From Pseudomonas sp. KUIN-1 (GTDB taxonomy: Bacteria > Pseudomonadota > Gammaproteobacteria > Pseudomonadales > Pseudomonadaceae), in contig NZ_AP020337.1 of assembly GCF_009176725.1 (NCBI RefSeq), positions 3,348,001-3,412,000 of the forward strand: a stretch of DNA of 64,000 bases. Direction: 5' to 3'. The translations under genes and the position numbers were made by a program. Positions 1-64,000 of this stretch are shown piece after piece. The notes under the pieces were generated by a model. That model searched no databases. It had not been told where the DNA came from and saw only the letters and a list, made by a program, of their open reading frames with translations. How positions within the stretch are numbered: the stretch's first letter is position 1; every line of letters begins with the position of its first letter.

Positions 1-792
1 GTGTTGCTCGACGGCCTCGGTTACAAGACCAAACAGACCAGCGCGTCCCAGCAGATCATTTTCGCCGGCATCCGCGACCAGCGCCTGGATCTCTTTCTGG
101 GTTACTGGAACCCGTTGATGACCCAGACCATTATGCCGTTTGTCGAGGCCCGGAAAGTCAAAGTGCTCGACAAACCGAGCCTGGAAGACGCTCGCGCCAC
201 CCTCGCCGTGCCGACTTACCTGGCGGACAAGGGCCTAAAGTCCTTTGCCGATATCGCCAGGTTCGAGAAGGAACTGGGCGGCAAAATCTACGGCATCGAG
301 CCTGGTTCAGGCGCCAATACCCAGATCAAGGCGATGATCGCCAAAAACCAGTTCGGTCTGGGCAAATTCCAGCTGGTGGAGTCCAGCGAAGCCGGCATGC
401 TCGCCGCCGTAGACCGCGCCGTCCGCCGCAAGGAAGCCGTGGTGTTTTTCGGCTGGACGCCGCACCCGATGAACGTCAACGTGGCGATGACTTACCTCAA
501 TGGCAGCGACGACGCCCTGGGCCCGAACGAGGGCATGGCCACTGTGTGGACGGTCACTTCGCCGACTTATGCCGAACAGTGCCCCAACGTGCACAAATTG
601 CTGACTAACCTGACGTTCACCGCCGCCGACGAGAGCCGGATGATGCAGCCGCTACTGGATCACAAGGATGCTCTCGAGTCCGCCAGACAATGGCTCAAAG
701 ACCATCCGCAAGACCAGGCGCGCTGGCTGGAAGGCGTCACCACCTTCGACGGCAAACCGGCTGCGGCAAACCTTCAATCGAGCAGCAAATAA
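1..792 (+). CDS. caiX: Carnitine/betaine ABC substrate-binding protein, 5' truncated by window edge
   Basis: Periplasmic binding protein of the choline/betaine/carnitine family (OpuAC fold). It would deliver carnitine to an ABC permease encoded elsewhere. The frame is open to base 1, so roughly the first 50 residues including the signal peptide lie outside the window; the GTG at base 1 is not evidence of a start. Visible family features are GYWNP near residue 35, the kind of aromatic-rich motif that packs round a quaternary ammonium, and FGWTPHP near residue 150. The gene order with the next three genes matches the Pseudomonas caiX-cdhC-cdhA-cdhB operon, which makes carnitine the likely ligand rather than choline or glycine betaine. 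The ligand is inferred from context. Confidence 0.85.
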
Positions 793-865
793 CCCGATTT
801 TGAACGGCCGTTTCGCGAGCATCCGTGGTCGCGAACGGCGTCCTCACGCCTGTAAGGAGCCCCCC

Positions 866-1753
866 ATGAACCACGACGTCATCATCACCTGCGCACTCAC
901 CGGTGCTGGCGACACGACCGCCCGAAGCCCTCACGTACCGGTCACGCCCAAGCAAATCGCGGCCGCCGCGGTTGAGGCGGCCAAGGCCGGTGCCACCGTG
1001 GTGCACTGTCATGTGCGCGACCCGCACACCGGAAAATTCAGCCGCGACGTGGCGCTGTACCGCGAAGTGATGGAGCGTATTCGGGACGCCGACATCGACA
1101 TCATCGTCAACCTCACCGCTGGCATGGGTGGCGATCTGGAGATTGGCGACGGTGAGCACCCGATGGAGTTTGGTCCCAATACCGATCTGGTCGGCCCGCT
1201 GACACGTCTGGCCCATGTCGAGGAACTGCTGCCGGAAATCTGCACCCTCGACTGCGGCACCCTGAACTTTGGCGACGGCGACGCTATTTATGTGTCCACC
1301 CCATCGCAACTGCGTGCCGGCGCCAAACGTATCCAGGCGCTGGGCGTAAAGGCCGAGCTGGAAATTTTCGACACCGGCCACCTGTGGTTCGCCAAACAGA
1401 TGATCAAGGAAGGACTGCTCGATAACCCGCTGTTCCAGCTGTGCCTGGGCATCCCATGGGGCGCACCAGCCGACACCACCACCATGAAAGCCATGGTCGA
1501 TAACCTGCCAGCTGACGCAGTGTGGGCTGGCTTTGGCATCGGCCGCATGCAGATGCCGATGGCCGCGCAAGCGGTGTTGCTGGGCGGCAACGTCCGGGTC
1601 GGTCTGGAGGACAACCTGTGGCTGGACAAGGGCGTGCTCGCCACCAACGGCCAACTGGTGGAGCGCGCCAGTGAAATTCTCAGCCGTCTGGGCGCGCGAG
1701 TCATGAGCCCGGCAGAAGGCCGCACCAAGATGGGCCTTACCAAGCGCGGCTAA
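866..1753 (+). CDS. cdhC: 3-dehydrocarnitine cleavage enzyme (BKACE family)
   Basis: Beta-keto acid cleavage enzyme, 295 residues. In carnitine catabolism this enzyme condenses 3-dehydrocarnitine with acetyl-CoA to give betainyl-CoA and acetoacetate. The N-terminal [10 protein letters not shown] carries the paired histidines expected to hold the catalytic zinc, and the fold is a TIM barrel of normal family length. The frame is open for 66 codons further upstream, but the ATG at 866 has a strong TAAGGAG site at 853-859 and begins the conserved domain ([13 protein letters not shown]), so that start is chosen. It is followed after 43 nt by the dehydrogenase that makes its substrate. Confidence 0.9.
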
Positions 1754-1796
1754 TGCCTCCGAGACATAAATCACCGCACTCTTCAGGAACGTCGCC

Positions 1797-2762
1797 ATGA
1801 GCTTTATCACTGAAATCAAAACTTTCGCCGCTCTCGGCAGCGGCGTCATCGGCAGTGGCTGGGTATCCCGCGCCCTCGCCCATGGCCTGGATGTGGTTGC
1901 CTGGGACCCCGCGCCCGGCGCCGAAGCAGCGCTGCGTAACCGTGTCGCCAAGTGCTGGGGGGCGCTGGAACGACAGGGCCTGGTACCCGGTGCCTCCCAG
2001 AACCGCCTGCGTTTTGTGGCCACTGTCGAAGAATGTGTGAGAGACGCCGACTTCATTCAGGAAAGCGCCCCGGAACGCCTGGAACTGAAACTGGATCTGC
2101 ACAGCAGGATCAGCGCGGCGGTCAGGCCGAATGTGTTAATTGGCTCGAGTACGTCAGGCCTGTTGCCAAGTGACGTCTACGAAAGCTCCGCGCACCCGGA
2201 ACGCTGCGTGGTCGGTCACCCGTTCAATCCGGTGTACCTACTGCCGTTGGTCGAAGTGGTGGGCGGCAAAAATACTGCTCCGGCGGCCATACAGGCGGCA
2301 ATCAAGGTCTATGAATCCCTCGGTATGCGCCCGCTGCACGTGCGCAAGGAAGTCCCCGGTTTTATCGCTGACCGCTTGCTCGAAGCGCTATGGCGCGAGG
2401 CGCTGCACCTGGTCAATGACGGCGTGGCGACCACCGGCGAAATCGATGATGCGATTCGCTTCGGCGCAGGGCTGCGCTGGTCGTTCATGGGCACCTTTCT
2501 CACCTACACACTGGCGGGTGGCGATGCAGGCATGCGCCACTTCATGACGCAGTTCGGCCCGGCATTGCAGTTGCCGTGGAGCTACCTGCCGGCACCGGAA
2601 CTGACCGAAAAACTGATCGACGATGTGGTCGACGGCACCACTGACCAGCTGGGTAAACACAGTATCTCGGCATTGGAGCGCTACCGTGACGATTGCTTGC
2701 TCGCCGTGCTGGGGGCGGTAAAGACTACCAAGGCCAGGCATGGCATGAGCTTCGCGGAATGA
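1797..2762 (+). CDS. cdhA: L-carnitine 3-dehydrogenase
   Basis: NAD-dependent dehydrogenase of the 3-hydroxyacyl-CoA dehydrogenase superfamily, 321 residues. It oxidises L-carnitine to 3-dehydrocarnitine, the first step of the pathway. The Rossmann motif GSGVIGSGW lies at residues 14-22, and the [15 protein letters not shown] segment near residue 140 is the conserved catalytic histidine/asparagine region of the family. Family membership alone would also allow 3-hydroxybutyryl-CoA dehydrogenase. The position between cdhC and cdhB settles the call. Confidence 0.9.
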
Positions 2763-2870
2763 ACCTACGGTAGCTGGCTTGCCTTTGATGGGTGGCGGTG
2801 ATTCTTCCATCCTCCTGCAAAGCACGCCAGCGCCCTCATTTTGATCAGTAATGACCCGGAATCCCCCGAC

Positions 2871-3347
2871 ATGCCTGCACTGACCACCTACACCACCCGA
2901 GTCCAATCCGACTGGGTCGACTACAACGGCCACCTTCGTGACGCGTTCTACCTGCTGATCTTCAGCTACGCCACTGACGGGCTGATGGACGCCATCGGAC
3001 TGGATAGCGATAACCGCGAAGCCAGCGGCCACTCGCTGTTCACCCTGGAACTGCACCTCAATTACCTGCACGAAGTGAAACTCGGCGCCGCGGTCGAGGT
3101 GCATACCCAACTGATCGCCTACGACGCCAAGCGCCTGCATCTCTATCACAGCCTGCATTTGGCAGGTGATGACATGGAGCTGGCCGGCAATGAGCAGATG
3201 CTGGTGCACGTAGACCTTGCCGGCCCGCATGCAACGCTGTTTACCGAGGCAACAAAGGAAAGACTTGACGCTATAAGCGCTGGGCAGTCGGAGCTGCCGA
3301 GGCCCAAATTCCTTGGCCGGGTGATCGGGTTGCAGGCTGGAAAATAA
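2871..3347 (+). CDS. cdhB: Betainyl-CoA thioesterase (hot-dog fold)
   Basis: Hot-dog thioesterase of 158 residues, expected to hydrolyse betainyl-CoA to glycine betaine and CoA, completing conversion of carnitine to betaine. The N-terminal segment VQSDWVDYNGHL is the 4-hydroxybenzoyl-CoA-thioesterase-like motif with the acidic residue and the NGH turn. The frame is open from a TTG at 2841, but the ATG at 2871 begins the conserved domain and is preferred; neither has a strong ribosome site. It is the last gene of the operon visible here. The hocS gene that follows in P. aeruginosa is absent. Confidence 0.85.
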   Translation: MPALTTYTTRVQSDWVDYNGHLRDAFYLLIFSYATDGLMDAIGLDSDNREASGHSLFTLELHLNYLHEVKLGAAVEVHTQLIAYDAKRLHLYHSLHLAGDDMELAGNEQMLVHVDLAGPHATLFTEATKERLDAISAGQSELPRPKFLGRVIGLQAGK

Positions 3348-3440
3348 TCGAAAAAGCCCTCCTATTGCCAAAGCCTTGACCCACATCGGACTGCCCTGGC
3401 TGGCACTGGAGGGTGGGTGAGCGCAAGGCTCGCTTCAAAA

Positions 3441-3465
3441 ACCTTGCAGGCGTGACCTGCAAGGT
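3441..3465. repeat. Perfect 10-bp inverted repeat in the cdhB/GntR gap
   Basis: ACCTTGCAGG at 3441-3450 and CCTGCAAGGT at 3456-3465 enclose a 5-nt loop. On the plus strand no T-run follows, so it is a poor canonical terminator for cdhB. On the minus strand the stem is followed by TTTTTG, the form of an intrinsic terminator for leftward transcription, but no leftward gene lies to its right. It could instead be an operator or a weak 3'-end hairpin of the carnitine operon. Confidence 0.5.
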
Positions 3466-3541
3466 GACTTGTCGAACTGCGAGCATGATGTGCGCAGACG
3501 ATGAGACCAATCCCTTAAGCACGGTACGTCGCATGACAATG

Positions 3542-3596
3542 TGGCATGCAAAAACAGCTTGCATTCCGATCCAACATGCCACTATAAAATGTACAT
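3542..3596. promoter_or_regulatory. Candidate operator region of the GntR-led operon
   Basis: A 7-bp dyad TGGCATG (3542-3548) and CATGCCA (3575-3581) is followed by the palindrome ATGTACAT at 3589-3596, which overlaps the start codon at 3595. GntR/UTRA repressors commonly bind short palindromes near their own promoter, so autoregulation is plausible. This is pattern only. Confidence 0.35.
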
Positions 3597-4308
3597 GACT
3601 AGACAGGTTCGATTCGACAAGAAAACCCAGGTGATCAATGAGCTGATCCGCCGTATCGAAAGCGGCCAGATGAGCTCGGGTGCCCTGCTTCCCGGGGAAA
3701 ATCTCCTGGCCCAGGAATTCAACGTCAGCCGCGGCACGCTGCGCGAGGCGTTGTCCGAGCTCAAGCGGCGTAACTTCATTGCCACGCAGACCGGCGTGGG
3801 CTCGATCGTCACCTACGACGGCTTCAGCCTGGACCAGCGTGCCGGCTGGGCCCAGGCCCTGGCCGATACGGGTGCTGGCGTGCGTACGGAAATCCTGCGC
3901 CTGGTGGCGGTGCAACGCCCCGACATGGAAGTGTGCCTGGGCACTTCCAGTCTGGTGGCTCTGGACCGCCGACGTATCGCCGCCGACGGCAGTATCGTTT
4001 CCCTGGAGCGCGCCTTGATTCCGGCGGTCGATGGCTTGGAAAACCTGCCGCAAAACGGCCTGCTGGAACAGTCACTGACGGTGACCATGGCCGCGCACGG
4101 CTTCATTGGCGACAAGGGTGACCAGTGGATCGGCGCAGGCCCCTTGAACCGTGATGACGCCGCGCTGCTGGCACGCGAGCCCGGCACGGTGTTTCTCAAG
4201 GCCGTGCGCACGACCTTTGACCGCCGTGAACGTTTTATGGAGCACGTGGAGAGCCTGTTGGACCCCGTGCATTTTCGCCTTCATCTCGCCTTCGGATCGT
4301 CCACATGA
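3595..4308 (+). CDS. GntR-family regulator with UTRA domain (YegW-like)
   Basis: Transcription factor of 237 residues from the ATG at 3595. An upstream in-frame start at 3541 would add 18 residues with no family resemblance. The N-terminal winged helix covers about residues 8-70, with the signature NVSRGTLREALSELKRR in the recognition region. The C-terminal half from about residue 95 is a UTRA effector domain of the HutC subgroup, which usually senses the substrate of the linked operon. It overlaps the next gene by 4 nt (ATGA), so it is translated with the enzymes it probably controls. E. coli yegW occupies the same position beside yegTUV. The effector is unknown. Confidence 0.85.
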   Translation: MTRQVRFDKKTQVINELIRRIESGQMSSGALLPGENLLAQEFNVSRGTLREALSELKRRNFIATQTGVGSIVTYDGFSLDQRAGWAQALADTGAGVRTEILRLVAVQRPDMEVCLGTSSLVALDRRRIAADGSIVSLERALIPAVDGLENLPQNGLLEQSLTVTMAAHGFIGDKGDQWIGAGPLNRDDAALLAREPGTVFLKAVRTTFDRRERFMEHVESLLDPVHFRLHLAFGSST

Positions 4309-5318
4309 GCGCAACATTTCTGCAAGACCGAGGCCTGGGCGCCTTTTATGGCCTGGCCCTGGGCGACGCCTTGGGCATGCCGACGCAGTCGCTGCCGCGC
4401 GCGTTGATCCTGCAACGCTATGGCCGTATCACTACGCTGATCGGCGCCGATGCCGACCAGCCGATCGCACCCAACATGCCGGCCGGCGCCATCACCGATG
4501 ACACCGAGCAGGCCATCCTGGTGGCACAGTTGCTGGTGGCTGGCGGCGGCAGCATTGACCCGACAGCATTGGCCCACAGCCTGATCGAGTGGGAAGCCGC
4601 GATGAAAGCCAAGGGCTCCTACGACCTGCTGGGGCCTTCGACCAAGCGCGCGATTGAAATGATCCTTGACGGCCACAGCCCTGAAGAGGCTGGCCGCTTC
4701 GGCACCACCAATGGCGCGGCAATGCGTATCACCCCGGTAGGCATCGCGGCCGACGTGAGCAACCGCGAGGCCTTCATGGCGCTGGTGGTGCAAGCCTGTC
4801 AGGTGACCCATAACACCACGCTGGGCATCTCCAGCGCGGCGGCGGTCGCGGCCGTGGTGTCCGCCGGGATCAATGGCGCGCCCCTGGCCGAAGCGCTGGA
4901 GACAGGCGCCGAGGTAGCCCTGAGTGCCGAACGCCATGGCCATTGGGTTGCGGGTGGGCGTATCGCCGCGCGCATTCAATGGGCCAAGGCACTGTGCGCT
5001 GACTGCACAGACGAACAGCTGGCCGACCGGGTGCACGATGTGATTGGCACCTCGGTCGCCTCACAGGAATCAGTGGTCGCTGCCTTCACCCTCGCCCACC
5101 GCGTGGCAAGCAGCCAGCTCAGTCCGTTCGATGCGGTGTGCATGGCGGCCAGCCTGGGCGGCGACACCGACACGATTGCCGCCATTCTCGGTGCCATGCT
5201 GGGCGCCTGCAACGGCATGCACGCCTGGCCGGCGGCGCTGATCGAGCAAATCGATGCGGTCAACGCGCTCGACCTCGCGCCTTTGGTCGAACAACTGCTG
5301 GCCCTGCGCGCCGGATGA
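4305..5318 (+). CDS. ADP-ribosylglycohydrolase family protein (YegU-like)
   Basis: All-alpha, dinuclear-metal hydrolase of the ADP-ribosylglycohydrolase/DraG family, 337 residues. The metal ligands are visible: TDDT at residues 64-67 near the N-terminus and GGDTDT with D287 and D289 near the C-terminus. Members cleave N- or O-glycosidic bonds to ribose. In this context (permease, sugar kinase, GntR) it probably removes ribose from an imported small molecule rather than acting on ADP-ribosylated protein; that is inference from the yegTUVW arrangement. Translation is coupled to the regulator by the ATGA overlap. The 160 nt after it contain no gene. Confidence 0.85.
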   Translation: MSATFLQDRGLGAFYGLALGDALGMPTQSLPRALILQRYGRITTLIGADADQPIAPNMPAGAITDDTEQAILVAQLLVAGGGSIDPTALAHSLIEWEAAMKAKGSYDLLGPSTKRAIEMILDGHSPEEAGRFGTTNGAAMRITPVGIAADVSNREAFMALVVQACQVTHNTTLGISSAAAVAAVVSAGINGAPLAEALETGAEVALSAERHGHWVAGGRIAARIQWAKALCADCTDEQLADRVHDVIGTSVASQESVVAAFTLAHRVASSQLSPFDAVCMAASLGGDTDTIAAILGAMLGACNGMHAWPAALIEQIDAVNALDLAPLVEQLLALRAG

Positions 5319-5478
5319 TGGACCGGGCTGTGCTCGTCCACTGTGAACGAGATCACTTTCGCCCTCAGCCTTCCGGGCGGCGATCAGGCTGACCCGATTT
5401 CGGAAAGCCAATTTGCACTGGATTGCACCTGCTGACGTACTGCCACAACCACAATAAAAGGCAATAGGAGCAACGCAA

Positions 5479-6948
5479 ATGACTACATCGTCCCCCTCTC
5501 AAGGTGCGGGTCAGCTGGAAACCCGCGGTATCGAGCCGGTTCCTGAAAACGAGTGCAACGGCCACCCGCTGCAGTTGTTCTGGGTCTGGTTCGCCGCCAA
5601 TATCAGCATCCTCGGCTTGCCGCTTGGTGCCACCCTGGTAGCGTTCCAGGGGCTGGCCATCTGGCAGGCAATTATCGTCGCCATCCTCGGTGCCGCCGGC
5701 TCGTTCGCCGTGGTGGGCGTGATCTCCATTGCCGGGCGCCGCGGGCGGGCACCGAGCCTGACGCTGTCCCGGGCCATCTTCGGGGTACGAGGCAATATCG
5801 GGCCTACGCTGGTTTCGCTGATGTCGCGTCTGGGCTGGGAAACGGTCAACACCACCACCGCCGCGTTCGTCCTGCTGTCACTGTTCGCGATCCTTTTCGG
5901 CACCCCCGTGGAGGCGAAAAACTCGCCTGGCCTGACCCTGGTGTTCATTGCCTTGTTCGTGCTGCTGACCCTGACCGTCTCGGGCCTGGGCCATGCCACC
6001 TTGCTGGTCATCCAGAAATGGGCGACTTACCTGTTTGGCGCGCTGAACCTGGTGGTCGGTGGCTTTCTACTCACCCACATCGATTGGAGCCTGGTCTTCG
6101 ACGCGCCAGCAGCGCCACTGAGTGCCATGATTATTGGCGTTGGCACCATGGCCGCAGGCACCGGTATCGGTTGGGCCAATGCGGGCGCCGACATGTCCCG
6201 CTATCAGCACGCCAGCGTCAAGGCCACTCGCCTGGTGGCCTCGGCGGCGTTTGGCGCAGGGATCCCCTTGGTCTTGCTGATCACTCTTGGCGGCCTGTTG
6301 TCGGTGGGCAACGATCATCTGGCGTCAGCCACCGACCCGATCATCGCCATTCGCGAAATGTTGCCCACCTGGATGGCCGTGCCCTATCTGATCACTGCGT
6401 TCGGCGGCCTGCTGTTGTCCAACAACCTGTCGGTCTACTCGGCCGGCCTGACCACCCTGACCCTCGGCCTGAAGGTCAAGCGAGTACACGCAGTCATCGT
6501 CGATATCATCGCGATCTTTGCCGGTTCGATCTATTTCATGTTGATCGCCGACAGCTTCTACGGCCCCTTCATTACGTTCATCTCGATGTTGGCAGTGCCC
6601 ATTACCGCGTGGGTCGGCATCTTTGTCGTCGACCTGCTGCACCGCCACATCTACTCCCCAAAAGACCTGCTGGACCAGACCCCACGCAGCGCTTACTGGT
6701 ATCGCGGCGGCGTCGAATGGCGCGCGCTGGGCTCGTGGGCATTAGCAATCGTGCTTGGCTTCAGCTTCACCACCGTGGCCACCACCCCGGAGCATGTGCT
6801 GTTCAAAGGCTTCCTCGCCGATTCCTGGCTGGGTCATAACGGCCTGGGCTGGATCGTGACCTTCATTGTCGCCGGTGGCCTGTATGCGCTGCTCGGCGGG
6901 GCGCGTGATCGCCGTGTCGTTACCGAAGAGGCTGCCCATGCCCGCTAA
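5479..6948 (+). CDS. NCS1-family purine/cytosine-type permease
   Basis: Inner-membrane transporter of 489 residues with about twelve hydrophobic segments, of the nucleobase-cation-symport-1 family (cytosine, allantoin, hydantoin and related substrates). A good ribosome site, TAGGAG, precedes the ATG at 5479. The first segment begins near residue 35, and the GRRGRAPSLTLSRAIFGVRGN loop and the GIGWANAGADMSRYQ segment are characteristic of the family. In E. coli the comparable operon carries YegT, a nucleoside:H+ symporter of another family, so this is a transporter swap. Substrate likely a nucleoside-like or base-like compound, not known. Confidence 0.85.
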   Translation: MTTSSPSQGAGQLETRGIEPVPENECNGHPLQLFWVWFAANISILGLPLGATLVAFQGLAIWQAIIVAILGAAGSFAVVGVISIAGRRGRAPSLTLSRAIFGVRGNIGPTLVSLMSRLGWETVNTTTAAFVLLSLFAILFGTPVEAKNSPGLTLVFIALFVLLTLTVSGLGHATLLVIQKWATYLFGALNLVVGGFLLTHIDWSLVFDAPAAPLSAMIIGVGTMAAGTGIGWANAGADMSRYQHASVKATRLVASAAFGAGIPLVLLITLGGLLSVGNDHLASATDPIIAIREMLPTWMAVPYLITAFGGLLLSNNLSVYSAGLTTLTLGLKVKRVHAVIVDIIAIFAGSIYFMLIADSFYGPFITFISMLAVPITAWVGIFVVDLLHRHIYSPKDLLDQTPRSAYWYRGGVEWRALGSWALAIVLGFSFTTVATTPEHVLFKGFLADSWLGHNGLGWIVTFIVAGGLYALLGGARDRRVVTEEAAHAR

Positions 6949-7864
6949 ATTGTTCTACACCGGCCAGGTCGTAGTTGACCTGGTCATGGCCATCGACCGC
7001 CTGCCGCCGTCGGGCGGAGATGTGCTGGCCACCAGCGCCACGTTCGAGGCCGGAGGCGGCTTCAATGTCATGGCCGCTGCCTGCCGCAATGGCTTGCGCA
7101 CCGTTTACCTGGGTCGCCATGGCCAGGGCCGCTTCGGCGACATTGCTCGCCAGGCTATGCGCGACGAAGGCGTGGAAATTTCTACGATGCCCGTTTCCGG
7201 TGAGGACACCGGCCTGGCCGTTGCCCTGGTGGAAGCCTCGGCCGAGCGCTCGTTCATCTCCTATGTGGGCGCTGAAGGTGGCTTATCTGCCGAGGATCTG
7301 CATGGCGTGCAGGTCAGCGCCGAAGATTACGTATTTGTCAGCGGCTACAGCCTGGCCCACAAAAACAAGGTCACAGCCCTGCTCGCCTGGCTGGGCGGAA
7401 TGCCCAGCGGCACTGCCGTGGTATTCGACCCAGGCCCACTGGTTGATGCGCTTCATGGCGTCGAGATGCGCGCCGTACTTCCCCTGATCAGCTTATGGTC
7501 CAGCAACCGCGAAGAAGCCCTGCGCTTCACGCAAACCCGGACGCCCGACGACGCGATCCACCGCCTGGCGTCCATTCTGCGCGAAGATGCGCTCATAGTG
7601 ATGCGTGACGGCCCCGCAGGCTGCTGGATCCACCATGCTGGACAGACGCGGCTCATACCCGGCTTTGCCGTCACGGCACTCGACACCAATGGAGCCGGCG
7701 ACGCTCATGCCGGTGTGCTGCTGGCCGAGTTGGCCAGGGGCAGCGATGTCGACCGCGCAGCGCTGCGCGCCAATGCGGCAGCAGCAATCGCGGTCACCCG
7801 CCGGGGGCCGGCAACGGCGCCTGGCCGTGAGGAGGTAGATGCGCTGGTGGGCGCCGATTTTTAG
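6938..7864 (+). CDS. PfkB/ribokinase-family carbohydrate kinase (YegV-like)
   Basis: Sugar or nucleoside kinase of 308 residues. The start chosen is the ATG at 6938, inside the last codons of the permease (11-nt overlap); the open frame extends 24 codons upstream but resembles nothing. N-terminal GGGFNVMAAACRNG is the PfkB signature 1 region. The C-terminal signature reads DTNGAGDAHAG, with catalytic base D255 and the GAGD anion hole. AH replaces the usual F/SF after GAGD, which occurs in divergent subgroups. It would phosphorylate the sugar released by the ADP-ribosylglycohydrolase, or the imported nucleoside itself. Confidence 0.85.
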   Translation: MPAKLFYTGQVVVDLVMAIDRLPPSGGDVLATSATFEAGGGFNVMAAACRNGLRTVYLGRHGQGRFGDIARQAMRDEGVEISTMPVSGEDTGLAVALVEASAERSFISYVGAEGGLSAEDLHGVQVSAEDYVFVSGYSLAHKNKVTALLAWLGGMPSGTAVVFDPGPLVDALHGVEMRAVLPLISLWSSNREEALRFTQTRTPDDAIHRLASILREDALIVMRDGPAGCWIHHAGQTRLIPGFAVTALDTNGAGDAHAGVLLAELARGSDVDRAALRANAAAAIAVTRRGPATAPGREEVDALVGADF

Positions 7865-7973
7865 GCTGGCTTGAGCCGCGCTACACCGTGATGAAGGTAA
7901 TGACAGGGCAACTTTGCGGATGCTCAAAGTCTTGCGCACGGCCCTGAGCGCTCGAAGCATACGGCAGCATCGT

Positions 7974-9269
7974 TTATGAGAATCGCCCGTGACCGCCGTC
8001 GGCCTGACTGTGGTGTAACCGGGCTACGTTCTGATCAATGCGGCTTTGGATCATGCGCAGGGTGTCTCGAGTAATAACCTGCGGGCACAGGTTCTCGGCA
8101 ATGGCTGTAAACCGGCTCGCTACATCACACATGCCATCAATCACTCCAGTTGCAGCGTCCGGGGACATCTCGGCTTCCTCGGCAAGCCGAAGCATTTGCG
8201 CACGGGAAATCTCCAGCGCCTCTCCCATCACGTCCATCTGATGGTATCCGCTTGGCCCCTCGCAGAAGGTTACGTCGTAAGCCGGCGACAGTCGCCACTG
8301 ACCGTCCTGCGACATGATGTAGGCGAAATTCTTGGGATGATCGTCTCGGTTGTTGAACGCAACGTTAAAAACGGCACGTTCGAACGCGCGTGCCATCTCT
8401 CGTACATCGTTGGTACACATCTGTGTTGCCCGCAAAAAGTTGACATAGTCCAACACACCCGGAGACTGGTAATTTGCCCCCGTAAAGGCGGCCAGGCTTT
8501 GCATGGGTATACGTAGACCCTCGCGGCGGTCAAATCGCTTACTGGCAAACGCTGCCAGGCCATCAGGCAGATTGAAGTACTGGGTGTCAGGGGTCTCGAT
8601 ACCGCACATGCGCAGGCACTCGGCGTAGACCATTTCGATGGCGCACACTTCTGCATGTTCTTCTTTGGCCGGAAACTTGATCAACCATGCTTCAAAGCCC
8701 GGCGTAGCCGCAGTGGTAAACCCGCCAGTTTCAGGATCGCGATAGACGAGAGCCTTGGGCCTTGCACCTTGAGGCGAGCCACCCACTAGCAGCAATGCCT
8801 GCAGGAACTCGCCACCGTTTCCATGCAGTACTTGCTTCACGTCGGCGGCGAGCTGTTCCAGCGGGATGTGGACGTCAGATTCCTGCCCTTCGGGCGCCAC
8901 GGGCTCAAACGACATGGCGCCCATTGCACTGCTACCGATATAGGCCAGCCGCTCCAGAGGGCCGATGCGCGCGGTGGTGAGCCCGCGGCGCCTGAAAAGA
9001 CGGTCCATCAACAACATGCCCCATCCATCCGGCAACGAGTCGTAAACAGGCCCTGGCAAGTACAGCTGATGGTCCGGGAAGTCTCGACGCAACCTGTCCC
9101 CCTCCAGGGGCAGCGTATAGGAGGACAGTTCCAGGCCCCTTTGTCTGGCTTCATTGCTGTATTCGAACACGATCAGCGGGCGACCGGTCAAAGCGGTCGT
9201 CGAGACCAGCGTGCCCCACTGCCATCGCTCACCCCAGCCCTCGTAGAAGACGTTAACCTGCTCAAGCAT
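7974..9269 (-). CDS. hipA: HipA-family serine/threonine kinase toxin
   Basis: Toxin of 431 residues from the ATG at 9269; the open frame upstream of it runs inside hipB and is not coding. The HipA N-terminal domain covers about residues 15-110. The kinase core has the ligand loop GGSPQGARPKA at 163-173, catalytic NRDDHPKN with D309, and the metal-binding YD with D332. These aspartates fall at the same numbers as in E. coli HipA, which phosphorylates glutamyl-tRNA synthetase and induces dormancy. The target here is not known. It overlaps hipB by 8 nt, giving the usual antitoxin-toxin order and translational coupling. No key residue appears lost, so it should be active. Confidence 0.9.
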   Translation of the reverse strand: MLEQVNVFYEGWGERWQWGTLVSTTALTGRPLIVFEYSNEARQRGLELSSYTLPLEGDRLRRDFPDHQLYLPGPVYDSLPDGWGMLLMDRLFRRRGLTTARIGPLERLAYIGSSAMGAMSFEPVAPEGQESDVHIPLEQLAADVKQVLHGNGGEFLQALLLVGGSPQGARPKALVYRDPETGGFTTAATPGFEAWLIKFPAKEEHAEVCAIEMVYAECLRMCGIETPDTQYFNLPDGLAAFASKRFDRREGLRIPMQSLAAFTGANYQSPGVLDYVNFLRATQMCTNDVREMARAFERAVFNVAFNNRDDHPKNFAYIMSQDGQWRLSPAYDVTFCEGPSGYHQMDVMGEALEISRAQMLRLAEEAEMSPDAATGVIDGMCDVASRFTAIAENLCPQVITRDTLRMIQSRIDQNVARLHHSQADGGHGRFS

Positions 9270-9579
9270 CACCGGACTTCCTCTTTGTACGGAGACGATT
9301 GGCGCTGTTTTCGTAGCGTCGAATGTCTTCGATGCTGTCCAGCTTTGGCAGAAACAGGCCTTCGAGTTCCTTGGTTCGGCCAAGAGCCATAGCCACCCGA
9401 ACGACGTTCTCGAATCCGACATTGCGTCCGGCTTCGAGGTTGGAGACCGTGTTTGTGCCGATGCCGGCACGCCCGGCGAGGTCGGCTTGTGTCATATTCA
9501 GCGCCAGTCGCTCTGTGCGCAGGCGCTCGCAAAGGCGCTTGACGATCTCACCGGGCTTGCTGAAGCTTAAATCCAACAT
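9262..9579 (-). CDS. hipB: HipB-type antitoxin, XRE-family DNA-binding protein
   Basis: Antitoxin and autorepressor of 105 residues. The helix-turn-helix covers about residues 14-68: MTQADLAGRAGIGTNTVSNLEAGR is the Cro/C1 recognition unit. The tail, rich in charged residues (RRYENSANRLRTKRKSG), is probably flexible and involved in toxin contact or proteolysis. It precedes hipA and overlaps it by 8 nt. The ATG at 9579 follows an AT-rich stretch containing a dyad that is a candidate operator. Confidence 0.9.
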   Translation of the reverse strand: MLDLSFSKPGEIVKRLCERLRTERLALNMTQADLAGRAGIGTNTVSNLEAGRNVGFENVVRVAMALGRTKELEGLFLPKLDSIEDIRRYENSANRLRTKRKSGDA

Positions 9580-9606
9580 AATGTGTATAAAGCTCCATTA
9601 AGCTAT

Positions 9607-9631
9607 TTAATTCACAAAATTATAGAATTAA
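9607..9631. promoter_or_regulatory. Candidate HipB operator upstream of hipBA
   Basis: TTAATTC at 9607-9613 and GAATTAA at 9625-9631 form a perfect 7-bp dyad with an 11-nt spacer, 28-52 nt before the hipB start. HipB proteins bind spaced palindromes in their own promoter. The sequence differs from the E. coli TATCC-N8-GGATA site. Confidence 0.4.
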
Positions 9632-9682
9632 CCCCCTGCATCAGCAAGCAGCTTGACGTCCATATTCCGGGTCTTGATCAGA

Positions 9683-10888
9683 TCACCCAGCCAAAACATG
9701 TTCCCGGTCCAGCCGGCTGCCGCGTGCAAAACCATGAGCACCTGCGCGCAGTGCGATCAACAGGCTCAGCAATAACAGCATCAACAAGACCCAGGGAAAG
9801 GATCCCGCACCCCATTGGCCAAGCAACACGCCCCCCAATAACCCACCGCCTGCGATGGCGCTGTTCCAGACCACGACGTTCATCGAAAGCGCCACGTCTG
9901 CGCCCTCGCCTGCCGCATCGGCGAGCGCAGTTTGCAGCAACGTGGCGGCGCCACCGAAGGTCAGCCCCCAGATAAAAGCGCCGATGTAAATGGCCGGTGC
10001 AGAGCCGGAAAACACGCCGAAGAACACTGACACGGCTGCGAAGGTTGCCAGACTGGCAAGTACTGTCTTGCGCAGATGGCGATCAACCAGCCGTCCCGTT
10101 ACCCAGATGCCTGCCAGCGCGGCGACACCGAATGCCAGCAATACCAGGTCCACATCATTCGCCAGCCCCGCCGCGGAAACGAAGGGAGCAACGTAGGTGT
10201 AAAGCAGGTTATGCGCCAGCATCCAGGTGAAGACCACGCCCAGCACCGAGCGTACGCCGGGCGTGAAAAAGACCTGACGCAACGCCATGCGCTGTGAGGA
10301 AGACTTGCCCGGATAGTCCGGCACCTTGACCAGCACCCAAATGATCAACAGCACGGTCATCCCGGACATCAAGCCAAACGCCATGCGCCAGCCCATGAAC
10401 CCGCCGAGCCAGGTGCCCAGAGGCACGCCCAGTGACAAGGCAATGGGCGTGCCGACCATCGCCACGGCCAGTGCGCGGCCTTGCAGTTGCGGGACCACCA
10501 TGCGCCGTGCGTAACCGGCAATGAGGCTCCAGGCCAGACCCGCCGAGACGCCAGCGAAAAACCTTGTGATCAGGGTCAGTCCGTAACTGGATGACAACGC
10601 GGTGACGCTGTTGAAAACCAGAAAGCCGATAATCGTCACCAGCAAGACCGTTCTGCGCCGCCAGCTTTGCGTCGCGATCGTCAGTGGAATGGCGGCCAGC
10701 AATGAACCCAGCGCATAAACAGTCACCATCTGCCCGGCAAACGATGCGGACACGTCCAGCCCATCGGCGATCTGCGGCAACAAACCCGCAGGCAAGGTCT
10801 CGGTGACGATGCAGATGAACCCGGTCATTGCCAGCGCCAGCAACGCCCCCAGAGGGAGTGTTTCGCCCTGCTTCTCATCTGTAGTCAT
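9683..10888 (-). CDS. MFS drug/metabolite exporter (DHA1 type)
   Basis: Inner-membrane major facilitator of 401 residues with twelve predicted helices. The first helix follows a short cytoplasmic tail (residues 1-13). Loop 2-3 has the degenerate MFS motif with the RRR basic turn (SWRRRTVLL), and helix 5 has the GTPIALSLGVPLGTWLGG motif C typical of antiporter exporters. Length and motifs fit the AraJ/YdhP/NepI group that exports sugars, purines or drugs. It is transcribed away from a TetR repressor with operator dyads between, so it is probably induced by its own substrate. Confidence 0.85.
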   Translation of the reverse strand: MTTDEKQGETLPLGALLALAMTGFICIVTETLPAGLLPQIADGLDVSASFAGQMVTVYALGSLLAAIPLTIATQSWRRRTVLLVTIIGFLVFNSVTALSSSYGLTLITRFFAGVSAGLAWSLIAGYARRMVVPQLQGRALAVAMVGTPIALSLGVPLGTWLGGFMGWRMAFGLMSGMTVLLIIWVLVKVPDYPGKSSSQRMALRQVFFTPGVRSVLGVVFTWMLAHNLLYTYVAPFVSAAGLANDVDLVLLAFGVAALAGIWVTGRLVDRHLRKTVLASLATFAAVSVFFGVFSGSAPAIYIGAFIWGLTFGGAATLLQTALADAAGEGADVALSMNVVVWNSAIAGGGLLGGVLLGQWGAGSFPWVLLMLLLLSLLIALRAGAHGFARGSRLDREHVLAG

Positions 10889-10907
10889 TGAAAAACCCTC
10901 ACTAATA

Positions 10908-10971
10908 TACTGATCGGTACAAATATAGGCAGATGAAGTCAGGTGGTCAATGACTTATGTATCGATTAGTA
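10908..10971. promoter_or_regulatory. Two inverted operator copies between MFS exporter and TetR regulator
   Basis: TACTGATCGGTACA at 10908-10921 and TGTATCGATTAGTA at 10958-10971 are inverted copies, identical at 12 of 14 positions when one is reversed and complemented. They lie 36 nt apart in the 110-bp divergent promoter region. A TetR dimer could occupy each and shut off both genes. Confidence 0.6.
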
Positions 10972-10998
10972 TTTAATTAATTCCGAAGGAGACTCGAT

Positions 10999-11625
10999 AT
11001 GGCACAGCTGGGGCGTCCGCGTACATTTAACCGTGATGTAGCGATCACTCAGGCGCTGCATCTGTTTTGGGAGCACGGCTACGACGCAACCTCCCTCAGC
11101 CAGCTCAAGGCAACCATCGGTGGCGGCATCACGGCACCGAGCTTCTACGCAGCGTTTGGCTCTAAACAGGCCCTGTTCAATGAAGTGATGGAGCGTTACC
11201 TCGACACCTACGGCCGGGTCACCGACAGCCTGTTCGATACGAACCTGCCGCCCAGAGACGCGATTGAACTCACCCTTCGTCGTTCAGCGAAAATGCAGTG
11301 CGAGCCCGGGCATCCGACAGGGTGCCTGGTGGCGTTAGGGCTGATGAGCGCCTGCTCGGACGAGAGCAAGGCCATTTCCGAACCTCTTGCGCGGGCGAGG
11401 GATCTGAACCGCACAGGTATCGTGGGCTGTATCCAGCGCGCCATTGCGGCAGGCGAGTTGCCCGCAACGGTAATACCGGAAACGCTCGCGGCCGTGTTTG
11501 ACAGTTTTCTTCTGGGCTTGTCTACACTGGCGCGCGACGGAGTCCCACATGCCACACTGGACGCCGCAGTGACCCAGGTGATGAGGCTGTGGGACAGCCT
11601 GGGCACTGGCGCCGACAAAAATTGA
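10999..11625 (+). CDS. TetR-family repressor
   Basis: Regulator of 208 residues. The helix-turn-helix lies at about residues 10-60; the recognition part reads GGGITAPSFYAAFGSKQALFNEVM, a variant with PSFYAAFGSK in place of the common GTLYYHFxSK. The C-terminal ligand domain contains the CLVALGL segment seen in TetR proteins of the AcrR/YjdC kind. A good ribosome site (GAAGGAGA) precedes the ATG. Divergent from the MFS exporter and likely its local repressor. Confidence 0.85.
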   Translation: MAQLGRPRTFNRDVAITQALHLFWEHGYDATSLSQLKATIGGGITAPSFYAAFGSKQALFNEVMERYLDTYGRVTDSLFDTNLPPRDAIELTLRRSAKMQCEPGHPTGCLVALGLMSACSDESKAISEPLARARDLNRTGIVGCIQRAIAAGELPATVIPETLAAVFDSFLLGLSTLARDGVPHATLDAAVTQVMRLWDSLGTGADKN

Positions 11626-11704
11626 CCCTGAAGCTCAATCTGGAAGAGGTTCGGGAGGCGTCGAGGACGCCAGACTCTTTGCACTGATTTTTTTGGAGAA
11701 CACC

Positions 11705-13559
11705 ATGCTTCGCGCGTTTGAAAAATGGCTTGACCCGTTCCCGCCTGACGAGGTGCCGCCGCCACCTGACGGTCTGGCACGGTTTCTGTGGGCCTGCACG
11801 CGAGGGGCACGCGGTTACATCCTTGCGTTTGCGCTGCTGTGCGCCGGTGTGTCGATTTACGAAGCCTGGCTGTTTTCCTTCCTCGGGCAGGTCGTGGATC
11901 TGCTGTCCACCTGGAAGGCTGGCGGCGACACGGCCGCGCAGGAAAGTAGCGTGCTGTGGGGCATTGGCCTGGTATTGCTGAGCAGCATCGTGCTGGTGGC
12001 GTTGCGCACAATGGTGCAGCACCAGGTATTGGCGATCAACCTGCCCCTGCGGCTGCGTTGGGACTTCCATCGATTGATGTTGCGGCAAAGCCTGTCTTTC
12101 TTCTCCGATGAGTTCTCCGGCCGCGTCACCACCAAGGTGATGCAGACAGCGCTGTCAGTGCGCGAGGTGCTGTTCACCATCGTCGAAATCGTCCTCGGTA
12201 TCGGCGTCTACTTCATCGCGATCATCGCCCTGGCCGGCGGCTTCGACCTGAAACTGATGCTGCCTTTCCTTGGCTGGCTGATGCTGTTCGGCCTGGCCAT
12301 GCTGTACTTCGTGCCACGCTTGGGCAAGGTCGGCCAGGAGCAGGCCAACGCACGCTCTTCGATGACCGGACGTGTCTCGGACGCGTACACCAACATCACC
12401 ACGGTAAAGCTGTTCTCCCACTCCAAGCGTGAAGCGCATTTCGCGCGCGCAGCGATGGAGGACTTCAAGCTCACGGGCCTGGCCCAGATGCGCCTGGTCA
12501 GCCAGTTCGAGATCGTCAATCAGGCACTGGTGGTCGCGCTGATCATGGGTGCCGGCGGTTACGCCCTGTGGCTGTGGCACCAGGGCCAGATCGGCACCGG
12601 TGCGGTCGCGGCGATCACCGCCATGGCGTTGCGCATCAATGGCATGTCGCACTGGATCATGTGGCAGATGACCTCGTTGTTCGAGAACATCGGCACCGTC
12701 CAGGACGGCATGGAAACCTTGACCCGCGGTCCCAAGGTTGAGGATGCGCCGGATGCGAAGGCTCTGGTCACCCGCGGTGGCGCGGTCACCTTCGATAACG
12801 TGAGCTTCAATTACAACGGCGAACGCCAGGTGCTCGATGCCCTGAGCCTGAGCATTCGTCCAGGTGAAAAAAATCGGCCTGGTGGGTCGCTCCGGCGCTG
12901 GCAAATCCACCCTCATCAACCTGCTGCTGCGCTTTTATGATGTGGACAAGGGGTCAATCAGCATTGATGGGCAGGACATTGCGCACGTCACTCAAGACAG
13001 CTTGCGCAGTGCCATCGGCATGGTCACGCAGGACACCTCGTTGCTGCACCGCTCCATTCGCGACAACATCGCCTACGGACGCCCCGACGCGACTGATGAG
13101 CAAATCCGCAGCGCCGCAGCCAGTGCACAAGCCGATGGGTTCATCAGCCAACTGAGTGACAAGCAAGGCCATAGTGGCTACGACACGCTGGTCGGTGAGC
13201 GCGGTATCAAGCTGTCGGGCGGCCAGCGCCAACGCGTTGCCATCGCCCGGGTGATGCTCAAGAACGCCCCGATCCTGCTGCTCGACGAAGCCACCAGTGC
13301 GCTGGACTCGGAAGTCGAAGTGGCGATCCAGGAAAGCCTCGATGAAATGATGCAGGGCAAGACGGTGATCGCCATCGCTCACCGCCTGTCCACGATTGCC
13401 GCCATGGACCGGCTGATTGTCATGGATGACGGCCGCATCATCGAACAAGGTACCCACGCCGAACTGCTGGGCAAAAACGGCACCTATGCGCGGCTGTGGC
13501 AGCACCAGAGCGGCGGGTTTCTCGGTGAGGATCAGGGTGTGGCCGAGGACATGGGATAA
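11705..13559 (+). pseudogene. ABC exporter (fused permease-ATPase), frameshifted at an A7 run
   Basis: Fused half-transporter of the MsbA/LmrA type. The ATG at 11705 follows a TTTTTTGGAGAA site. Residues 1-345 hold six transmembrane segments, and the ATPase domain starts at about residue 360 (VTFDNVSFNYNG). At 12866-12872 there are seven A where six would keep the frame (GEK-IGLVG), so the first frame ends at 12940 after a run of unrelated residues. The second frame carries the Walker A GRSGAGKST, the signature [14 protein letters not shown], Walker B ILLLDEAT and the H-loop to 13559. Removing one A gives 617 residues, normal for the family. A genuine null allele, a sequencing error in the homopolymer, or polymerase slippage restoring some product are all possible. 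Confidence 0.85.
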
Positions 13560-13617
13560 GCAGCAACAACAAAATAAACAAATGTGCTTTCAGTAAAAAT
13601 ACAATTATTCTTTGCCG

Positions 13618-14490
13618 ATGATCAAAGAACTGAAAACGTTTATTGTCGTGGCGAGAGAAGGCACGTTTGCTGCGGCCGGCAGCAAGATCGGGCTCACCCA
13701 GGCCGCTGTCAGTGCGCAGATGCAGCGCCTTGAAGCAGAACTGGGCGTCGAACTGTTCGACCGAAAAGGACGTTCAGCCCAGCTCAACCGCATGGGGCAG
13801 CAGGTGTTGCTGCAAGGTCAGGACCTGGTGCGCCAGTTCAGCAGCCTGGGCACTACTACGGTCGGGCTACCCGCCAGCGTACTGGTGACCATCGGCGCAA
13901 TTGCCTCTGTGCAACGCTCCTTTCTGCCGGAAGCGCTCGCTCGGTTTCATCAGCAATTCTCCGCGTGCAGGACGCGCGTCATACCCGGTCTTTCCATGGA
14001 TCTGGTCAATCAGGTGGACGCTGGCGAGATCGACATGGCAGCGATCATCCGCCCGCCCTTCTCACTGCAAAGCGACTTGCGCTGGACGACGCTGGTCCGT
14101 GAGCCCTATCGCCTTATCGTGCCTGCCGACATGCCGGGGGATGACTGGGCCGAGCTGGTTTCGGCTCATCCATTCATTCGTTACGATCGATCGTCGTTCG
14201 GTGGCCGACAGGTTGACCGGTTCCTGCGCCAGACCCATGTCTCGCTGCGCGAAGTCTGCGAGCTCGATGAACTGGATGCGATCATCAAACTGGTCGCCAA
14301 CGGCGTCGGCGTAGCCTTGGTTCCGGAAACGGCAACCCTGCAGACATGGCACGCCGGTGTGCGCTCTGTCGACTTGAAAGCGCATACGTTCCATCGCGAT
14401 ATCGGGCTGGTACATCGCGCTCGCCGCAGCCTGACCGAACCGGTGAGCGCGCTGGTGCAACTGATTAACGACCACGCTCTGACTCGTTAG
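13618..14490 (+). CDS. LysR-family transcriptional regulator
   Basis: Regulator of 290 residues. The ATG at 13618 is chosen over a TTG two codons upstream. The winged helix covers residues 1-60, with AAAGSKIGLTQAAVSAQMQRLEAELGVELFDR as the classic LysR recognition block, and the effector domain runs from about residue 88. It stands between the broken ABC exporter and a convergent VOC gene; a strong terminator follows it. No divergent partner shows the target. Confidence 0.85.
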   Translation: MIKELKTFIVVAREGTFAAAGSKIGLTQAAVSAQMQRLEAELGVELFDRKGRSAQLNRMGQQVLLQGQDLVRQFSSLGTTTVGLPASVLVTIGAIASVQRSFLPEALARFHQQFSACRTRVIPGLSMDLVNQVDAGEIDMAAIIRPPFSLQSDLRWTTLVREPYRLIVPADMPGDDWAELVSAHPFIRYDRSSFGGRQVDRFLRQTHVSLREVCELDELDAIIKLVANGVGVALVPETATLQTWHAGVRSVDLKAHTFHRDIGLVHRARRSLTEPVSALVQLINDHALTR

Positions 14491-14508
14491 CGCTGCGCCT
14501 GCTCAAGC

Positions 14509-14548
14509 AGGCCTGGCGCGACGTGGTGTGCGCCAGGCCTTTTACTAT
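14509..14548 (+). terminator. Intrinsic terminator after the LysR gene
   Basis: AGGCCTGGCGC (14509-14519) and GCGCCAGGCCT (14530-14540) form a perfect 11-bp stem with a 10-nt loop, followed by TTTACTATTTT. It lies between convergent genes. Confidence 0.85.
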
Positions 14549-14970
14549 TTTGCGAACAGCTGACTCATGTCCTTGAACGCCTTGAACTCAAGCGCATTAC
14601 CACAGGGATCGAAAAGGAACATGGTGGCCTGCTCCCCCACCTGCCCCTTGAAGCGAATGTAGGGTTCGATGACGAACTCGGTGCCGAAGGATTTCAGGCG
14701 CTCGGCCAAAGCTTCCCACTGGGCCCATTCCAGAATGATGCCGAAGTGCGGAACCGGCACGTCGTGGCCGTCTACCGGGTTGCTGTGCACGCTCTCTTGA
14801 GAGGCAGTTTTCGGGTGTTCATGAATCACCAACTGATGCCCGTAGAAATCGAAGTCGACCCACTGGTCGCTGGAGCGCCCTTCGGAAAGACCAAACACTT
14901 CACCGTAAAAGGTACGTGTCGCGGCCAGGTCATAAACCGGGATTGCAAGGTGGAAAGGAGAAAGACTCAT
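14545..14970 (-). CDS. VOC-family (glyoxalase/bleomycin-resistance fold) protein
   Basis: Single-domain vicinal-oxygen-chelate protein of 141 residues. The ATG at 14970 with an upstream GGAG is preferred over an in-frame start 24 codons earlier. Family features are [21 protein letters not shown] at the N-terminus (H7 a possible metal ligand), HFGIILE in the middle and the terminal [15 protein letters not shown], with the last glutamate as a possible ligand. It could be a lyase, a dioxygenase or a resistance protein binding its ligand. It looks like the group often annotated as dioxygenase of the extradiol type I fold. Confidence 0.75.
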
Positions 14971-15148
14971 CAGGACTCCGATTGCAGCTCTTGGTGGCGT
15001 GTGAAGCCGGGCGGCGTGATCACTGCCCGGCGACTTGTTCAAGTTCCACTCATGCTAAAGCCGGGCGACACCAATAAAAATCAATATATATTTTCAAGAA
15101 ACACAAATTATTTTTGTGACAGCCGCCACGCCCAAGCGTCAGGCCAGC

Positions 15149-16018
15149 TCACGAGTGCAGGCCGATCCAACCGTTGATTCCTACATACATCCCGACACAA
15201 ATAATCAGGACGCTGGACAGGTAAGGTGCGCGTCGAGCGGCTGCAGTGAGCCAGGGGAAACGATTCGAGGCTCTTCGCGCACCGATGGCGGCGGCCGCAC
15301 CAACGGTGACCAACGTGATGGCAAGTCCCACGCTGAAACAGATCACCATCATCGCGCCAAGCGTGACCTGCTGCACCTGCAGGCACAGCAGCAGCACGGT
15401 GATGGCCGCCGGGCAAGGGATAAGTCCCCCGGTCAAGCCGAACATCAGGATCTGGCCATTGCTGACCTCTCGATGGGTGAAGCGCTTGCGGATGTCGTCG
15501 GCATGGGCCTTTTCATGGGCATCCTGGTAGCCCTCGGCGCTCAGGCTCAAGCCGCCCAGATCGCTGTGGTCATGGCTGTGACCGTGCTCATGCTCTTTGA
15601 AGTCAATGTCGTGCTCATGGCCATGGCCTGTATGCCCGTGACTGAGCCGGGCACTTTCGAACTTATACAACTGCTCGCCACGCCAGGTGCGCCACAGCAT
15701 CCACAGCGCGATGGCGATGATCACGGCAGACGACGCGAGCTGAAAATAAGGCTCCGTGGTTTCAGCGTCCAGCCCCTGCCCCAGATACATCCCGCCGATG
15801 GCCACCAGCCAGACAACGGCAGTGTGCGAGACGGTAGCGGCGACGCCGAGCATCACGGCCTGTTTCACGGAGCCACGAATGGCCACGATGAACGCCGCCA
15901 TCATGGTTTTCGAATGCCCGGGCTCCAGCCCGTGCAACGCGCCCAGCAGAATGGCACTGGGGAAATACAGCCAGGCATGCGAACCACCTTGCTGCAACAG
16001 CTCGACGAAATTCGGCAT
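15149..16018 (-). CDS. RcnA-like nickel/cobalt efflux membrane protein
   Basis: Inner-membrane metal exporter of the NicO/RcnA family, 289 residues, about six helices. The first helix has HGLEPGHSKTMMAAF, the family HxxEPGH signature. A long cytoplasmic loop at about residues 128-160 is dense in histidine and acidic residues (HGHTGHGHEHD...HEHGHSHDHSD), typical of RcnA metal loops. A second conserved motif, GLIPCPAAITVLL, follows it. The ATG at 16018 is chosen; the frame open upstream overlaps the repressor gene. It lies 7 nt after the RcnR-like gene and shares its promoter. Nickel or cobalt export is inferred from family. Confidence 0.85.
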   Translation of the reverse strand: MPNFVELLQQGGSHAWLYFPSAILLGALHGLEPGHSKTMMAAFIVAIRGSVKQAVMLGVAATVSHTAVVWLVAIGGMYLGQGLDAETTEPYFQLASSAVIIAIALWMLWRTWRGEQLYKFESARLSHGHTGHGHEHDIDFKEHEHGHSHDHSDLGGLSLSAEGYQDAHEKAHADDIRKRFTHREVSNGQILMFGLTGGLIPCPAAITVLLLCLQVQQVTLGAMMVICFSVGLAITLVTVGAAAAIGARRASNRFPWLTAAARRAPYLSSVLIICVGMYVGINGWIGLHS

Positions 16019-16025
16019 GCGAGAC

Positions 16026-16319
16026 CTAAAGGTATTTGGTGATTTGCTTGAAGGCTTCCAGCGGTGCCCGCTCACCCTTGGCGAGTGAACCTAGCGTGTC
16101 TTCGAGGCAGTGATCGATATGATCCTGAATCAACGTGCGCTTGGCCTGGCACACCGCTTTCTCGACCGCGTGCAGCTGCTGGGCGATGTCCACACACTCG
16201 CGCCCTTCTTCGATCATGGTGATGATGCTGCGCAAATGACCGTCGGCCCGTTTCAGGCGCTTGATGACAGCTTCGTGGGACTGGTGCGTATGGCCGTGGG
16301 GATGGTCGTGGTCACTCAT
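16026..16319 (-). CDS. CsoR/RcnR-family metal-sensing repressor
   Basis: Repressor of 97 residues of the four-helix CsoR/RcnR/FrmR family. The metal-site positions read C42, H67 and C71, a Cys-His-Cys pattern as in copper sensor CsoR and nickel sensor InrS, rather than the Cys-His-His of E. coli RcnR. The first 15 residues have six histidines (HDHPHGHTHQSH), which could add ligands as in nickel/cobalt sensors. Its gene is first in an operon with the RcnA-like exporter, and a G-tract operator lies 39-57 nt upstream. Nickel or cobalt is favoured by the exporter; the ligand set alone would also allow Cu(I). Confidence 0.85.
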   Translation of the reverse strand: MSDHDHPHGHTHQSHEAVIKRLKRADGHLRSIITMIEEGRECVDIAQQLHAVEKAVCQAKRTLIQDHIDHCLEDTLGSLAKGERAPLEAFKQITKYL

Positions 16320-16357
16320 GGCTTGAGTTCCAGTCTGGATAATTCAGACCGGCACTG

Positions 16358-16376
16358 TATCCCCCCAGGGGGGATA
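16358..16376. promoter_or_regulatory. Palindromic C6-A-G6 operator of the metal-efflux operon
   Basis: TATCCCCCCAGGGGGGATA is a perfect palindrome round a central A, placed just upstream of the RcnR-like start. CsoR/RcnR-family repressors recognise G/C tracts flanked by A/T-rich inverted repeats, so this is the expected binding site. Confidence 0.8.
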
Positions 16377-16442
16377 GAGTCAAAGCCTATGCGGTATACA
16401 TTTGCTGAGGTTTTTTTGCGCAAGCATATCCAGAAAAACTTA

Positions 16443-16459
16443 CTAGACGACTGGTCGGT
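16443..16459. promoter_or_regulatory. NemR box upstream of nemR
   Basis: TAGACGACTGGTC at 16444-16456 is identical to the core of the box before nemA and lies 27 nt before the nemR ATG. The right arm is degenerate (GG in place of TA), so this copy may bind more weakly. It indicates autoregulation. Confidence 0.7.
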
Positions 16460-16482
16460 TTACGTTTAGGATGCTCGGCATT

Positions 16483-17064
16483 ATGAAGAAACCAGCTCAG
16501 GACATGCGACAGCACATCATTGATGTGGCCCGCTCGCTCATGACGAACAAAGGCTATACCGCCGTCGGCCTCGCAGAGGTGTTAAGCACGGCTGGTGTAC
16601 CCAAAGGTTCGTTCTATTACTACTTCAAATCGAAGGAAGAATTCGGTCAGGCGCTGCTGGAAGAGTATTTTTCCGAGTACCTGGGTCGAGTCGACGCCCT
16701 CATGGCACGCCCCGGAAGCGGCGCCGAGCGGTTACTGGCCTACTTCAACTATTGGATAGAAACCCAGGGCACCGACTTTCCCGAAGGCAAGTGCCTGGTC
16801 GTCAAGCTGGGGGCGGAAGTCTGCGATTTGTCTGAAGACATGCGTGGCGTGCTCGAGGTCGGCACAGCAAAAATCATCAAACGCATCACTGCCTGTGTCG
16901 ACATGGGTGTCGCCGACGACAGCATTCATCCCGAGGGCGATCATGAAGGATTCGCAGAATCCCTCTATCAGCTCTGGCTTGGCGCTTCCCTTCTGGCGAA
17001 GGTGAACAAGTCCACCGAATCTTTCGAAAAAGCACTGACCATGACCAAACGCCTGCTGCGGTAG
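16483..17064 (+). CDS. nemR: NemR, redox/electrophile-sensing TetR repressor
   Basis: TetR-family repressor of 193 residues. The ATG at 16483 has an AGGA site 11 nt upstream; an ATG at 16471 overlaps that site and is less likely. The helix-turn-helix covers residues 10-55 (AEVLSTAGVPKGSFYYYFKSKEEFG). The segment GKCLVVKLGAEVCDLSEDM matches E. coli NemR round its reactive cysteine: C104 corresponds to Cys106 and C114 to Cys116. K173 in LGASLLAK corresponds to Lys175, which forms the reversible bond with the cysteine on exposure to reactive chlorine. The sensing chemistry should therefore be conserved. It controls nemA, 56 nt downstream. Confidence 0.9.
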   Translation: MKKPAQDMRQHIIDVARSLMTNKGYTAVGLAEVLSTAGVPKGSFYYYFKSKEEFGQALLEEYFSEYLGRVDALMARPGSGAERLLAYFNYWIETQGTDFPEGKCLVVKLGAEVCDLSEDMRGVLEVGTAKIIKRITACVDMGVADDSIHPEGDHEGFAESLYQLWLGASLLAKVNKSTESFEKALTMTKRLLR

Positions 17065-17088
17065 CGGGCATTTTTTTTGTCTTTTTAA

Positions 17089-17105
17089 GTAGACGACTGG
17101 TCTAC
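17089..17105. promoter_or_regulatory. NemR box upstream of nemA
   Basis: GTAGACGACTGGTCTAC is a perfect 6-bp dyad with a 5-nt centre, of the same form as the E. coli NemR site. It ends 15 nt before the nemA ATG, so nemA has its own operator in addition to the one before nemR. The T-rich stretch after nemR (17071-17087) lacks a clear stem. Confidence 0.8.
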
Positions 17106-17120
17106 TATATGGAGTATTTG

Positions 17121-18224
17121 ATGCATGATCCCCGTACAACTACCGACCTGTTTTCCCCCGTCACCCTGGGCTCCATGGAGCTGGCGAACCGTATTGTGAT
17201 GGCACCGGTAACACGCAGCCGCTATGGCGAGGATGGTGTTCCCAATGAACTGCACGCAACTTACTACGCACAACGCGCTACGGCAGGGCTGATCGTCGCC
17301 GAGGCGACAAACATTTCCGCTCAGGGTCGAGGCTATGCCGCGACACCGGGAATCTGGAGTGACCAACAAGTCGCAGGCTGGCGCCTGGTGACCGACGCTG
17401 TACATGCAGCAGGAGGCAAGATTGTCAGCCAGCTATGGCACGTGGGGCGATTTTCCAGTATCGACCTGCAACCCAACGGCGAGGCACCGGTAGCGCCTTC
17501 CGCCATCAAGGCCGAGGGCAATACCTACACCGCCGGCGGTTTTGTACCTGTCTCCATGCCGCGCGCACTGGAAACCGGCGAAATCCCCGGCATCATCGAG
17601 CAATACAAACACGCCGCAGAGAACGCCAAAAGGGCCGGTTTTGATGGCATTGAAGTCCATTCGGCCAACAGTTACCTGCTGGACCAGTTTCTGCGCGACT
17701 CGACCAATCAGCGCACCGACCAGTATGGCGGTTCGATAGAAAACCGCGCTCGCCTGACGCTGGAAGTCACCCAGGCCATCGTGGATATCTGGGGCAGTGA
17801 CCGCGTGGGTATTCGCTTGTCGCCCGTGACCCCCGACGCCGGTAATACGGCACCCGACAGCAACGTCATGGGCCTTCATGGCTACCTGATCCAGCAACTG
17901 AACACATTCAATCTGGCCTATCTGCACTTTGTCGAAGGCGCCACTGCCACCTCCCGTGAAGTGCCGGAGGGTGTCGACATGGATGCCCTGAGCGCCGGGT
18001 TCAACGGTCCGTTCATTGGCAATAACAACTATGACCTGAAGATGGCGATCGAGCGTCGGGCGCAGGGCAAGATCGACGCCGTGGCTTTCGGCCGCTTGTT
18101 CATATCCAACCCCGACCTCGTCGCCCGTCTGCGCCATGCTGCCGAGCTGACCATTGCACCACGTGAGTCGTACTACGGCGGCGGTGCCAAAGGCTATATC
18201 GACTGGCCAATGGGCAAGTACTAA
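17121..18224 (+). CDS. nemA: NemA, old yellow enzyme (N-ethylmaleimide reductase type)
   Basis: FMN-dependent, NADPH-using ene-reductase of 367 residues that reduces N-ethylmaleimide, nitroaromatics, nitrate esters and methylglyoxal-like electrophiles. The ATG at 17121 has GGAG 6 nt upstream; the ATG at 17109 would absorb that site. Family residues: APVTRSRY near residue 27, QLWHVGR near 104, GFDGIEVHSANSYLLDQFL near 173-191 with the His/Asn pair that binds substrate, and FGRLFISNPDL near the C-terminus for FMN phosphate. It is the regulated partner of NemR. Confidence 0.92.
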   Translation: MHDPRTTTDLFSPVTLGSMELANRIVMAPVTRSRYGEDGVPNELHATYYAQRATAGLIVAEATNISAQGRGYAATPGIWSDQQVAGWRLVTDAVHAAGGKIVSQLWHVGRFSSIDLQPNGEAPVAPSAIKAEGNTYTAGGFVPVSMPRALETGEIPGIIEQYKHAAENAKRAGFDGIEVHSANSYLLDQFLRDSTNQRTDQYGGSIENRARLTLEVTQAIVDIWGSDRVGIRLSPVTPDAGNTAPDSNVMGLHGYLIQQLNTFNLAYLHFVEGATATSREVPEGVDMDALSAGFNGPFIGNNNYDLKMAIERRAQGKIDAVAFGRLFISNPDLVARLRHAAELTIAPRESYYGGGAKGYIDWPMGKY

Positions 18225-18296
18225 GCCACTGCCGGCCTCCTCCCCTTCATCAATTCCCAGGATCCCGGAAATACCGCGACAAAGGAAAAACACCAC

Positions 18297-18431
18297 ATGA
18301 ATTATCTCGACAAGAAAACCGTAATCGTCACCGGCGCAGCAACAGCCAAAGCGCTTAACGAGATGGCCATTGCGCCTGAAGATATCAGCCGCGCAGTGGT
18401 CAGTTCCCAATCCAGGAGTAACACCCCATGA
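18297..18431 (+). pseudogene. Internally deleted short-chain dehydrogenase remnant
   Basis: A 44-codon frame with a good ribosome site (AAAGGAAAA). Its first 15 residues (MNYLDKKTVIVTGAA) are the beta-alpha opening of a classical SDR up to the start of the TGxxxGxG motif. The rest (NEMAIAPEDISRAVVSSQ) resembles the C-terminal region of such enzymes (xxEDIARAV). About 180-200 central residues, including the YxxxK active site, are missing in frame. The stop overlaps the next gene as TGA/ATG, so it may still act as a translated leader. The reading as an SDR remnant is inference from these two short matches. Confidence 0.6.
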
Positions 18432-18814
18432 GCAAGAACATCAAAGCCGTCCCGACCACCGATTACAACGCAGTTATCGCAACGGCCGGCAAGTACGTAG
18501 AAGGCTTGCGTACAGGCAGCGTTGCCACTATCGAGGAAGCCTTTCATAAAGATGCGGTGATGTATGGTTTCACCAATGGTCAACTGCTGGGTGGACCGAT
18601 CAGTAACCTGTACACCTTCGTCGAAACCAATGGTACCGCTCCAGACATCACAACGCGCCTGGACGTCCTTGCCATTACGCCCACCACGGCAGTGGTCCGG
18701 GTCGATATGGAAAAGGATGCTATTGGTGCGGACTACAACGACTACCTGACGCTGATCAAAATCGACGACAGCTGGAAAGTGATTGCCAAGGTCTACCATC
18801 AATTCGAAGGTTAA
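18428..18814 (+). CDS. NTF2-like (putative lumazine-binding/SnoaL-type) protein
   Basis: Small cone-fold protein of 128 residues: an N-terminal helix pair (YNAVIATAGKYVEGLRTGSVATIEEAFHKDAVMYG) followed by curved beta strands ending in DSWKVIAKVYHQFEG, the typical NTF2/SnoaL closing strand. No catalytic residues can be assigned. Members of this group often sit beside SDRs and OYEs. It overlaps the SDR remnant by 4 nt and is probably in the nemA transcript. Confidence 0.7.
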   Translation: MSKNIKAVPTTDYNAVIATAGKYVEGLRTGSVATIEEAFHKDAVMYGFTNGQLLGGPISNLYTFVETNGTAPDITTRLDVLAITPTTAVVRVDMEKDAIGADYNDYLTLIKIDDSWKVIAKVYHQFEG

Positions 18815-18875
18815 CGTGGCTGGAATGCGCCGATATTGCTGAGCGTCGGCGCACGGCCAACCAGAGGAAGATTTC

Positions 18876-19532
18876 ATGTCAAAAGTTTTTGTCATCGGCG
18901 CAGCCGGAAAGGTCGGCCAGCGCCTTCTGAAAAACCTTGGCGGCGGCGCTCATGAAGTGATCGCACTGCACCGTAAAGAACAACAGTCAGCGGCAATCAA
19001 AGCGACTGGCGCCATACCATTGCTCGGCAACCTCACCGATCTGGACGCTTCGCGATTGGCCGCTGCGATGACAGGCAGCGATGTCGTGGTTTTCACCGCC
19101 GGGGCTGGCGGCGCGGGCATTGAGCTGACCAATGCCATTGATGGCGAGGGCCTGGAAACCGCTGTTGATGCAGCCGTGCTTGCCGGGGTCAATCGCTTCC
19201 TGTTGGTGTCGGCATTTCCTGAAGCAGCACGAGGCACGGACACCTCCGCTGGCTTCGAGAATTACATGCGGGTGAAAAAACAAGCCGATGTGTATCTGGC
19301 CTCTTCCGCACTGGACTGGGTGATTCTCAGGCCAGGCACCCTGGTCGACAACCCGGGGACCGGTGAAGTCTGCGCAGGTCCGGCTATCGCATATGGCGAA
19401 GTACCGCGCGATGACGTAGCCGCTTTCCTGGCTGCACTGGTCGATCGACCCGGGATATCCCGCCAGATCATCGAACTGACTAAGGGCGCAACACCTATCA
19501 ACGAGGCATTGCGCACGCTCAGCCAGCGCTGA
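18876..19532 (+). CDS. Atypical SDR, NAD(P)-binding oxidoreductase (YwnB-like)
   Basis: NAD(P)-binding protein of 218 residues with the Rossmann opening VFVIGAAGKVGQRL (GxxGxxG). It follows the atypical-SDR pattern with LVSAFPEA and a YMRVKKQAD segment where YxxxK would be, and ends with a short C-terminal lobe (LRPGTLVDNPGTGEV). Similar proteins act on quinones, flavins or unknown substrates, or only bind NADP. It lies 61 nt after the NTF2-like gene on the same strand and ends 16 nt before a convergent OYE gene. Confidence 0.8.
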   Translation: MSKVFVIGAAGKVGQRLLKNLGGGAHEVIALHRKEQQSAAIKATGAIPLLGNLTDLDASRLAAAMTGSDVVVFTAGAGGAGIELTNAIDGEGLETAVDAAVLAGVNRFLLVSAFPEAARGTDTSAGFENYMRVKKQADVYLASSALDWVILRPGTLVDNPGTGEVCAGPAIAYGEVPRDDVAAFLAALVDRPGISRQIIELTKGATPINEALRTLSQR

Positions 19533-19548
19533 TGTTCGTCACAAACGA

Positions 19549-20646
19549 CTAGACCAGCTCACTGTCCTTGATGTTGGCAATCGGCCCGAGAATGGCTGGA
19601 TCGAAGTCGCGCAGTGGCGCGCCCTGACGCAACAACTCTGGCAGGTCCGGATTGACCAGCGCACCCTTGCCCACTGCGATGATGTCCGCACCCTGGCGAA
19701 GCACCTGGTCGGCTTTTTGCGGATCGTGCAGGCCGCCATTGGCGATCAGCGCAACATCCGGCGCGTAGCGACGGGCCAGTTCGACCAGGCTGGCTTGACC
19801 CTGGGTAAAGGCCGGCTGCCATGCTTCGTGTTCGGTCACATGGATGTAATCGACCCCGGCATCGGCCAGCGCAGCGAAAATGACTTCGGCATCGCCCTCG
19901 CCCCCGGCCCATTTGTGCTGAAAGTCGTTGACCTTGCCTTGTGAAAGACGCACGCCCACCGGTGCCTGCCCGGCGACCTTTTTCACTGCGGCGATGACCT
20001 CGAGCGTCAGTCGCAGGCGCTGTCCGACCTCACCGCCCCACTGATCGGTGCGCTGATTGCTGTAGTCGGTCAGAAACTGATCCAGCAGGTAGCCGTTCGC
20101 ACCATGTATCTCGACACCGTCAAAGCCTGCAGTGCCGATAGCCAGTTGCGCCGCGCGGGCGAACCCGTCAATGGCCTCGGCAATATCCTTGTCACTCATC
20201 GCTCGCGGAACCCGGTAGCTGCCCACGCCGTAATAGAACGCCATCTGTTCGCCCTTGGGACGAATGGCCGAAGGGCCCGCCGACTCGCTGACGAAGCGAT
20301 TGGCCTGGCTGAGTGCGCCGGCGTGCATGAGCTGCGCAATCATGACACTGCCATGCCGGTGCACAGCATCGGTCGTGGCACGCCATGCCTGCGCCTGCTC
20401 GTCATCAGTGAGCCCGGGCTGGAAGCGGTAGCCCTGGGAAAAACGGCGATCGGTGTAGTTGCCCTCGGTGATGATCAGGCCAAAACCGCCCTTGGCGAAC
20501 CGCTCGTAATAGCGCGTCATGGCCTGCGTTGCACTGCCCTGCTCGTCCGCGCTCACGCGTGTCATGGGCGCCACCGCAAACCTGTTCTTCAGTTTCAGAT
20601 GACCTCTGTCGAACGGGGCTGTAACGTGTTTGTTTGTCTCGCTCAT
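19549..20646 (-). CDS. NADH:flavin oxidoreductase, old-yellow-enzyme family
   Basis: Second OYE paralogue, 365 residues, divergent in sequence from NemA. AVAPMTRVSADEQG near residue 24 resembles the YqjM-like class in that segment. FMN and substrate residues are seen in QLMHAGALS near 105, GFDGVEIHGANGYLLDQFL near 175 and VGKGALVNPDLP near 330. It should reduce activated alkenes with an unknown natural substrate. It is divergent from the LysR gene at 20786, its probable regulator, and convergent with the SDR at 19532. Confidence 0.85.
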   Translation of the reverse strand: MSETNKHVTAPFDRGHLKLKNRFAVAPMTRVSADEQGSATQAMTRYYERFAKGGFGLIITEGNYTDRRFSQGYRFQPGLTDDEQAQAWRATTDAVHRHGSVMIAQLMHAGALSQANRFVSESAGPSAIRPKGEQMAFYYGVGSYRVPRAMSDKDIAEAIDGFARAAQLAIGTAGFDGVEIHGANGYLLDQFLTDYSNQRTDQWGGEVGQRLRLTLEVIAAVKKVAGQAPVGVRLSQGKVNDFQHKWAGGEGDAEVIFAALADAGVDYIHVTEHEAWQPAFTQGQASLVELARRYAPDVALIANGGLHDPQKADQVLRQGADIIAVGKGALVNPDLPELLRQGAPLRDFDPAILGPIANIKDSELV

Positions 20647-20673
20647 GCTTCAAATCCTCACTGTGCAGACCGG

Positions 20674-20690
20674 CTGCGGATTGCCCGCAG
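20674..20690. promoter_or_regulatory. Dyad in the OYE/LysR divergent region
   Basis: CTGCGG (20674-20679) and CCGCAG (20685-20690) with a 5-nt spacer lie in the 139-nt region between the divergent genes. It does not fit T-N11-A, so assignment as a LysR site is weak. Confidence 0.25.
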
Positions 20691-20785
20691 TCATTGACAG
20701 AACCTGCAGTAACGGTAAGGGCTGGCGCAGCCCATTGGAACCCGGCCGTGCAGATAAGGCGCTTTAACGATAATGGATAGAATCC

Positions 20786-21670
20786 ATGCAAATATCTGAT
20801 ATAGAGGTGTTCGCCGCCATTGCTTCCAGCAGGAGTCTGTCGGAAGCGGCGCGTCGACTCGGGTTGTCGCCGATGGCCATCTCCAGGCGTCTGGCTGCGC
20901 TGGAAAACGACCTGGGCGTCAGGCTGGTGCACCGCACAACCCGCTCGGCATCACTGACGCCGGAGGGCGAAGTGTTTCTGCCGCACGCCAAAACCATGCT
21001 GCACGCCAGCGAAACCGCCCGCGCGACGCTGAAAGCCGATGCCGGTACAGCCAGTGGCGTACTGCGAGTCACAGCACCCAGCGTGTTTGGTCAGACCGTC
21101 ATCATGCCGCTGCTGCCAGCCTTGATGCAGGACAATCCGGCACTGAGTATCGACCTGACGCTGTCGGACAGCATCGTGGACATCGCCGGGCTGGGCATCG
21201 ATGTCGCCATCCGAATCGCTACGATACGTGACTCCGCCCTGGTGGCCAGATCGCTGGCGCCCAACCCTCGGGTCGTGTGTGCAAGCCCCGACTACCTGGC
21301 GCGGCACGGCCAGCCATCGGTACTGGACGAACTCCGCCAACACCCGTGCATCACCTTGCATGCGATGCCTTACTGGCCGTTCATCAGAGAGGGCGAGCCG
21401 GTGGCCATCCGCGCGCAAGGGGCGTTCTCGGCCAACAGCGTCGAAGCGGTGCGCACGGCGTGCAAACAGGGCCTGGGGCTGGCCATGCTGACCTATTGGG
21501 ACGTTCAGCAGGAAATCCGTGAAGGCAGCCTTCAACAGATAAACTTTGAGGATGTCATCCCCGAGCAGCTGTCGGTGACGGCCGTATTGCCAACCCGCCA
21601 GCGCGTACCTCACCGGGTACGCCTGTTCGTTGACCGTCTTGAAGCAGAGCTCAACAAGAATGCGGTTTGA
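20786..21670 (+). CDS. LysR-family regulator (CrgA/AaeR-like)
   Basis: Regulator of 294 residues. The winged helix covers residues 1-60 (RSLSEAARRLGLSPMAISRRLAALENDLGVRLVHRTTRSASLTPEG, the CrgA-group block). The effector domain from about residue 90 contains the SDSIVDIAGLGIDVAIRIATIRDSALVARSLAPN signature of this group. Members typically control a divergent NAD(P)H oxidoreductase in response to quinones or aromatic aldehydes, here the OYE at 20646. Confidence 0.85.
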   Translation: MQISDIEVFAAIASSRSLSEAARRLGLSPMAISRRLAALENDLGVRLVHRTTRSASLTPEGEVFLPHAKTMLHASETARATLKADAGTASGVLRVTAPSVFGQTVIMPLLPALMQDNPALSIDLTLSDSIVDIAGLGIDVAIRIATIRDSALVARSLAPNPRVVCASPDYLARHGQPSVLDELRQHPCITLHAMPYWPFIREGEPVAIRAQGAFSANSVEAVRTACKQGLGLAMLTYWDVQQEIREGSLQQINFEDVIPEQLSVTAVLPTRQRVPHRVRLFVDRLEAELNKNAV

Positions 21671-21737
21671 AGCAAGGTGTCAGTGTCCCTGACGTTTCGC
21701 TGGCGCTGAAGTTATTTTTCAAACACCCGTTGTAGAC

Positions 21738-22694
21738 TCAAGGCGCAACCTGTATCGGCTCAAACCGGCTGCAGTTTCGCCCCTCATGCTTGGCCCGGTA
21801 CAAGGCCCGGTCGGCTTCCGCCAGCAACGCTATGGCGATCGAGTCAGGTGCAAGGCCGATTGCAGCGCCCGGGCTCGGGACGGGCAGCGCACCAGCCTCC
21901 AGACTTGCTACCCCCACCGACACGGTCACCCGGCCGAAGTCACTGGTTTCATGGGGCTTGTTGAGGCCATGAATGTGCTGCACGATTTCATCCGCCAGAC
22001 GACAGGCGCCCTCTGCCCCGGTATCCGGCAACAGCACGGCAAACTCCTCGCCCCCATAACGAGCTACCAGATCGGTCGACCTGTGCACGCACTTTTTCAA
22101 GGCGTGGGCGATGGCAATCAGGCACTCATCGCCTTGCAAATGGCCATAGTGATCGTTGTAACGTTTGAAGAAATCGATGTCGAGCAACAGCAGCGAAAAC
22201 GCACCTTGGTTGCGCCGCATGCGCAGCCATTCGCGCGCGATACTCTCGTCGAGGAAACGCCGATTGGCCAGCCCCGTCAGCCCATCGGTCTGGGCCAGCA
22301 GGTTGAGCTGGTCCATCGCCATTTTCAGGCGCAGGTGGGTCTTTACTCGCGCCGTGACGATCAAAGGCTGAATAGGCTTGCCGATGAAATCCACCGCCCC
22401 CAGCGCCAGTCCGGCTTCCTCGATACGGGTTTCGGTGTGGCTGGTGATGAAGATGACGGGAACGTCTTCCAGCAATTGATCGGCCTTGAGCGTCTCACAG
22501 ACTTCAAAACCGCTCATTCCGGGCATCTCGGCGTCGAGAAGGATAAGGTCAGGACGCATTTCCCGGACCATCTTCAAGGCCTGGGCACCGCCCGTGGCAA
22601 AACGAATCTGCCCCAGACCGTTCAGAATTTTGCTCAATACGCGAATGGCGGAAATATCATCATCGACAATCAGCAGGCTAGGTACAGGTTGCAT
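21738..22694 (-). CDS. Response regulator with diguanylate cyclase (REC-GGDEF)
   Basis: Cytoplasmic c-di-GMP synthase of 318 residues. The receiver domain (1-125) has the acidic pair D11/D12, phosphoacceptor aspartate in ILLDAEMPG (about D54) and the conserved K in GKPIQP. A short linker leads to the GGDEF domain (about 135-310), with active-site GGEEF and the inhibitory RxxD site (RSTD) five residues before it. Catalysis and product feedback both appear intact. It lies 18 nt after the hybrid kinase with a good AGGAG site, so the two form an operon and the kinase probably phosphorylates this protein. Confidence 0.92.
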   Translation of the reverse strand: MQPVPSLLIVDDDISAIRVLSKILNGLGQIRFATGGAQALKMVREMRPDLILLDAEMPGMSGFEVCETLKADQLLEDVPVIFITSHTETRIEEAGLALGAVDFIGKPIQPLIVTARVKTHLRLKMAMDQLNLLAQTDGLTGLANRRFLDESIAREWLRMRRNQGAFSLLLLDIDFFKRYNDHYGHLQGDECLIAIAHALKKCVHRSTDLVARYGGEEFAVLLPDTGAEGACRLADEIVQHIHGLNKPHETSDFGRVTVSVGVASLEAGALPVPSPGAAIGLAPDSIAIALLAEADRALYRAKHEGRNCSRFEPIQVAP

Positions 22695-22712
22695 GGTGGG
22701 TGACGCTCCTTT

Positions 22713-26774
<4,062 letters not shown>

Positions 26775-27216
26775 CAATCAGACACTCGTTTTCAATCCTG
26801 AATACCGGGAGGTGACCAGAGGACACCGTCCGCCTGCCCTGGCGCGTGTCTGCGACCTCAAGCGTAGATTGTCTTCGACCAAGCGCCAGTGACGTCGCCA
26901 TGGCTGCCGGTTTATCGCGCGCGCGGCCGCACGGCCTCTGTCAGCAGCCACCTGCAACTCATGGAATCGACCCAGCAGATGGCTAAATGATAGTTATCCT
27001 TTTCTTAAGGAAACCTTAGCGCCTTTATCGACTGAGCACAGGCACGACTTGACAAGCCATCAGTGCCTTATTTATGCGGGTGTGTTCGACAGGTTGCGGT
27101 GTACGACGAAGGAAGGAAGGAAGTTGATCGGGCCCGGTCATGCTGGCCAGCCCGGCGGTTTCAGCTTGAATCGTAAGCTTGTTCAGCGTAGCCAGTGCGA
27201 TTGCCGCTCATGCAGT
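26775..27216. other. Gene-free region upstream of the hybrid kinase
   Basis: About 440 nt with no supported gene. It should hold the kinase promoter; the AT-rich part at 26985-27020 is a candidate region. A 61-codon frame from a TTG at 27049 has no family resemblance and no ribosome site. Confidence 0.6.
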
Positions 27217-27243
27217 AAAACGAACCGGCATTGAGCCGGTTCG
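27217..27243 (-). terminator. Intrinsic terminator of the solute-binding protein gene
   Basis: On the minus strand CGAACCGGC and GCCGGTTCG form a perfect 9-bp stem with a TCAAT loop, followed by TTTTAC, 32 nt after the stop of the gene ending at 27275. Confidence 0.85.
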
Positions 27244-27274
27244 CCATTCAGTCAATACCGTCAGGCCTCTGCCA

Positions 27275-28063
27275 TCAAGGCTTCCAGCTTCCGCCTTCGA
27301 CGATGACCGCGTTGGGGTCTGTGCCCTCGGCCAGTTCCGGGCGTACATACTGGTCGTAGAGCTTGAGCAGGTATTTCTCTTCGCCCAGTCTGGCCAGTTC
27401 GGTATTGACCCAGTCGCGCAGCTCGATATTGCCTTTTTTGACTGCAGGGGCGATTGGCGCTTCGTCACCGAGTTTCTGCTCCAGCACGCGGTAGCCGGGG
27501 TTTTTCTTCGCCCAGCTGAACAGCACCAGATTGTCCTGCGCATAGGCATCGCCACGACCATTGGCCAGCGCCTGCAGCGACTCGGAGTTTTTCTCGAATT
27601 TCAGCACTTTCCAGTCAGGGTGATTTTTCGTCAGCCAGATATCAGCGGTGATGCCGGTGGTGACGATGGTGGTCTTGCTCGCCAGATCGTCCAGGGTCTT
27701 GACCGGGCTGGCTTGCGGCACCAGCGCCTGGACTGCAACACGCAGATTCGGATGGGTGAAATCCACCGCCTCCCGACGTTCCGGCGTGACGGTCATGTTG
27801 GCCAGAATCAAATCTACCTTGTCACTCTGCAGAAACGGTATGCGGCTGGCGGGCTCGACCACCACGAACTCGACCTTCTTCTCGTCGCCCAGCAGGTCCT
27901 TGGCGAAACGCTTGCCCAGGTCAGTGTCGAAACCGACGTACTGGCCCTGCTCGTTGACGAAGCCAAAAGGCGGTTTATCGCTGAACACGCCGACAATCAG
28001 CTTGTCACGGGCCTTGATGGTTTCCAGGTAGCTGCTGGACGGTGAAGGGGCAGCCTTGGCCAC
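27275..28063 (-). CDS. Polar amino-acid type ABC solute-binding protein, apparently lacking its signal peptide
   Basis: Family 3 solute-binding protein, 262 residues from a GTG at 28063. The mature domain is complete: ARDKLIVGVFSDKPPFGF opens lobe 1, VDLILANMTVTPERREAVDF is the family signature, and the sequence runs to the usual C-terminus. The reading frame is closed by a TGA at 28094-28096, no ATG lies between, and no hydrophobic leader appears in any frame just upstream. The residues read upstream of GTG (SEQKPVAKAAPSPSSS) look like the linker that follows a signal or lipobox. The 5' end is therefore probably lost or altered, and the product would stay in the cytoplasm. No permease or ATPase gene adjoins it. 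Confidence 0.75.
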   Translation of the reverse strand: MAKAAPSPSSSYLETIKARDKLIVGVFSDKPPFGFVNEQGQYVGFDTDLGKRFAKDLLGDEKKVEFVVVEPASRIPFLQSDKVDLILANMTVTPERREAVDFTHPNLRVAVQALVPQASPVKTLDDLASKTTIVTTGITADIWLTKNHPDWKVLKFEKNSESLQALANGRGDAYAQDNLVLFSWAKKNPGYRVLEQKLGDEAPIAPAVKKGNIELRDWVNTELARLGEEKYLLKLYDQYVRPELAEGTDPNAVIVEGGSWKP

Positions 28064-28404
28064 GGGCTTCTGTTCGGAATGCGTAATCGAAGGTCATTGC
28101 TGGCCTTCCACATCGGGATAAACGGACAGAAAACACATCAGGCAGGGCCTTGAACTTACGTATTGATATATAGCTTAACCTTATGTTTTACATAAAATTA
28201 ATACCTTTTTAGCATAAGCATAGCGCGAAAAAGGTGCCTGCCTGGGCGCCCCATACGCGTCACGTGCCAGTATCAAGTGGAATGAACACTTGCCCAATCA
28301 GTATGTGTGGGGCTCCATGAATTGGCGGTAGCGGGTTCTGCAAAACCGGATTGGCCCGAGGTGATGCAGGGCGTCTGCCTGGCTGGAATGTCTTCGCGAA
28401 GACG
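28064..28404. other. Gene-free, AT-rich gap
   Basis: 341 nt without a supported gene. An AT-rich stretch at 28150-28225 could be a promoter. The 14-bp palindrome GTCTTCGCGAAGAC lies at 28390-28403, just after the stop of the LysR gene on the minus strand, with no T-run. If the gene at 28063 lost its start, the missing sequence was here. Confidence 0.5.
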
Positions 28405-29307
28405 CTACTGCCAGTGCTCACACAACCGCACCAGCTCATCAACCACATACCTCACCTTGGGCCGCAAGTGAGAAACCCTGGGCCATACGGCATGTACTTC
28501 AACGGGCTCTGGTTCATAGCCTGCCAGCACCTCAACCAGTCGGCCCGCGTCAATGTCGTCCTTGAACAGGCAGCGCGGCATCTGGCACAGGCCGACGCCG
28601 GCGACGGCTGCCAGGATCATGGCCTCGCCATCGCCGATCTGATGTGCGGAAGGTGGCGCGTAGCGAACCGTTTCCTGATCTTCATTGACTCGCCAGGAGA
28701 GTGGTTGGCCCCGTCGATGGCCGACGATGCAATGGTGACGATTCAGATCTTCCAGGGTGTCAGGTACGCCAAAACGGGCCAGATAACTCGGCGCGGCGCA
28801 AATAGCCCAGCGTTGTCGCGCAAGCCGGCGAGCAACAAGGCCGCTGGTATCCTTGAGTTCTCCAAAACGAACCAGCAGGTCGATCCCCTCTTCAATCGGA
28901 TCGACCAAGTGGTCAGAAAAAGTCATATTCAACTGCAGCGCGGGATACTTGTTAGCGATTTCAAATAACAACGGGGCGACAACCCGGCGCCCGAATGCCA
29001 CGGGTATATCGATGCGCAATCGTCCGGACGGTTCGCGGGTTCCCGGAGCCAATCCGCTTTCAGCCGCACCTATTTCTTCGAGCGCGTTCGAGCAGGCGAT
29101 GAAATAGGCATCGCCATCAGCAGTCAGAGATATTCGACGGGTAGAGCGATGAAACAGCTGGACGCCCAGTCGCGCTTCAAGCCGGGCTATGGATTTGCCG
29201 ACGGCCGATTTCGAAATACCCAGTCGCCCGGCTGCCTCGGTAAAGCTATTCGAACGCGCTGCCACCACAAAGGTGATGACGCCTTGGAACGAGTCTATGG
29301 GAATCAT
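28405..29307 (-). CDS. LysR-family regulator (CrgA-like) of the tautomerase group
   Basis: Regulator of 300 residues. The winged helix (NSFTEAAGRLGISKSAVGKSIARLEARLGVQLFHRSTRRISLT) covers residues 18-63. The effector domain holds SDHLVDPIEEGIDLLVRFGELKDTSGLVARRLA, which marks the CrgA group. It diverges from the tautomerase-led gene row at 29450, and a T-N11-A dyad lies between, so it probably controls that row and itself. Confidence 0.87.
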   Translation of the reverse strand: MIPIDSFQGVITFVVAARSNSFTEAAGRLGISKSAVGKSIARLEARLGVQLFHRSTRRISLTADGDAYFIACSNALEEIGAAESGLAPGTREPSGRLRIDIPVAFGRRVVAPLLFEIANKYPALQLNMTFSDHLVDPIEEGIDLLVRFGELKDTSGLVARRLARQRWAICAAPSYLARFGVPDTLEDLNRHHCIVGHRRGQPLSWRVNEDQETVRYAPPSAHQIGDGEAMILAAVAGVGLCQMPRCLFKDDIDAGRLVEVLAGYEPEPVEVHAVWPRVSHLRPKVRYVVDELVRLCEHWQ

Positions 29308-29330
29308 AACCGCCCTGAAAAGTAGACAAT

Positions 29331-29351
29331 AACTCTACCCACTTTAGAGTT
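29331..29351. promoter_or_regulatory. LysR-type operator (T-N11-A dyad)
   Basis: AACTCTA at 29331-29337 and TAGAGTT at 29345-29351 form a perfect 7-bp dyad with a 7-nt spacer. T at 29334 and A at 29346 fit T-N11-A. A wider dyad CTGAAA/TTTCAG (29315-29320 and 29350-29355) surrounds it. It lies 24 nt before the LysR start. Confidence 0.6.
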
Positions 29352-29449
29352 TCAGGCAGTTTATCGCCAGACACTTCTACCCTAGCATGGCGGTATGTCT
29401 CTGGCTGATCACATCAGACCGAGTTTTCAATCCCAAACAGGAATACATC

Positions 29450-29647
29450 ATGCCCGTCGTACGCGTCAGCTGGTTCGAAGGTAAAGAGCATGCTCAGAAA
29501 GCCGCCGTAGCTGCTGAAATCACCGAAAGCATCGTCAAAAACACGGGGACTCCCGCCGAATACATCTACGTCATTTTCGAAGACGTAGCACCGTCGGATT
29601 GGGCAGGTGCGGGCAAATTGTTCGGTGAAACTCCCGCCACGCCCTGA
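29450..29647 (+). CDS. 4-oxalocrotonate tautomerase-family protein
   Basis: Small tautomerase of 65 residues. The start at 29450 (AGGA upstream) gives MPVVRVSW, placing the catalytic Pro directly after the initiator Met as the family requires; the longer open frame would bury that proline. The length and the NTGTPAEYIYVIFEDV segment fit the 4-OT/DmpI group. It may isomerise a ring-cleavage or quinone-derived keto-enol. It is the first gene of a row controlled by the divergent LysR. Confidence 0.85.
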   Translation: MPVVRVSWFEGKEHAQKAAVAAEITESIVKNTGTPAEYIYVIFEDVAPSDWAGAGKLFGETPATP

Positions 29648-29732
29648 ACCTGCACACTGCATAAATGCAACGACTGGATCAGCGTTGCATCCTCACCTGC
29701 CCCCTTGGGGGCCGACCGTGGAAGAGATCACC

Positions 29733-30086
29733 ATGCATCCACATATTTCCTGCTTATTCTCGCTTGCAATCAAACCCGGCGACTTTGCCGATTTCAAAGC
29801 GCTGATCGCCCAGGTCGTTGCCGCCACCCGGAAAGAGCCCGGCACCCTGGTTTACGAGTACAGCGTGAATGAAGATCAAAGCGTTGCGCATATCCTTGAG
29901 CGCTATAACGTCGAATCCGTTGTCAGCCACGTAGACATCACCTTCGCCCCATTCGGCAAGCGCTTCCTCGAACTGTGCACCATCACCAGTCTGGTTGTGT
30001 ACGGCACACCAGATGCCGAGATCCGTAAACGCCTGGATCCGTTCGGTGCTGTGTACATGACGCCGTTCGACGGCTTCAGCCGCTAA
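29733..30086 (+). CDS. ABM-domain (putative quinol) monooxygenase
   Basis: Protein of 117 residues with the antibiotic-biosynthesis-monooxygenase ferredoxin-like fold. SLAIKPGDFADFKALIAQVVAATRKEPGTLVYEYSVNED is the usual first half, with the EPGTLVYE strand and a later HILERY strand. Such proteins (YgiN, ActVA-Orf6 relatives) oxidise quinols without cofactor or degrade small aromatics. The ATG at 29733 is chosen; the frame is open from 29607 without family similarity. Confidence 0.8.
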   Translation: MHPHISCLFSLAIKPGDFADFKALIAQVVAATRKEPGTLVYEYSVNEDQSVAHILERYNVESVVSHVDITFAPFGKRFLELCTITSLVVYGTPDAEIRKRLDPFGAVYMTPFDGFSR

Positions 30087-30162
30087 CCGATTTGATCTGC
30101 GCAGACTCGACTGCAAAAAACCGGGGCTGCACTTGTTTCCCCCTTACGGCACAGAGAGCACC

Positions 30163-30777
30163 ATGTCTATTATCGCTGACCTCATCAAGTCCCGAATTTC
30201 CGCCAACAACTACGACACTGAGCGCAAACTCTCAGATCAAGCGATCACTGATCTGATTGATCTGGCCACCCATGCGCCGTCCGCCTTCAACCTTCAAAAC
30301 TGGCGTTTCGTAGCCATACGCAGTGAAGAAGCAAAAGCACGTTTGCTGCCCTTGGCCTATGGACAAAAGAAGGTGGTGGATTCAGCCGTGACATTTATTG
30401 TGTGTGGCACCCTGAATCCGCATCAAACGATTGCAACGTCGCTGAAGCCTTCGATGGATGCCGGGGTCATCGACAAGGCCATTTATGACATGTGGGTGGG
30501 CGCCGTTCAGGGTATGTACGCTGAAAATCCACAACTGCAGCGCGATGAAGCCATCCGTTCAGGCTCGCTGGCCGCCATGACGCTGATGCTTGCAGCTAAA
30601 GGCCAAGGCCTTGATTCAACCCCCATGATCGGCTTTGACCCAGCGGCGGTTGCAGAAGCATTCAATCTTTCAGCTACTGAAATCCCCGTGATGCTGGTGA
30701 CCGTCGGTTATCCAGGCGAGAGCAACTGGCCGCAAAAGCCGCGTAAAGCCGTTCGCGAAGTGCTTGAGTTTATCTAG
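30163..30777 (+). CDS. FMN nitroreductase-family protein (MhqN/YodC-like)
   Basis: Nitroreductase-fold flavoprotein of 204 residues from the ATG at 30163. The N-terminal LIKSRISANNYD provides phosphate-binding S and R residues, and THAPSAFNLQNWRFVAI and LPLAYGQKKVVDSA are close to the segments found in the Bacillus MhqN/YodC group induced by quinones. The C-terminal IPVMLVTVGYPGE closes the FMN site. Expected to reduce nitroaromatics or quinones by two electrons. Its neighbours (ABM, tautomerase) support a role in quinone or aromatic turnover. Confidence 0.85.
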   Translation: MSIIADLIKSRISANNYDTERKLSDQAITDLIDLATHAPSAFNLQNWRFVAIRSEEAKARLLPLAYGQKKVVDSAVTFIVCGTLNPHQTIATSLKPSMDAGVIDKAIYDMWVGAVQGMYAENPQLQRDEAIRSGSLAAMTLMLAAKGQGLDSTPMIGFDPAAVAEAFNLSATEIPVMLVTVGYPGESNWPQKPRKAVREVLEFI

Positions 30778-30862
30778 CACACAAAGTGCGGACGACGCAT
30801 CGCTTAAACAACCCTGTCAAACCCGACATCACGACGACCAGATCACTCTGAAGGAGCGTCCC

Positions 30863-31447
30863 ATGGCCAACCCGACCGGCCCGCATGACAACATCAGTTC
30901 CAAAGTTGAAATCGAGTATCCCGATTTTACAAAACTGCCTGATCAGGTACGGGAAAAATTCGAGAAGCTTCCAACGAAGGTCAACTTCTTTCGAATGCTG
31001 GGTTACAGCCCCGGAGCATTTATTCCTGTCATCGACCTGACCAACGCAATATTCAGGGACCTCACCCTCTCCGACTATCATAAGGAGATGATGGTATTGC
31101 TGCTGGCTGCGCATGAGAACGTCGCCTATGAGTGGGAGCAGCATGTTTCCATCGCTCAAGTTGCGGGGGTTCGTCCTGATCAGTTCGTCGCCATCGCAGA
31201 AGGCTGCCTGGAGGATGCCACAGCGTTCAAAGAGGACGAGCGCGTCCTGCTTCGGTTTGGCCAGGCCATTATCGACAAAGGCAAGGCCCCGGGTGTGCTG
31301 TTCAAGCATACCTTGCAGCACTTCTCGCTCCAGGAGCTGAGCGATGCCATTCTCGTCATTGGTTTTTATCGGATGTTGTCAGGCTACATTCAGACCTTCG
31401 ATATCGCCGTTGATGCCCAGTCGGATGGGAACTGGATCAAAGGCTGA
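30863..31447 (+). CDS. Carboxymuconolactone-decarboxylase/AhpD-like protein
   Basis: Helical protein of 194 residues with a strong AAGGAG site before the ATG at 30863. The core at about residues 60-150 (DYHKEMMVLLLAAHENVAYEWEQHV) has the AhpD/CMD repeat, with a His/Glu set where peroxidase members have CxxC; no CxxC is present. It is therefore more likely a decarboxylase-like or isomerase enzyme than a peroxidase. Last but one of the LysR-linked row. Confidence 0.8.
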   Translation: MANPTGPHDNISSKVEIEYPDFTKLPDQVREKFEKLPTKVNFFRMLGYSPGAFIPVIDLTNAIFRDLTLSDYHKEMMVLLLAAHENVAYEWEQHVSIAQVAGVRPDQFVAIAEGCLEDATAFKEDERVLLRFGQAIIDKGKAPGVLFKHTLQHFSLQELSDAILVIGFYRMLSGYIQTFDIAVDAQSDGNWIKG

Positions 31448-31645
31448 TACCGACGTATGCCTGCTTCCTGAAGCATGGATCGATGGCTGTACCGCCATCG
31501 ACCCACCTCCTCCTTTCAACGGTCGCGGCACGCTGAATGATCGAGCCTGGTCTGCGTGGGCAACGATCAACCCGTACGGCCTGCCAAAGGCCTGGGGCGA
31601 TGCCAGGACCTGTCCATCACCCTTTTTAATTGCAGGTGTTCCTTC

Positions 31646-32593
31646 TTGAAATACCCATTAAAAGCCATATCGCTCAACGCATTGCTTGATGAAGATTTCT
31701 ACTTTCCTCATGAGATCATTGGTCAGCCCTTTCGTACCTCCGACTTTACTGATCTGAAGATAAGCAGCTTCACCACCAGCGACGGCGTTAATCTCGGCTA
31801 TTGGGAAGCCGGCGCCGGGCAACCGTTGATCTTCATCCCCGGCTGGTCGGCCAACGGCGCAATGTACTTTCACCTGATGCACATCCTGAGCGAGCACTAC
31901 CATGTGTATGTGCTGGACGTGAGAAATCAGGGCCTTTCCGAGCGGGTCGACTTCGGTAATCGCATTTCACGGTACGCCATGGACGTGAAGGAGTTCGCCG
32001 GCCATTTGGGCGTTTCGCAGGCCGACTACTGCGGCTGGTCCATGGGCGCATCGGTGATGTGGGCCTACATCGATCTGTTTGGCACGCAAGGCATTCGCAC
32101 CCTGAGCATCATTGACCAGGCACCCTCGATTTATTGCCACGCCGACTGGACGGAGCAAGAACGGCTCGAGGCCGGGGCGTTCACCACGTCGCCCGAGCGA
32201 ATGATCGCATCCTATGCGCAAGGCATCGCCACCAACAGGCTGGTTTCCGCAAGCCGGGTTGTCGAGCGAGCGATGGCGATGGACTCGCCCTACTTCCATA
32301 ACGTCATCAGCCTCGTGCAAGAGGTGGTTAAAGATGACATGGCATTTACCAGGCAGGTGCTTTTCGATCACACAACCAACGACTGGCGAGACGTCATTCG
32401 GTCAAAGATCAATGTGCCGACCGCAATCTTCACCGGTGAGTACAGCGACTGGCTGGAGAGTCAGCACTGGATGAGCTCGGTTATCCGGGACTCGGTACTT
32501 CATGTGTACACCAAAGCCGAGCAAGGCGATCACTTCCTGGCGTTCAAGAATCCAGTGAAATTTGCGGCAGACCTGCGCAGCTTTTTGCAGTAA
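31646..32593 (+). CDS. Alpha/beta hydrolase
   Basis: Hydrolase of about 315 residues. The domain begins with TSDGVNLGYWEAGAGQPLIFIPGWSANG (oxyanion region). The nucleophile elbow reads GWSMGAS, an acid is likely in FTGEYSDWLES, and the catalytic histidine in EQGDHFLAF. The start is uncertain: the frame is open from a GTG at 31556, but the sequence resembling a start is the TTG at 31646 (LKYPLKAISLN). Neither has a clear ribosome site. It may hydrolyse a ring-cleavage product of the preceding enzymes. The 198 nt before it hold no other gene. Confidence 0.75.
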   Translation: MKYPLKAISLNALLDEDFYFPHEIIGQPFRTSDFTDLKISSFTTSDGVNLGYWEAGAGQPLIFIPGWSANGAMYFHLMHILSEHYHVYVLDVRNQGLSERVDFGNRISRYAMDVKEFAGHLGVSQADYCGWSMGASVMWAYIDLFGTQGIRTLSIIDQAPSIYCHADWTEQERLEAGAFTTSPERMIASYAQGIATNRLVSASRVVERAMAMDSPYFHNVISLVQEVVKDDMAFTRQVLFDHTTNDWRDVIRSKINVPTAIFTGEYSDWLESQHWMSSVIRDSVLHVYTKAEQGDHFLAFKNPVKFAADLRSFLQ

Positions 32594-32666
32594 CGGCGAT
32601 TCGGTGGGTGGCCGCACTTCCGGGTTTCTGTGTGTACGGACGTTCCTGATACAGCGCTCCTTTTAT

Positions 32667-32708
32667 CCGGCTGATACCTTCACTGCCCCTTATATCAGCC
32701 GGTTTTTT
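32667..32708 (+). terminator. Intrinsic terminator after the hydrolase
   Basis: CCGGCTGATA (32667-32676) and TATCAGCCGG (32693-32702) form a perfect 10-bp stem with a 16-nt loop, followed by TTTTTT. It ends the row that starts at 29450. Confidence 0.85.
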
Positions 32709-32719
32709 CCAAAGGTCTG

Positions 32720-33619
32720 TCACTGCTCCCATACTGGATGGGCGAATCGCTCAACCAGAAAGTTGATCAGCGATCTTACCTTCGCGGGTAAATGTTTACG
32801 GGTTGGATACACCACGTAGATCCCCAACTCGACCGATTGATACTCGGGAAGTATTTCGACCAGATCGCCTCGGCGTAGATCCTGCGCCACCATAAAACTC
32901 GGCTGCAACGAAATGCCACCACCGGCCAATGTGATGGCGCGGCAGGTATCCCCGTTATTACATCGAACCACCGAGCGCGTGTGCACGCTTTCACTGCCTT
33001 CGGGCCCCTCGAATTGCCATTCAGTACCGCTGGCAAAGTTGCTGTAGGCCACTACCCCGTGCTCTGCCACATCCGATAGTTTTTCAATGGGTGCGTGGCT
33101 GGCCAGATACGCAGGCGACGCACACAGGCACATCCGGGTACTGGCCAGGCGTCTGCCCACCAACGACGAATTATCCATGCGTGCGATACGCACCGCTGCA
33201 TCAATACCTTCGTCAACCAGATCCACCAGACGATCGCTCAAGCTGATTTCCAGCTCGACCTTGGGGTAGGCGCTCATGAAATCGGCCCAGCTCGGAGCCA
33301 GGTGCAGCACGCCAAAACTGACCGGGGCGTTGACTCGAAGCACTCCGCTGGCCTCCGGCGAAGCAGACGATACAGCCTTCTCTGCCTCATCCATCATGGC
33401 CAGCACCTCACGGGCCTGGTGATAGAACTGACGCCCCTCATCCGTCAAGGAAAGCCGCCGAGTCGTGCGGTGCAACAACCGCGCGCCGAGACGCTCCTCC
33501 AGCGTGCTCACGTAACGCGAGATGGCTGCCTTGGACATGCCGAGTGGCTCGGCTGCCCCGACAAAACTGCCCTTATCAACAACGATGCAGAAGACCTGCA
33601 TTTCCAGTGCACGATCCAT
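32720..33619 (-). CDS. LysR-family regulator (CrgA-like) of the reductase-dioxygenase group
   Basis: Regulator of 299 residues with the CrgA-group helix-turn-helix (GAAEPLGMSKAAISRYVSTLEERLGARLLHRTTRRLSLTDEG) and the effector signature SDRLVDLVDEGIDAAVRIARMDNSSLVGRRLA. It diverges, over 110 nt, from the NADP-binding reductase at 33730. I found no convincing T-N11-A dyad there. It is likely the local activator of the genes to its right. Confidence 0.85.
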   Translation of the reverse strand: MDRALEMQVFCIVVDKGSFVGAAEPLGMSKAAISRYVSTLEERLGARLLHRTTRRLSLTDEGRQFYHQAREVLAMMDEAEKAVSSASPEASGVLRVNAPVSFGVLHLAPSWADFMSAYPKVELEISLSDRLVDLVDEGIDAAVRIARMDNSSLVGRRLASTRMCLCASPAYLASHAPIEKLSDVAEHGVVAYSNFASGTEWQFEGPEGSESVHTRSVVRCNNGDTCRAITLAGGGISLQPSFMVAQDLRRGDLVEILPEYQSVELGIYVVYPTRKHLPAKVRSLINFLVERFAHPVWEQ

Positions 33620-33729
33620 GATTGTCTCACCTAGTGGAACTATTCATCACATTCAGCCCGATTTATCCCTGCCTGGCAATCTATAAACTGGGCCCATCGA
33701 AACGCAACTCAACTCAGAGAGAGGCAGTC

Positions 33730-34359
33730 ATGAAAATCACAGTAATCGGTACCGGCAACATGGGCTCAGCCTTTGCGAAACAGCTTTCTGCCGCAGGGCA
33801 CAGCGTCCGCATCACTGGCCGTGACATCAGCAAGGCGCAGGCCCTGGCCGACCAGCACGCGAATGTCAGCGCTTATGCAGCGTCCGAAGCGTTGGGTGAC
33901 AGCGAAGTGATCGTGGTGGCCACCGCCTATGCCGATGCGACCGCTGCACTGCAAAGCCTGGGTGACCTGACCGGTAAAGTGGTGATCGATATCACCAACC
34001 CGCTGAGCGCCGACTACATGTCATTGACCGTCGGCCACGTCACCAGCGCCTCGGAAGAAATCGCCAGGGCTGTGCCGCAAGCCAACGTTGTGAAAGCGTT
34101 CAACACCCTGTTCGCTCAAGTGCTCGCCGATGGTCCGAAGTTCGCCAACGACCAGACCGGCAGCGTATTTGTCGCCAGCGACAGTGAGCGCGCCAAGCAA
34201 ACCGCTATCGCGCTGGCTCGCAGCCTGGGCTGGAACACCGTGGACGCTGGCGGCCTGGTTAACGCTCGCTATCTGGAGCCACTGGCGGGTTTCAACATCT
34301 ACCTCGGTTACGGCGCGGGTCTGGGCACTTCGGTCGCTCCGGTCTGGCTGAGCAAGTAA
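33730..34359 (+). CDS. NADP-binding oxidoreductase (F420-dependent NADP reductase fold)
   Basis: Rossmann protein of 209 residues: MKITVIGTGNMGSAFAKQLSAAGH carries GxGxxG, and DITNPLSADYMSL and VVKAFNTLFAQVL are the family segments round the second substrate. Pseudomonas does not make F420, so such proteins probably reduce another partner with NAD(P)H. The ATG at 33730 follows AGAGAGGCAG; the open frame upstream (36 codons) crosses the promoter. First gene of a row of six. Confidence 0.85.
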   Translation: MKITVIGTGNMGSAFAKQLSAAGHSVRITGRDISKAQALADQHANVSAYAASEALGDSEVIVVATAYADATAALQSLGDLTGKVVIDITNPLSADYMSLTVGHVTSASEEIARAVPQANVVKAFNTLFAQVLADGPKFANDQTGSVFVASDSERAKQTAIALARSLGWNTVDAGGLVNARYLEPLAGFNIYLGYGAGLGTSVAPVWLSK

Positions 34360-34389
34360 GCAATACATCATCAATCAGGAGCAGTCACC

Positions 34390-35223
34390 ATGAACACTTC
34401 ATTCCCCCTGCTGTTTGTGTCTCATGGTGCTCCCACGTTCGCCATCGAGCCCGGCCTGGCAGGCCCGAGACTGGCCAGGCTCGGTCGTGAGCTGCCAAAA
34501 CCTGATGCCATCGTGGTTGTCTCGCCGCACTGGATGACCCGTGGCGAAGTCAGGGTTACGTCAAGCACAGCACCTGAAACCATTCATGACTTTGGCGGTT
34601 TTCCGGGCGCTTTGTATACGTTGTCCTACCCGGCTCCGGGCGCACCAGCGTTAGCGAGTCATATTGTTGAGCTGCTGCAGACGGCGGGCTGGCAATCGCG
34701 GCTCGATTCCGCCCGCGGCCTGGATCACGGTGCCTGGATACCACTTATGTATCTGGCACCCGACGCAGACATACCGGTCGTTCAGGTGTCCATGCCCGCC
34801 ACGCTTGATACACGCAGCGCCTGGCAGCTCGGCGCAGCACTCAAGCCACTGCGTGAGATGAACGTATTGATCGTGGCGTCAGGCAGCCTCACCCACAACC
34901 TGTACGAGTTCCGCGGCGCAACAAGCCACGGCGCCGACTACGTCAAACAGTTCGCAGCATGGACCGCCCTGACCCTGCAGGCAGGAAACATTGATCAGTT
35001 GCTCGACTACAAGCAGTACGCGCCTTCAGCCGAACGTGCACATCCGACCGATGAGCATTTCCTGCCGCTGTTTATTGCGCTCGGGGCAGCTGGTCACGGT
35101 TATCAGACACAGGTAATGGACGGCGGTATTACCCACGGCGTTCTGGCGATGGACAGCTACCTGTTTACCTCAATTGATAGCGAACGATTCGAGTCAGCTC
35201 AAACCGTTCTAGGTGTGAAATAA
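34390..35223 (+). CDS. LigB/DODA-type class III ring-opening dioxygenase
   Basis: Non-haem metal dioxygenase of 277 residues, like E. coli YgiD. Conserved ligand regions are visible: FVSHGAPTF near residue 10, VVSPHWMTRG near 44, GLDHGAWIPL near 113 and the HPTDEHFLPLF segment near 215. These supply the His ligands and acid-base residues. It should open a catechol- or hydroquinone-like ring by extradiol cleavage; the natural substrate is unknown. It starts 30 nt after the reductase and ends 4 nt before the hydrolase. Confidence 0.85.
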   Translation: MNTSFPLLFVSHGAPTFAIEPGLAGPRLARLGRELPKPDAIVVVSPHWMTRGEVRVTSSTAPETIHDFGGFPGALYTLSYPAPGAPALASHIVELLQTAGWQSRLDSARGLDHGAWIPLMYLAPDADIPVVQVSMPATLDTRSAWQLGAALKPLREMNVLIVASGSLTHNLYEFRGATSHGADYVKQFAAWTALTLQAGNIDQLLDYKQYAPSAERAHPTDEHFLPLFIALGAAGHGYQTQVMDGGITHGVLAMDSYLFTSIDSERFESAQTVLGVK

Positions 35224-35227
35224 CCTC

Positions 35228-35899
35228 ATGCAAAACATCAACTTCTCTGAACCCGCACGCGAGTCCGAGTCGGGTATTTTTTTCCGTAAGGCATGTAGCA
35301 CTGTCAACCCAAAGGCACGGTTGCTACTGCTTCACGGAGTAGGATCGAACGAAGCCAATCTCGCCAGTCTGGCCGCGTCGCTGCCCGAAGAGATCGAAAT
35401 CCTGTTGCTCCGCGGCCCGCTGCAACTGGGTCCTCAAGGCTTCGCCTGGTACCAGGTCAACTTCACCAGCGATGGGCCTTCTTTTAACCAGGAGCAGGCT
35501 GAGTCCAGCCGCCAGTTATTGATCCGGTTTATTCAGGCGCTTCCCCCGCTGCCCACTGTGATCGCCGGGTTCAGCCAGGGCGGCATCATGAGCTCAAGCG
35601 TCGGCGTCACACAACCTGAGCTGGTAGCAGGTTTTGCGCTGCTGAGCGGGCGGATGCTGCGAGAAATCGAGCCAAAGATTGCGCCACGTGATCAGTTGCA
35701 AGGCGTCTCAGCCTTCATCGCTCACGGCCAGCAGGACAACGTACTGCCGATTGACTGGGCACATGAAGCTGACGCCTGGCTCAGCCGGATCGGTGTGCAG
35801 CACCAGACTCATTTTTACGACATGGCCCACGAGATCATTCCGCAGGAACTGGCTGACTTCTCGCAATGGCTGGACCGGAAACTTTCGCTTTCCAACTGA
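35228..35899 (+). CDS. Phospholipase/carboxylesterase-family serine hydrolase (MhqD-like)
   Basis: Compact alpha/beta hydrolase of 223 residues. LLLLHGVGSNEANLASLAASLP is the oxyanion-hole strand, AGFSQGGIMSS the nucleophile elbow (Ser in GFSQG), FIAHGQQDNVLPI the acid, and YDMAHEIIPQEL the catalytic His region. This arrangement is the YpfH/MhqD type. In Bacillus MhqD is co-induced with ring-cleavage dioxygenases by quinones. It follows the dioxygenase by 4 nt, which suggests it acts on the cleavage product or a related ester. Confidence 0.85.
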   Translation: MQNINFSEPARESESGIFFRKACSTVNPKARLLLLHGVGSNEANLASLAASLPEEIEILLLRGPLQLGPQGFAWYQVNFTSDGPSFNQEQAESSRQLLIRFIQALPPLPTVIAGFSQGGIMSSSVGVTQPELVAGFALLSGRMLREIEPKIAPRDQLQGVSAFIAHGQQDNVLPIDWAHEADAWLSRIGVQHQTHFYDMAHEIIPQELADFSQWLDRKLSLSN

Positions 35900-35932
35900 A
35901 CCCCACTGCTTATTTAACACAAGGAATTTTCC

Positions 35933-37515
<1,583 letters not shown>

Positions 37516-37585
37516 TGTCGTCCACTGTTCCGGGGCAGTTGCCATGGAACCTGTTCCAAGTCACCCCTATAGCTGGAGGTACACT

Positions 37586-38164
37586 GTGAGCGATGTAAAA
37601 CTTCACCCTGCGCTGGATAACGGCATCAAATCCGCTGCTACCGACTTTGCAGGCGGCACTCTGCAGTGCCTTTGCCCGACCGACAAGGTTGAGGTCAAAG
37701 TCGATGCTCAAACACTGCATAACCACGCCTGCGGTTGCAGTAAATGCTGGAAACCAGCGGGCGCCAGGTTTGCCGTCATCGCGGTAGTCAATCGCGACAA
37801 AGTCAGCGTTACCGTCAACGCAGCCAAACTGACCATCATTGATGCAAGCGCTACCATCCAGCGTCACGCCTGCAAAGAATGTGGTGCCCACATGTATGGT
37901 CGCATCGAAAACCAGAACCACGCGTTCCACGGTCTGGATTTCGTGCACACCGAACTGTCTCCTCAGACAGGCTGGGCTGCGCCCGGTTTTGCCGCGTTCG
38001 TCTCGTCGGTCATTGAAACGGGTACGCCGCCAGCTGAAATGGACGGCATTCGCGAACGTTTCAACACGATGGGTTTGCCAACCTACGACTGTCTTTCCCC
38101 GGCACTGATGGATGCCTTGGCAGCACACGTAGCGAAGCAAAATGGCGTTCTTCAGGCGAGCTGA
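37586..38164 (+). CDS. gfa: S-(hydroxymethyl)glutathione synthase (Gfa)
   Basis: Zinc enzyme of the GFA/CENP-V fold, 192 residues, that speeds addition of formaldehyde to glutathione, supplying FrmA. The GTG at 37586 with GGAGG 7 nt upstream is preferred to the ATG at 37544, which has none. Zinc ligands: [10 protein letters not shown], the structural and catalytic CGCSKCWKP group, and [15 protein letters not shown]. Length is normal. It closes the six-gene row and is followed by a terminator. Confidence 0.9.
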
Positions 38165-38537
38165 GATAATCCCTGGCGGGCATCACCCACCTTACCAAGC
38201 GTGGTGATGGCTTATCCGGAACGCATGCACTGAACCATACAGCACTCACAAAGCCCTCCTGACTCGAGGGCTTTGTCGTTTCCGGGGCGCGCTGCAGACC
38301 CGTTACAGAAATTGGCCATGCACCATAAAATACCAATAGAGCATAATTACTAACTTTATAAATCATAAAAACCTATATTAGCTTAGAACAAAAAAGACTT
38401 TTACAGCGCATAATCATAAGAATACGGTCTTAAGAAATCAGTGCTGAAGCACTGTGCCCGACTTGAAGAGGACCTTCCATGCGCCGTACACCACCTTCGA
38501 CTTTCTCAAATGGATTCGTGACTCGGAGCACAATGCG
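38165..38537. other. Intergenic region with terminator and AT-rich promoter zone
   Basis: No gene is supported in these 373 nt. The first third holds the gfa terminator. The stretch 38320-38430 is strongly AT-rich and presumably carries the promoter of the following transporter operon. The open frame crossing 38454-38537 precedes the lipoprotein signal and is not coding. Confidence 0.6.
38250..38281 (+). terminator. Terminator after gfa
   Basis: AAAGCCCTC (38250-38258) and GAGGGCTTT (38266-38274) form a 9-bp stem with a 7-nt loop, followed by GTCGTTT. The T-run is interrupted. Confidence 0.65.
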
Positions 38538-40169
38538 ATGACCCGGCGCCCGCTCCTCTCGCGCCTGCTGTTTACCGCCGTCACAGCCATAACCCTGCTT
38601 GGCTGCTCACCTTCCGGCCAGGACAACCAGGCAGCCACAACCCTCAAGGTGGCGTTCTTCAGAGACAACACCACGCTGGTCAGCCTTGACCCCTTTCAGG
38701 TTTACTGGCTGGAGCATCGGGTGGTGCTGCGCAATATTGCCGAGTCCCTGACCGATCAGGACCCGCAGACCGGCAAGATCATTCCCTGGCTGGCGGAGCG
38801 CTGGGAAATCAGTGACAACGCGCTGGAGTACACCTTTCACTTGCGCAAGGACGTGACCTTCAGCAACGGCACACGTTTCGACGCTCAAGCGGTGAAGACG
38901 GCCTACGACGCGGACAAGTCGTTCGCCGCACAATTGCCAGCCACCTTCGGCGCCACTTACCTCAAAGGTTACGACCATGCCGAGGTGCTGGACGAGTTCA
39001 CCATCAAACTGGTGCTGGCCCAACCCAATGCGGGCTTTCTGCAAGCCACCTCCACCACCAATCTCGCCATCCTGGCTCCAGAGTCCTACGCGCTCAGCGT
39101 CAAGCAGCGCTCGCTGGGTGCAATCATCGGCACCGGGCCATTCGTGCTGGAGCGCTATACCCCGGAAAGCGGTTTGCGCCTGATCAAACGCAAGGGCTAT
39201 GCCTGGCCATCGGCCAATGCGCAGAACAAGGGCGAAGCGCATCTGGACGCAGTCGAGGTCAGCTACGTGCCGGAAGAAAGCGTACGTAACGGCCAGTTCG
39301 TTCAGGGGCAGGTCGATATTCTCTGGCCGCGCAACCCGTTCTCCGAGGTGGATCTCAACCTGTTCAAGTCCAGGGGCGCGACCATTCAAAGCCGGTCGCT
39401 GCCAGGACCGGCACTGAACCTGTACCCCAACACACGCGGCAATCGCATTCTTGCCGACCGTAACGTGCGCCAGGCTTTGCAAAAGGCAATCGACCGCAAG
39501 ACCTATGCAGCGACGGTCTACAACCCGCAGTTCCCGGTGGTCTCCGGTGTCTTCGACATCACTACACCGTTTTACAAAAACCAGGCCGACAAGCTTGCCT
39601 ATGATCCTCAGGGTGCCGAGCGCTTGCTCGACCAGGCTGGCTGGCAAAAAAATGCCGACGGCTATCGCTACAAGGAGGGCAAACGGCTGAAGCTGGCCTA
39701 CAACCTGTCACCCGCCGAAACCGCTGGCGATGTACTGATCCAGGATCAACTGCGCAAGGTGGGCATCGAGCTCAAGCTCAACGTGGTGACCACCGCCGAA
39801 TGGGCCGCTGCCAATGCGGCAGGCAATTATGACCTGACGTACAACTACATGACCCGCGCCGACCCGATCATCCTGCAGACCATCATCGACCCGCGCAGCG
39901 CCAACAGCTCGACTCTGGCGACCAACCTTTACGCGCCGGAAACACTGCCCAGAGCCCTTGCGCTGTTCGACGCCGGACTGACCGCCACGCAAAGCGAGCA
40001 GCGTGCCCGGGCCTATGGCGAGTTGCAGGACTTGCTGATCGACGAAGGCTCGGCGTTCCCGGTCTACGAGCGGGTCTGGCAAGCCGCCACGGCGAAAAAC
40101 GTACGCAACTTCCACTGGACGGCGGAAGGCTTTGCGCTGTTCAACGACATCGAGTTGGCAACGCCATGA
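38538..40169 (+). CDS. Peptide/opine ABC substrate-binding lipoprotein (family 5)
   Basis: Large solute-binding protein of 543 residues from the ATG at 38538, with GGAG 9 nt upstream. The signal LLFTAVTAITLLGC ends in a lipobox, so it should be a lipoprotein anchored outside the inner membrane. The family 5 signature lies near residue 90 (WEISDNALEYTFHLRKDVTFSNG), and the C-lobe region near 310-330 has LNLYPNTRGNRILADRNVRQALQKAIDR. Family 5 proteins bind peptides, nickel chelates or opine-like compounds. It overlaps the first permease by 4 nt (ATGA). Confidence 0.87.
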   Translation: MTRRPLLSRLLFTAVTAITLLGCSPSGQDNQAATTLKVAFFRDNTTLVSLDPFQVYWLEHRVVLRNIAESLTDQDPQTGKIIPWLAERWEISDNALEYTFHLRKDVTFSNGTRFDAQAVKTAYDADKSFAAQLPATFGATYLKGYDHAEVLDEFTIKLVLAQPNAGFLQATSTTNLAILAPESYALSVKQRSLGAIIGTGPFVLERYTPESGLRLIKRKGYAWPSANAQNKGEAHLDAVEVSYVPEESVRNGQFVQGQVDILWPRNPFSEVDLNLFKSRGATIQSRSLPGPALNLYPNTRGNRILADRNVRQALQKAIDRKTYAATVYNPQFPVVSGVFDITTPFYKNQADKLAYDPQGAERLLDQAGWQKNADGYRYKEGKRLKLAYNLSPAETAGDVLIQDQLRKVGIELKLNVVTTAEWAAANAAGNYDLTYNYMTRADPIILQTIIDPRSANSSTLATNLYAPETLPRALALFDAGLTATQSEQRARAYGELQDLLIDEGSAFPVYERVWQAATAKNVRNFHWTAEGFALFNDIELATP

Positions 40170-41116
40170 GCCGCTATATCCTCAGTCGCATCGCGCAAGC
40201 GCTGCTGGTACTTTGGGGTGCCTACAGCGTCACCTATTTCATTCTGTACCTGCTGCCCGGCGACACCCTGTCGATCATGCTCAGCGCCTCGGGTGTCGAA
40301 ATCGACTCACTGTCCGCGCAGGACCTCGCCAAGGCCAAGCTCTATTACGGGCTGGACCGGGGCATCTTCGAGCAATACGTCGATTTGCTGTGGGGAGCCA
40401 TACACGGTGACTTCGGCAACTCGCTGACGCTCAATCGCCCGGTATCGGAGTTGCTGATCGAACGTCTGCCGCAAACCCTGAGCCTCGCGGGGCTGGCCAT
40501 TGTTCTGTCACTGATCGGCGGGACAGGTCTGGCGTATCTCACTGCCTACGTACGCTGGCAGCCCTTGAAAGTCGCCTTGTCACGCCTGCCGTCGCTGGGC
40601 TTCTCGGTGCCGGTCTTCTGGCTGGGCCTGCTGTTCATTCAACTGTTCGCGTTCACCCTTGGCTGGTTCCCGGCGACCGGCAATCAGGGTTTCTCAAGCC
40701 TGATACTGCCCGCCGTCACGCTGGCGATCCCCAGCGCTGCGGTGTATGCCCAGGTCCTGCAACGCGGCTTTCAGGGCGTCTGGAAAGAGCCCTACATCAT
40801 CACCGCCTACGCCAAGGGCCTTACCCGCGCGCAGGTTCAGGCCCGCCATGCGTTCAAGAACGCTGCCCTGCCGCTGCTGACACTGATCGGCCTGCAGGTG
40901 GGTAACACGGTATCCGGCGCGGTGCTGGTGGAAACCATTTTCGCCCGCTCCGGGGTCGGTCGACTTGCCCAGGAAGCCGTGCTGCGCCAGGACATCCCGG
41001 TGGTACTTGCCATCGTTGCAGTTTCGGCAGCTGCGTTCGTCGTGGTCAATCTGATCGTTGACCTGCTGTATCCCGCGCTGGATCCGCGCATCGCCCATAC
41101 GCCAAAGGTCTCCTGA
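40166..41116 (+). CDS. ABC permease, DppB/OppB type
   Basis: Inner-membrane permease of 316 residues, six helices. The N-terminal YILSRIAQALLVLWGAYSVTYFILYLLPGD is the DppB opening. The EAA loop that contacts the ATPase reads AKGLTRAQVQARHAFKNAALPLLTLIG. Start overlaps the stop of the binding protein. Confidence 0.9.
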   Translation: MSRYILSRIAQALLVLWGAYSVTYFILYLLPGDTLSIMLSASGVEIDSLSAQDLAKAKLYYGLDRGIFEQYVDLLWGAIHGDFGNSLTLNRPVSELLIERLPQTLSLAGLAIVLSLIGGTGLAYLTAYVRWQPLKVALSRLPSLGFSVPVFWLGLLFIQLFAFTLGWFPATGNQGFSSLILPAVTLAIPSAAVYAQVLQRGFQGVWKEPYIITAYAKGLTRAQVQARHAFKNAALPLLTLIGLQVGNTVSGAVLVETIFARSGVGRLAQEAVLRQDIPVVLAIVAVSAAAFVVVNLIVDLLYPALDPRIAHTPKVS

Positions 41117-41120
41117 AGCC

Positions 41121-42044
41121 ATGACTATCTTCGACAACCGCCTTGCGCGCCTGGTCGCTTCAAGTGAAACCATTGCGGGTAAAACCGCACCTGCCCTGCA
41201 GTGGCGGCGGCGCAGCAGCCTGAGCCGGATCGTGGAAGCGACGCGCCCCCTGTTGCGGCGCCCTGGTTTTCTGCTGGCCGTGGCAATCGTCGCCTTTGCG
41301 CTGCTGGCCGCGTTGGCACCCAACCTGCTGAGCAGCTACGCACCTTATGCCACCTCGCCTGCCGACAAGCTCACCGCGCCCAATGCCGCGCACTGGTTCG
41401 GCACCGACGAGTTGGGCCGTGATCTTTATACCCGCGTGGTGCATGGCTCCAGCCTCTCGGTACAGGCGGCATTGCTGGCTGTCGGCATCGCCATGGCCGG
41501 CGGCCTGAGTCTGGGGGTGATTTCCGGTTTCGCAGGCGGGCGCATCGATGCGGTGATCATGCGCCTGATCGATGTATTGCTGGCTCTGCCCGGTCTGTTA
41601 CTGGCGCTGGCGATTGTCACTGCTATCGGTTTCGGCACCCTGCCGGTGGCCATTGCGGTCGGTGTGGGAATCATCCCCGGCTTCGCGCGCACCACCCGCG
41701 CCGAAGTGCTGCGGGTCAAAACCCTGCCGTACGTCGAAGCCGCGCGTCTGGGCGGTGCAAGCTGGACGCGAACCCTGCTGCGCCACATCCTGCCGAACGC
41801 CTGGGGCCCGGTGGCGGTGTTGGCCACGCTGGACTTCGGCGCGGCGATTCTGGCCACTGCCGGGCTGAGTTTTCTGGGTTTCGGCGCCGAACCACCGGCC
41901 GCCGAATGGGGCACGCTGATTGCCAACGGTCGTCATTTTCTGATGACTGCACCCTGGGTGTCGCTGTTGCCGGGGCTGTTCGTGGTCGGCGTGGTGTTCA
42001 GCTTCAACCACATCGCCCGCACGCTGGAGGAGACTCAACGATGA
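41121..42044 (+). CDS. ABC permease, DppC/OppC type
   Basis: Second permease of 307 residues from the ATG at 41121, 4 nt after the first. WFGTDELGRDLYTRVVHGSSLSV is the DppC signature near residue 93, and ARLGGASWTRTLLRHILPNAWGPV the EAA loop. A longer in-frame start would overlap the preceding gene heavily. It ends in an ATGA overlap with the ATPase gene. Confidence 0.9.
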   Translation: MTIFDNRLARLVASSETIAGKTAPALQWRRRSSLSRIVEATRPLLRRPGFLLAVAIVAFALLAALAPNLLSSYAPYATSPADKLTAPNAAHWFGTDELGRDLYTRVVHGSSLSVQAALLAVGIAMAGGLSLGVISGFAGGRIDAVIMRLIDVLLALPGLLLALAIVTAIGFGTLPVAIAVGVGIIPGFARTTRAEVLRVKTLPYVEAARLGGASWTRTLLRHILPNAWGPVAVLATLDFGAAILATAGLSFLGFGAEPPAAEWGTLIANGRHFLMTAPWVSLLPGLFVVGVVFSFNHIARTLEETQR

Positions 42045-43684
42045 ATGACACCGCTCAACTGATCGACATTCGTCATCTGAGTGTCGCCTACCGCTTCGAT
42101 GGCCAGATCAACCAGGCCGTGCGCAACGTATCCTTCCAGGTCGCCCGAGGTGAAACCGTGGCGATTGTCGGCGAATCCGGGTCCGGCAAGTCGACGATGG
42201 CCAACGCCATACTCGGCCTGCTACCGGACAACGCCGCCATCACCGGCGGTGAGCTACACGTCGATGGACACGATCTTGGCCATGCTGGCGAACGCGAGAA
42301 ACGGCGAATTCGCGGCGGCACCATTGGTCTGGTGCCGCAGGACCCGATGGTCAGCCTCAACCCGACCCTGCGCATCGGTCGGCAAATCGCCGAAGCACTG
42401 CTTCTGGCTCACGGTCGACGTTATCCGGCAGTGGATGCCGATGTGCTGGAATTGCTGCAGCAGGTCGGTCTGGACAAACCGGTATTGCGCGCTCGTCAGT
42501 ACCCGCACGAGCTGTCCGGCGGCATGCGCCAGCGCGTGTTGATCGCCATCGCCCTGGCCGGCAATCCTCGCCTGATCATCGCCGACGAACCCACCAGCGC
42601 TCTGGACGTGACGGTACAGCGCAGGATCCTCGATCATCTGCAACGTCTGGTGGCCGAGCGTGGTATTTCCCTGCTGATCATCACCCACGATCTGGGCGTG
42701 GCGGCCGACCGGGCCGATCGAGTGCTGGTGATGAACAAGGGCGAGCTGGTCGAACAAGGCCCTCCGCAACAGATACTCATCGCGCCTCGCCATGCCTACA
42801 CACGTGCGCTGATCGCAGCAGCACCCGCGTTCGGGCAACGCAAGAGCCCGGCAACACCGCGCCCGGTAGCGAGCAGCGCCAGGCCACTGCTGACCTTGAA
42901 CAACATCGGCAAGACCTATCGCCTGCCCTACGTAAAAGGCGAAGACACAGACTTCCAGGCGCTGCAGGACGTCAACTTCAAGGTGTATGCCGGCCAGACC
43001 CTGGCCATCGTCGGCGAGTCCGGCTCGGGTAAAAGTACTGCGCTGCGCATTGCGCTGGGCCTGGAAAAGCCCACTCACGGACGAGTTTTACTGGACGACC
43101 AGGATGTCACCGACCTGGGCTGGCGCGAATTCAGGCCGCTGCGACGGCGTATTCAGCTGGTGCAGCAAAACCCGTTCGCAGCCCTTGACCCACGCTTCAC
43201 GTTATTCGAAAGCATCGTCGAGCCACTGGTTTCGTTCGGTCTGCTCAAAGGCCGCGAACTGGAGCAGGCGGCACGCCGATTGATAGAGCGAGTGCAGTTG
43301 CCCGTGGCCTATCTGGACCGCCTGCCGCGCGAGCTTTCCGGTGGACAGCGTCAGCGGGTTGCCATTGCCAGAGCACTGGCCCTGCAGCCCGATCTGCTGC
43401 TGCTCGATGAGCCGGTCTCGGCACTGGACGTGTCAGTGCAGGCGCAGATTCTCGACCTGCTGGTCGAACTGCAAGCCGAATCGGGCATTGCCTACGTGCT
43501 GGTGTCCCACGACCTTGCAGTGGTCGCCAGCGTTGCCCACCAGGTACTGGTGCTCAAGCATGGCAAGACTGTCGAGCAGGGTCTGGCCGAGGATGTTTTT
43601 GCCAGACCTGAAGCGTCCTACACCCAGGAGTTGATTGCCGCGATACCTGGTCGGCGTCTGGAGTTACAAACAGGGACGTACTGA
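42041..43684 (+). CDS. Fused double ATPase of the peptide/opine ABC transporter (DppD-DppF type)
   Basis: Two ATPase domains in one chain of 547 residues. Domain 1 (about 5-255) has Walker [10 protein letters not shown], signature [15 protein letters not shown] and Walker [13 protein letters not shown]. Domain 2 (about 285-540) has a second [24 protein letters not shown] and [12 protein letters not shown]. The fusion gives equal amounts of both nucleotide-binding halves and is common in transporters of glutathione, microcin and opine type. It is the last gene of the four-gene operon. Confidence 0.92.
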
Positions 43685-43714
43685 CAAATACCGGGTCTTG
43701 TAGAAATTGGCCGC

Positions 43715-43740
43715 CCGACGTTTGGAGTCCATAACGTCGG
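43715..43740. other. Hairpin in the gap between two ABC operons
   Basis: CCGACGTT (43715-43722) and AACGTCGG (43733-43740) form an 8-bp stem with a 10-nt loop, 31 nt after the ATPase stop, without a T-run. The rest of the 244-nt gap is very AT-rich (43750-43800) and probably carries the promoter of the next operon. Confidence 0.4.
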
Positions 43741-43928
43741 CGACTGTATATATGCATATTCTTTATTGATATTTAAATTATTTTTTTAATAGCTATAGAG
43801 TTGCACCTTATGCACCAAACGTTGCCGAAGCAGGATGCAGGCAAGACCAGGCTACCTTGCGCACCTGACCCGCATGCTCAGGCCGTATCAGCAAGAAGCC
43901 CTATCCCTCCCTACGTCGAGCACCTGCA

Positions 43929-44801
43929 ATGAAAGGCATAAAAACCCTGTCGTTCCCAGCCCTGATTGGTTCAGCGCTGCTGTTGAATGCCGTCATCTCA
44001 TTCCCTGCCCTGGCCGGACTGCTGGAAAAAGGTCGCACTGACGGCCTGACCGCTGGCATCGCCAATGAACAGCCCTATGCCTACATCGGCACCGATGGCA
44101 AAGCCACCGGGGCCAACGTCGAGATACTGCGGGCGATTCTCGAACCGCTGGGCATCAAGCAGATCGAGACGCCTATCACTGACTTCGGTTCGCTGGTGCC
44201 GGGTCTGGCGGCAGGTCGTTTCGACTTGATTGGTGCGGGGCTGTTCATCAATCCGAATCGTTGCAAGGTCATCGCGTTCTCCAACCCGGTTACACGATCC
44301 GGTGGTGCGTTCATTGTCAAAACCGGCAACCCGCTGAACCTGCACAGCCTCAAGGACGTCGCCAGCAACGCCAAGGTGCGCCTGGCCACTCAACCTGGCA
44401 GCAATCAGGTCCAGGAGGCCAAAGACAGCGGTATCGCCAACGGCAACGTGGTGTTGTTCGACAAGGACACCGAGGCACTGGCCGCCTTGCAGGCGGGTCG
44501 CGTGGACGTGGTGTATTTTCCCGACGCCGAAGTCATCAGTCTGATCAAGAAAGCCAACAGTCCGGACATCGAGCGCGCCTTGCCTTTCGAGCAGATTCCG
44601 GACGCCAGTGGCAAACCGGGCTGGAATTACCACGCCTACGGCCTGCCGAAAAACGACCCGGCTTTTGAACAGGCTTTCAACGAACAACTGGCGAAACTTC
44701 GGGCGTCGGGCGAGCTGCTGAACATCCTGCAGAAGTACGGCTACACCGAAAACGAACTGGCTGACCCGGCCATCACCGCAGCCCAACGCTGCAACCCATG
44801 A
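43929..44801 (+). CDS. ehuB: Ectoine/hydroxyectoine-type ABC substrate-binding protein (EhuB-like)
   Basis: Family 3 periplasmic binding protein of 290 residues. A signal peptide is visible (LIGSALLLNAVISFPALA, cleavage near residue 29). The mature part begins LTAGIANEQPYAYIGTDGKATGANVEILRAIL and has GRFDLIGAGLFINPNRCKVIAFSNP, as in EhuB proteins. The following three genes are in the EhuC, EhuD, EhuA order. No ectoine catabolic genes lie nearby, so the ligand is inferred from family resemblance and another amino-acid-like solute is possible. Confidence 0.75.
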   Translation: MKGIKTLSFPALIGSALLLNAVISFPALAGLLEKGRTDGLTAGIANEQPYAYIGTDGKATGANVEILRAILEPLGIKQIETPITDFGSLVPGLAAGRFDLIGAGLFINPNRCKVIAFSNPVTRSGGAFIVKTGNPLNLHSLKDVASNAKVRLATQPGSNQVQEAKDSGIANGNVVLFDKDTEALAALQAGRVDVVYFPDAEVISLIKKANSPDIERALPFEQIPDASGKPGWNYHAYGLPKNDPAFEQAFNEQLAKLRASGELLNILQKYGYTENELADPAITAAQRCNP

Positions 44802-44858
44802 CCTGCCTCGCCCCGCGAGGGCGCGCAGTAAACGGCCCTGACCCACACGAGTACGGCC

Positions 44859-45536
44859 ATGCCTGTTGATGCCGCAACACTGGAAACCGCAGGCTTCATT
44901 GCCAGACAACTGGCCCACGGCGCCTGGATCACCCTGCAGATCACCGTGCTTGCCGAACTGCTGGTGCTGGTGCTCTCGTTTGTAATCGCCCTGATGCGCC
45001 TGTCGCCGTTCAGGGCGCTACGCTGGTTCGCTACTGTGTATGTCGAGGTGCTGCGCGGCATCTCGGCATTGGTGCTGCTGTTTTACCTGTTCTTCATCCT
45101 GCCGCTGTTCGGCATTCGCCTGTCCCCCATGACCACCGGCGTGCTGGGGCTGGGCCTGACGTTTTCGGCGTATGGCGCGGAGATCATTCGCTCGGCGCTG
45201 ATCAACGTCAGCCAGGGCCAACGCGATGCGTTGCGTGCGCTGGACTTCGGGCCGATAAGCGCGTTTCGGCGAATCATTCTGCCGCAGGCCCTGCCGTTCA
45301 TGATCCCGCCGATGGGCAATCAATTGGTCGAGCTGCTGAAAACCACATCACTGGTTTCGCTCATCACCCTCACCGACCTGACCTTCACCGGCAGTCAATT
45401 GATAACCACGCTGGGCCAGCAGACGCTGATCTGGAGCATCGTGCTGGTGTGCTACTTCGTGATGGCCTGGCCACTGAGCTGGCTGGTCCGACGCTATGAG
45501 CAGCACGCCACCGCGTGGCGCAAGGCCAGGGGATGA
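44859..45536 (+). CDS. ehuC: Amino-acid type ABC permease (EhuC-like)
   Basis: Permease of the HisM/GlnP family, 225 residues, about five helices. The EAA loop is RDALRALDFGPISAFRRIILPQALPFMIPPMGNQLVELLKTTSLVS. The start is the ATG at 44859, 57 nt after the binding protein. Confidence 0.85.
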   Translation: MPVDAATLETAGFIARQLAHGAWITLQITVLAELLVLVLSFVIALMRLSPFRALRWFATVYVEVLRGISALVLLFYLFFILPLFGIRLSPMTTGVLGLGLTFSAYGAEIIRSALINVSQGQRDALRALDFGPISAFRRIILPQALPFMIPPMGNQLVELLKTTSLVSLITLTDLTFTGSQLITTLGQQTLIWSIVLVCYFVMAWPLSWLVRRYEQHATAWRKARG

Positions 45537-45539
45537 ACG

Positions 45540-46190
45540 ATGGAATTTGATATCGCATTCGCCTGGTCGATTCTGCCGGAGCTGTTTCAGGGTTTGCTGG
45601 TAACTGTGCAGGTCGTGGTGCTGGGGTTCCTGCTCGCGGTGTTGCTCGGTCTGGTCCTGGCCCTGACACTACGCTCGCAGATAACCATCGTGCATCGCCT
45701 GAGCAAAGGCTACCTGAGCTTTTTCCGCAATACGCCGCTGATGGTCCAGTTGTATGTACTGTTCTTCGCCCTGCCGCTGGCGGGCATTACCTTTCCGGCG
45801 GTCACCACCGGTGTGATCGGCCTTGGCTGCTATTACGCGGCTTACATTGCCGAAGCGTATCGCGGAGCCATTGACGACATCCCGGCCGGACAATGGGAAG
45901 CCGCACGCGCCCTGGACTTCAATCGTAGCGACACCTGGCGGCGCATCATCCTGCCGCAGGCGTTGAAACCCATGCTGCCGGTGCTCGGCAATTACCTGAT
46001 CGGCATGTTCAAGGAAACCCCGCTTCTGGCGGTGATTACCATCCCTGAACTGTTTCAGGCCGCCAAGCAGATCGCCGGCATGACCTATCGTTACAACGAA
46101 CCGTACACGGTGATGGCGCTGATGTTTCTGGCAATCAGCGTACCGACTTCGTTGCTGTTCAAATACCTGGAAAGGCGCAGCCATGTCTGA
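45540..46190 (+). CDS. ehuD: Amino-acid type ABC permease (EhuD-like)
   Basis: Second HisM/GlnP-family permease of 216 residues, 3 nt after the first. EAA loop: WEAARALDFNRSDTWRRIILPQALKPMLPVLGNYLIGMFKETPLLAV. It overlaps the ATPase gene by 8 nt. Confidence 0.85.
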   Translation: MEFDIAFAWSILPELFQGLLVTVQVVVLGFLLAVLLGLVLALTLRSQITIVHRLSKGYLSFFRNTPLMVQLYVLFFALPLAGITFPAVTTGVIGLGCYYAAYIAEAYRGAIDDIPAGQWEAARALDFNRSDTWRRIILPQALKPMLPVLGNYLIGMFKETPLLAVITIPELFQAAKQIAGMTYRYNEPYTVMALMFLAISVPTSLLFKYLERRSHV

Positions 46191-46980
46191 TCTCGCACAC
46201 ACCGCAATCCCGCCCGTCACCACCGCGCAGATACAGCTGAAACACGTGGTCAAGGACTTCGGCCACAACCGGATTATCGACCACTTGGACCTGAGCATTC
46301 CTCAAGGTCAGAAAGTGGCCTTGATCGGCCCCAGTGGCTCGGGCAAATCAACGGTATTGCGCCTTATCAAGGGGCTGGAAAACTACCAGCAAGGCAGCAT
46401 AGAAGTCGCAGGCCGAGCAGTGCCCGCGCGCACATCCGGATGGCGCTGGCCTGGCGCGCGCAAGGCTCCGGTAGAACATCGGGTAGGCATGGTGTTCCAG
46501 CAATTCAACCTGTTCCCGCACCTCACCGTGCAGGAAAATGTCACCGAAGCGCCGTTACGGGTACTCAGACTGCCTCGCGAAGAGGCCCTTGAGCGCGCGC
46601 ACCAATACCTCGGGCTGGTCGGGCTTGCGCACAAGGCCGATGCCTATCCGAGCCAGCTTTCCGGTGGTCAGCAACAACGTGTAGCGATTGCCAGAGCGCT
46701 GGCCATGCGTCCGCAGGTCATGTTGTTCGATGAGGTCACGTCAGCGCTCGACCCCGAGCTGGTCGGCGAGGTCCTGGCGGTGATTCGCTCGATTGCCCAC
46801 GAGTTTCAGATGACCATGCTACTGGTGACCCACGAGATGAAATTCGCTCAGGACATCGCTGACCGGGTGCTGTTCATGGAGGGCGGCCGCATCGTGGCGG
46901 ACGGCACCCCGAGCGAAATTCTGCTGAATCCGCAAAACGAGCGGACCCGAAGGTTTCTGCAGCGGGTGGAGCAGCGCTGA
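46183..46980 (+). CDS. ehuA: Amino-acid type ABC ATPase (EhuA-like)
   Basis: ATPase of 265 residues with Walker A GPSGSGKST, Q-loop QQFNLFPHLTVQENV, signature [15 protein letters not shown], Walker B VMLFDEVTSALDPE and switch histidine VTHEM. Between the first strands and the Q-loop there is an extra basic segment of about 20 residues (TSGWRWPGARKAPVEHR) not found in HisP or GlnQ; a similar insert is known in this transporter subgroup. It ends the operon. Confidence 0.85.
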   Translation: MSDLAHTAIPPVTTAQIQLKHVVKDFGHNRIIDHLDLSIPQGQKVALIGPSGSGKSTVLRLIKGLENYQQGSIEVAGRAVPARTSGWRWPGARKAPVEHRVGMVFQQFNLFPHLTVQENVTEAPLRVLRLPREEALERAHQYLGLVGLAHKADAYPSQLSGGQQQRVAIARALAMRPQVMLFDEVTSALDPELVGEVLAVIRSIAHEFQMTMLLVTHEMKFAQDIADRVLFMEGGRIVADGTPSEILLNPQNERTRRFLQRVEQR

Positions 46981-47047
46981 TTGCCAGCGCCGCTCTTTTT
47001 GCAGGGTGAGACGTTTGAACTTCGCAACGATTTGAAAGTGGCGACCA

Positions 47048-48976
47048 TCAGATCCGGAAGCGCGCAACCATGTCCTGCAGGTTGCTGCCCAGGCGCGCCA
47101 GTTCCACGGTAGACGCCGCGCTCTGCTCAGTGGCCGTGGCCGACTGATCGGCAATATCGCGTACGCTGATGACACTGCGATTGATTTCGTCGGTCACGGC
47201 GCTCTGCTCTTCAGCGGCGGCAGAAATCTGTTGACTCATCTGTTCGATGGTCACGATCGAATGAGTGATTTCAAGCAGCGAGTCTTCGGCCTGTCGCGCC
47301 AGCGCCACGGTGCCTTCAGTGCGTTGACGGCTGGCGTTCATCAGCTCCGACGCTGCGCCGGTGCCATCCTGCAAGGACTTTATCAGCGCCTCGATTTCAG
47401 TCGTGGATGACTGTGTACGCTGAGCCAGCGAGCGCACCTCATCGGCCACCACGGCAAAGCCACGGCCCTGCTCACCTGCACGTGCAGCTTCGATCGCCGC
47501 ATTGAGGGCCAGCAGGTTGGTTTGTTCTGCCACCGCCTTGATCACATCGATGACGCCGCCGATCTTGTCACTGTCCTGAATCAGGCGCTGCATGGCCTCG
47601 CCCAGTTGTCCCACTTCACCGGCGAGCTGGCTGATTTCACGCGTGGCGTGTTGCACCACGCTGCTGCCATGGGCGGCACGATCACTGGCCTGTCTGGCGG
47701 CCTGCGATGCATCTTCAGTGTTCTGCGCCACTTCCTGGACGGTGGACGCCATCTGGTTCATGGCGGTCGCCACCTGATCGACTTCCAGTTTCTGCTGAGT
47801 GACACCCGCGCTGGTCTGCTCACTGACGGCTGAAAGCTCCTCGGCTGCCGTGGCAATCTGTGTCACACCATTGCTGATACCGCCAATCAGGGTCCGCAGC
47901 GATACGGTCATGTGTTGCATGGTGTTTTGCAGCAGGCCCAGCTCATCCTGGCGAGTGGTGCTGAGGTCGTTGGTCAGATCGCCGTCGGCAATCCGACGCG
48001 CCGCGATCACAGTCGAATCGAGCGGACGGGTGATCTGACGGGTAATCAGGATCGCCGCGAAGATACCCAGCAGCAATACGATCACCGCCACCGTGAGCAA
48101 CTGGGTTACCGCGCTGTCTTTTTCTTTATTGGCACTGACCACCTGACCCGCCATCAGTTTTTCCGCACTGGTGACGATGTCCATTGACTGCTGGCGAAGG
48201 CTGTCGCGAATCTGATCGTTCTGTTGCATCAGTTGCGAGATGGAGACCATCAACGACTTGTACTGTTGCAGCGCCGCGAGCGCCTCATCCACCGCCGGGC
48301 CGGCCTTGTTCGGCAATTGATTGCGCGCGCTGCCCACCTGAGCGATCAGCGAGTCGGCAGCGTCGAAAGTAATCTGCCTGTTTTCAGCAGTCGGGATACT
48401 GATATAACGGCGAAACACCAGGCGAAAGTTGGTCATGCCATTGCGCAGGTCGCCGGCAATCTTCACCTGATCGATGCCGCTCTGGTCCAGCGAGCGGGAA
48501 ACGTCGTCAAAGGTCTTTTGCAGCAGTGTTTCGAAACTTCCGCTGACCTGTTCGGAAATGGTGATGAGCGGCTGCATGGCCTGATCAATTTGCCGATTGT
48601 TATCGACCAACTGGCTGAACGTTTGCTTCAAGACACCCGCCTGGTCGCGAATCCCTCTGAGCATATCGGCGTTGACCGGAACGGTCAGAATCTTCAGGCC
48701 GTCCTCGATGGTCTTGCCCAGGTTGTCCAGAGCCGACGTGTAGCCCTGCGAATTGCTCGCGTCAGGCTTGGCGGTGTAGGTCTGCGCAGCGATCCTGAGG
48801 CTCAGCGCATCGGCCTTCACCTCAGAAACCTTGGCTGCCTTGCCCAGCCGTTCGATCAGCAGGTTGGTACTGAGGTAACCGATCGCGGTGACCGTCAGTA
48901 CGCCCAGCAGTATCAGACCGAAGCCTACACTCAGCTTTTTGCTGACCTTCAAATTGTCCAGCCATGTCGACTTCAT
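47048..48976 (-). CDS. Methyl-accepting chemotaxis protein with large helical periplasmic domain
   Basis: Chemoreceptor of 642 residues from the ATG at 48976 (AGGA upstream). TM1 is at about residues 14-34. The periplasmic domain of about 245 residues is all helical, of the size of the HBM (helical bimodular) domain of McpS-type receptors for organic acids. TM2 is at about 283-305, HAMP at about 306-358, and the signalling domain carries the hairpin tip [32 protein letters not shown]. No CheR-binding pentapeptide ends the protein. The ligand is unknown. The HBM call rests on length and helical character only. Confidence 0.88.
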
Positions 48977-49292
48977 AAATTTTTCCTGGGGATTTATCGT
49001 GATACCCAAGGATCGACTGTCCGCGGAACAACTTAATAGTCGCGGCGATTGCAAAGATTGATCGACGTGATAGCAATATGACATGAGCTTTTTTGGCGCT
49101 CTGTCAGGGAAGCACTTTCAGCTCCAAATACCTGGCCGAAGTCCACTTTCAGGTTCGCTCGGCCAGGGAGTTTCACAGACCTATAGGTACTCATCATTGT
49201 CGGTGATAGTAACCTTCGGTTTATTCGATTCGTTAATAACACCCCGTGCGCAACAGAATCCGCCCCATTCTTCACTATTGGCGGAACTTCCC
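48977..49292. other. Divergent promoter region between chemoreceptor and mexE
   Basis: 316 nt without a gene. An open frame covers most of it on the plus strand, but the lipoprotein start at 49293 makes that non-coding. A GTCGAT hexamer (minus strand, 49061-49066) matches the core of the MexT site, but the flanking elements of the consensus are not present, so I do not assign a MexT box. Confidence 0.5.
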
Positions 49293-50534
49293 ATGCACCA
49301 GACAATCAGCCATCTGCGCTATCCTCTCACCGCCCTCGCCTTGATCGTCATCAGTGCCTGCGGCCGTGCGCCGGAAGCCACCAGTGCGCCTGGCGCGGCC
49401 AAGGTCAGTGTGGCCAAGGTACTGGAGCAGCCAGTCAACGAGTGGGATGAATTCACCGGTCGTCTCGAAGCACCTGAAACGGTCGAAGTGCGTCCAAGGG
49501 TCTCCGGCCAGATCGATCAGGTAGCCTTCATCGACGGCGCGCTGGTCAAGAAAGGCGATCTGCTGTTCCAGATCGACCCTCGCCCTTTCCAGTCGGAAGT
49601 CCGCCGTCTCGAAGCCCAGTTGCAACAGGCCCGCGCAGTCGCTTCGCGCAGTGACAGCGAAGCGCAGCGCGGTGAGCGCCTGCGCAGCAACAATGCGATT
49701 TCCGCCGAGCTGGCCGAATCGCGTACCACCTCGGCGCAGGAAGCCAAGGCCGGTGTCGCGGCCATCCAGGCGCAACTGGACCTGGCTCGACTGAACCTCA
49801 GTTTCACCCGTGTTACCGCGCCGATTTCAGGCCGCGTGAGCCGTGCCGAAATCACCGCCGGCAACATTGTTACCGCCGATGTCACCGCCCTGACCAGCGT
49901 GGTTTCCACCGACAAGGTCTACGCCTACTTCGACGCAGACGAGCGCGTGTTCCTCAAATACACCGAACTGGCCCGCAAAGGCCAGCGCGGTCAGACCACG
50001 CCGGTGTACCTGGGGCTGTCCAACGAACCCGGCAACCCGCACCTGGGCCAGATGAACTTTGTCGACAACCAGGTCAACCCGAGGACCGGCACCATTCGTG
50101 GCCGCGCCGTGTTCGATAACGCCGACGGTGCGTTTACCCCCGGCCTGTATGCACGCCTGAAACTGGTGGGCAGCGGCACTTACTCGGCCGTGCTGATCAA
50201 TGACGAAGCAGTGGGCACCGACCTGGGCAAGAAGTTTGTGCTGGTCATGGACAAGGACAACAAGCCCGCTTACCGGGCTGTCGAGCTGGGGCCGAAAATC
50301 GAAGGCCTGCGCATTGTGCGCAATGGTCTGGCCAAGGATGACACCATCGTCGTCAAAGGCTTGCAGCGCGTTCGTCCCGGCCAGCCTGTGGACCCTGAAG
50401 TCACTCCGATGGCCAGCGCCGACACCCTCGCCGCACTGCTCAAACAACGCCAGGCCCTCGAAGCCAGCAACCTGCCACAAGTGGCGCCCAAAGCGGCCGT
50501 CAAAATCGCCAGCGCTGCCGCGCCGCGCGGCTAA
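49293..50534 (+). CDS. mexE: RND efflux periplasmic adaptor lipoprotein (MexE-type)
   Basis: Membrane fusion protein of 413 residues from the ATG at 49293. Signal sequence LTALALIVISAC ends in a lipobox near residue 23. The lipoyl half-motifs VEVRPRVSGQIDQVAFIDGALVKKGDLLFQIDPRPF and ITAPISGRVSRAEITAGNIV flank the coiled-coil hairpin (about 105-170). It links the RND pump to the outer membrane channel. Length matches MexE, and the next two genes are MexF and OprN types. Confidence 0.9.
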   Translation: MHQTISHLRYPLTALALIVISACGRAPEATSAPGAAKVSVAKVLEQPVNEWDEFTGRLEAPETVEVRPRVSGQIDQVAFIDGALVKKGDLLFQIDPRPFQSEVRRLEAQLQQARAVASRSDSEAQRGERLRSNNAISAELAESRTTSAQEAKAGVAAIQAQLDLARLNLSFTRVTAPISGRVSRAEITAGNIVTADVTALTSVVSTDKVYAYFDADERVFLKYTELARKGQRGQTTPVYLGLSNEPGNPHLGQMNFVDNQVNPRTGTIRGRAVFDNADGAFTPGLYARLKLVGSGTYSAVLINDEAVGTDLGKKFVLVMDKDNKPAYRAVELGPKIEGLRIVRNGLAKDDTIVVKGLQRVRPGQPVDPEVTPMASADTLAALLKQRQALEASNLPQVAPKAAVKIASAAAPRG

Positions 50535-50546
50535 GGGACTCGTCCG

Positions 50547-53500
50547 ATGAACTTCTCCAAATTCTTTATTTCACGGCCGATCTTCGCCGCAGTGCTGTCG
50601 CTGCTGATCCTGATCGCCGGTGCCATCTCGCTGTTCCAGCTACCGATCAGCGAATACCCGGAAGTCGTGCCGCCAACCGTGGTGGTGCGCGCCAACTTCC
50701 CCGGCGCCAACCCCAAGGTGATCGGCGAAACCGTGGCCTCGCCACTGGAACAGGCGATTACCGGTGTCGAAGGCATGCTCTACATGTCCTCGCAGGCCAC
50801 CGCTGATGGCAAGCTGACCCTCACCATCACCTTCGCACTGGGTACTGACCTGGACAACGCGCAGGTGCAGGTGCAGAACCGCGTGACCCGCAGCGAGCCG
50901 AAGCTGCCTGAAGAAGTGACACGCATCGGCATCACGGTGGACAAGGCCTCCCCCGACCTGACCATGGTTGTGCACTTGACCTCGCCGGACAAACGCTACG
51001 ACATGCTGTACCTGTCCAACTACGCCGTGCTCAACATCAAGGATGAGCTGGCGCGACTGGGCGGCGTCGGTGACGTGCAACTGTTCGGCATGGGCGACTA
51101 TTCACTGCGGGTCTGGCTTGATCCGAACAAGACCGCCTCACGCAACCTGACCGCCACTGATGTGGTCAATGCGATTCGCGAGCAGAACCGTCAGGTAGCC
51201 GCAGGCCAGCTGGGCTCCCCGCCCTCCCCGAATGCCACCAGCTTTCAGATGTCGATCAACACTCAGGGCCGTCTGGTCAGTGAGGAAGAGTTCGAAAACG
51301 TGGTCGTGCGCGCCGGTGCCGATGGCGAAATCACTCGCCTCAAGGACATTGCCCGCATCGAGCTGGGTTCCAGCCAGTACGCGTTGCGCTCGCTGCTCAA
51401 CAACCAGCCTGCGGTCGCGATCCCGATCTTCCAGCGTCCCGGCTCCAACGCCATCGACATCTCCAACGATGTACGGGCACGGATGGCCGAGCTCAAGCAA
51501 AGCTTCCCGGAAGGCATGGACTACAGCATCGTCTATGACCCGACGATCTTCGTCCGTGGCTCCATCGAGGCGGTGATTCACACGCTGTTCGAAGCCCTGA
51601 TTCTGGTAGTGCTGGTAGTCATCCTGTTCCTGCAGACCTGGCGCGCGTCGATCATCCCGCTGGTGGCCGTACCGGTCTCGTTGATCGGCACCTTTGCGGT
51701 CATGCATATGTTCGGTTTCTCGCTGAACGCGCTGTCCTTGTTCGGCCTGGTACTGGCGATCGGTATCGTGGTCGACGATGCCATCGTGGTGGTGGAGAAC
51801 GTCGAACGGAACATCGAGCTGGGCCTGGAACCGGTCGCCGCCACGCACAAGGCCATGGCCGAAGTGACGGGGCCGATCATCGCGACGGCGCTGGTGCTGT
51901 GCGCCGTGTTCGTGCCTGCGGCGTTTATCTCCGGACTCAGCGGACAGTTCTATAAACAGTTCGCGCTGACCATCGCCATCTCGACGGTCATTTCCGCCTT
52001 CAACTCGCTGACCCTGTCGCCTGCACTGGCGGCGGTATTGCTCAAAGGTCATGACGCGCCCAAGGATCGCTTCTCGCGGTTCCTCGACAAAATGCTCGGC
52101 AGCTGGCTGTTCCGCCCGTTCAACCGCTTTTTCGAGAAAGCCAGCCACGGCTATGTCGGGACGGTCGCTAGGGTCATTCGCAGCAGCGGTATTGCCTTGC
52201 TGGTCTACGCGGGCCTGATGGTTTTGACCTGGATGGGCTTTGCCAGCACACCAACCGGTTTCGTACCGAGCCAGGACAAGCAATACCTGGTCGCATTTGC
52301 CCAGTTGCCGGACGCCGCAAGCCTGGACCGCACCGAGGATGTTATCAAGCGCATGTCGGAGCTGGCCCTCAAGCAGCCTGGCGTGCAGGATGCGATTGCC
52401 TTCCCGGGGCTGTCGATCAACGGCTTCACCAACAGCCCGAATAACGGCGTGGTGTTCGTGACCCTCAAACCGTTCGACGAACGCAAGGACCCGAGCCTCT
52501 CGGCCAACGCGATTGCCGGTGCACTGAACGGTCAGTTCGCCTCGATTCAGGAAGCCTACATGGCGATCTTCCCGCCACCACCGGTACAAGGTCTGGGCAC
52601 CATCGGCGGCTTCCGTCTGCAAATCGAAGACCGTGGCAACCTCGGCTATGACGAGCTGTACAAGGAAACCCAGAACATCATCGCCAAAAGCCGCAGCGTG
52701 CCGGAACTGGCCGGACTGTTTACCAGCTACACGGTGAACGTACCGCAAGTCGATGCCGCGATTGACCGCGAGAAAGCCAAGACCCATGGCGTGGCAGTCA
52801 GCGATATTTTCGACACCCTGCAGGTGTATCTGGGTTCGCTGTACGCCAACGACTTCAACCGCTTCGGCCGCACCTATCAGGTCAATGTCCAGGCTGAACA
52901 GCAGTTCCGTCAGGATGCCGATCAGATCGGTCAGCTCAAGGTGCGCAATAACCTGGGCGAGATGATCCCGCTGGCGACCTTCGTCAAGGTCAGCGATACC
53001 GCAGGCCCTGACCGCGTCATGCACTACAACGGCTTCATCACTGCTGAAATCAACGGTGCGGCAGCGCCGGGCTACAGCTCTGGTCAGGCTCAGGCGGCAG
53101 TCGAGAAACTGCTTCGCGAGGAACTGCCCACCGGCATGATCTACGAATGGACCGACCTGACCTATCAGCAGATCCTTTCGGGCAATACCGCGCTGTTCGT
53201 GTTCCCGCTCTGTGTGCTGCTGGCGTTTCTGGTGCTGGCAGCCCAATACGAAAGCTGGAGCCTGCCGCTGGCGGTGATCCTGATCGTACCGATGACCCTG
53301 CTCTCGGCGATTGCCGGGGTGATGATCGCTGGCAGCGACAACAACATCTTCACTCAGATCGGCCTGATCGTGCTGGTAGGCCTGGCGTGCAAGAACGCGA
53401 TTCTGATCGTCGAGTTCGCCAAGGATAAACAGGCCGAAGGGATGAGCCCGCTGGATGCGGTACTGGAAGCCTGCCGCCTGCGTCTGCGTCCGATCCTGAT

Positions 53501-53738
53501 GACCTCGTTCGCCTTCATCATGGGTGTCGTGCCGCTGGTGCTGTCCAGCGGTGCAGGTGCCGAGATGCGCCATGCCATGGGTGTCGCGGTGTTCTCCGGG
53601 ATGCTGGGGGTCACCTTCTTCGGCCTGCTGCTGACGCCGGTGTTCTACGTGCTTATCCGTAATTACGTCGAACGCCAGGAGGCCCGCAAGGCCGCCAGGG
53701 TAAACAGCCAGCAAAACCTGCCTGCGGAGATGCATTGA
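50547..53738 (+). CDS. mexF: RND multidrug efflux pump, inner membrane subunit (MexF-type)
   Basis: Hydrophobe/amphiphile RND transporter of 1063 residues with twelve helices and two large periplasmic loops. The N-terminus FSKFFISRPIFAAVLSLLILIAG is the family start, helix 4 has the proton-relay pair in GIVVDDAIVVVENV, and motif GANPKVIGETVASPLEQAITGVEG follows the first loop. The sequence follows P. aeruginosa MexF closely over the parts I recognise. Such pumps export chloramphenicol, fluoroquinolones, trimethoprim and host or self-made signals. It starts 12 nt after mexE. Confidence 0.93.
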   Translation: MNFSKFFISRPIFAAVLSLLILIAGAISLFQLPISEYPEVVPPTVVVRANFPGANPKVIGETVASPLEQAITGVEGMLYMSSQATADGKLTLTITFALGTDLDNAQVQVQNRVTRSEPKLPEEVTRIGITVDKASPDLTMVVHLTSPDKRYDMLYLSNYAVLNIKDELARLGGVGDVQLFGMGDYSLRVWLDPNKTASRNLTATDVVNAIREQNRQVAAGQLGSPPSPNATSFQMSINTQGRLVSEEEFENVVVRAGADGEITRLKDIARIELGSSQYALRSLLNNQPAVAIPIFQRPGSNAIDISNDVRARMAELKQSFPEGMDYSIVYDPTIFVRGSIEAVIHTLFEALILVVLVVILFLQTWRASIIPLVAVPVSLIGTFAVMHMFGFSLNALSLFGLVLAIGIVVDDAIVVVENVERNIELGLEPVAATHKAMAEVTGPIIATALVLCAVFVPAAFISGLSGQFYKQFALTIAISTVISAFNSLTLSPALAAVLLKGHDAPKDRFSRFLDKMLGSWLFRPFNRFFEKASHGYVGTVARVIRSSGIALLVYAGLMVLTWMGFASTPTGFVPSQDKQYLVAFAQLPDAASLDRTEDVIKRMSELALKQPGVQDAIAFPGLSINGFTNSPNNGVVFVTLKPFDERKDPSLSANAIAGALNGQFASIQEAYMAIFPPPPVQGLGTIGGFRLQIEDRGNLGYDELYKETQNIIAKSRSVPELAGLFTSYTVNVPQVDAAIDREKAKTHGVAVSDIFDTLQVYLGSLYANDFNRFGRTYQVNVQAEQQFRQDADQIGQLKVRNNLGEMIPLATFVKVSDTAGPDRVMHYNGFITAEINGAAAPGYSSGQAQAAVEKLLREELPTGMIYEWTDLTYQQILSGNTALFVFPLCVLLAFLVLAAQYESWSLPLAVILIVPMTLLSAIAGVMIAGSDNNIFTQIGLIVLVGLACKNAILIVEFAKDKQAEGMSPLDAVLEACRLRLRPILMTSFAFIMGVVPLVLSSGAGAEMRHAMGVAVFSGMLGVTFFGLLLTPVFYVLIRNYVERQEARKAARVNSQQNLPAEMH

Positions 53739-55135
53739 TGAGTGCGTACAAAGTCTTCATCCCGAGCCTGCTGGTCATGGCACTGGCGGCCTGCGCCGTA
53801 GGCCCGGACTACCAGGCGCCGGCCACGGCGCCAGCGAAACTGGCCGCCGCCGCCCAGGGCAACTATGACCGCAGCAAAGTGGACAGGGTCTGGTGGCAGC
53901 AGTTCGAGGACCCGACCCTCAACAAACTGGTAGCCCGGTCACTGGACGGCAACCGCGATCTGCGCGTCGCCTTCGCCCGGCTCAAGTCGGCGCGCGCCAT
54001 TCGCGATGACGTCGCCAACGATGTGATGCCAGTGGTGACCAGCCGCGCCAGCAGTGACATCGGCAAGGGTCAGCAACCCGGCATCACCGAGCGCCGGGTC
54101 AACAGCGAGCGCTATGACCTGGGCCTGGACATGGCCTGGGAAGTGGACCTGTTCGGGCGTATACAGCGTCAGCTGGAAGCCAGCGATGCCGATCAGGACG
54201 CTGCAGAGGCCAACCTCTATCAGTTGCAGGTCACGCTGATTGCCGAGGTGGTCGACGCCTACGGTCAACTGCGCGGCGCACAACTGCGTGAAGCCATTGC
54301 CCGCGACAACCTGAAAAATCAGCAAAGTTCTCAGGACGTGACCACGCAATTGCGCGATGCGGGCGTGGGCAACGAGCTGGATGTGGTGCGTGCCGAGGCA
54401 CGACTGGCCGCCGTCGAGGCGACCGTTCCGCAGTTGCAGGCCGAGCAGGCTCGCCAACGCAATCGCATCGCCACGTTACTGGGCGAGCGTCCGGAAAACC
54501 TCAGCGTCGACTTGAGCCCGAGCAAGCTGCCGGCCATCGCCAAGGCCTTGCCGATTGGCGACCCGACGCAAGTGTTGCGCAATCGGCCCGACATCCGCGC
54601 AGCCGAGCGACAACTCGCTGCCTCGACCGCCCGTATCGGCGTCGCGACTGCCGATCTGTTCCCAAGGGTCAGCCTGAGCGGGTTTCTGGGCTTTACCGCC
54701 GGACGCGGCTCGCAGATCGGTTCGTCAGCGGCCAGAGCCTGGTCGCTGGGGCCCAGCATCACCTGGGCGGCCTTCGATCTGGGCAGTGTCCGGGCGCAGA
54801 TTCGCAGTGCCGACGCCGATGCCGAGGGTGCACTCGCCAACTATGAGCAGCAGGTGCTGCTCGCGCTGGAAGAGTCGGAGAACGCGTTCAGCGACTACGA
54901 CAAACGCCAGCAGCGGCTGGTCTCACTGATGCGCCAGAGCGATGCGAGTCGCTCGGCGGCCAGACTGGCCTCGGTGCAGTATCGCGAAGGCACGGCGGAC
55001 TTTCTGGTCCTGCTGGATGCCGAGCGCGAGCGTCTGGCGGCCGAGGACGCTCAGGCGCAGGCAGAAATCGAGCTGTACCGTGGCATCGTCGCCATCTACA
55101 AGGCACTGGGTGGCGGCTGGCAACCTCAGGCCTGA
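53738..55135 (+). CDS. oprN: Outer membrane efflux channel lipoprotein (OprN-type)
   Basis: TolC-fold factor of 465 residues (NodT family). The ATG at 53738 shares one base with the mexF stop (TGATG). The signal SLLVMALAAC ends in a lipobox, followed by AVGPDYQAP, the standard mature start. Two outer membrane efflux repeats cover about 60-250 and 265-455. It completes the tripartite pump and is followed by a strong terminator. Confidence 0.92.
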   Translation: MSAYKVFIPSLLVMALAACAVGPDYQAPATAPAKLAAAAQGNYDRSKVDRVWWQQFEDPTLNKLVARSLDGNRDLRVAFARLKSARAIRDDVANDVMPVVTSRASSDIGKGQQPGITERRVNSERYDLGLDMAWEVDLFGRIQRQLEASDADQDAAEANLYQLQVTLIAEVVDAYGQLRGAQLREAIARDNLKNQQSSQDVTTQLRDAGVGNELDVVRAEARLAAVEATVPQLQAEQARQRNRIATLLGERPENLSVDLSPSKLPAIAKALPIGDPTQVLRNRPDIRAAERQLAASTARIGVATADLFPRVSLSGFLGFTAGRGSQIGSSAARAWSLGPSITWAAFDLGSVRAQIRSADADAEGALANYEQQVLLALEESENAFSDYDKRQQRLVSLMRQSDASRSAARLASVQYREGTADFLVLLDAERERLAAEDAQAQAEIELYRGIVAIYKALGGGWQPQA

Positions 55136-55156
55136 ACCTGAAAAGCCGGTAAACCC

Positions 55157-55190
55157 GCCCCGCGCCCGATCAGGCCGCGGGGCTTTTTTT
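55157..55190 (+). terminator. Intrinsic terminator of the mexEF-oprN operon
   Basis: GCCCCGCG (55157-55164) and CGCGGGGC (55176-55183) form an 8-bp all-GC stem with an 11-nt loop, then seven T. Confidence 0.92.
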
Positions 55191-55277
55191 GCCTGAAATC
55201 CGGCTGCATCATGATTGCCGTTTGACAGCTGCCAGCCACTCCCCGAAGCTGCAACCCGTCAAGCATTGGAAATCGAT

Positions 55278-56372
55278 ATGCCCAGACTTTCTACCACGGG
55301 GTTATCGCCTCAACCCACTTCTCGACGTCGCTGGCTGATCGGCGCAGCGGCTGCAGCGCTGCTGGTGCTTTCGCTGGTTTTCTGGTGGTGGCGCATGCCC
55401 GTCCAGACGGCCCCGGCCAAGCTCAGTCATACCTATGCCCAGGCGCTGGAGCAGGCACATGACGGCAAACCCGGTGCCGCGCGCGTGCTGTACCAACAAC
55501 TGGCGCGGACTGACCTGTCTGACGCACAACGCATCAGCCTGCTCGCCGAACTGAGCGACTACCCCAGCCCCCAGGCCCTCAAGTTGCTCGATACGGCCTT
55601 GAGTAACCCGTCCGCGCAAGTGCGCGAAGCGGCCATCGATGTCAGCGTCAGGCTGGTCTCCAACAGCCAGCGCAGTCTGTTGCTCGGCCCGCTGCTGGAT
55701 GACGCCGAACAATCCGTCAGGTTTCGCGCCACCGGCGCCCTGCTTGGCCTCTCCCCCGATGAGCTGGGCCTGTACTTTGCCGTTCTGCAGCAAAGTGCCG
55801 AGGCGTTTCAGGAATCACTCAAGAGCCAGCCGCAAAACGCCCAAAACCAGTTGCAACTGGCCAGGCTGTATCTGCAGACCGGCGACCTGGAACCCGCGCT
55901 CGCGGCACTACAGCGGGCCACCGCGCTGGACCCGGGCAATATCGAAGCAGCGCTGGCGCACATCGAATTACTGGACCGCAAGGGCCAGGCCGAGCAGGCG
56001 CGCGGCCTTTTCGCACAGTTGCTGGAGCACAATCCTGGCTCGTCCCTGCTCCAGCATGCGCTGGGCATGTGGCTGCTGAACCACGGCCAGGCCGAATTCG
56101 CCGTGCTCAGCCTGGCCAAGGCCACGGAACTGGCACCCGATAACAACGACTATCGCTATGATCTGGCGGTGGCCCTGCACTCGTTGAACGAGCTCGAAGC
56201 CGCACAGCGCCAGTTGACCCAGATCGTTCAGAACCAGCCCGCCAATCGCAAGGCCAGGGTGCTGCTGATCCAGTACTGGAAAGAGAACGGCCAGTTGCAA
56301 AACGTGCAGATTCTGCTGGCCGAGCTCGAGCAGCAGAACCCGGATGACCCTGTGCTGCAACAGGGACTGTAG
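55278..56372 (+). CDS. Membrane-anchored HEAT/TPR-repeat protein
   Basis: Protein of 364 residues with one transmembrane segment (about 19-39, RWLIGAAAAALLVLSLVFWWW) after a short basic cytoplasmic tail, so the bulk faces the periplasm. Residues 70-175 look like HEAT-type helical pairs (SPQALKLLDTALSNPSAQVREAAIDVSVRLV). Residues 195-355 are TPR units (NAQNQLQLARLYLQTGDLEPALAALQRATALDPGN). No enzymatic motif is present. It is probably a scaffold or assembly protein. It stands alone: terminator before it, gap after it. Confidence 0.75.
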   Translation: MPRLSTTGLSPQPTSRRRWLIGAAAAALLVLSLVFWWWRMPVQTAPAKLSHTYAQALEQAHDGKPGAARVLYQQLARTDLSDAQRISLLAELSDYPSPQALKLLDTALSNPSAQVREAAIDVSVRLVSNSQRSLLLGPLLDDAEQSVRFRATGALLGLSPDELGLYFAVLQQSAEAFQESLKSQPQNAQNQLQLARLYLQTGDLEPALAALQRATALDPGNIEAALAHIELLDRKGQAEQARGLFAQLLEHNPGSSLLQHALGMWLLNHGQAEFAVLSLAKATELAPDNNDYRYDLAVALHSLNELEAAQRQLTQIVQNQPANRKARVLLIQYWKENGQLQNVQILLAELEQQNPDDPVLQQGL

Positions 56373-56858
56373 GGTCACAAACGCAACGCTGAGACGGGCG
56401 AAAGGCCATCTTTGAAGGGTCTACGCGCCTTTCAGCACGTGGCCTTCAGACATTCCGGCCATTTCCTCACTCAACACTCCTTTTGCCTGTGGGATATTTC
56501 TTTTTCTAAGCCCTCCACTCTCTCATGGCACGTTTTCCATCCATGGCTAATATCGGAAATAACTTACAACACCCCTCAGCCTACAACACGGACATCACCC
56601 CCTATATCCAACATCGTTCCCCCATGCCATTTAACGAATTTGAGAAAGGCTATTTTCTAACTGAAAAAAAAAGTGCATCATTTGCGGGCGACTGAGTTAT
56701 AAATACCCTCTATCTGCACAACGACAAGCCGCAAAGGCCAAGTTTCAGCATAGAAACCGCAGGTATCGGGCACCCTCGAGTGAGCGAATCGACCCATCAG
56801 TTTTGTCTCATCGCTTTATAGGGCTGACAACAGCCATTACATTGTTGGAGTATATTAA
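56373..56858. other. AT-rich region upstream of the H-NS-like gene
   Basis: 486 nt with no supported gene. Base composition is far more AT-rich than the neighbours, especially 56500-56720. An 82-codon frame at 56412-56660 has a random-looking composition and no ribosome site. The region probably holds the promoter of the gene at 56859 and may itself be bound by that protein, which prefers AT-rich DNA. Confidence 0.55.
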
Positions 56859-57221
56859 TTGTCCAGACTTGCCGAGTTTCGAGCAGCAGAGAAAGCCCTT
56901 CAGGAACAGCTTGCACAGCTGGAATCGTTGAAGAATGACGCCGGATTGAAGAAGGAGATCGAATTCGAGCAAAAGCTCCAGGACCTGATGGGCACTTACG
57001 GCAAAAGCCTGCGTGACATCATCGCCATCCTTGACCCTTCGAGTGCCACCTCGCTGGTTGCACCCGCAGGGCCCAAGCGTCGCCGTGCACGCGTGGTCAA
57101 GGTGTACCAGAACCCGCACACCGGCGAGCTGATTGAAACCAAGGGCGGCAACCATCGCGGCCTCAAGGCGTGGAAAGAGCAATACGGTGTAGACACTGTT
57201 GATTCATGGCTGCGTGCCTGA
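56859..57221 (+). CDS. mvaU: MvaT/MvaU-type H-NS-like xenogeneic silencer
   Basis: Nucleoid protein of 120 residues. The N-terminal coiled coil (1-60, LAEFRAAEKALQEQLAQLESLKNDAGLKKEIEFEQKL) drives dimer and oligomer formation. The C-terminal domain has the RRRARVVKVYQ basic patch and NPHTGELIETKGGNHRGLKAWK, where the GGN segment enters the minor groove of AT-rich DNA. The opening resembles MvaU more than MvaT. It starts with TTG at 56859, supported by TTGGAG ending 8 nt upstream and the lack of an ATG. A terminator follows. Confidence 0.88.
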   Translation: MSRLAEFRAAEKALQEQLAQLESLKNDAGLKKEIEFEQKLQDLMGTYGKSLRDIIAILDPSSATSLVAPAGPKRRRARVVKVYQNPHTGELIETKGGNHRGLKAWKEQYGVDTVDSWLRA

Positions 57222-57238
57222 TTGCAAGTTGTCACTTG

Positions 57239-57264
57239 AAGCCCTGCACGTGCAGGGCTTTTTT
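57239..57264 (+). terminator. Intrinsic terminator of the mvaU gene
   Basis: AAGCCCTGCA (57239-57248) and TGCAGGGCTT (57251-57260) form a perfect 10-bp stem with a 2-nt tip, running into TTTT. The DNA from here to 57600 shows no gene. Confidence 0.9.
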
Positions 57265-57599
57265 ATCTCCGGCACTGCAGATGAACACCTGCGCATTGCA
57301 GCGCTGCGCTCAGGCGTCATCACACAGTGCCTGCCGGTCCGCGCCGGGAATTCATATACATGATTAGGTGAACTGTCTGGTTCGTATACTTCAATGCACC
57401 GGGTAAATGCCGCGGGAATAATGACGCCAATAAATCCGGATTATGCGATTCAGCACACAGTTACAAACCTGAACAGTTGCTGAAGTGTGTAGAGTAATTA
57501 TTCAGGTCGACAGCATGATGAGATACAGCACTATTTGTTTCTCAATGATTCGGTGCGCTGAACAGCATCGAATGCGCAGCCCAGCGCAGCTTCACACTT

Positions 57600-57675
57600 T
57601 TTTCACATGGACTCTCGGATGATGAAGACCGCTAAAGGAATAGCGCCCCATGCCCGCCTCGGCGGGCTTCTTTTT
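57600..57675 (+). ncRNA. Candidate small RNA with GGA motifs and terminator
   Basis: A plus-strand intrinsic terminator, GCCCGCC (57652-57658), TC, GGCGGGC (57661-57667), then TTCTTTTT, has no gene before it on that strand for about 430 nt and points towards a minus-strand gene. Just before it, GCTA-AAGGAA-TAGC (57631-57644) is a hairpin with GGA in the loop, the form bound by RsmA/CsrA, and two more GGA lie at 57609 and 57617. The 5' end is unknown, and no GacA box is evident. The number of GGA motifs is low for RsmX/Y/Z. Confidence 0.3.
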
Positions 57676-57694
57676 GCCTGCGAAAAGGCAGATG

Positions 57695-58252
57695 TCACTG
57701 CGTAACGTCCAGACGCAGACTCTCGCGAATACGCAGTGCCTCATCCTTGTTGCTCGCATAGCCGTCTGCCGATCCCGCATAAGACAACGACCAGGCCAGA
57801 TCCTTGCTGGCGGCCGCGACCAGTGTCTGGGTCAGCACGTGCACACCGTTCTGGGTAATGGTGCAGGTGGTTTCGAGCGCGGGCACCACGCTGAGCCGGC
57901 TTTCGCGGACATGCGTACAAGCGCTCTGCAATCCGCTGCGGGCAAAATTGACCTGAACCGACTTGCGCATTTCCAGCAGAACGCCCTGGACGTTGACCTC
58001 ATGCCCCGGCGTCAGGCGCGTCTGGGTGAGCTCCATGACCATCAGCGGATTTCCACTTTGATCGTTTTTAACCGCGCGCTGTCTGACCTGCACGGAAGGT
58101 TGAACGGGCTCGCCCGACTCGGTCGGTAACGACTCGACCTCCCAGCCTGCGGGCCAGACGATCATTGCATCGGCGGCATGGACCTGGGCAGTGCCCAGCA
58201 GCAGGAACAGGCACAGGCTTGGCACGGAGCGTCGGTAGTGCGAAAGGATCAT
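57695..58252 (-). CDS. Secreted DUF4946-like protein
   Basis: Protein of 185 residues from the ATG at 58252. Signal peptide SVPSLCLFLLLGTAQVHA with cleavage after about residue 27. The mature domain of about 155 residues begins ADAMIVWPAGWEVESLP and has two cysteines (ACTHV and TTCTI) that may pair. It resembles DUF4946 proteins of pseudomonads, whose function is unknown. Periplasmic location is inferred from the signal. It is divergent from gloA. Confidence 0.7.
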   Translation of the reverse strand: MILSHYRRSVPSLCLFLLLGTAQVHAADAMIVWPAGWEVESLPTESGEPVQPSVQVRQRAVKNDQSGNPLMVMELTQTRLTPGHEVNVQGVLLEMRKSVQVNFARSGLQSACTHVRESRLSVVPALETTCTITQNGVHVLTQTLVAAASKDLAWSLSYAGSADGYASNKDEALRIRESLRLDVTQ

Positions 58253-58403
58253 GATCGGGTCGCCAGAACGGTTGACCGGAAATTCTGAGCCTGTTGTCGG
58301 CATCGAGCAAGGCCGACGCGACGTTATCCAAGCCGGGTTTGGCACTGCTCGCCCTGCCCCGTATCATTTGGCATTATTTGTACATTCTGTTGGAGACACA
58401 TTG

Positions 58404-58925
58404 ATGAGCTTGCACGAACTCAACACCCTACCGGGCGTCACAGCCAATCCTGAAGCGGCCACCCGGCAGTTTGTGTTCAACCACACCATGCTGCGCGTCA
58501 AGGACATCACCAAATCGCTGGACTTCTACACCCGTGTACTGGGCTTCAGCCTGGTCGAAAAACGTGACTTCCCGGAAGCCGAATTCAGCCTGTACTTCCT
58601 GGCGCTGGTCGACAAGGCGCAGATCCCGGAAGACGACGCTGCGCGCAACGAATGGATGAAGTCGATCGCCGGCATTCTGGAGCTGACCCATAACCACGGC
58701 ACCGAAAGCGATGACACAGCGTCGTACCACAACGGCAACAGCGACCCGCGCGGCTTTGGCCATATCTGCGTGTCAGTGCCTGACGTGAAAGTCGCCTGCG
58801 AGCGATTCGAAAGCCTCGGCGTCGACTTCCAGAAGCACTTGTCCGACGGCCGCATGAACAGCCTGGCCTTTATCAAGGACCCGGATGGCTACTGGGTAGA
58901 GATCATCCAGCCTACACCGCTCTGA
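58404..58925 (+). CDS. gloA: Lactoylglutathione lyase (glyoxalase I)
   Basis: Metal-dependent lyase of 173 residues that converts the methylglyoxal-glutathione hemithioacetal to S-lactoylglutathione. The ATG at 58404 follows TTGGAGACAC. Metal ligands: H26 in FNHTMLRVKD, E in ILELTHNHG, H in GFGHICVSVPD and E in GYWVEIIQ. The longer form (173 versus about 130 residues) with a loop round EDDAARNEWMKS is the zinc-type glyoxalase I. Two hairpins follow. Confidence 0.92.
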   Translation: MSLHELNTLPGVTANPEAATRQFVFNHTMLRVKDITKSLDFYTRVLGFSLVEKRDFPEAEFSLYFLALVDKAQIPEDDAARNEWMKSIAGILELTHNHGTESDDTASYHNGNSDPRGFGHICVSVPDVKVACERFESLGVDFQKHLSDGRMNSLAFIKDPDGYWVEIIQPTPL

Positions 58926-58935
58926 GACTGGCGGT

Positions 58936-58958
58936 GATCGCTCCGGCAAGGAGCGATC
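58936..58958 (+). other. Hairpin between gloA and its terminator
   Basis: GATCGCTCC (58936-58944) and GGAGCGATC (58950-58958) form a perfect 9-bp stem. Its right arm, GAGCGATCA at 58951-58959, is also fully complementary to TGATCGCTC at 58982-58990 in the terminator, so the two structures compete. Confidence 0.6.
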
Positions 58959-58968
58959 AGCCTGAAAA

Positions 58969-59004
58969 ACAAAAAGCCCCGTGATCGCTCACGGGGCTTT
59001 TTGT
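58969..59004. terminator. Bidirectional terminator between gloA and ahpF
   Basis: GCCCCGTGA (58976-58984), loop TCGC, TCACGGGGC (58989-58997), with A5 before and T5 after. It can end gloA on the plus strand and ahpF on the minus strand. Confidence 0.92.
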
Positions 59005-59018
59005 TTACCGCTGTCCGA

Positions 59019-60581
59019 TCAAGCCGGTGCGGAGGTACGGATCAGGTGGTCAAAAGCGCTCAGGGAGGCCTTGGCACCTTCGCCCAGGGCGATGATGATC
59101 TGCTTGTACGGGGCGACTGTCACGTCACCGGCAGCGAAGATACCCGGCACCGAAGTTTCTCCACGGGAATCGACCACGATCTCGCCACGCGGCGACAGCT
59201 CGATGGCACCTTTGAGCCATTCGCTGTTGGGCAGCAGACCGATCTGCACGAAGATACCTTCGAGCGGCACGGTGATCTCTTCGCCTGTGGTGCGGTTCTT
59301 GTAGCGCAGGCCGTTGACCTTCTGCTCATCACCCGTCACTTCAGTGGTTTGCGCACTGGTGATCACGGTCACGTTCGGCAGGCTGTGCAGCTTGCGCTGC
59401 AGCACCGCGTCGGCACGCAACTGCACGTCGAACTCCAGCAGTGTCACATGGGACACGATACCGGCCAGGTCGATTGCAGCCTCGACACCCGAGTTACCAC
59501 CACCGATGACAGCGACGCGCTTGCCTTTGAACAACGGACCGTCGCAGTGCGGGCAATAAGCCACGCCCTTGTTACGGTACTGCTGCTCACCCGGCACATT
59601 CATCTCCCTCCAGCGTGCGCCGGTGGCAAGGATCAACGTCTTGGCCTTGAGGCTGGCACCGCTGGCAAACTTCACTTCATGCAACTCGCCGGCTGCGCCA
59701 GGAATCAGCTTGTCGGCGCGTTGCAGGTTCATGATGTCGACTTCGTACTGCTTGACGTGCTCTTCAAGCGCCACGGCCAGTTTCGGCCCCTCGGTATGCT
59801 GTACCGAGATGAAGTTCTCGATGGCCATGGTGTCCAGTACCTGACCACCGAAACGCTCGGCGGCAACACCGGTGCGGATGCCTTTGCGGGCAGCGTAGAC
59901 CGCCGCCGCAGAGCCCGCGGGGCCACCGCCCACGACCAGCACATCGAAAGCCTGCTTGGCGTTGAGTTTTTCCGCCTGACGCGCACCGGCACCGGTGTCG
60001 ATTTTGGCCAGAATCTCTTCCAGGCCCATGCGGCCCTGGCCGAACAATTCACCGTTCAGATAGATGCTCGGTACCGACATGATCTTGCGATCGGTGACTT
60101 CGTCCTGGAACAGCGCACCGTCGATAGCGACGTGCTTGATACCAGGGTTCAGTACTGCCATCAGATTCAGTGCCTGGACAACGTCCGGGCAGTTCTGGCA
60201 GGACTGCGAGAAATAGGTTTCGAAATGGAATTCGCCCTCAAGCGCGCGAACCTGTTCGATGGTTTCCGCACTGACCTTGGGTGGATAGCCGCCGACTTGC
60301 AGCAGCGCCAGGACCAGCGAGGTGAATTCGTGACCCATGGGGATACCGGCAAAACGCAGGCTGATATCGTGGCCAGGGCTGCTCAGCGAGAACGACGGAG
60401 TACGTGCGTCGGTGCCGCTGTCATTCAGGGTGACGTCCTTGGAAACGCTGATCACATCATTGAGCAGTGCAAGCATTTCCTGGGACTTCGCGCCGTCATC
60501 AAGGGACGCGACGATCTCGATGGGGCGAGTAACCCGCTCCAGATAGGATTTCAACTGGGCTTTAAGATTGGCGTCCAACAT
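59019..60581 (-). CDS. ahpF: Alkyl hydroperoxide reductase subunit F
   Basis: NADH-dependent flavoprotein disulfide reductase of 520 residues that recharges AhpC. The N-terminal thioredoxin-like repeats (1-200) contain the CQNC redox pair near residue 129. The FAD domain begins at about 212 ([21 protein letters not shown]), the catalytic CPHC lies near 345, the NADH motif [14 protein letters not shown] near 355, and the C-terminal FAD motif [11 protein letters not shown] near 475. All four essential cysteines are present. It follows ahpC after a 124-nt gap with a hairpin. Confidence 0.95.
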
Positions 60582-60616
60582 GTGGCGGCTTCCTGTTTAC
60601 AAAGGGTAGAAATAAC

Positions 60617-60645
60617 AACGCCCAGGCGATGACCGCCCGGGCGTT
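60617..60645. terminator. Intercistronic hairpin between ahpC and ahpF
   Basis: AACGCCCAGGCG (60617-60628) pairs with CGCCCGGGCGTT (60634-60645) with one mismatch. In the direction of transcription (minus) it is followed by GTTATTT, a weak T-run, so it probably lets part of the transcripts through and keeps ahpF below ahpC. On the plus strand it has six T. Confidence 0.6.
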
Positions 60646-60705
60646 TTTTGGGGCGATGCGGTTTACTTGCTCAAGAGCTCAACGCCCCTAGCCGATTCAC
60701 GCGAC

Positions 60706-61269
60706 TCAGATCTTGCCAACCAGGTCCAGGGACGGAGCCAGAGTAGCTTCGCCTTCTTTCCACTTGGCTGGGCAGACTTCGCCCGGGTGAGCGGCAACGT
60801 ACTGAGCAGCCTTGATCTTGCGCAGCAGCTCGGAAGCGTCACGGCCAACACCGCCGTCGTTCAGCTCGACGATTTTGATCTGACCTTCAGGGTTGATCAC
60901 GAAAGTACCGCGATCCGCCAGACCGGCTTCTTCGATCAGTACGTCGAAGTTGCGGGAGATGGTCAGGGTCGGGTCACCGATCATGGTGTACTGGATCTTG
61001 CCGATGGCTGGCGAAGTGTTGTGCCATGCAGCGTGAGCGAAGTGGGTGTCAGTCGAGACACTGTAGATCTCAACGCCCAGCTTCTTGAACTCTTCGTAGT
61101 TGTCAGCCAGGTCTTCCAGCTCGGTCGGGCATACGAAGGTGAAGTCGGCCGGGTAGAAGAATACGACAGACCACTTGCCTTTGAAGTCAGCGTCCGAGAC
61201 GTCAACGAAAGCGCCGTTCTTGAATGCGGTAGCCTTGAACGGTTTTACTTGGCTGTTGATGATAGGCAT
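60706..61269 (-). CDS. ahpC: Alkyl hydroperoxide reductase subunit C (2-Cys peroxiredoxin)
   Basis: Typical 2-Cys peroxiredoxin of 187 residues that reduces organic peroxides, H2O2 and peroxynitrite. The peroxidatic cysteine is in [13 protein letters not shown] (C47), the resolving cysteine in [10 protein letters not shown] near residue 166. The N-terminus [16 protein letters not shown] is standard. The ATG at 61269 follows AGGAGATATACC. No OxyR site of textbook form is seen in the 110 nt upstream. Confidence 0.95.
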
Positions 61270-61379
61270 CGGTATATCTCCTGATGGGTTGGATGGGTTG
61301 TGAATTCGATGAAGTGAAGCTTACGCATGATCGATGACAATCGCTCATTGGCAAACCTGATGTCACTGATTGCTTTTCA

Positions 61380-62339
61380 CTATGAAGGCAGCTTATTGAT
61401 AGAAGAAACCTTCGGACCGCTCCCCGCCTCCGATGGGCTCAGGAACGGAGCGGCATCAATGTAGCGCATCGCCGACTTGATGTCCCTCCAGCCTACATAG
61501 GACATCAGTGACCTGAGGTCCCAGCCGTTGCTGTGCGCCCAACTGGCGAAGCCACGGCGTAGCGAGTGGCTGGTGTAGTGCTCGGCGGCGATGCCTGCAC
61601 GCTGGAGGGCCTGACGCAGCAACGGGATGACGCTGTTGGCGTGCAACCCCTCCTCGCTTAGATTACCCCAGCGGTCCACGGCCCGAAACACCGGCCCGCG
61701 TACCAGTGCCGCACAGTTGATCCACTCTATATAGGCCTGCACCGGGCACAGCCGCTGCAACGCGGGGGTCTGATAGGTCCGGCCCAGGTTGTCGCGATCA
61801 CCCTTGCTGCGCGGCAGATAAAGGCTGATTCCCGAGTCGGCGATGGTCTTGACATCCTGCACTTGCAGGCGGCAAAGCTCGTCGCTGCGAAACCCGCGCC
61901 AGAACCCCAGCAGGATCAACGCCGAATCACGTCGACCGCGTAACAGACGCGGCTGGTCGTGTTGCGCCTTCGCCTCGTGTATCTCGATCTCCAGCCAGGC
62001 GATGACTTTTTCCAGATCCTGTAGCTGCAATGGCTCGGCCTGCTTTTCCTGCGCCGGATGCAGCGCACGAATGCCCTTGATGACCTTGCGCACCATCGGT
62101 GCCTTGGTGGGATCGACAAAACCCTGACTGACGTGCCACTGGGCCAGCGCTGACAAGCGCAGCTTCAGGGTATTGACCGACAGCGTTCCCGCGTGGCTGG
62201 CCAGGTAACGCGCCACGCTTTCGCTGGTCGCCGGCAGAAAGCCGCCCCATGTCACCTCGAAATGCTCGATGGCAGCCCGATAGCTGCGGCGCGTGTTGTC
62301 GCGGGTCGCCGCCTCGATATAGCGATCAACGTCATTCAT
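61380..62339 (-). CDS. Tyrosine site-specific recombinase
   Basis: Integrase-type recombinase of 319 residues. The N-terminal SAM-like arm domain covers about 1-90, the catalytic domain about 105-300. The catalytic set is complete: R151 in GFRSDEL, H258 and R261 in SHSLRRGFASWA, W284 in YVGWRD and nucleophile Y293 in MRYID. It is not XerC or XerD, which have other N-termini. No tRNA, att repeat or phage gene is nearby, so it is not obviously part of an integrated element. It is divergent from a KfrA-type gene over 177 nt that contain two dyads. Confidence 0.88.
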   Translation of the reverse strand: MNDVDRYIEAATRDNTRRSYRAAIEHFEVTWGGFLPATSESVARYLASHAGTLSVNTLKLRLSALAQWHVSQGFVDPTKAPMVRKVIKGIRALHPAQEKQAEPLQLQDLEKVIAWLEIEIHEAKAQHDQPRLLRGRRDSALILLGFWRGFRSDELCRLQVQDVKTIADSGISLYLPRSKGDRDNLGRTYQTPALQRLCPVQAYIEWINCAALVRGPVFRAVDRWGNLSEEGLHANSVIPLLRQALQRAGIAAEHYTSHSLRRGFASWAHSNGWDLRSLMSYVGWRDIKSAMRYIDAAPFLSPSEAGSGPKVSSINKLPS

Positions 62340-62398
62340 GGCTCAAACCTGCTCGGGTGTACCGGTAGCGACGCGTCAAAAGGAGCTGACAGCGCCTG

Positions 62399-62427
62399 AC
62401 ACGGGATAATACGCCAATATCCCGTGT
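62399..62427. repeat. 10-bp inverted repeat with 9-nt spacer upstream of the recombinase
   Basis: ACACGGGATA (62399-62408), nine bases, TATCCCGTGT (62418-62427), a perfect dyad 60 nt before the recombinase start. Arm and spacer sizes are like those of a tyrosine-recombinase core site, but they also fit an operator. Confidence 0.65.
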
Positions 62428-62467
62428 TAATTAATTCAAAAAATAGCTAATTATTTCAAAACATATA

Positions 62468-62490
62468 GTATGTAATTACAGAGTACATAC
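62468..62490. promoter_or_regulatory. Dyad upstream of the KfrA-type gene
   Basis: GTATGTA (62468-62474), nine bases, TACATAC (62484-62490), perfect, 27 nt before the start at 62517. KfrA proteins bind repeats in their own promoter, so this is the likely autoregulatory site. Confidence 0.5.
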
Positions 62491-62516
62491 CACAGTACGA
62501 AATCGTAGGAGAGAGC

Positions 62517-63527
62517 ATGGCCCGCGGCGGTGTAAACAAGGTATTAGTGCAGAAAGCGAGAGCATCGCTGCTGTCCCGAGGCGAAAACCCCAGCATCGAT
62601 GCGGTACGTATCGAAATGGGTAATACGGGCTCGAAAACCACCATTCACCGCTATCTGAAGGAGCTCGAATCCACACACGCCCCGGCGCCGGATATCAATG
62701 ACGAATTGAGCGATCTGGTGGCTCATCTTGCCCAGAGGCTTCAGCAGCAGGCGCAAGAGCGTATTGATCAGGCGCACGATCAGCACCAGGCCGAACGCGA
62801 CACCCTCCAGCGACAACTTGCGGCCACTCAGGAGCAGATCAGCCAGTTGGAAAAACACGTACAGCAACGCGACGAGGCACTGGAACAGCAGGCTGCCGCC
62901 CTGCTCCACACGCAACGCACACTGCAGGATGTACAGACAGAACACGCCAGACTGCTTCAGGCCAATCAGGACTTGGAGACTCGCCTGCACGACAAGGACG
63001 GGCAGATCCACTCCCTCGAAGAAAAACACCAGCACGCACGCGAGGCGCTGGAGCACTATCGCAACTCGATCAGAGAACAACGCGAGCAGGAGCAGCGACG
63101 CCACGAAGGTCAGGTTCAGCAGTTGCAAATGGAACTGCGACAGGCACAACAAGGCCTTGCCATGCACCAGGAAAACATCACACAGCTCAATCGAGACAAC
63201 GAAAGACTGCTGGCTGAAAATCGCAACACCCTGCGCGAACTGCACAGCCAGACCGACCAGCTGAAGCAGGCCAACACACAGAATGCTGCCTTCGCAGAAC
63301 AACAGCAGCACGCCCGCACCCAATGCGCCCTGCTGGAAGAACGGTTACGCGGCGCGCAGGACGAAAACGCCGCGCTCAAACAAGGCATGACCGATGCGCA
63401 GCAACAGAGCCGCATGCTGGAACTGTTGCTGACCAAGAAGGAAGCAGCACTGGAGAACCTGCAGATCAGGCTCGATCAGCCGGACAAGCCTAAAGCCACC
63501 GGAAAGAAGCCATCGAACAAGCCATGA
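62517..63527 (+). CDS. KfrA-type coiled-coil DNA-binding protein
   Basis: Protein of 336 residues with an AGGAGAG site. Residues 1-50 (VNKVLVQKARASLLSRGENPSIDAVRIEMGNTGSKTTIHRYLKELE) form the KfrA N-terminal DNA-binding domain with a helix-turn-helix at GSKTTIHRYL. From about residue 65 to 310 the chain is one long coiled coil rich in Q, E, L and R. A basic, proline-containing tail (KPKATGKKPSNKP) ends it. On plasmid RK2, KfrA is a repressor and nucleoid-like partition accessory. Here it is chromosomal and divergent from a recombinase, so it may bring recombination sites together or organise local DNA; this is inference. Confidence 0.85.
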   Translation: MARGGVNKVLVQKARASLLSRGENPSIDAVRIEMGNTGSKTTIHRYLKELESTHAPAPDINDELSDLVAHLAQRLQQQAQERIDQAHDQHQAERDTLQRQLAATQEQISQLEKHVQQRDEALEQQAAALLHTQRTLQDVQTEHARLLQANQDLETRLHDKDGQIHSLEEKHQHAREALEHYRNSIREQREQEQRRHEGQVQQLQMELRQAQQGLAMHQENITQLNRDNERLLAENRNTLRELHSQTDQLKQANTQNAAFAEQQQHARTQCALLEERLRGAQDENAALKQGMTDAQQQSRMLELLLTKKEAALENLQIRLDQPDKPKATGKKPSNKP

Positions 63528-63536
63528 CCAGAAGCT

Positions 63537-64000
63537 TCAGGCAACCGCAGCCTTGCCGCATGGCAGCTGCAAATGAACCCGGGTGCCCTGACCTTCAGTG
63601 CTTTCTATATGCACGTGCCCGCCACTCTGCCGGGTAAAGCCGTAGACCATCGACAAACCCAGCCCGGTTCCCTGACCTACCGGTTTGGTGGTGAAAAACG
63701 GATCGAACACCTGGTCGATAACGTCCTGAGCAATGCCACAGCCGTTATCTTCAACACTGAGCTGTATGTAGTCGCCAGGCAGCAAACCCTCTTTTTGCGC
63801 CGCCAGTGTTAACGAGCGACTGCGCACGCACAGCCTCCCTCCGACAGGCACAGCATCGCGAGCGTTGATGACCAGATTCAACAAGGCATTTTCCAGCTGG
63901 TGCTCATCGGTGCGCACCGCGCTCAACCCCTCCTCCAGCTCGATCTCCAGATGCGCATGAGCGCCGACCGTGCCTCGCAACAGCTCCTCCATGGAGCGGA
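63537..64000 (-). CDS. Sensor histidine kinase, C-terminal part only
   Basis: The frame continues beyond the window, so only the last 154 codons are seen. They form an HATPase domain: NLVINARDAV (N box), VEDNGCGIA (G1), FDPFFTTKPVGQGTGLGLSMVYGF (F and G2 boxes). The protein ends with GKAAVA just after this domain, with no receiver. The spacing of the boxes is of the NtrB-like hybrid kinase kind. The ATG at 63992 is internal. It converges on the KfrA-type gene with 9 nt between stops. Confidence 0.85.
   Translation of the reverse strand, partial: RSMEELLRGTVGAHAHLEIELEEGLSAVRTDEHQLENALLNLVINARDAVPVGGRLCVRSRSLTLAAQKEGLLPGDYIQLSVEDNGCGIAQDVIDQVFDPFFTTKPVGQGTGLGLSMVYGFTRQSGGHVHIESTEGQGTRVHLQLPCGKAAVA

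Follow-up and report, generated by a model that had tools for sequence, protein, structure and literature searches.

A divergent gene pair, composed of a tyrosine recombinase gene and a gene for a KfrA_N-type DNA-binding protein, lies within a 64,000-nucleotide stretch of the Pseudomonas sp. KUIN-1 genome, referred to here as the window (Table 1). Both reading frames and their divergent layout confirm an earlier sequence-only reading of this DNA, and its assignment of the second protein to the KfrA-type coiled-coil proteins is borne out by the domain match and the long coiled coil. The catalytic residues that it named (R151, H258, R261, W284 and Y293) were all found, together with K179, which it had not listed; across 91 homologues, R151, K179 and R261 are invariant (91/91) and H258, W284 and Y293 are retained in 90/91. 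Its description of the flanks, ahpC/ahpF on one side and a histidine kinase on the other, agrees with the window annotation, the kinase being represented by its C-terminal part. An Rfam scan of the window returned no match at gathering thresholds, and a promoter scan of the region returned one promoter-like match and none in the tnpS-tnpT intergenic stretch. An MvaT-type xenogeneic silencer gene (window positions 56859-57221; PF22055, E=2.1e-23) is situated ~4.2 kb from tnpS.

Table 1. Features of the recombinase locus, in window coordinates
Feature	Position	Strand	Description
ahpC	60706..61269	-	TIGR03137 above cut-off; conserved neighbour, outside the module
tnpS-like tyrosine recombinase	61380..62339	-	319 aa; PF00589 (Phage_integrase), E=1.9e-14; catalytic R151, K179, H258, R261, W284, Y293
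rst-like divergent intergenic region	62340..62516		Putative recombination and control region; 177 bp
Core dyad	62399..62427		10-bp perfect arms ACACGGGATA / TATCCCGTGT, 9-bp centre; 29 bp; 60-88 bp upstream of tnpS
Central variable block of the core	62413..62416		GCCA in 16/39, CAGT in 18/39, other in 5/39 resident loci (by eye)
Accessory dyad	62468..62490		7-bp perfect arms GTATGTA / TACATAC, 9-bp centre; beside the tnpT start
tnpT-like KfrA_N DNA-binding protein	62517..63527	+	336 aa; PF11740, E=1e-25, residues 10-114, then a long coiled coil

Searching plasmids with the recombinase placed the TOL plasmid pWW0 among the best matches, with a locus that is likewise a divergent pair. The recombinase shares 68% identity with pWW0 TnpS over 297 aa, and the KfrA_N protein shares 48% identity with pWW0 TnpT over 332 aligned positions; pWW0 TnpT is itself a KfrA_N protein (E=2.6e-26). 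Although the plasmid record names the two products only 'site-specific integrase' and 'DNA-binding protein', we take the pWW0 pair, by sequence and place, to be tnpS/tnpT of Tn4651. These names agree with the accessible portion of PMC7157771. According to the accessible portions of PMC7157771 and PMC4619425, rst lies between tnpS and tnpT, TnpS using its core and TnpT its accessory site. Counterparts of all three elements, a TnpS-type recombinase, a divergent TnpT and a two-dyad rst-like region, are found at the present locus.

The arrangement closely follows that of the Tn4651/Tn4652 module, with the same divergent order, an intergenic region of 177 bp versus 180 bp, the core by tnpS and the accessory dyad by tnpT. 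It differs in that the pair here occupies a fixed place beside ahpC, with no transposase and no transposon end pattern found in the window, in that the resident TnpS proteins form their own clade apart from the plasmid clade, and in the sequence of the core. From sequence and gene order, we assign the pair with near certainty, a grade that covers identity and residence jointly, to the two-component resolution module of Tn4651-type Tn3-family transposons, present as a resident chromosomal copy.

This assignment revises the interpretation of both proteins. The sequence-only reading had overlooked the conserved inverted repeats between the genes and the relationship to Tn4651, and had regarded the module as one of unknown kind; TnpS/TnpT/rst is instead a described cointegrate-resolution module of Tn4651-type transposons. 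The KfrA-type protein resembles plasmid KfrA in its N-terminal KfrA_N domain followed by a coiled coil, but it is paired with a tyrosine recombinase and an rst-like site, and its closest full-length relative is TnpT. The plasmid-partition frame proposed earlier is misleading, because Tn4651 TnpT also belongs to the KfrA_N proteins. A further suggestion, that the recombinase might be a Xer paralogue with a known site, holds for one half only: the site class is known from Tn4651, but the protein is TnpS and stays below the Xer cut-offs. Its best NCBIfam match reaches 41 bits against a cut-off of 220, with XerC and XerD far below cut-off, and its sole PDB sequence match at E<=0.01 is the archaeal XerC-like 4a8e (E=0.00066).

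Eleven inverted repeats were listed in the intergenic stretch, and the core and accessory dyads are those that coincide with conserved blocks. Across 39 resident loci, mean column conservation is 0.87 over the core (62399-62424) and 0.82 over the accessory block (62468-62512), compared with 0.57 elsewhere. The intergenic region measures 161-198 bp in 38/39 of these loci and 279 bp in the remaining one (L039), and the core was found in all 39. We propose the core dyad as the candidate TnpS site and crossover point, and the accessory dyad as the candidate TnpT site.

Mapping the core centre onto the TnpS tree places all 16 GCCA loci in two clades and the other 23 in a third, the centre being exchanged as a unit between clades with the arms unchanged. 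Fixed arms and a variable centre also characterise dif-type sites in the accessible part of PMC2731167. A centre that changes as a block while the arms are kept is expected if the only partner is another copy of the same site. A genome pattern search found the core only once in this genome at <=3 mismatches.

Among 71 genomes of the genus, this one included, 39 encode TnpS at 76-100% identity, and ahpC adjoins the pair in 38 of these 39 resident loci, the exception (L046) lying at a contig end. The earlier reading had called for a search of Pseudomonas genomes for the pair and its position, and this conservation answers it. The histidine kinase, tried as a second conserved neighbour, was rejected: it has a match in just 4 of the 38 resident loci retrieved (L033-L070), too few for a fixed neighbour. 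A tree of 91 TnpS proteins groups the resident loci in one clade (40 rows, support 97/99), and all seven plasmid copies fall in a clade of nine with the chromosomal copies G004b and G064 (support 100/98). The nearest named genomes belong to the P. syringae group (P. cerasi 96%, P. congelans 95%), and the best 80 of 200 TnpS loci are all from Pseudomonas. Over 13 pairs, omega is 0.01-0.12 for TnpS and 0.04-0.19 for TnpT, with synonymous distances >1 in some pairs; tnpS and tnpT both evolve under purifying selection.

The argument for residence draws on synteny, clade, selection and conservation of the site, and the chromosomal residence put forward in the sequence-only reading is upheld by the first three of these; restriction to recently integrated elements, which would have counted against that proposal, is not the pattern observed in the resident clade and its ahpC synteny. 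The pair is single-copy in this genome. In a wider genus sample, a homologue at E<=1e-15 occurs in 316/398 genomes; since the other 82 have no match at this threshold, the module is dispensable.

Both pWW0 Tn3 transposases were used as queries against 113 loci and the window. Matches were confined to three plasmid loci (L142, L147 and, as a partial match, L146), to L135, where a homologue of 39% identity lies, and to a single fragment in G058 (L045), ~7 kb away from its resident pair. No Tn4651/Tn4653-type transposase was detected with these two TnpA queries in the window, in L100 or in the 7.5 kb on the other side. Such short-range absence is weak evidence, because the 17-kb stretch holding the pWW0 pair likewise lacks a transposase, the plasmid's TnpA lying ~49 kb away. 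A Tn4651-type end pattern, run with a control, gave no match in the window. With neither a Tn3 transposase nor terminal inverted repeats found by these searches, the locus does not qualify as a whole Tn4651-type transposon.

Plasmid origin of this copy was considered and rejected: of 2263 matching plasmid records, none falls in the >80% identity band, 54 fall at 60-80% and 2209 lie below, with plasmid TnpS identity reaching up to 68% among the matches listed. Phage origin was likewise rejected, as an IMG/VR scan gave no confirmed relative; a phage collection contributed six records, the best of them, at 57%, being a faecal 'Bacteriophage sp.' entry that carries no annotation. The location next to ahpC in 38/39 loci, the lack of a confirmed IMG/VR relative and the absence of tRNA genes from the window, the last already reported for the flanks in the sequence-only reading, set the recombinase apart from phage or integrative-element integrases.

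Several loci break the simple pattern. Four ahpC loci (G050, G068, G308 and G341; L088, L089, L228 and L229) retain TnpT without TnpS. The core pattern is absent from 4/4 of them, the accessory pattern occurs in 1/4 (G050), and the TnpT of G068 is shortened. Retention of tnpT without tnpS or core suggests that TnpT may have a role of its own. One further genome, G152, has TnpS split into two frames.

A putida-type cluster presents a different arrangement, in which tnpS and tnpT are 2.7 kb to ~94 kb apart and tnpS has no adjoining core. In the accessible part of PMC3056050, the two genes of P. putida chromosomes are 8 to 58 locus numbers apart, with a transposase only in KT2440. By eye, a core-like site accompanies tnpT in seven of eight tnpT sides of the split loci (not seen in L080) and tnpS in none of eight. 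TnpS-made integration between the two genes was tried as an explanation; it predicts a core at both insert ends, which was not found, and it is unsupported because the core stays with tnpT. In L073 (5631-8030) and L082 (7182-9497), an ORF of 771-799 aa, GGDEF/EAL-like by eye, adjoins the tnpS start on the tnpT-facing side.

Position relative to dif was evaluated in a sample of 80 single-contig genomes chosen from those with a TnpS match, dif being found in 79; ten resident-type single-contig genomes (G141, G155, G209, G215, G219, G297, G298, G356, G404 and G409) were left out of this sample, and G220 (no dif) and the fragment rows G152 and G049 were left out of the distances. The pair lies 278 kb from dif in this genome. 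The 54 loci of the resident class lie 50-448 kb from dif (median 194 kb); they go back to a single ancestral place, which makes them non-independent. Beyond this class, 26 of the 27 loci of the 57-67% class lie within 250 kb (class median 53 kb), the remaining one at 1607 kb, and the six loci of the 52-56% class are scattered, apart from a relic next to dif in G010. Of the two homologues at 40-41%, one is 159 kb and the other 741 kb away, and eight of ten recombinases of the 30-33% class (~370-420 aa frames) lie within 180 kb. In the tree, five homologues at 397-1607 kb form a clade of their own. The G010 relic of a TnpS gene (L094:6564-6841; 54% over 78 aa) begins ~20 bp from dif, and a distant TnpT-like ORF stretch in G059 (L096:5091-5867; 29%) ends ~1 kb from it.

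A control set was drawn from 150 rows among the matches listed in 18 genomes, from which 36 Xer-like and 17 TnpS-family rows were removed. Of its 97 other tyrosine recombinases among the matches listed, 15 lie within 250 kb of dif; 11 of these form, by eye, a XerC-like group, without which the count among the matches listed falls to 4/84. As the TnpS loci are related, 43 of them were grouped by shared flanking genes into 17 neighbourhoods, using 9 of the 54 resident loci and leaving out the broken fragment of G310 (726 kb), the G010 relic, and the two 40-41% and ten 30-33% homologues. Fifteen neighbourhoods have a median within 250 kb, among them that of G064, which carries a transposon-clade TnpS; the two beyond represent the far clade. 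Compared with the control rate among the matches listed, 15/17 gives a binomial probability of ~7e-11, which is a guide only, because the terminus region is reshuffled and the neighbourhoods may descend from one ancestral place.

Closeness to dif is not unique to TnpS, since two other tyrosine-recombinase groups are also close, and a bias of insertion or retention toward the terminus may alone account for it. Prophage-bearing hotspots rise in frequency toward the terminus, and those with ICEs or with neither do not, according to the accessible part of PMC5635113. In this genome, a 355-aa XerC-like recombinase below the Xer cut-offs (L141:8038-9105; G000:C1 ~3248038-3249105) lies 117 kb from dif, and 11 other genomes have PF00589 matches of similar score at 5-325 kb from dif (by eye; among the matches listed).

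We consider it plausible, at somewhat less than an even chance, that the module has been domesticated as a terminus-region resolution system whose substrates are chromosome dimers or joined replicons. TnpS would bind both arms of the core dyad and swap strands across its short centre, and TnpT would bind the accessory dyad via its KfrA_N domain. The coiled coil of TnpT may bridge the sites, and TnpT may also repress its own promoter and limit TnpS to resolution. With one core per chromosome, recombination must pair two copies of this locus, or this locus with a like-site replicon joined to it; the predicted substrates would be a chromosome dimer, unsegregated sister termini, or an incoming replicon with the same site fused to the locus. 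The module would then serve as a dispensable auxiliary to XerCD/dif.

Closeness to dif fits the resolving of dimers or late-separating sisters, and the main difficulty for a role in dimer resolution is the distance of 50-448 kb. Resolution at dif in E. coli has a range of a few tens of kb, and by the standard of its FtsK-guided resolution the resident loci are far away. In the same organism, loxP/Cre placed near dif can reportedly replace dif. The module resembles XerS/difSL and XerH/difH, as described in the accessible part of PMC2731167, in the linkage of a recombinase gene to a palindromic site lying toward the terminus, with conserved site arms and a variable centre. It differs from them in that, judging by homology, it would need TnpT as a further protein as well as an accessory site; in that the host also has dif and strong Xer-like matches; in its greater distance from the terminus; and in a recombinase outside the Xer family by NCBIfam cut-offs. 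A broader form of this proposal is doubtful: that TnpS/TnpT/rst gives Pseudomonas, beside XerCD/dif, a second and dispensable system for resolving dimers or sisters, linked to the terminus, whose resolvase Tn4651-type transposons share by capture in either direction.

The pair could instead be a fossil or guest module of a lost Tn3-family transposon, kept to resolve cointegrates of incoming Tn4651-type transposons or other rst-like replicons in trans, an explanation we judge unlikely. Its closest characterised relatives are indeed Tn4651-type, plasmid pairs with a nearby Tn3 transposase exist (L142, L147), G004 holds both the resident pair and a transposon-clade pair, and tnpS/tnpT of P. putida chromosomes are given as transposable-element genes in the accessible part of PMC3056050. 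Vertical inheritance within a single clade, strong purifying selection and conservation of the site argue against this origin, as does the Tn4651-type end pattern, which is unmatched in the window. The core differs from that of Tn4651 in both arms and centre, and the block change of the centre within the resident clade makes a fixed foreign partner unlikely. The associated view that the place near the terminus merely reflects tolerance for such genes there is no more probable than the fossil origin itself.

Tolerance could also operate through the enzyme: an active single-site recombinase would make chromosome dimers wherever it acts, and only copies near dif, where such dimers are readily resolved, would survive, leaving a mildly selfish or neutral pair. 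The same dif-distance distribution, the separation of distant copies into their own clade and the joint loss of tnpS and core in four lineages, as of a removable burden, are consistent with this view. Long retention, the low omega of TnpS and the ahpC synteny argue for a benefit, and an accessory dyad is present, a feature that goes with resolution in Tn4651-type systems; we hold the tolerance account to be improbable. Selection might alternatively act on TnpT as a KfrA-like DNA-binding or organising protein of the terminus region, or as a regulator, with TnpS an often-lost accessory. The four ahpC loci with TnpT alone point this way, as do the KfrA_N domain and long coiled coil. However, TnpT evolves faster than TnpS, in identity to pWW0 as well as in omega, the TnpS catalytic residues and the core are conserved wherever TnpS is present, and among the loci lacking TnpS one TnpT is shortened and the accessory pattern persists only once, and we regard this last account as a little less probable still.

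A search of the open-access literature, with subscription journals mostly outside its scope, returned the transposon module and the P. putida table and, among the matches listed, nothing on terminus location or chromosomal function, and the pair is annotated merely as 'site-specific integrase' and 'DNA-binding protein'. From the analysis come two named genes, a site of 29 bp and a definite prediction that segregation experiments can address. If the terminus-region resolution reading is true, a transposon resolvase and a chromosome-maintenance system would be of one ancestry, and auxiliary site-specific recombination near the terminus would extend across a large part of Pseudomonas.
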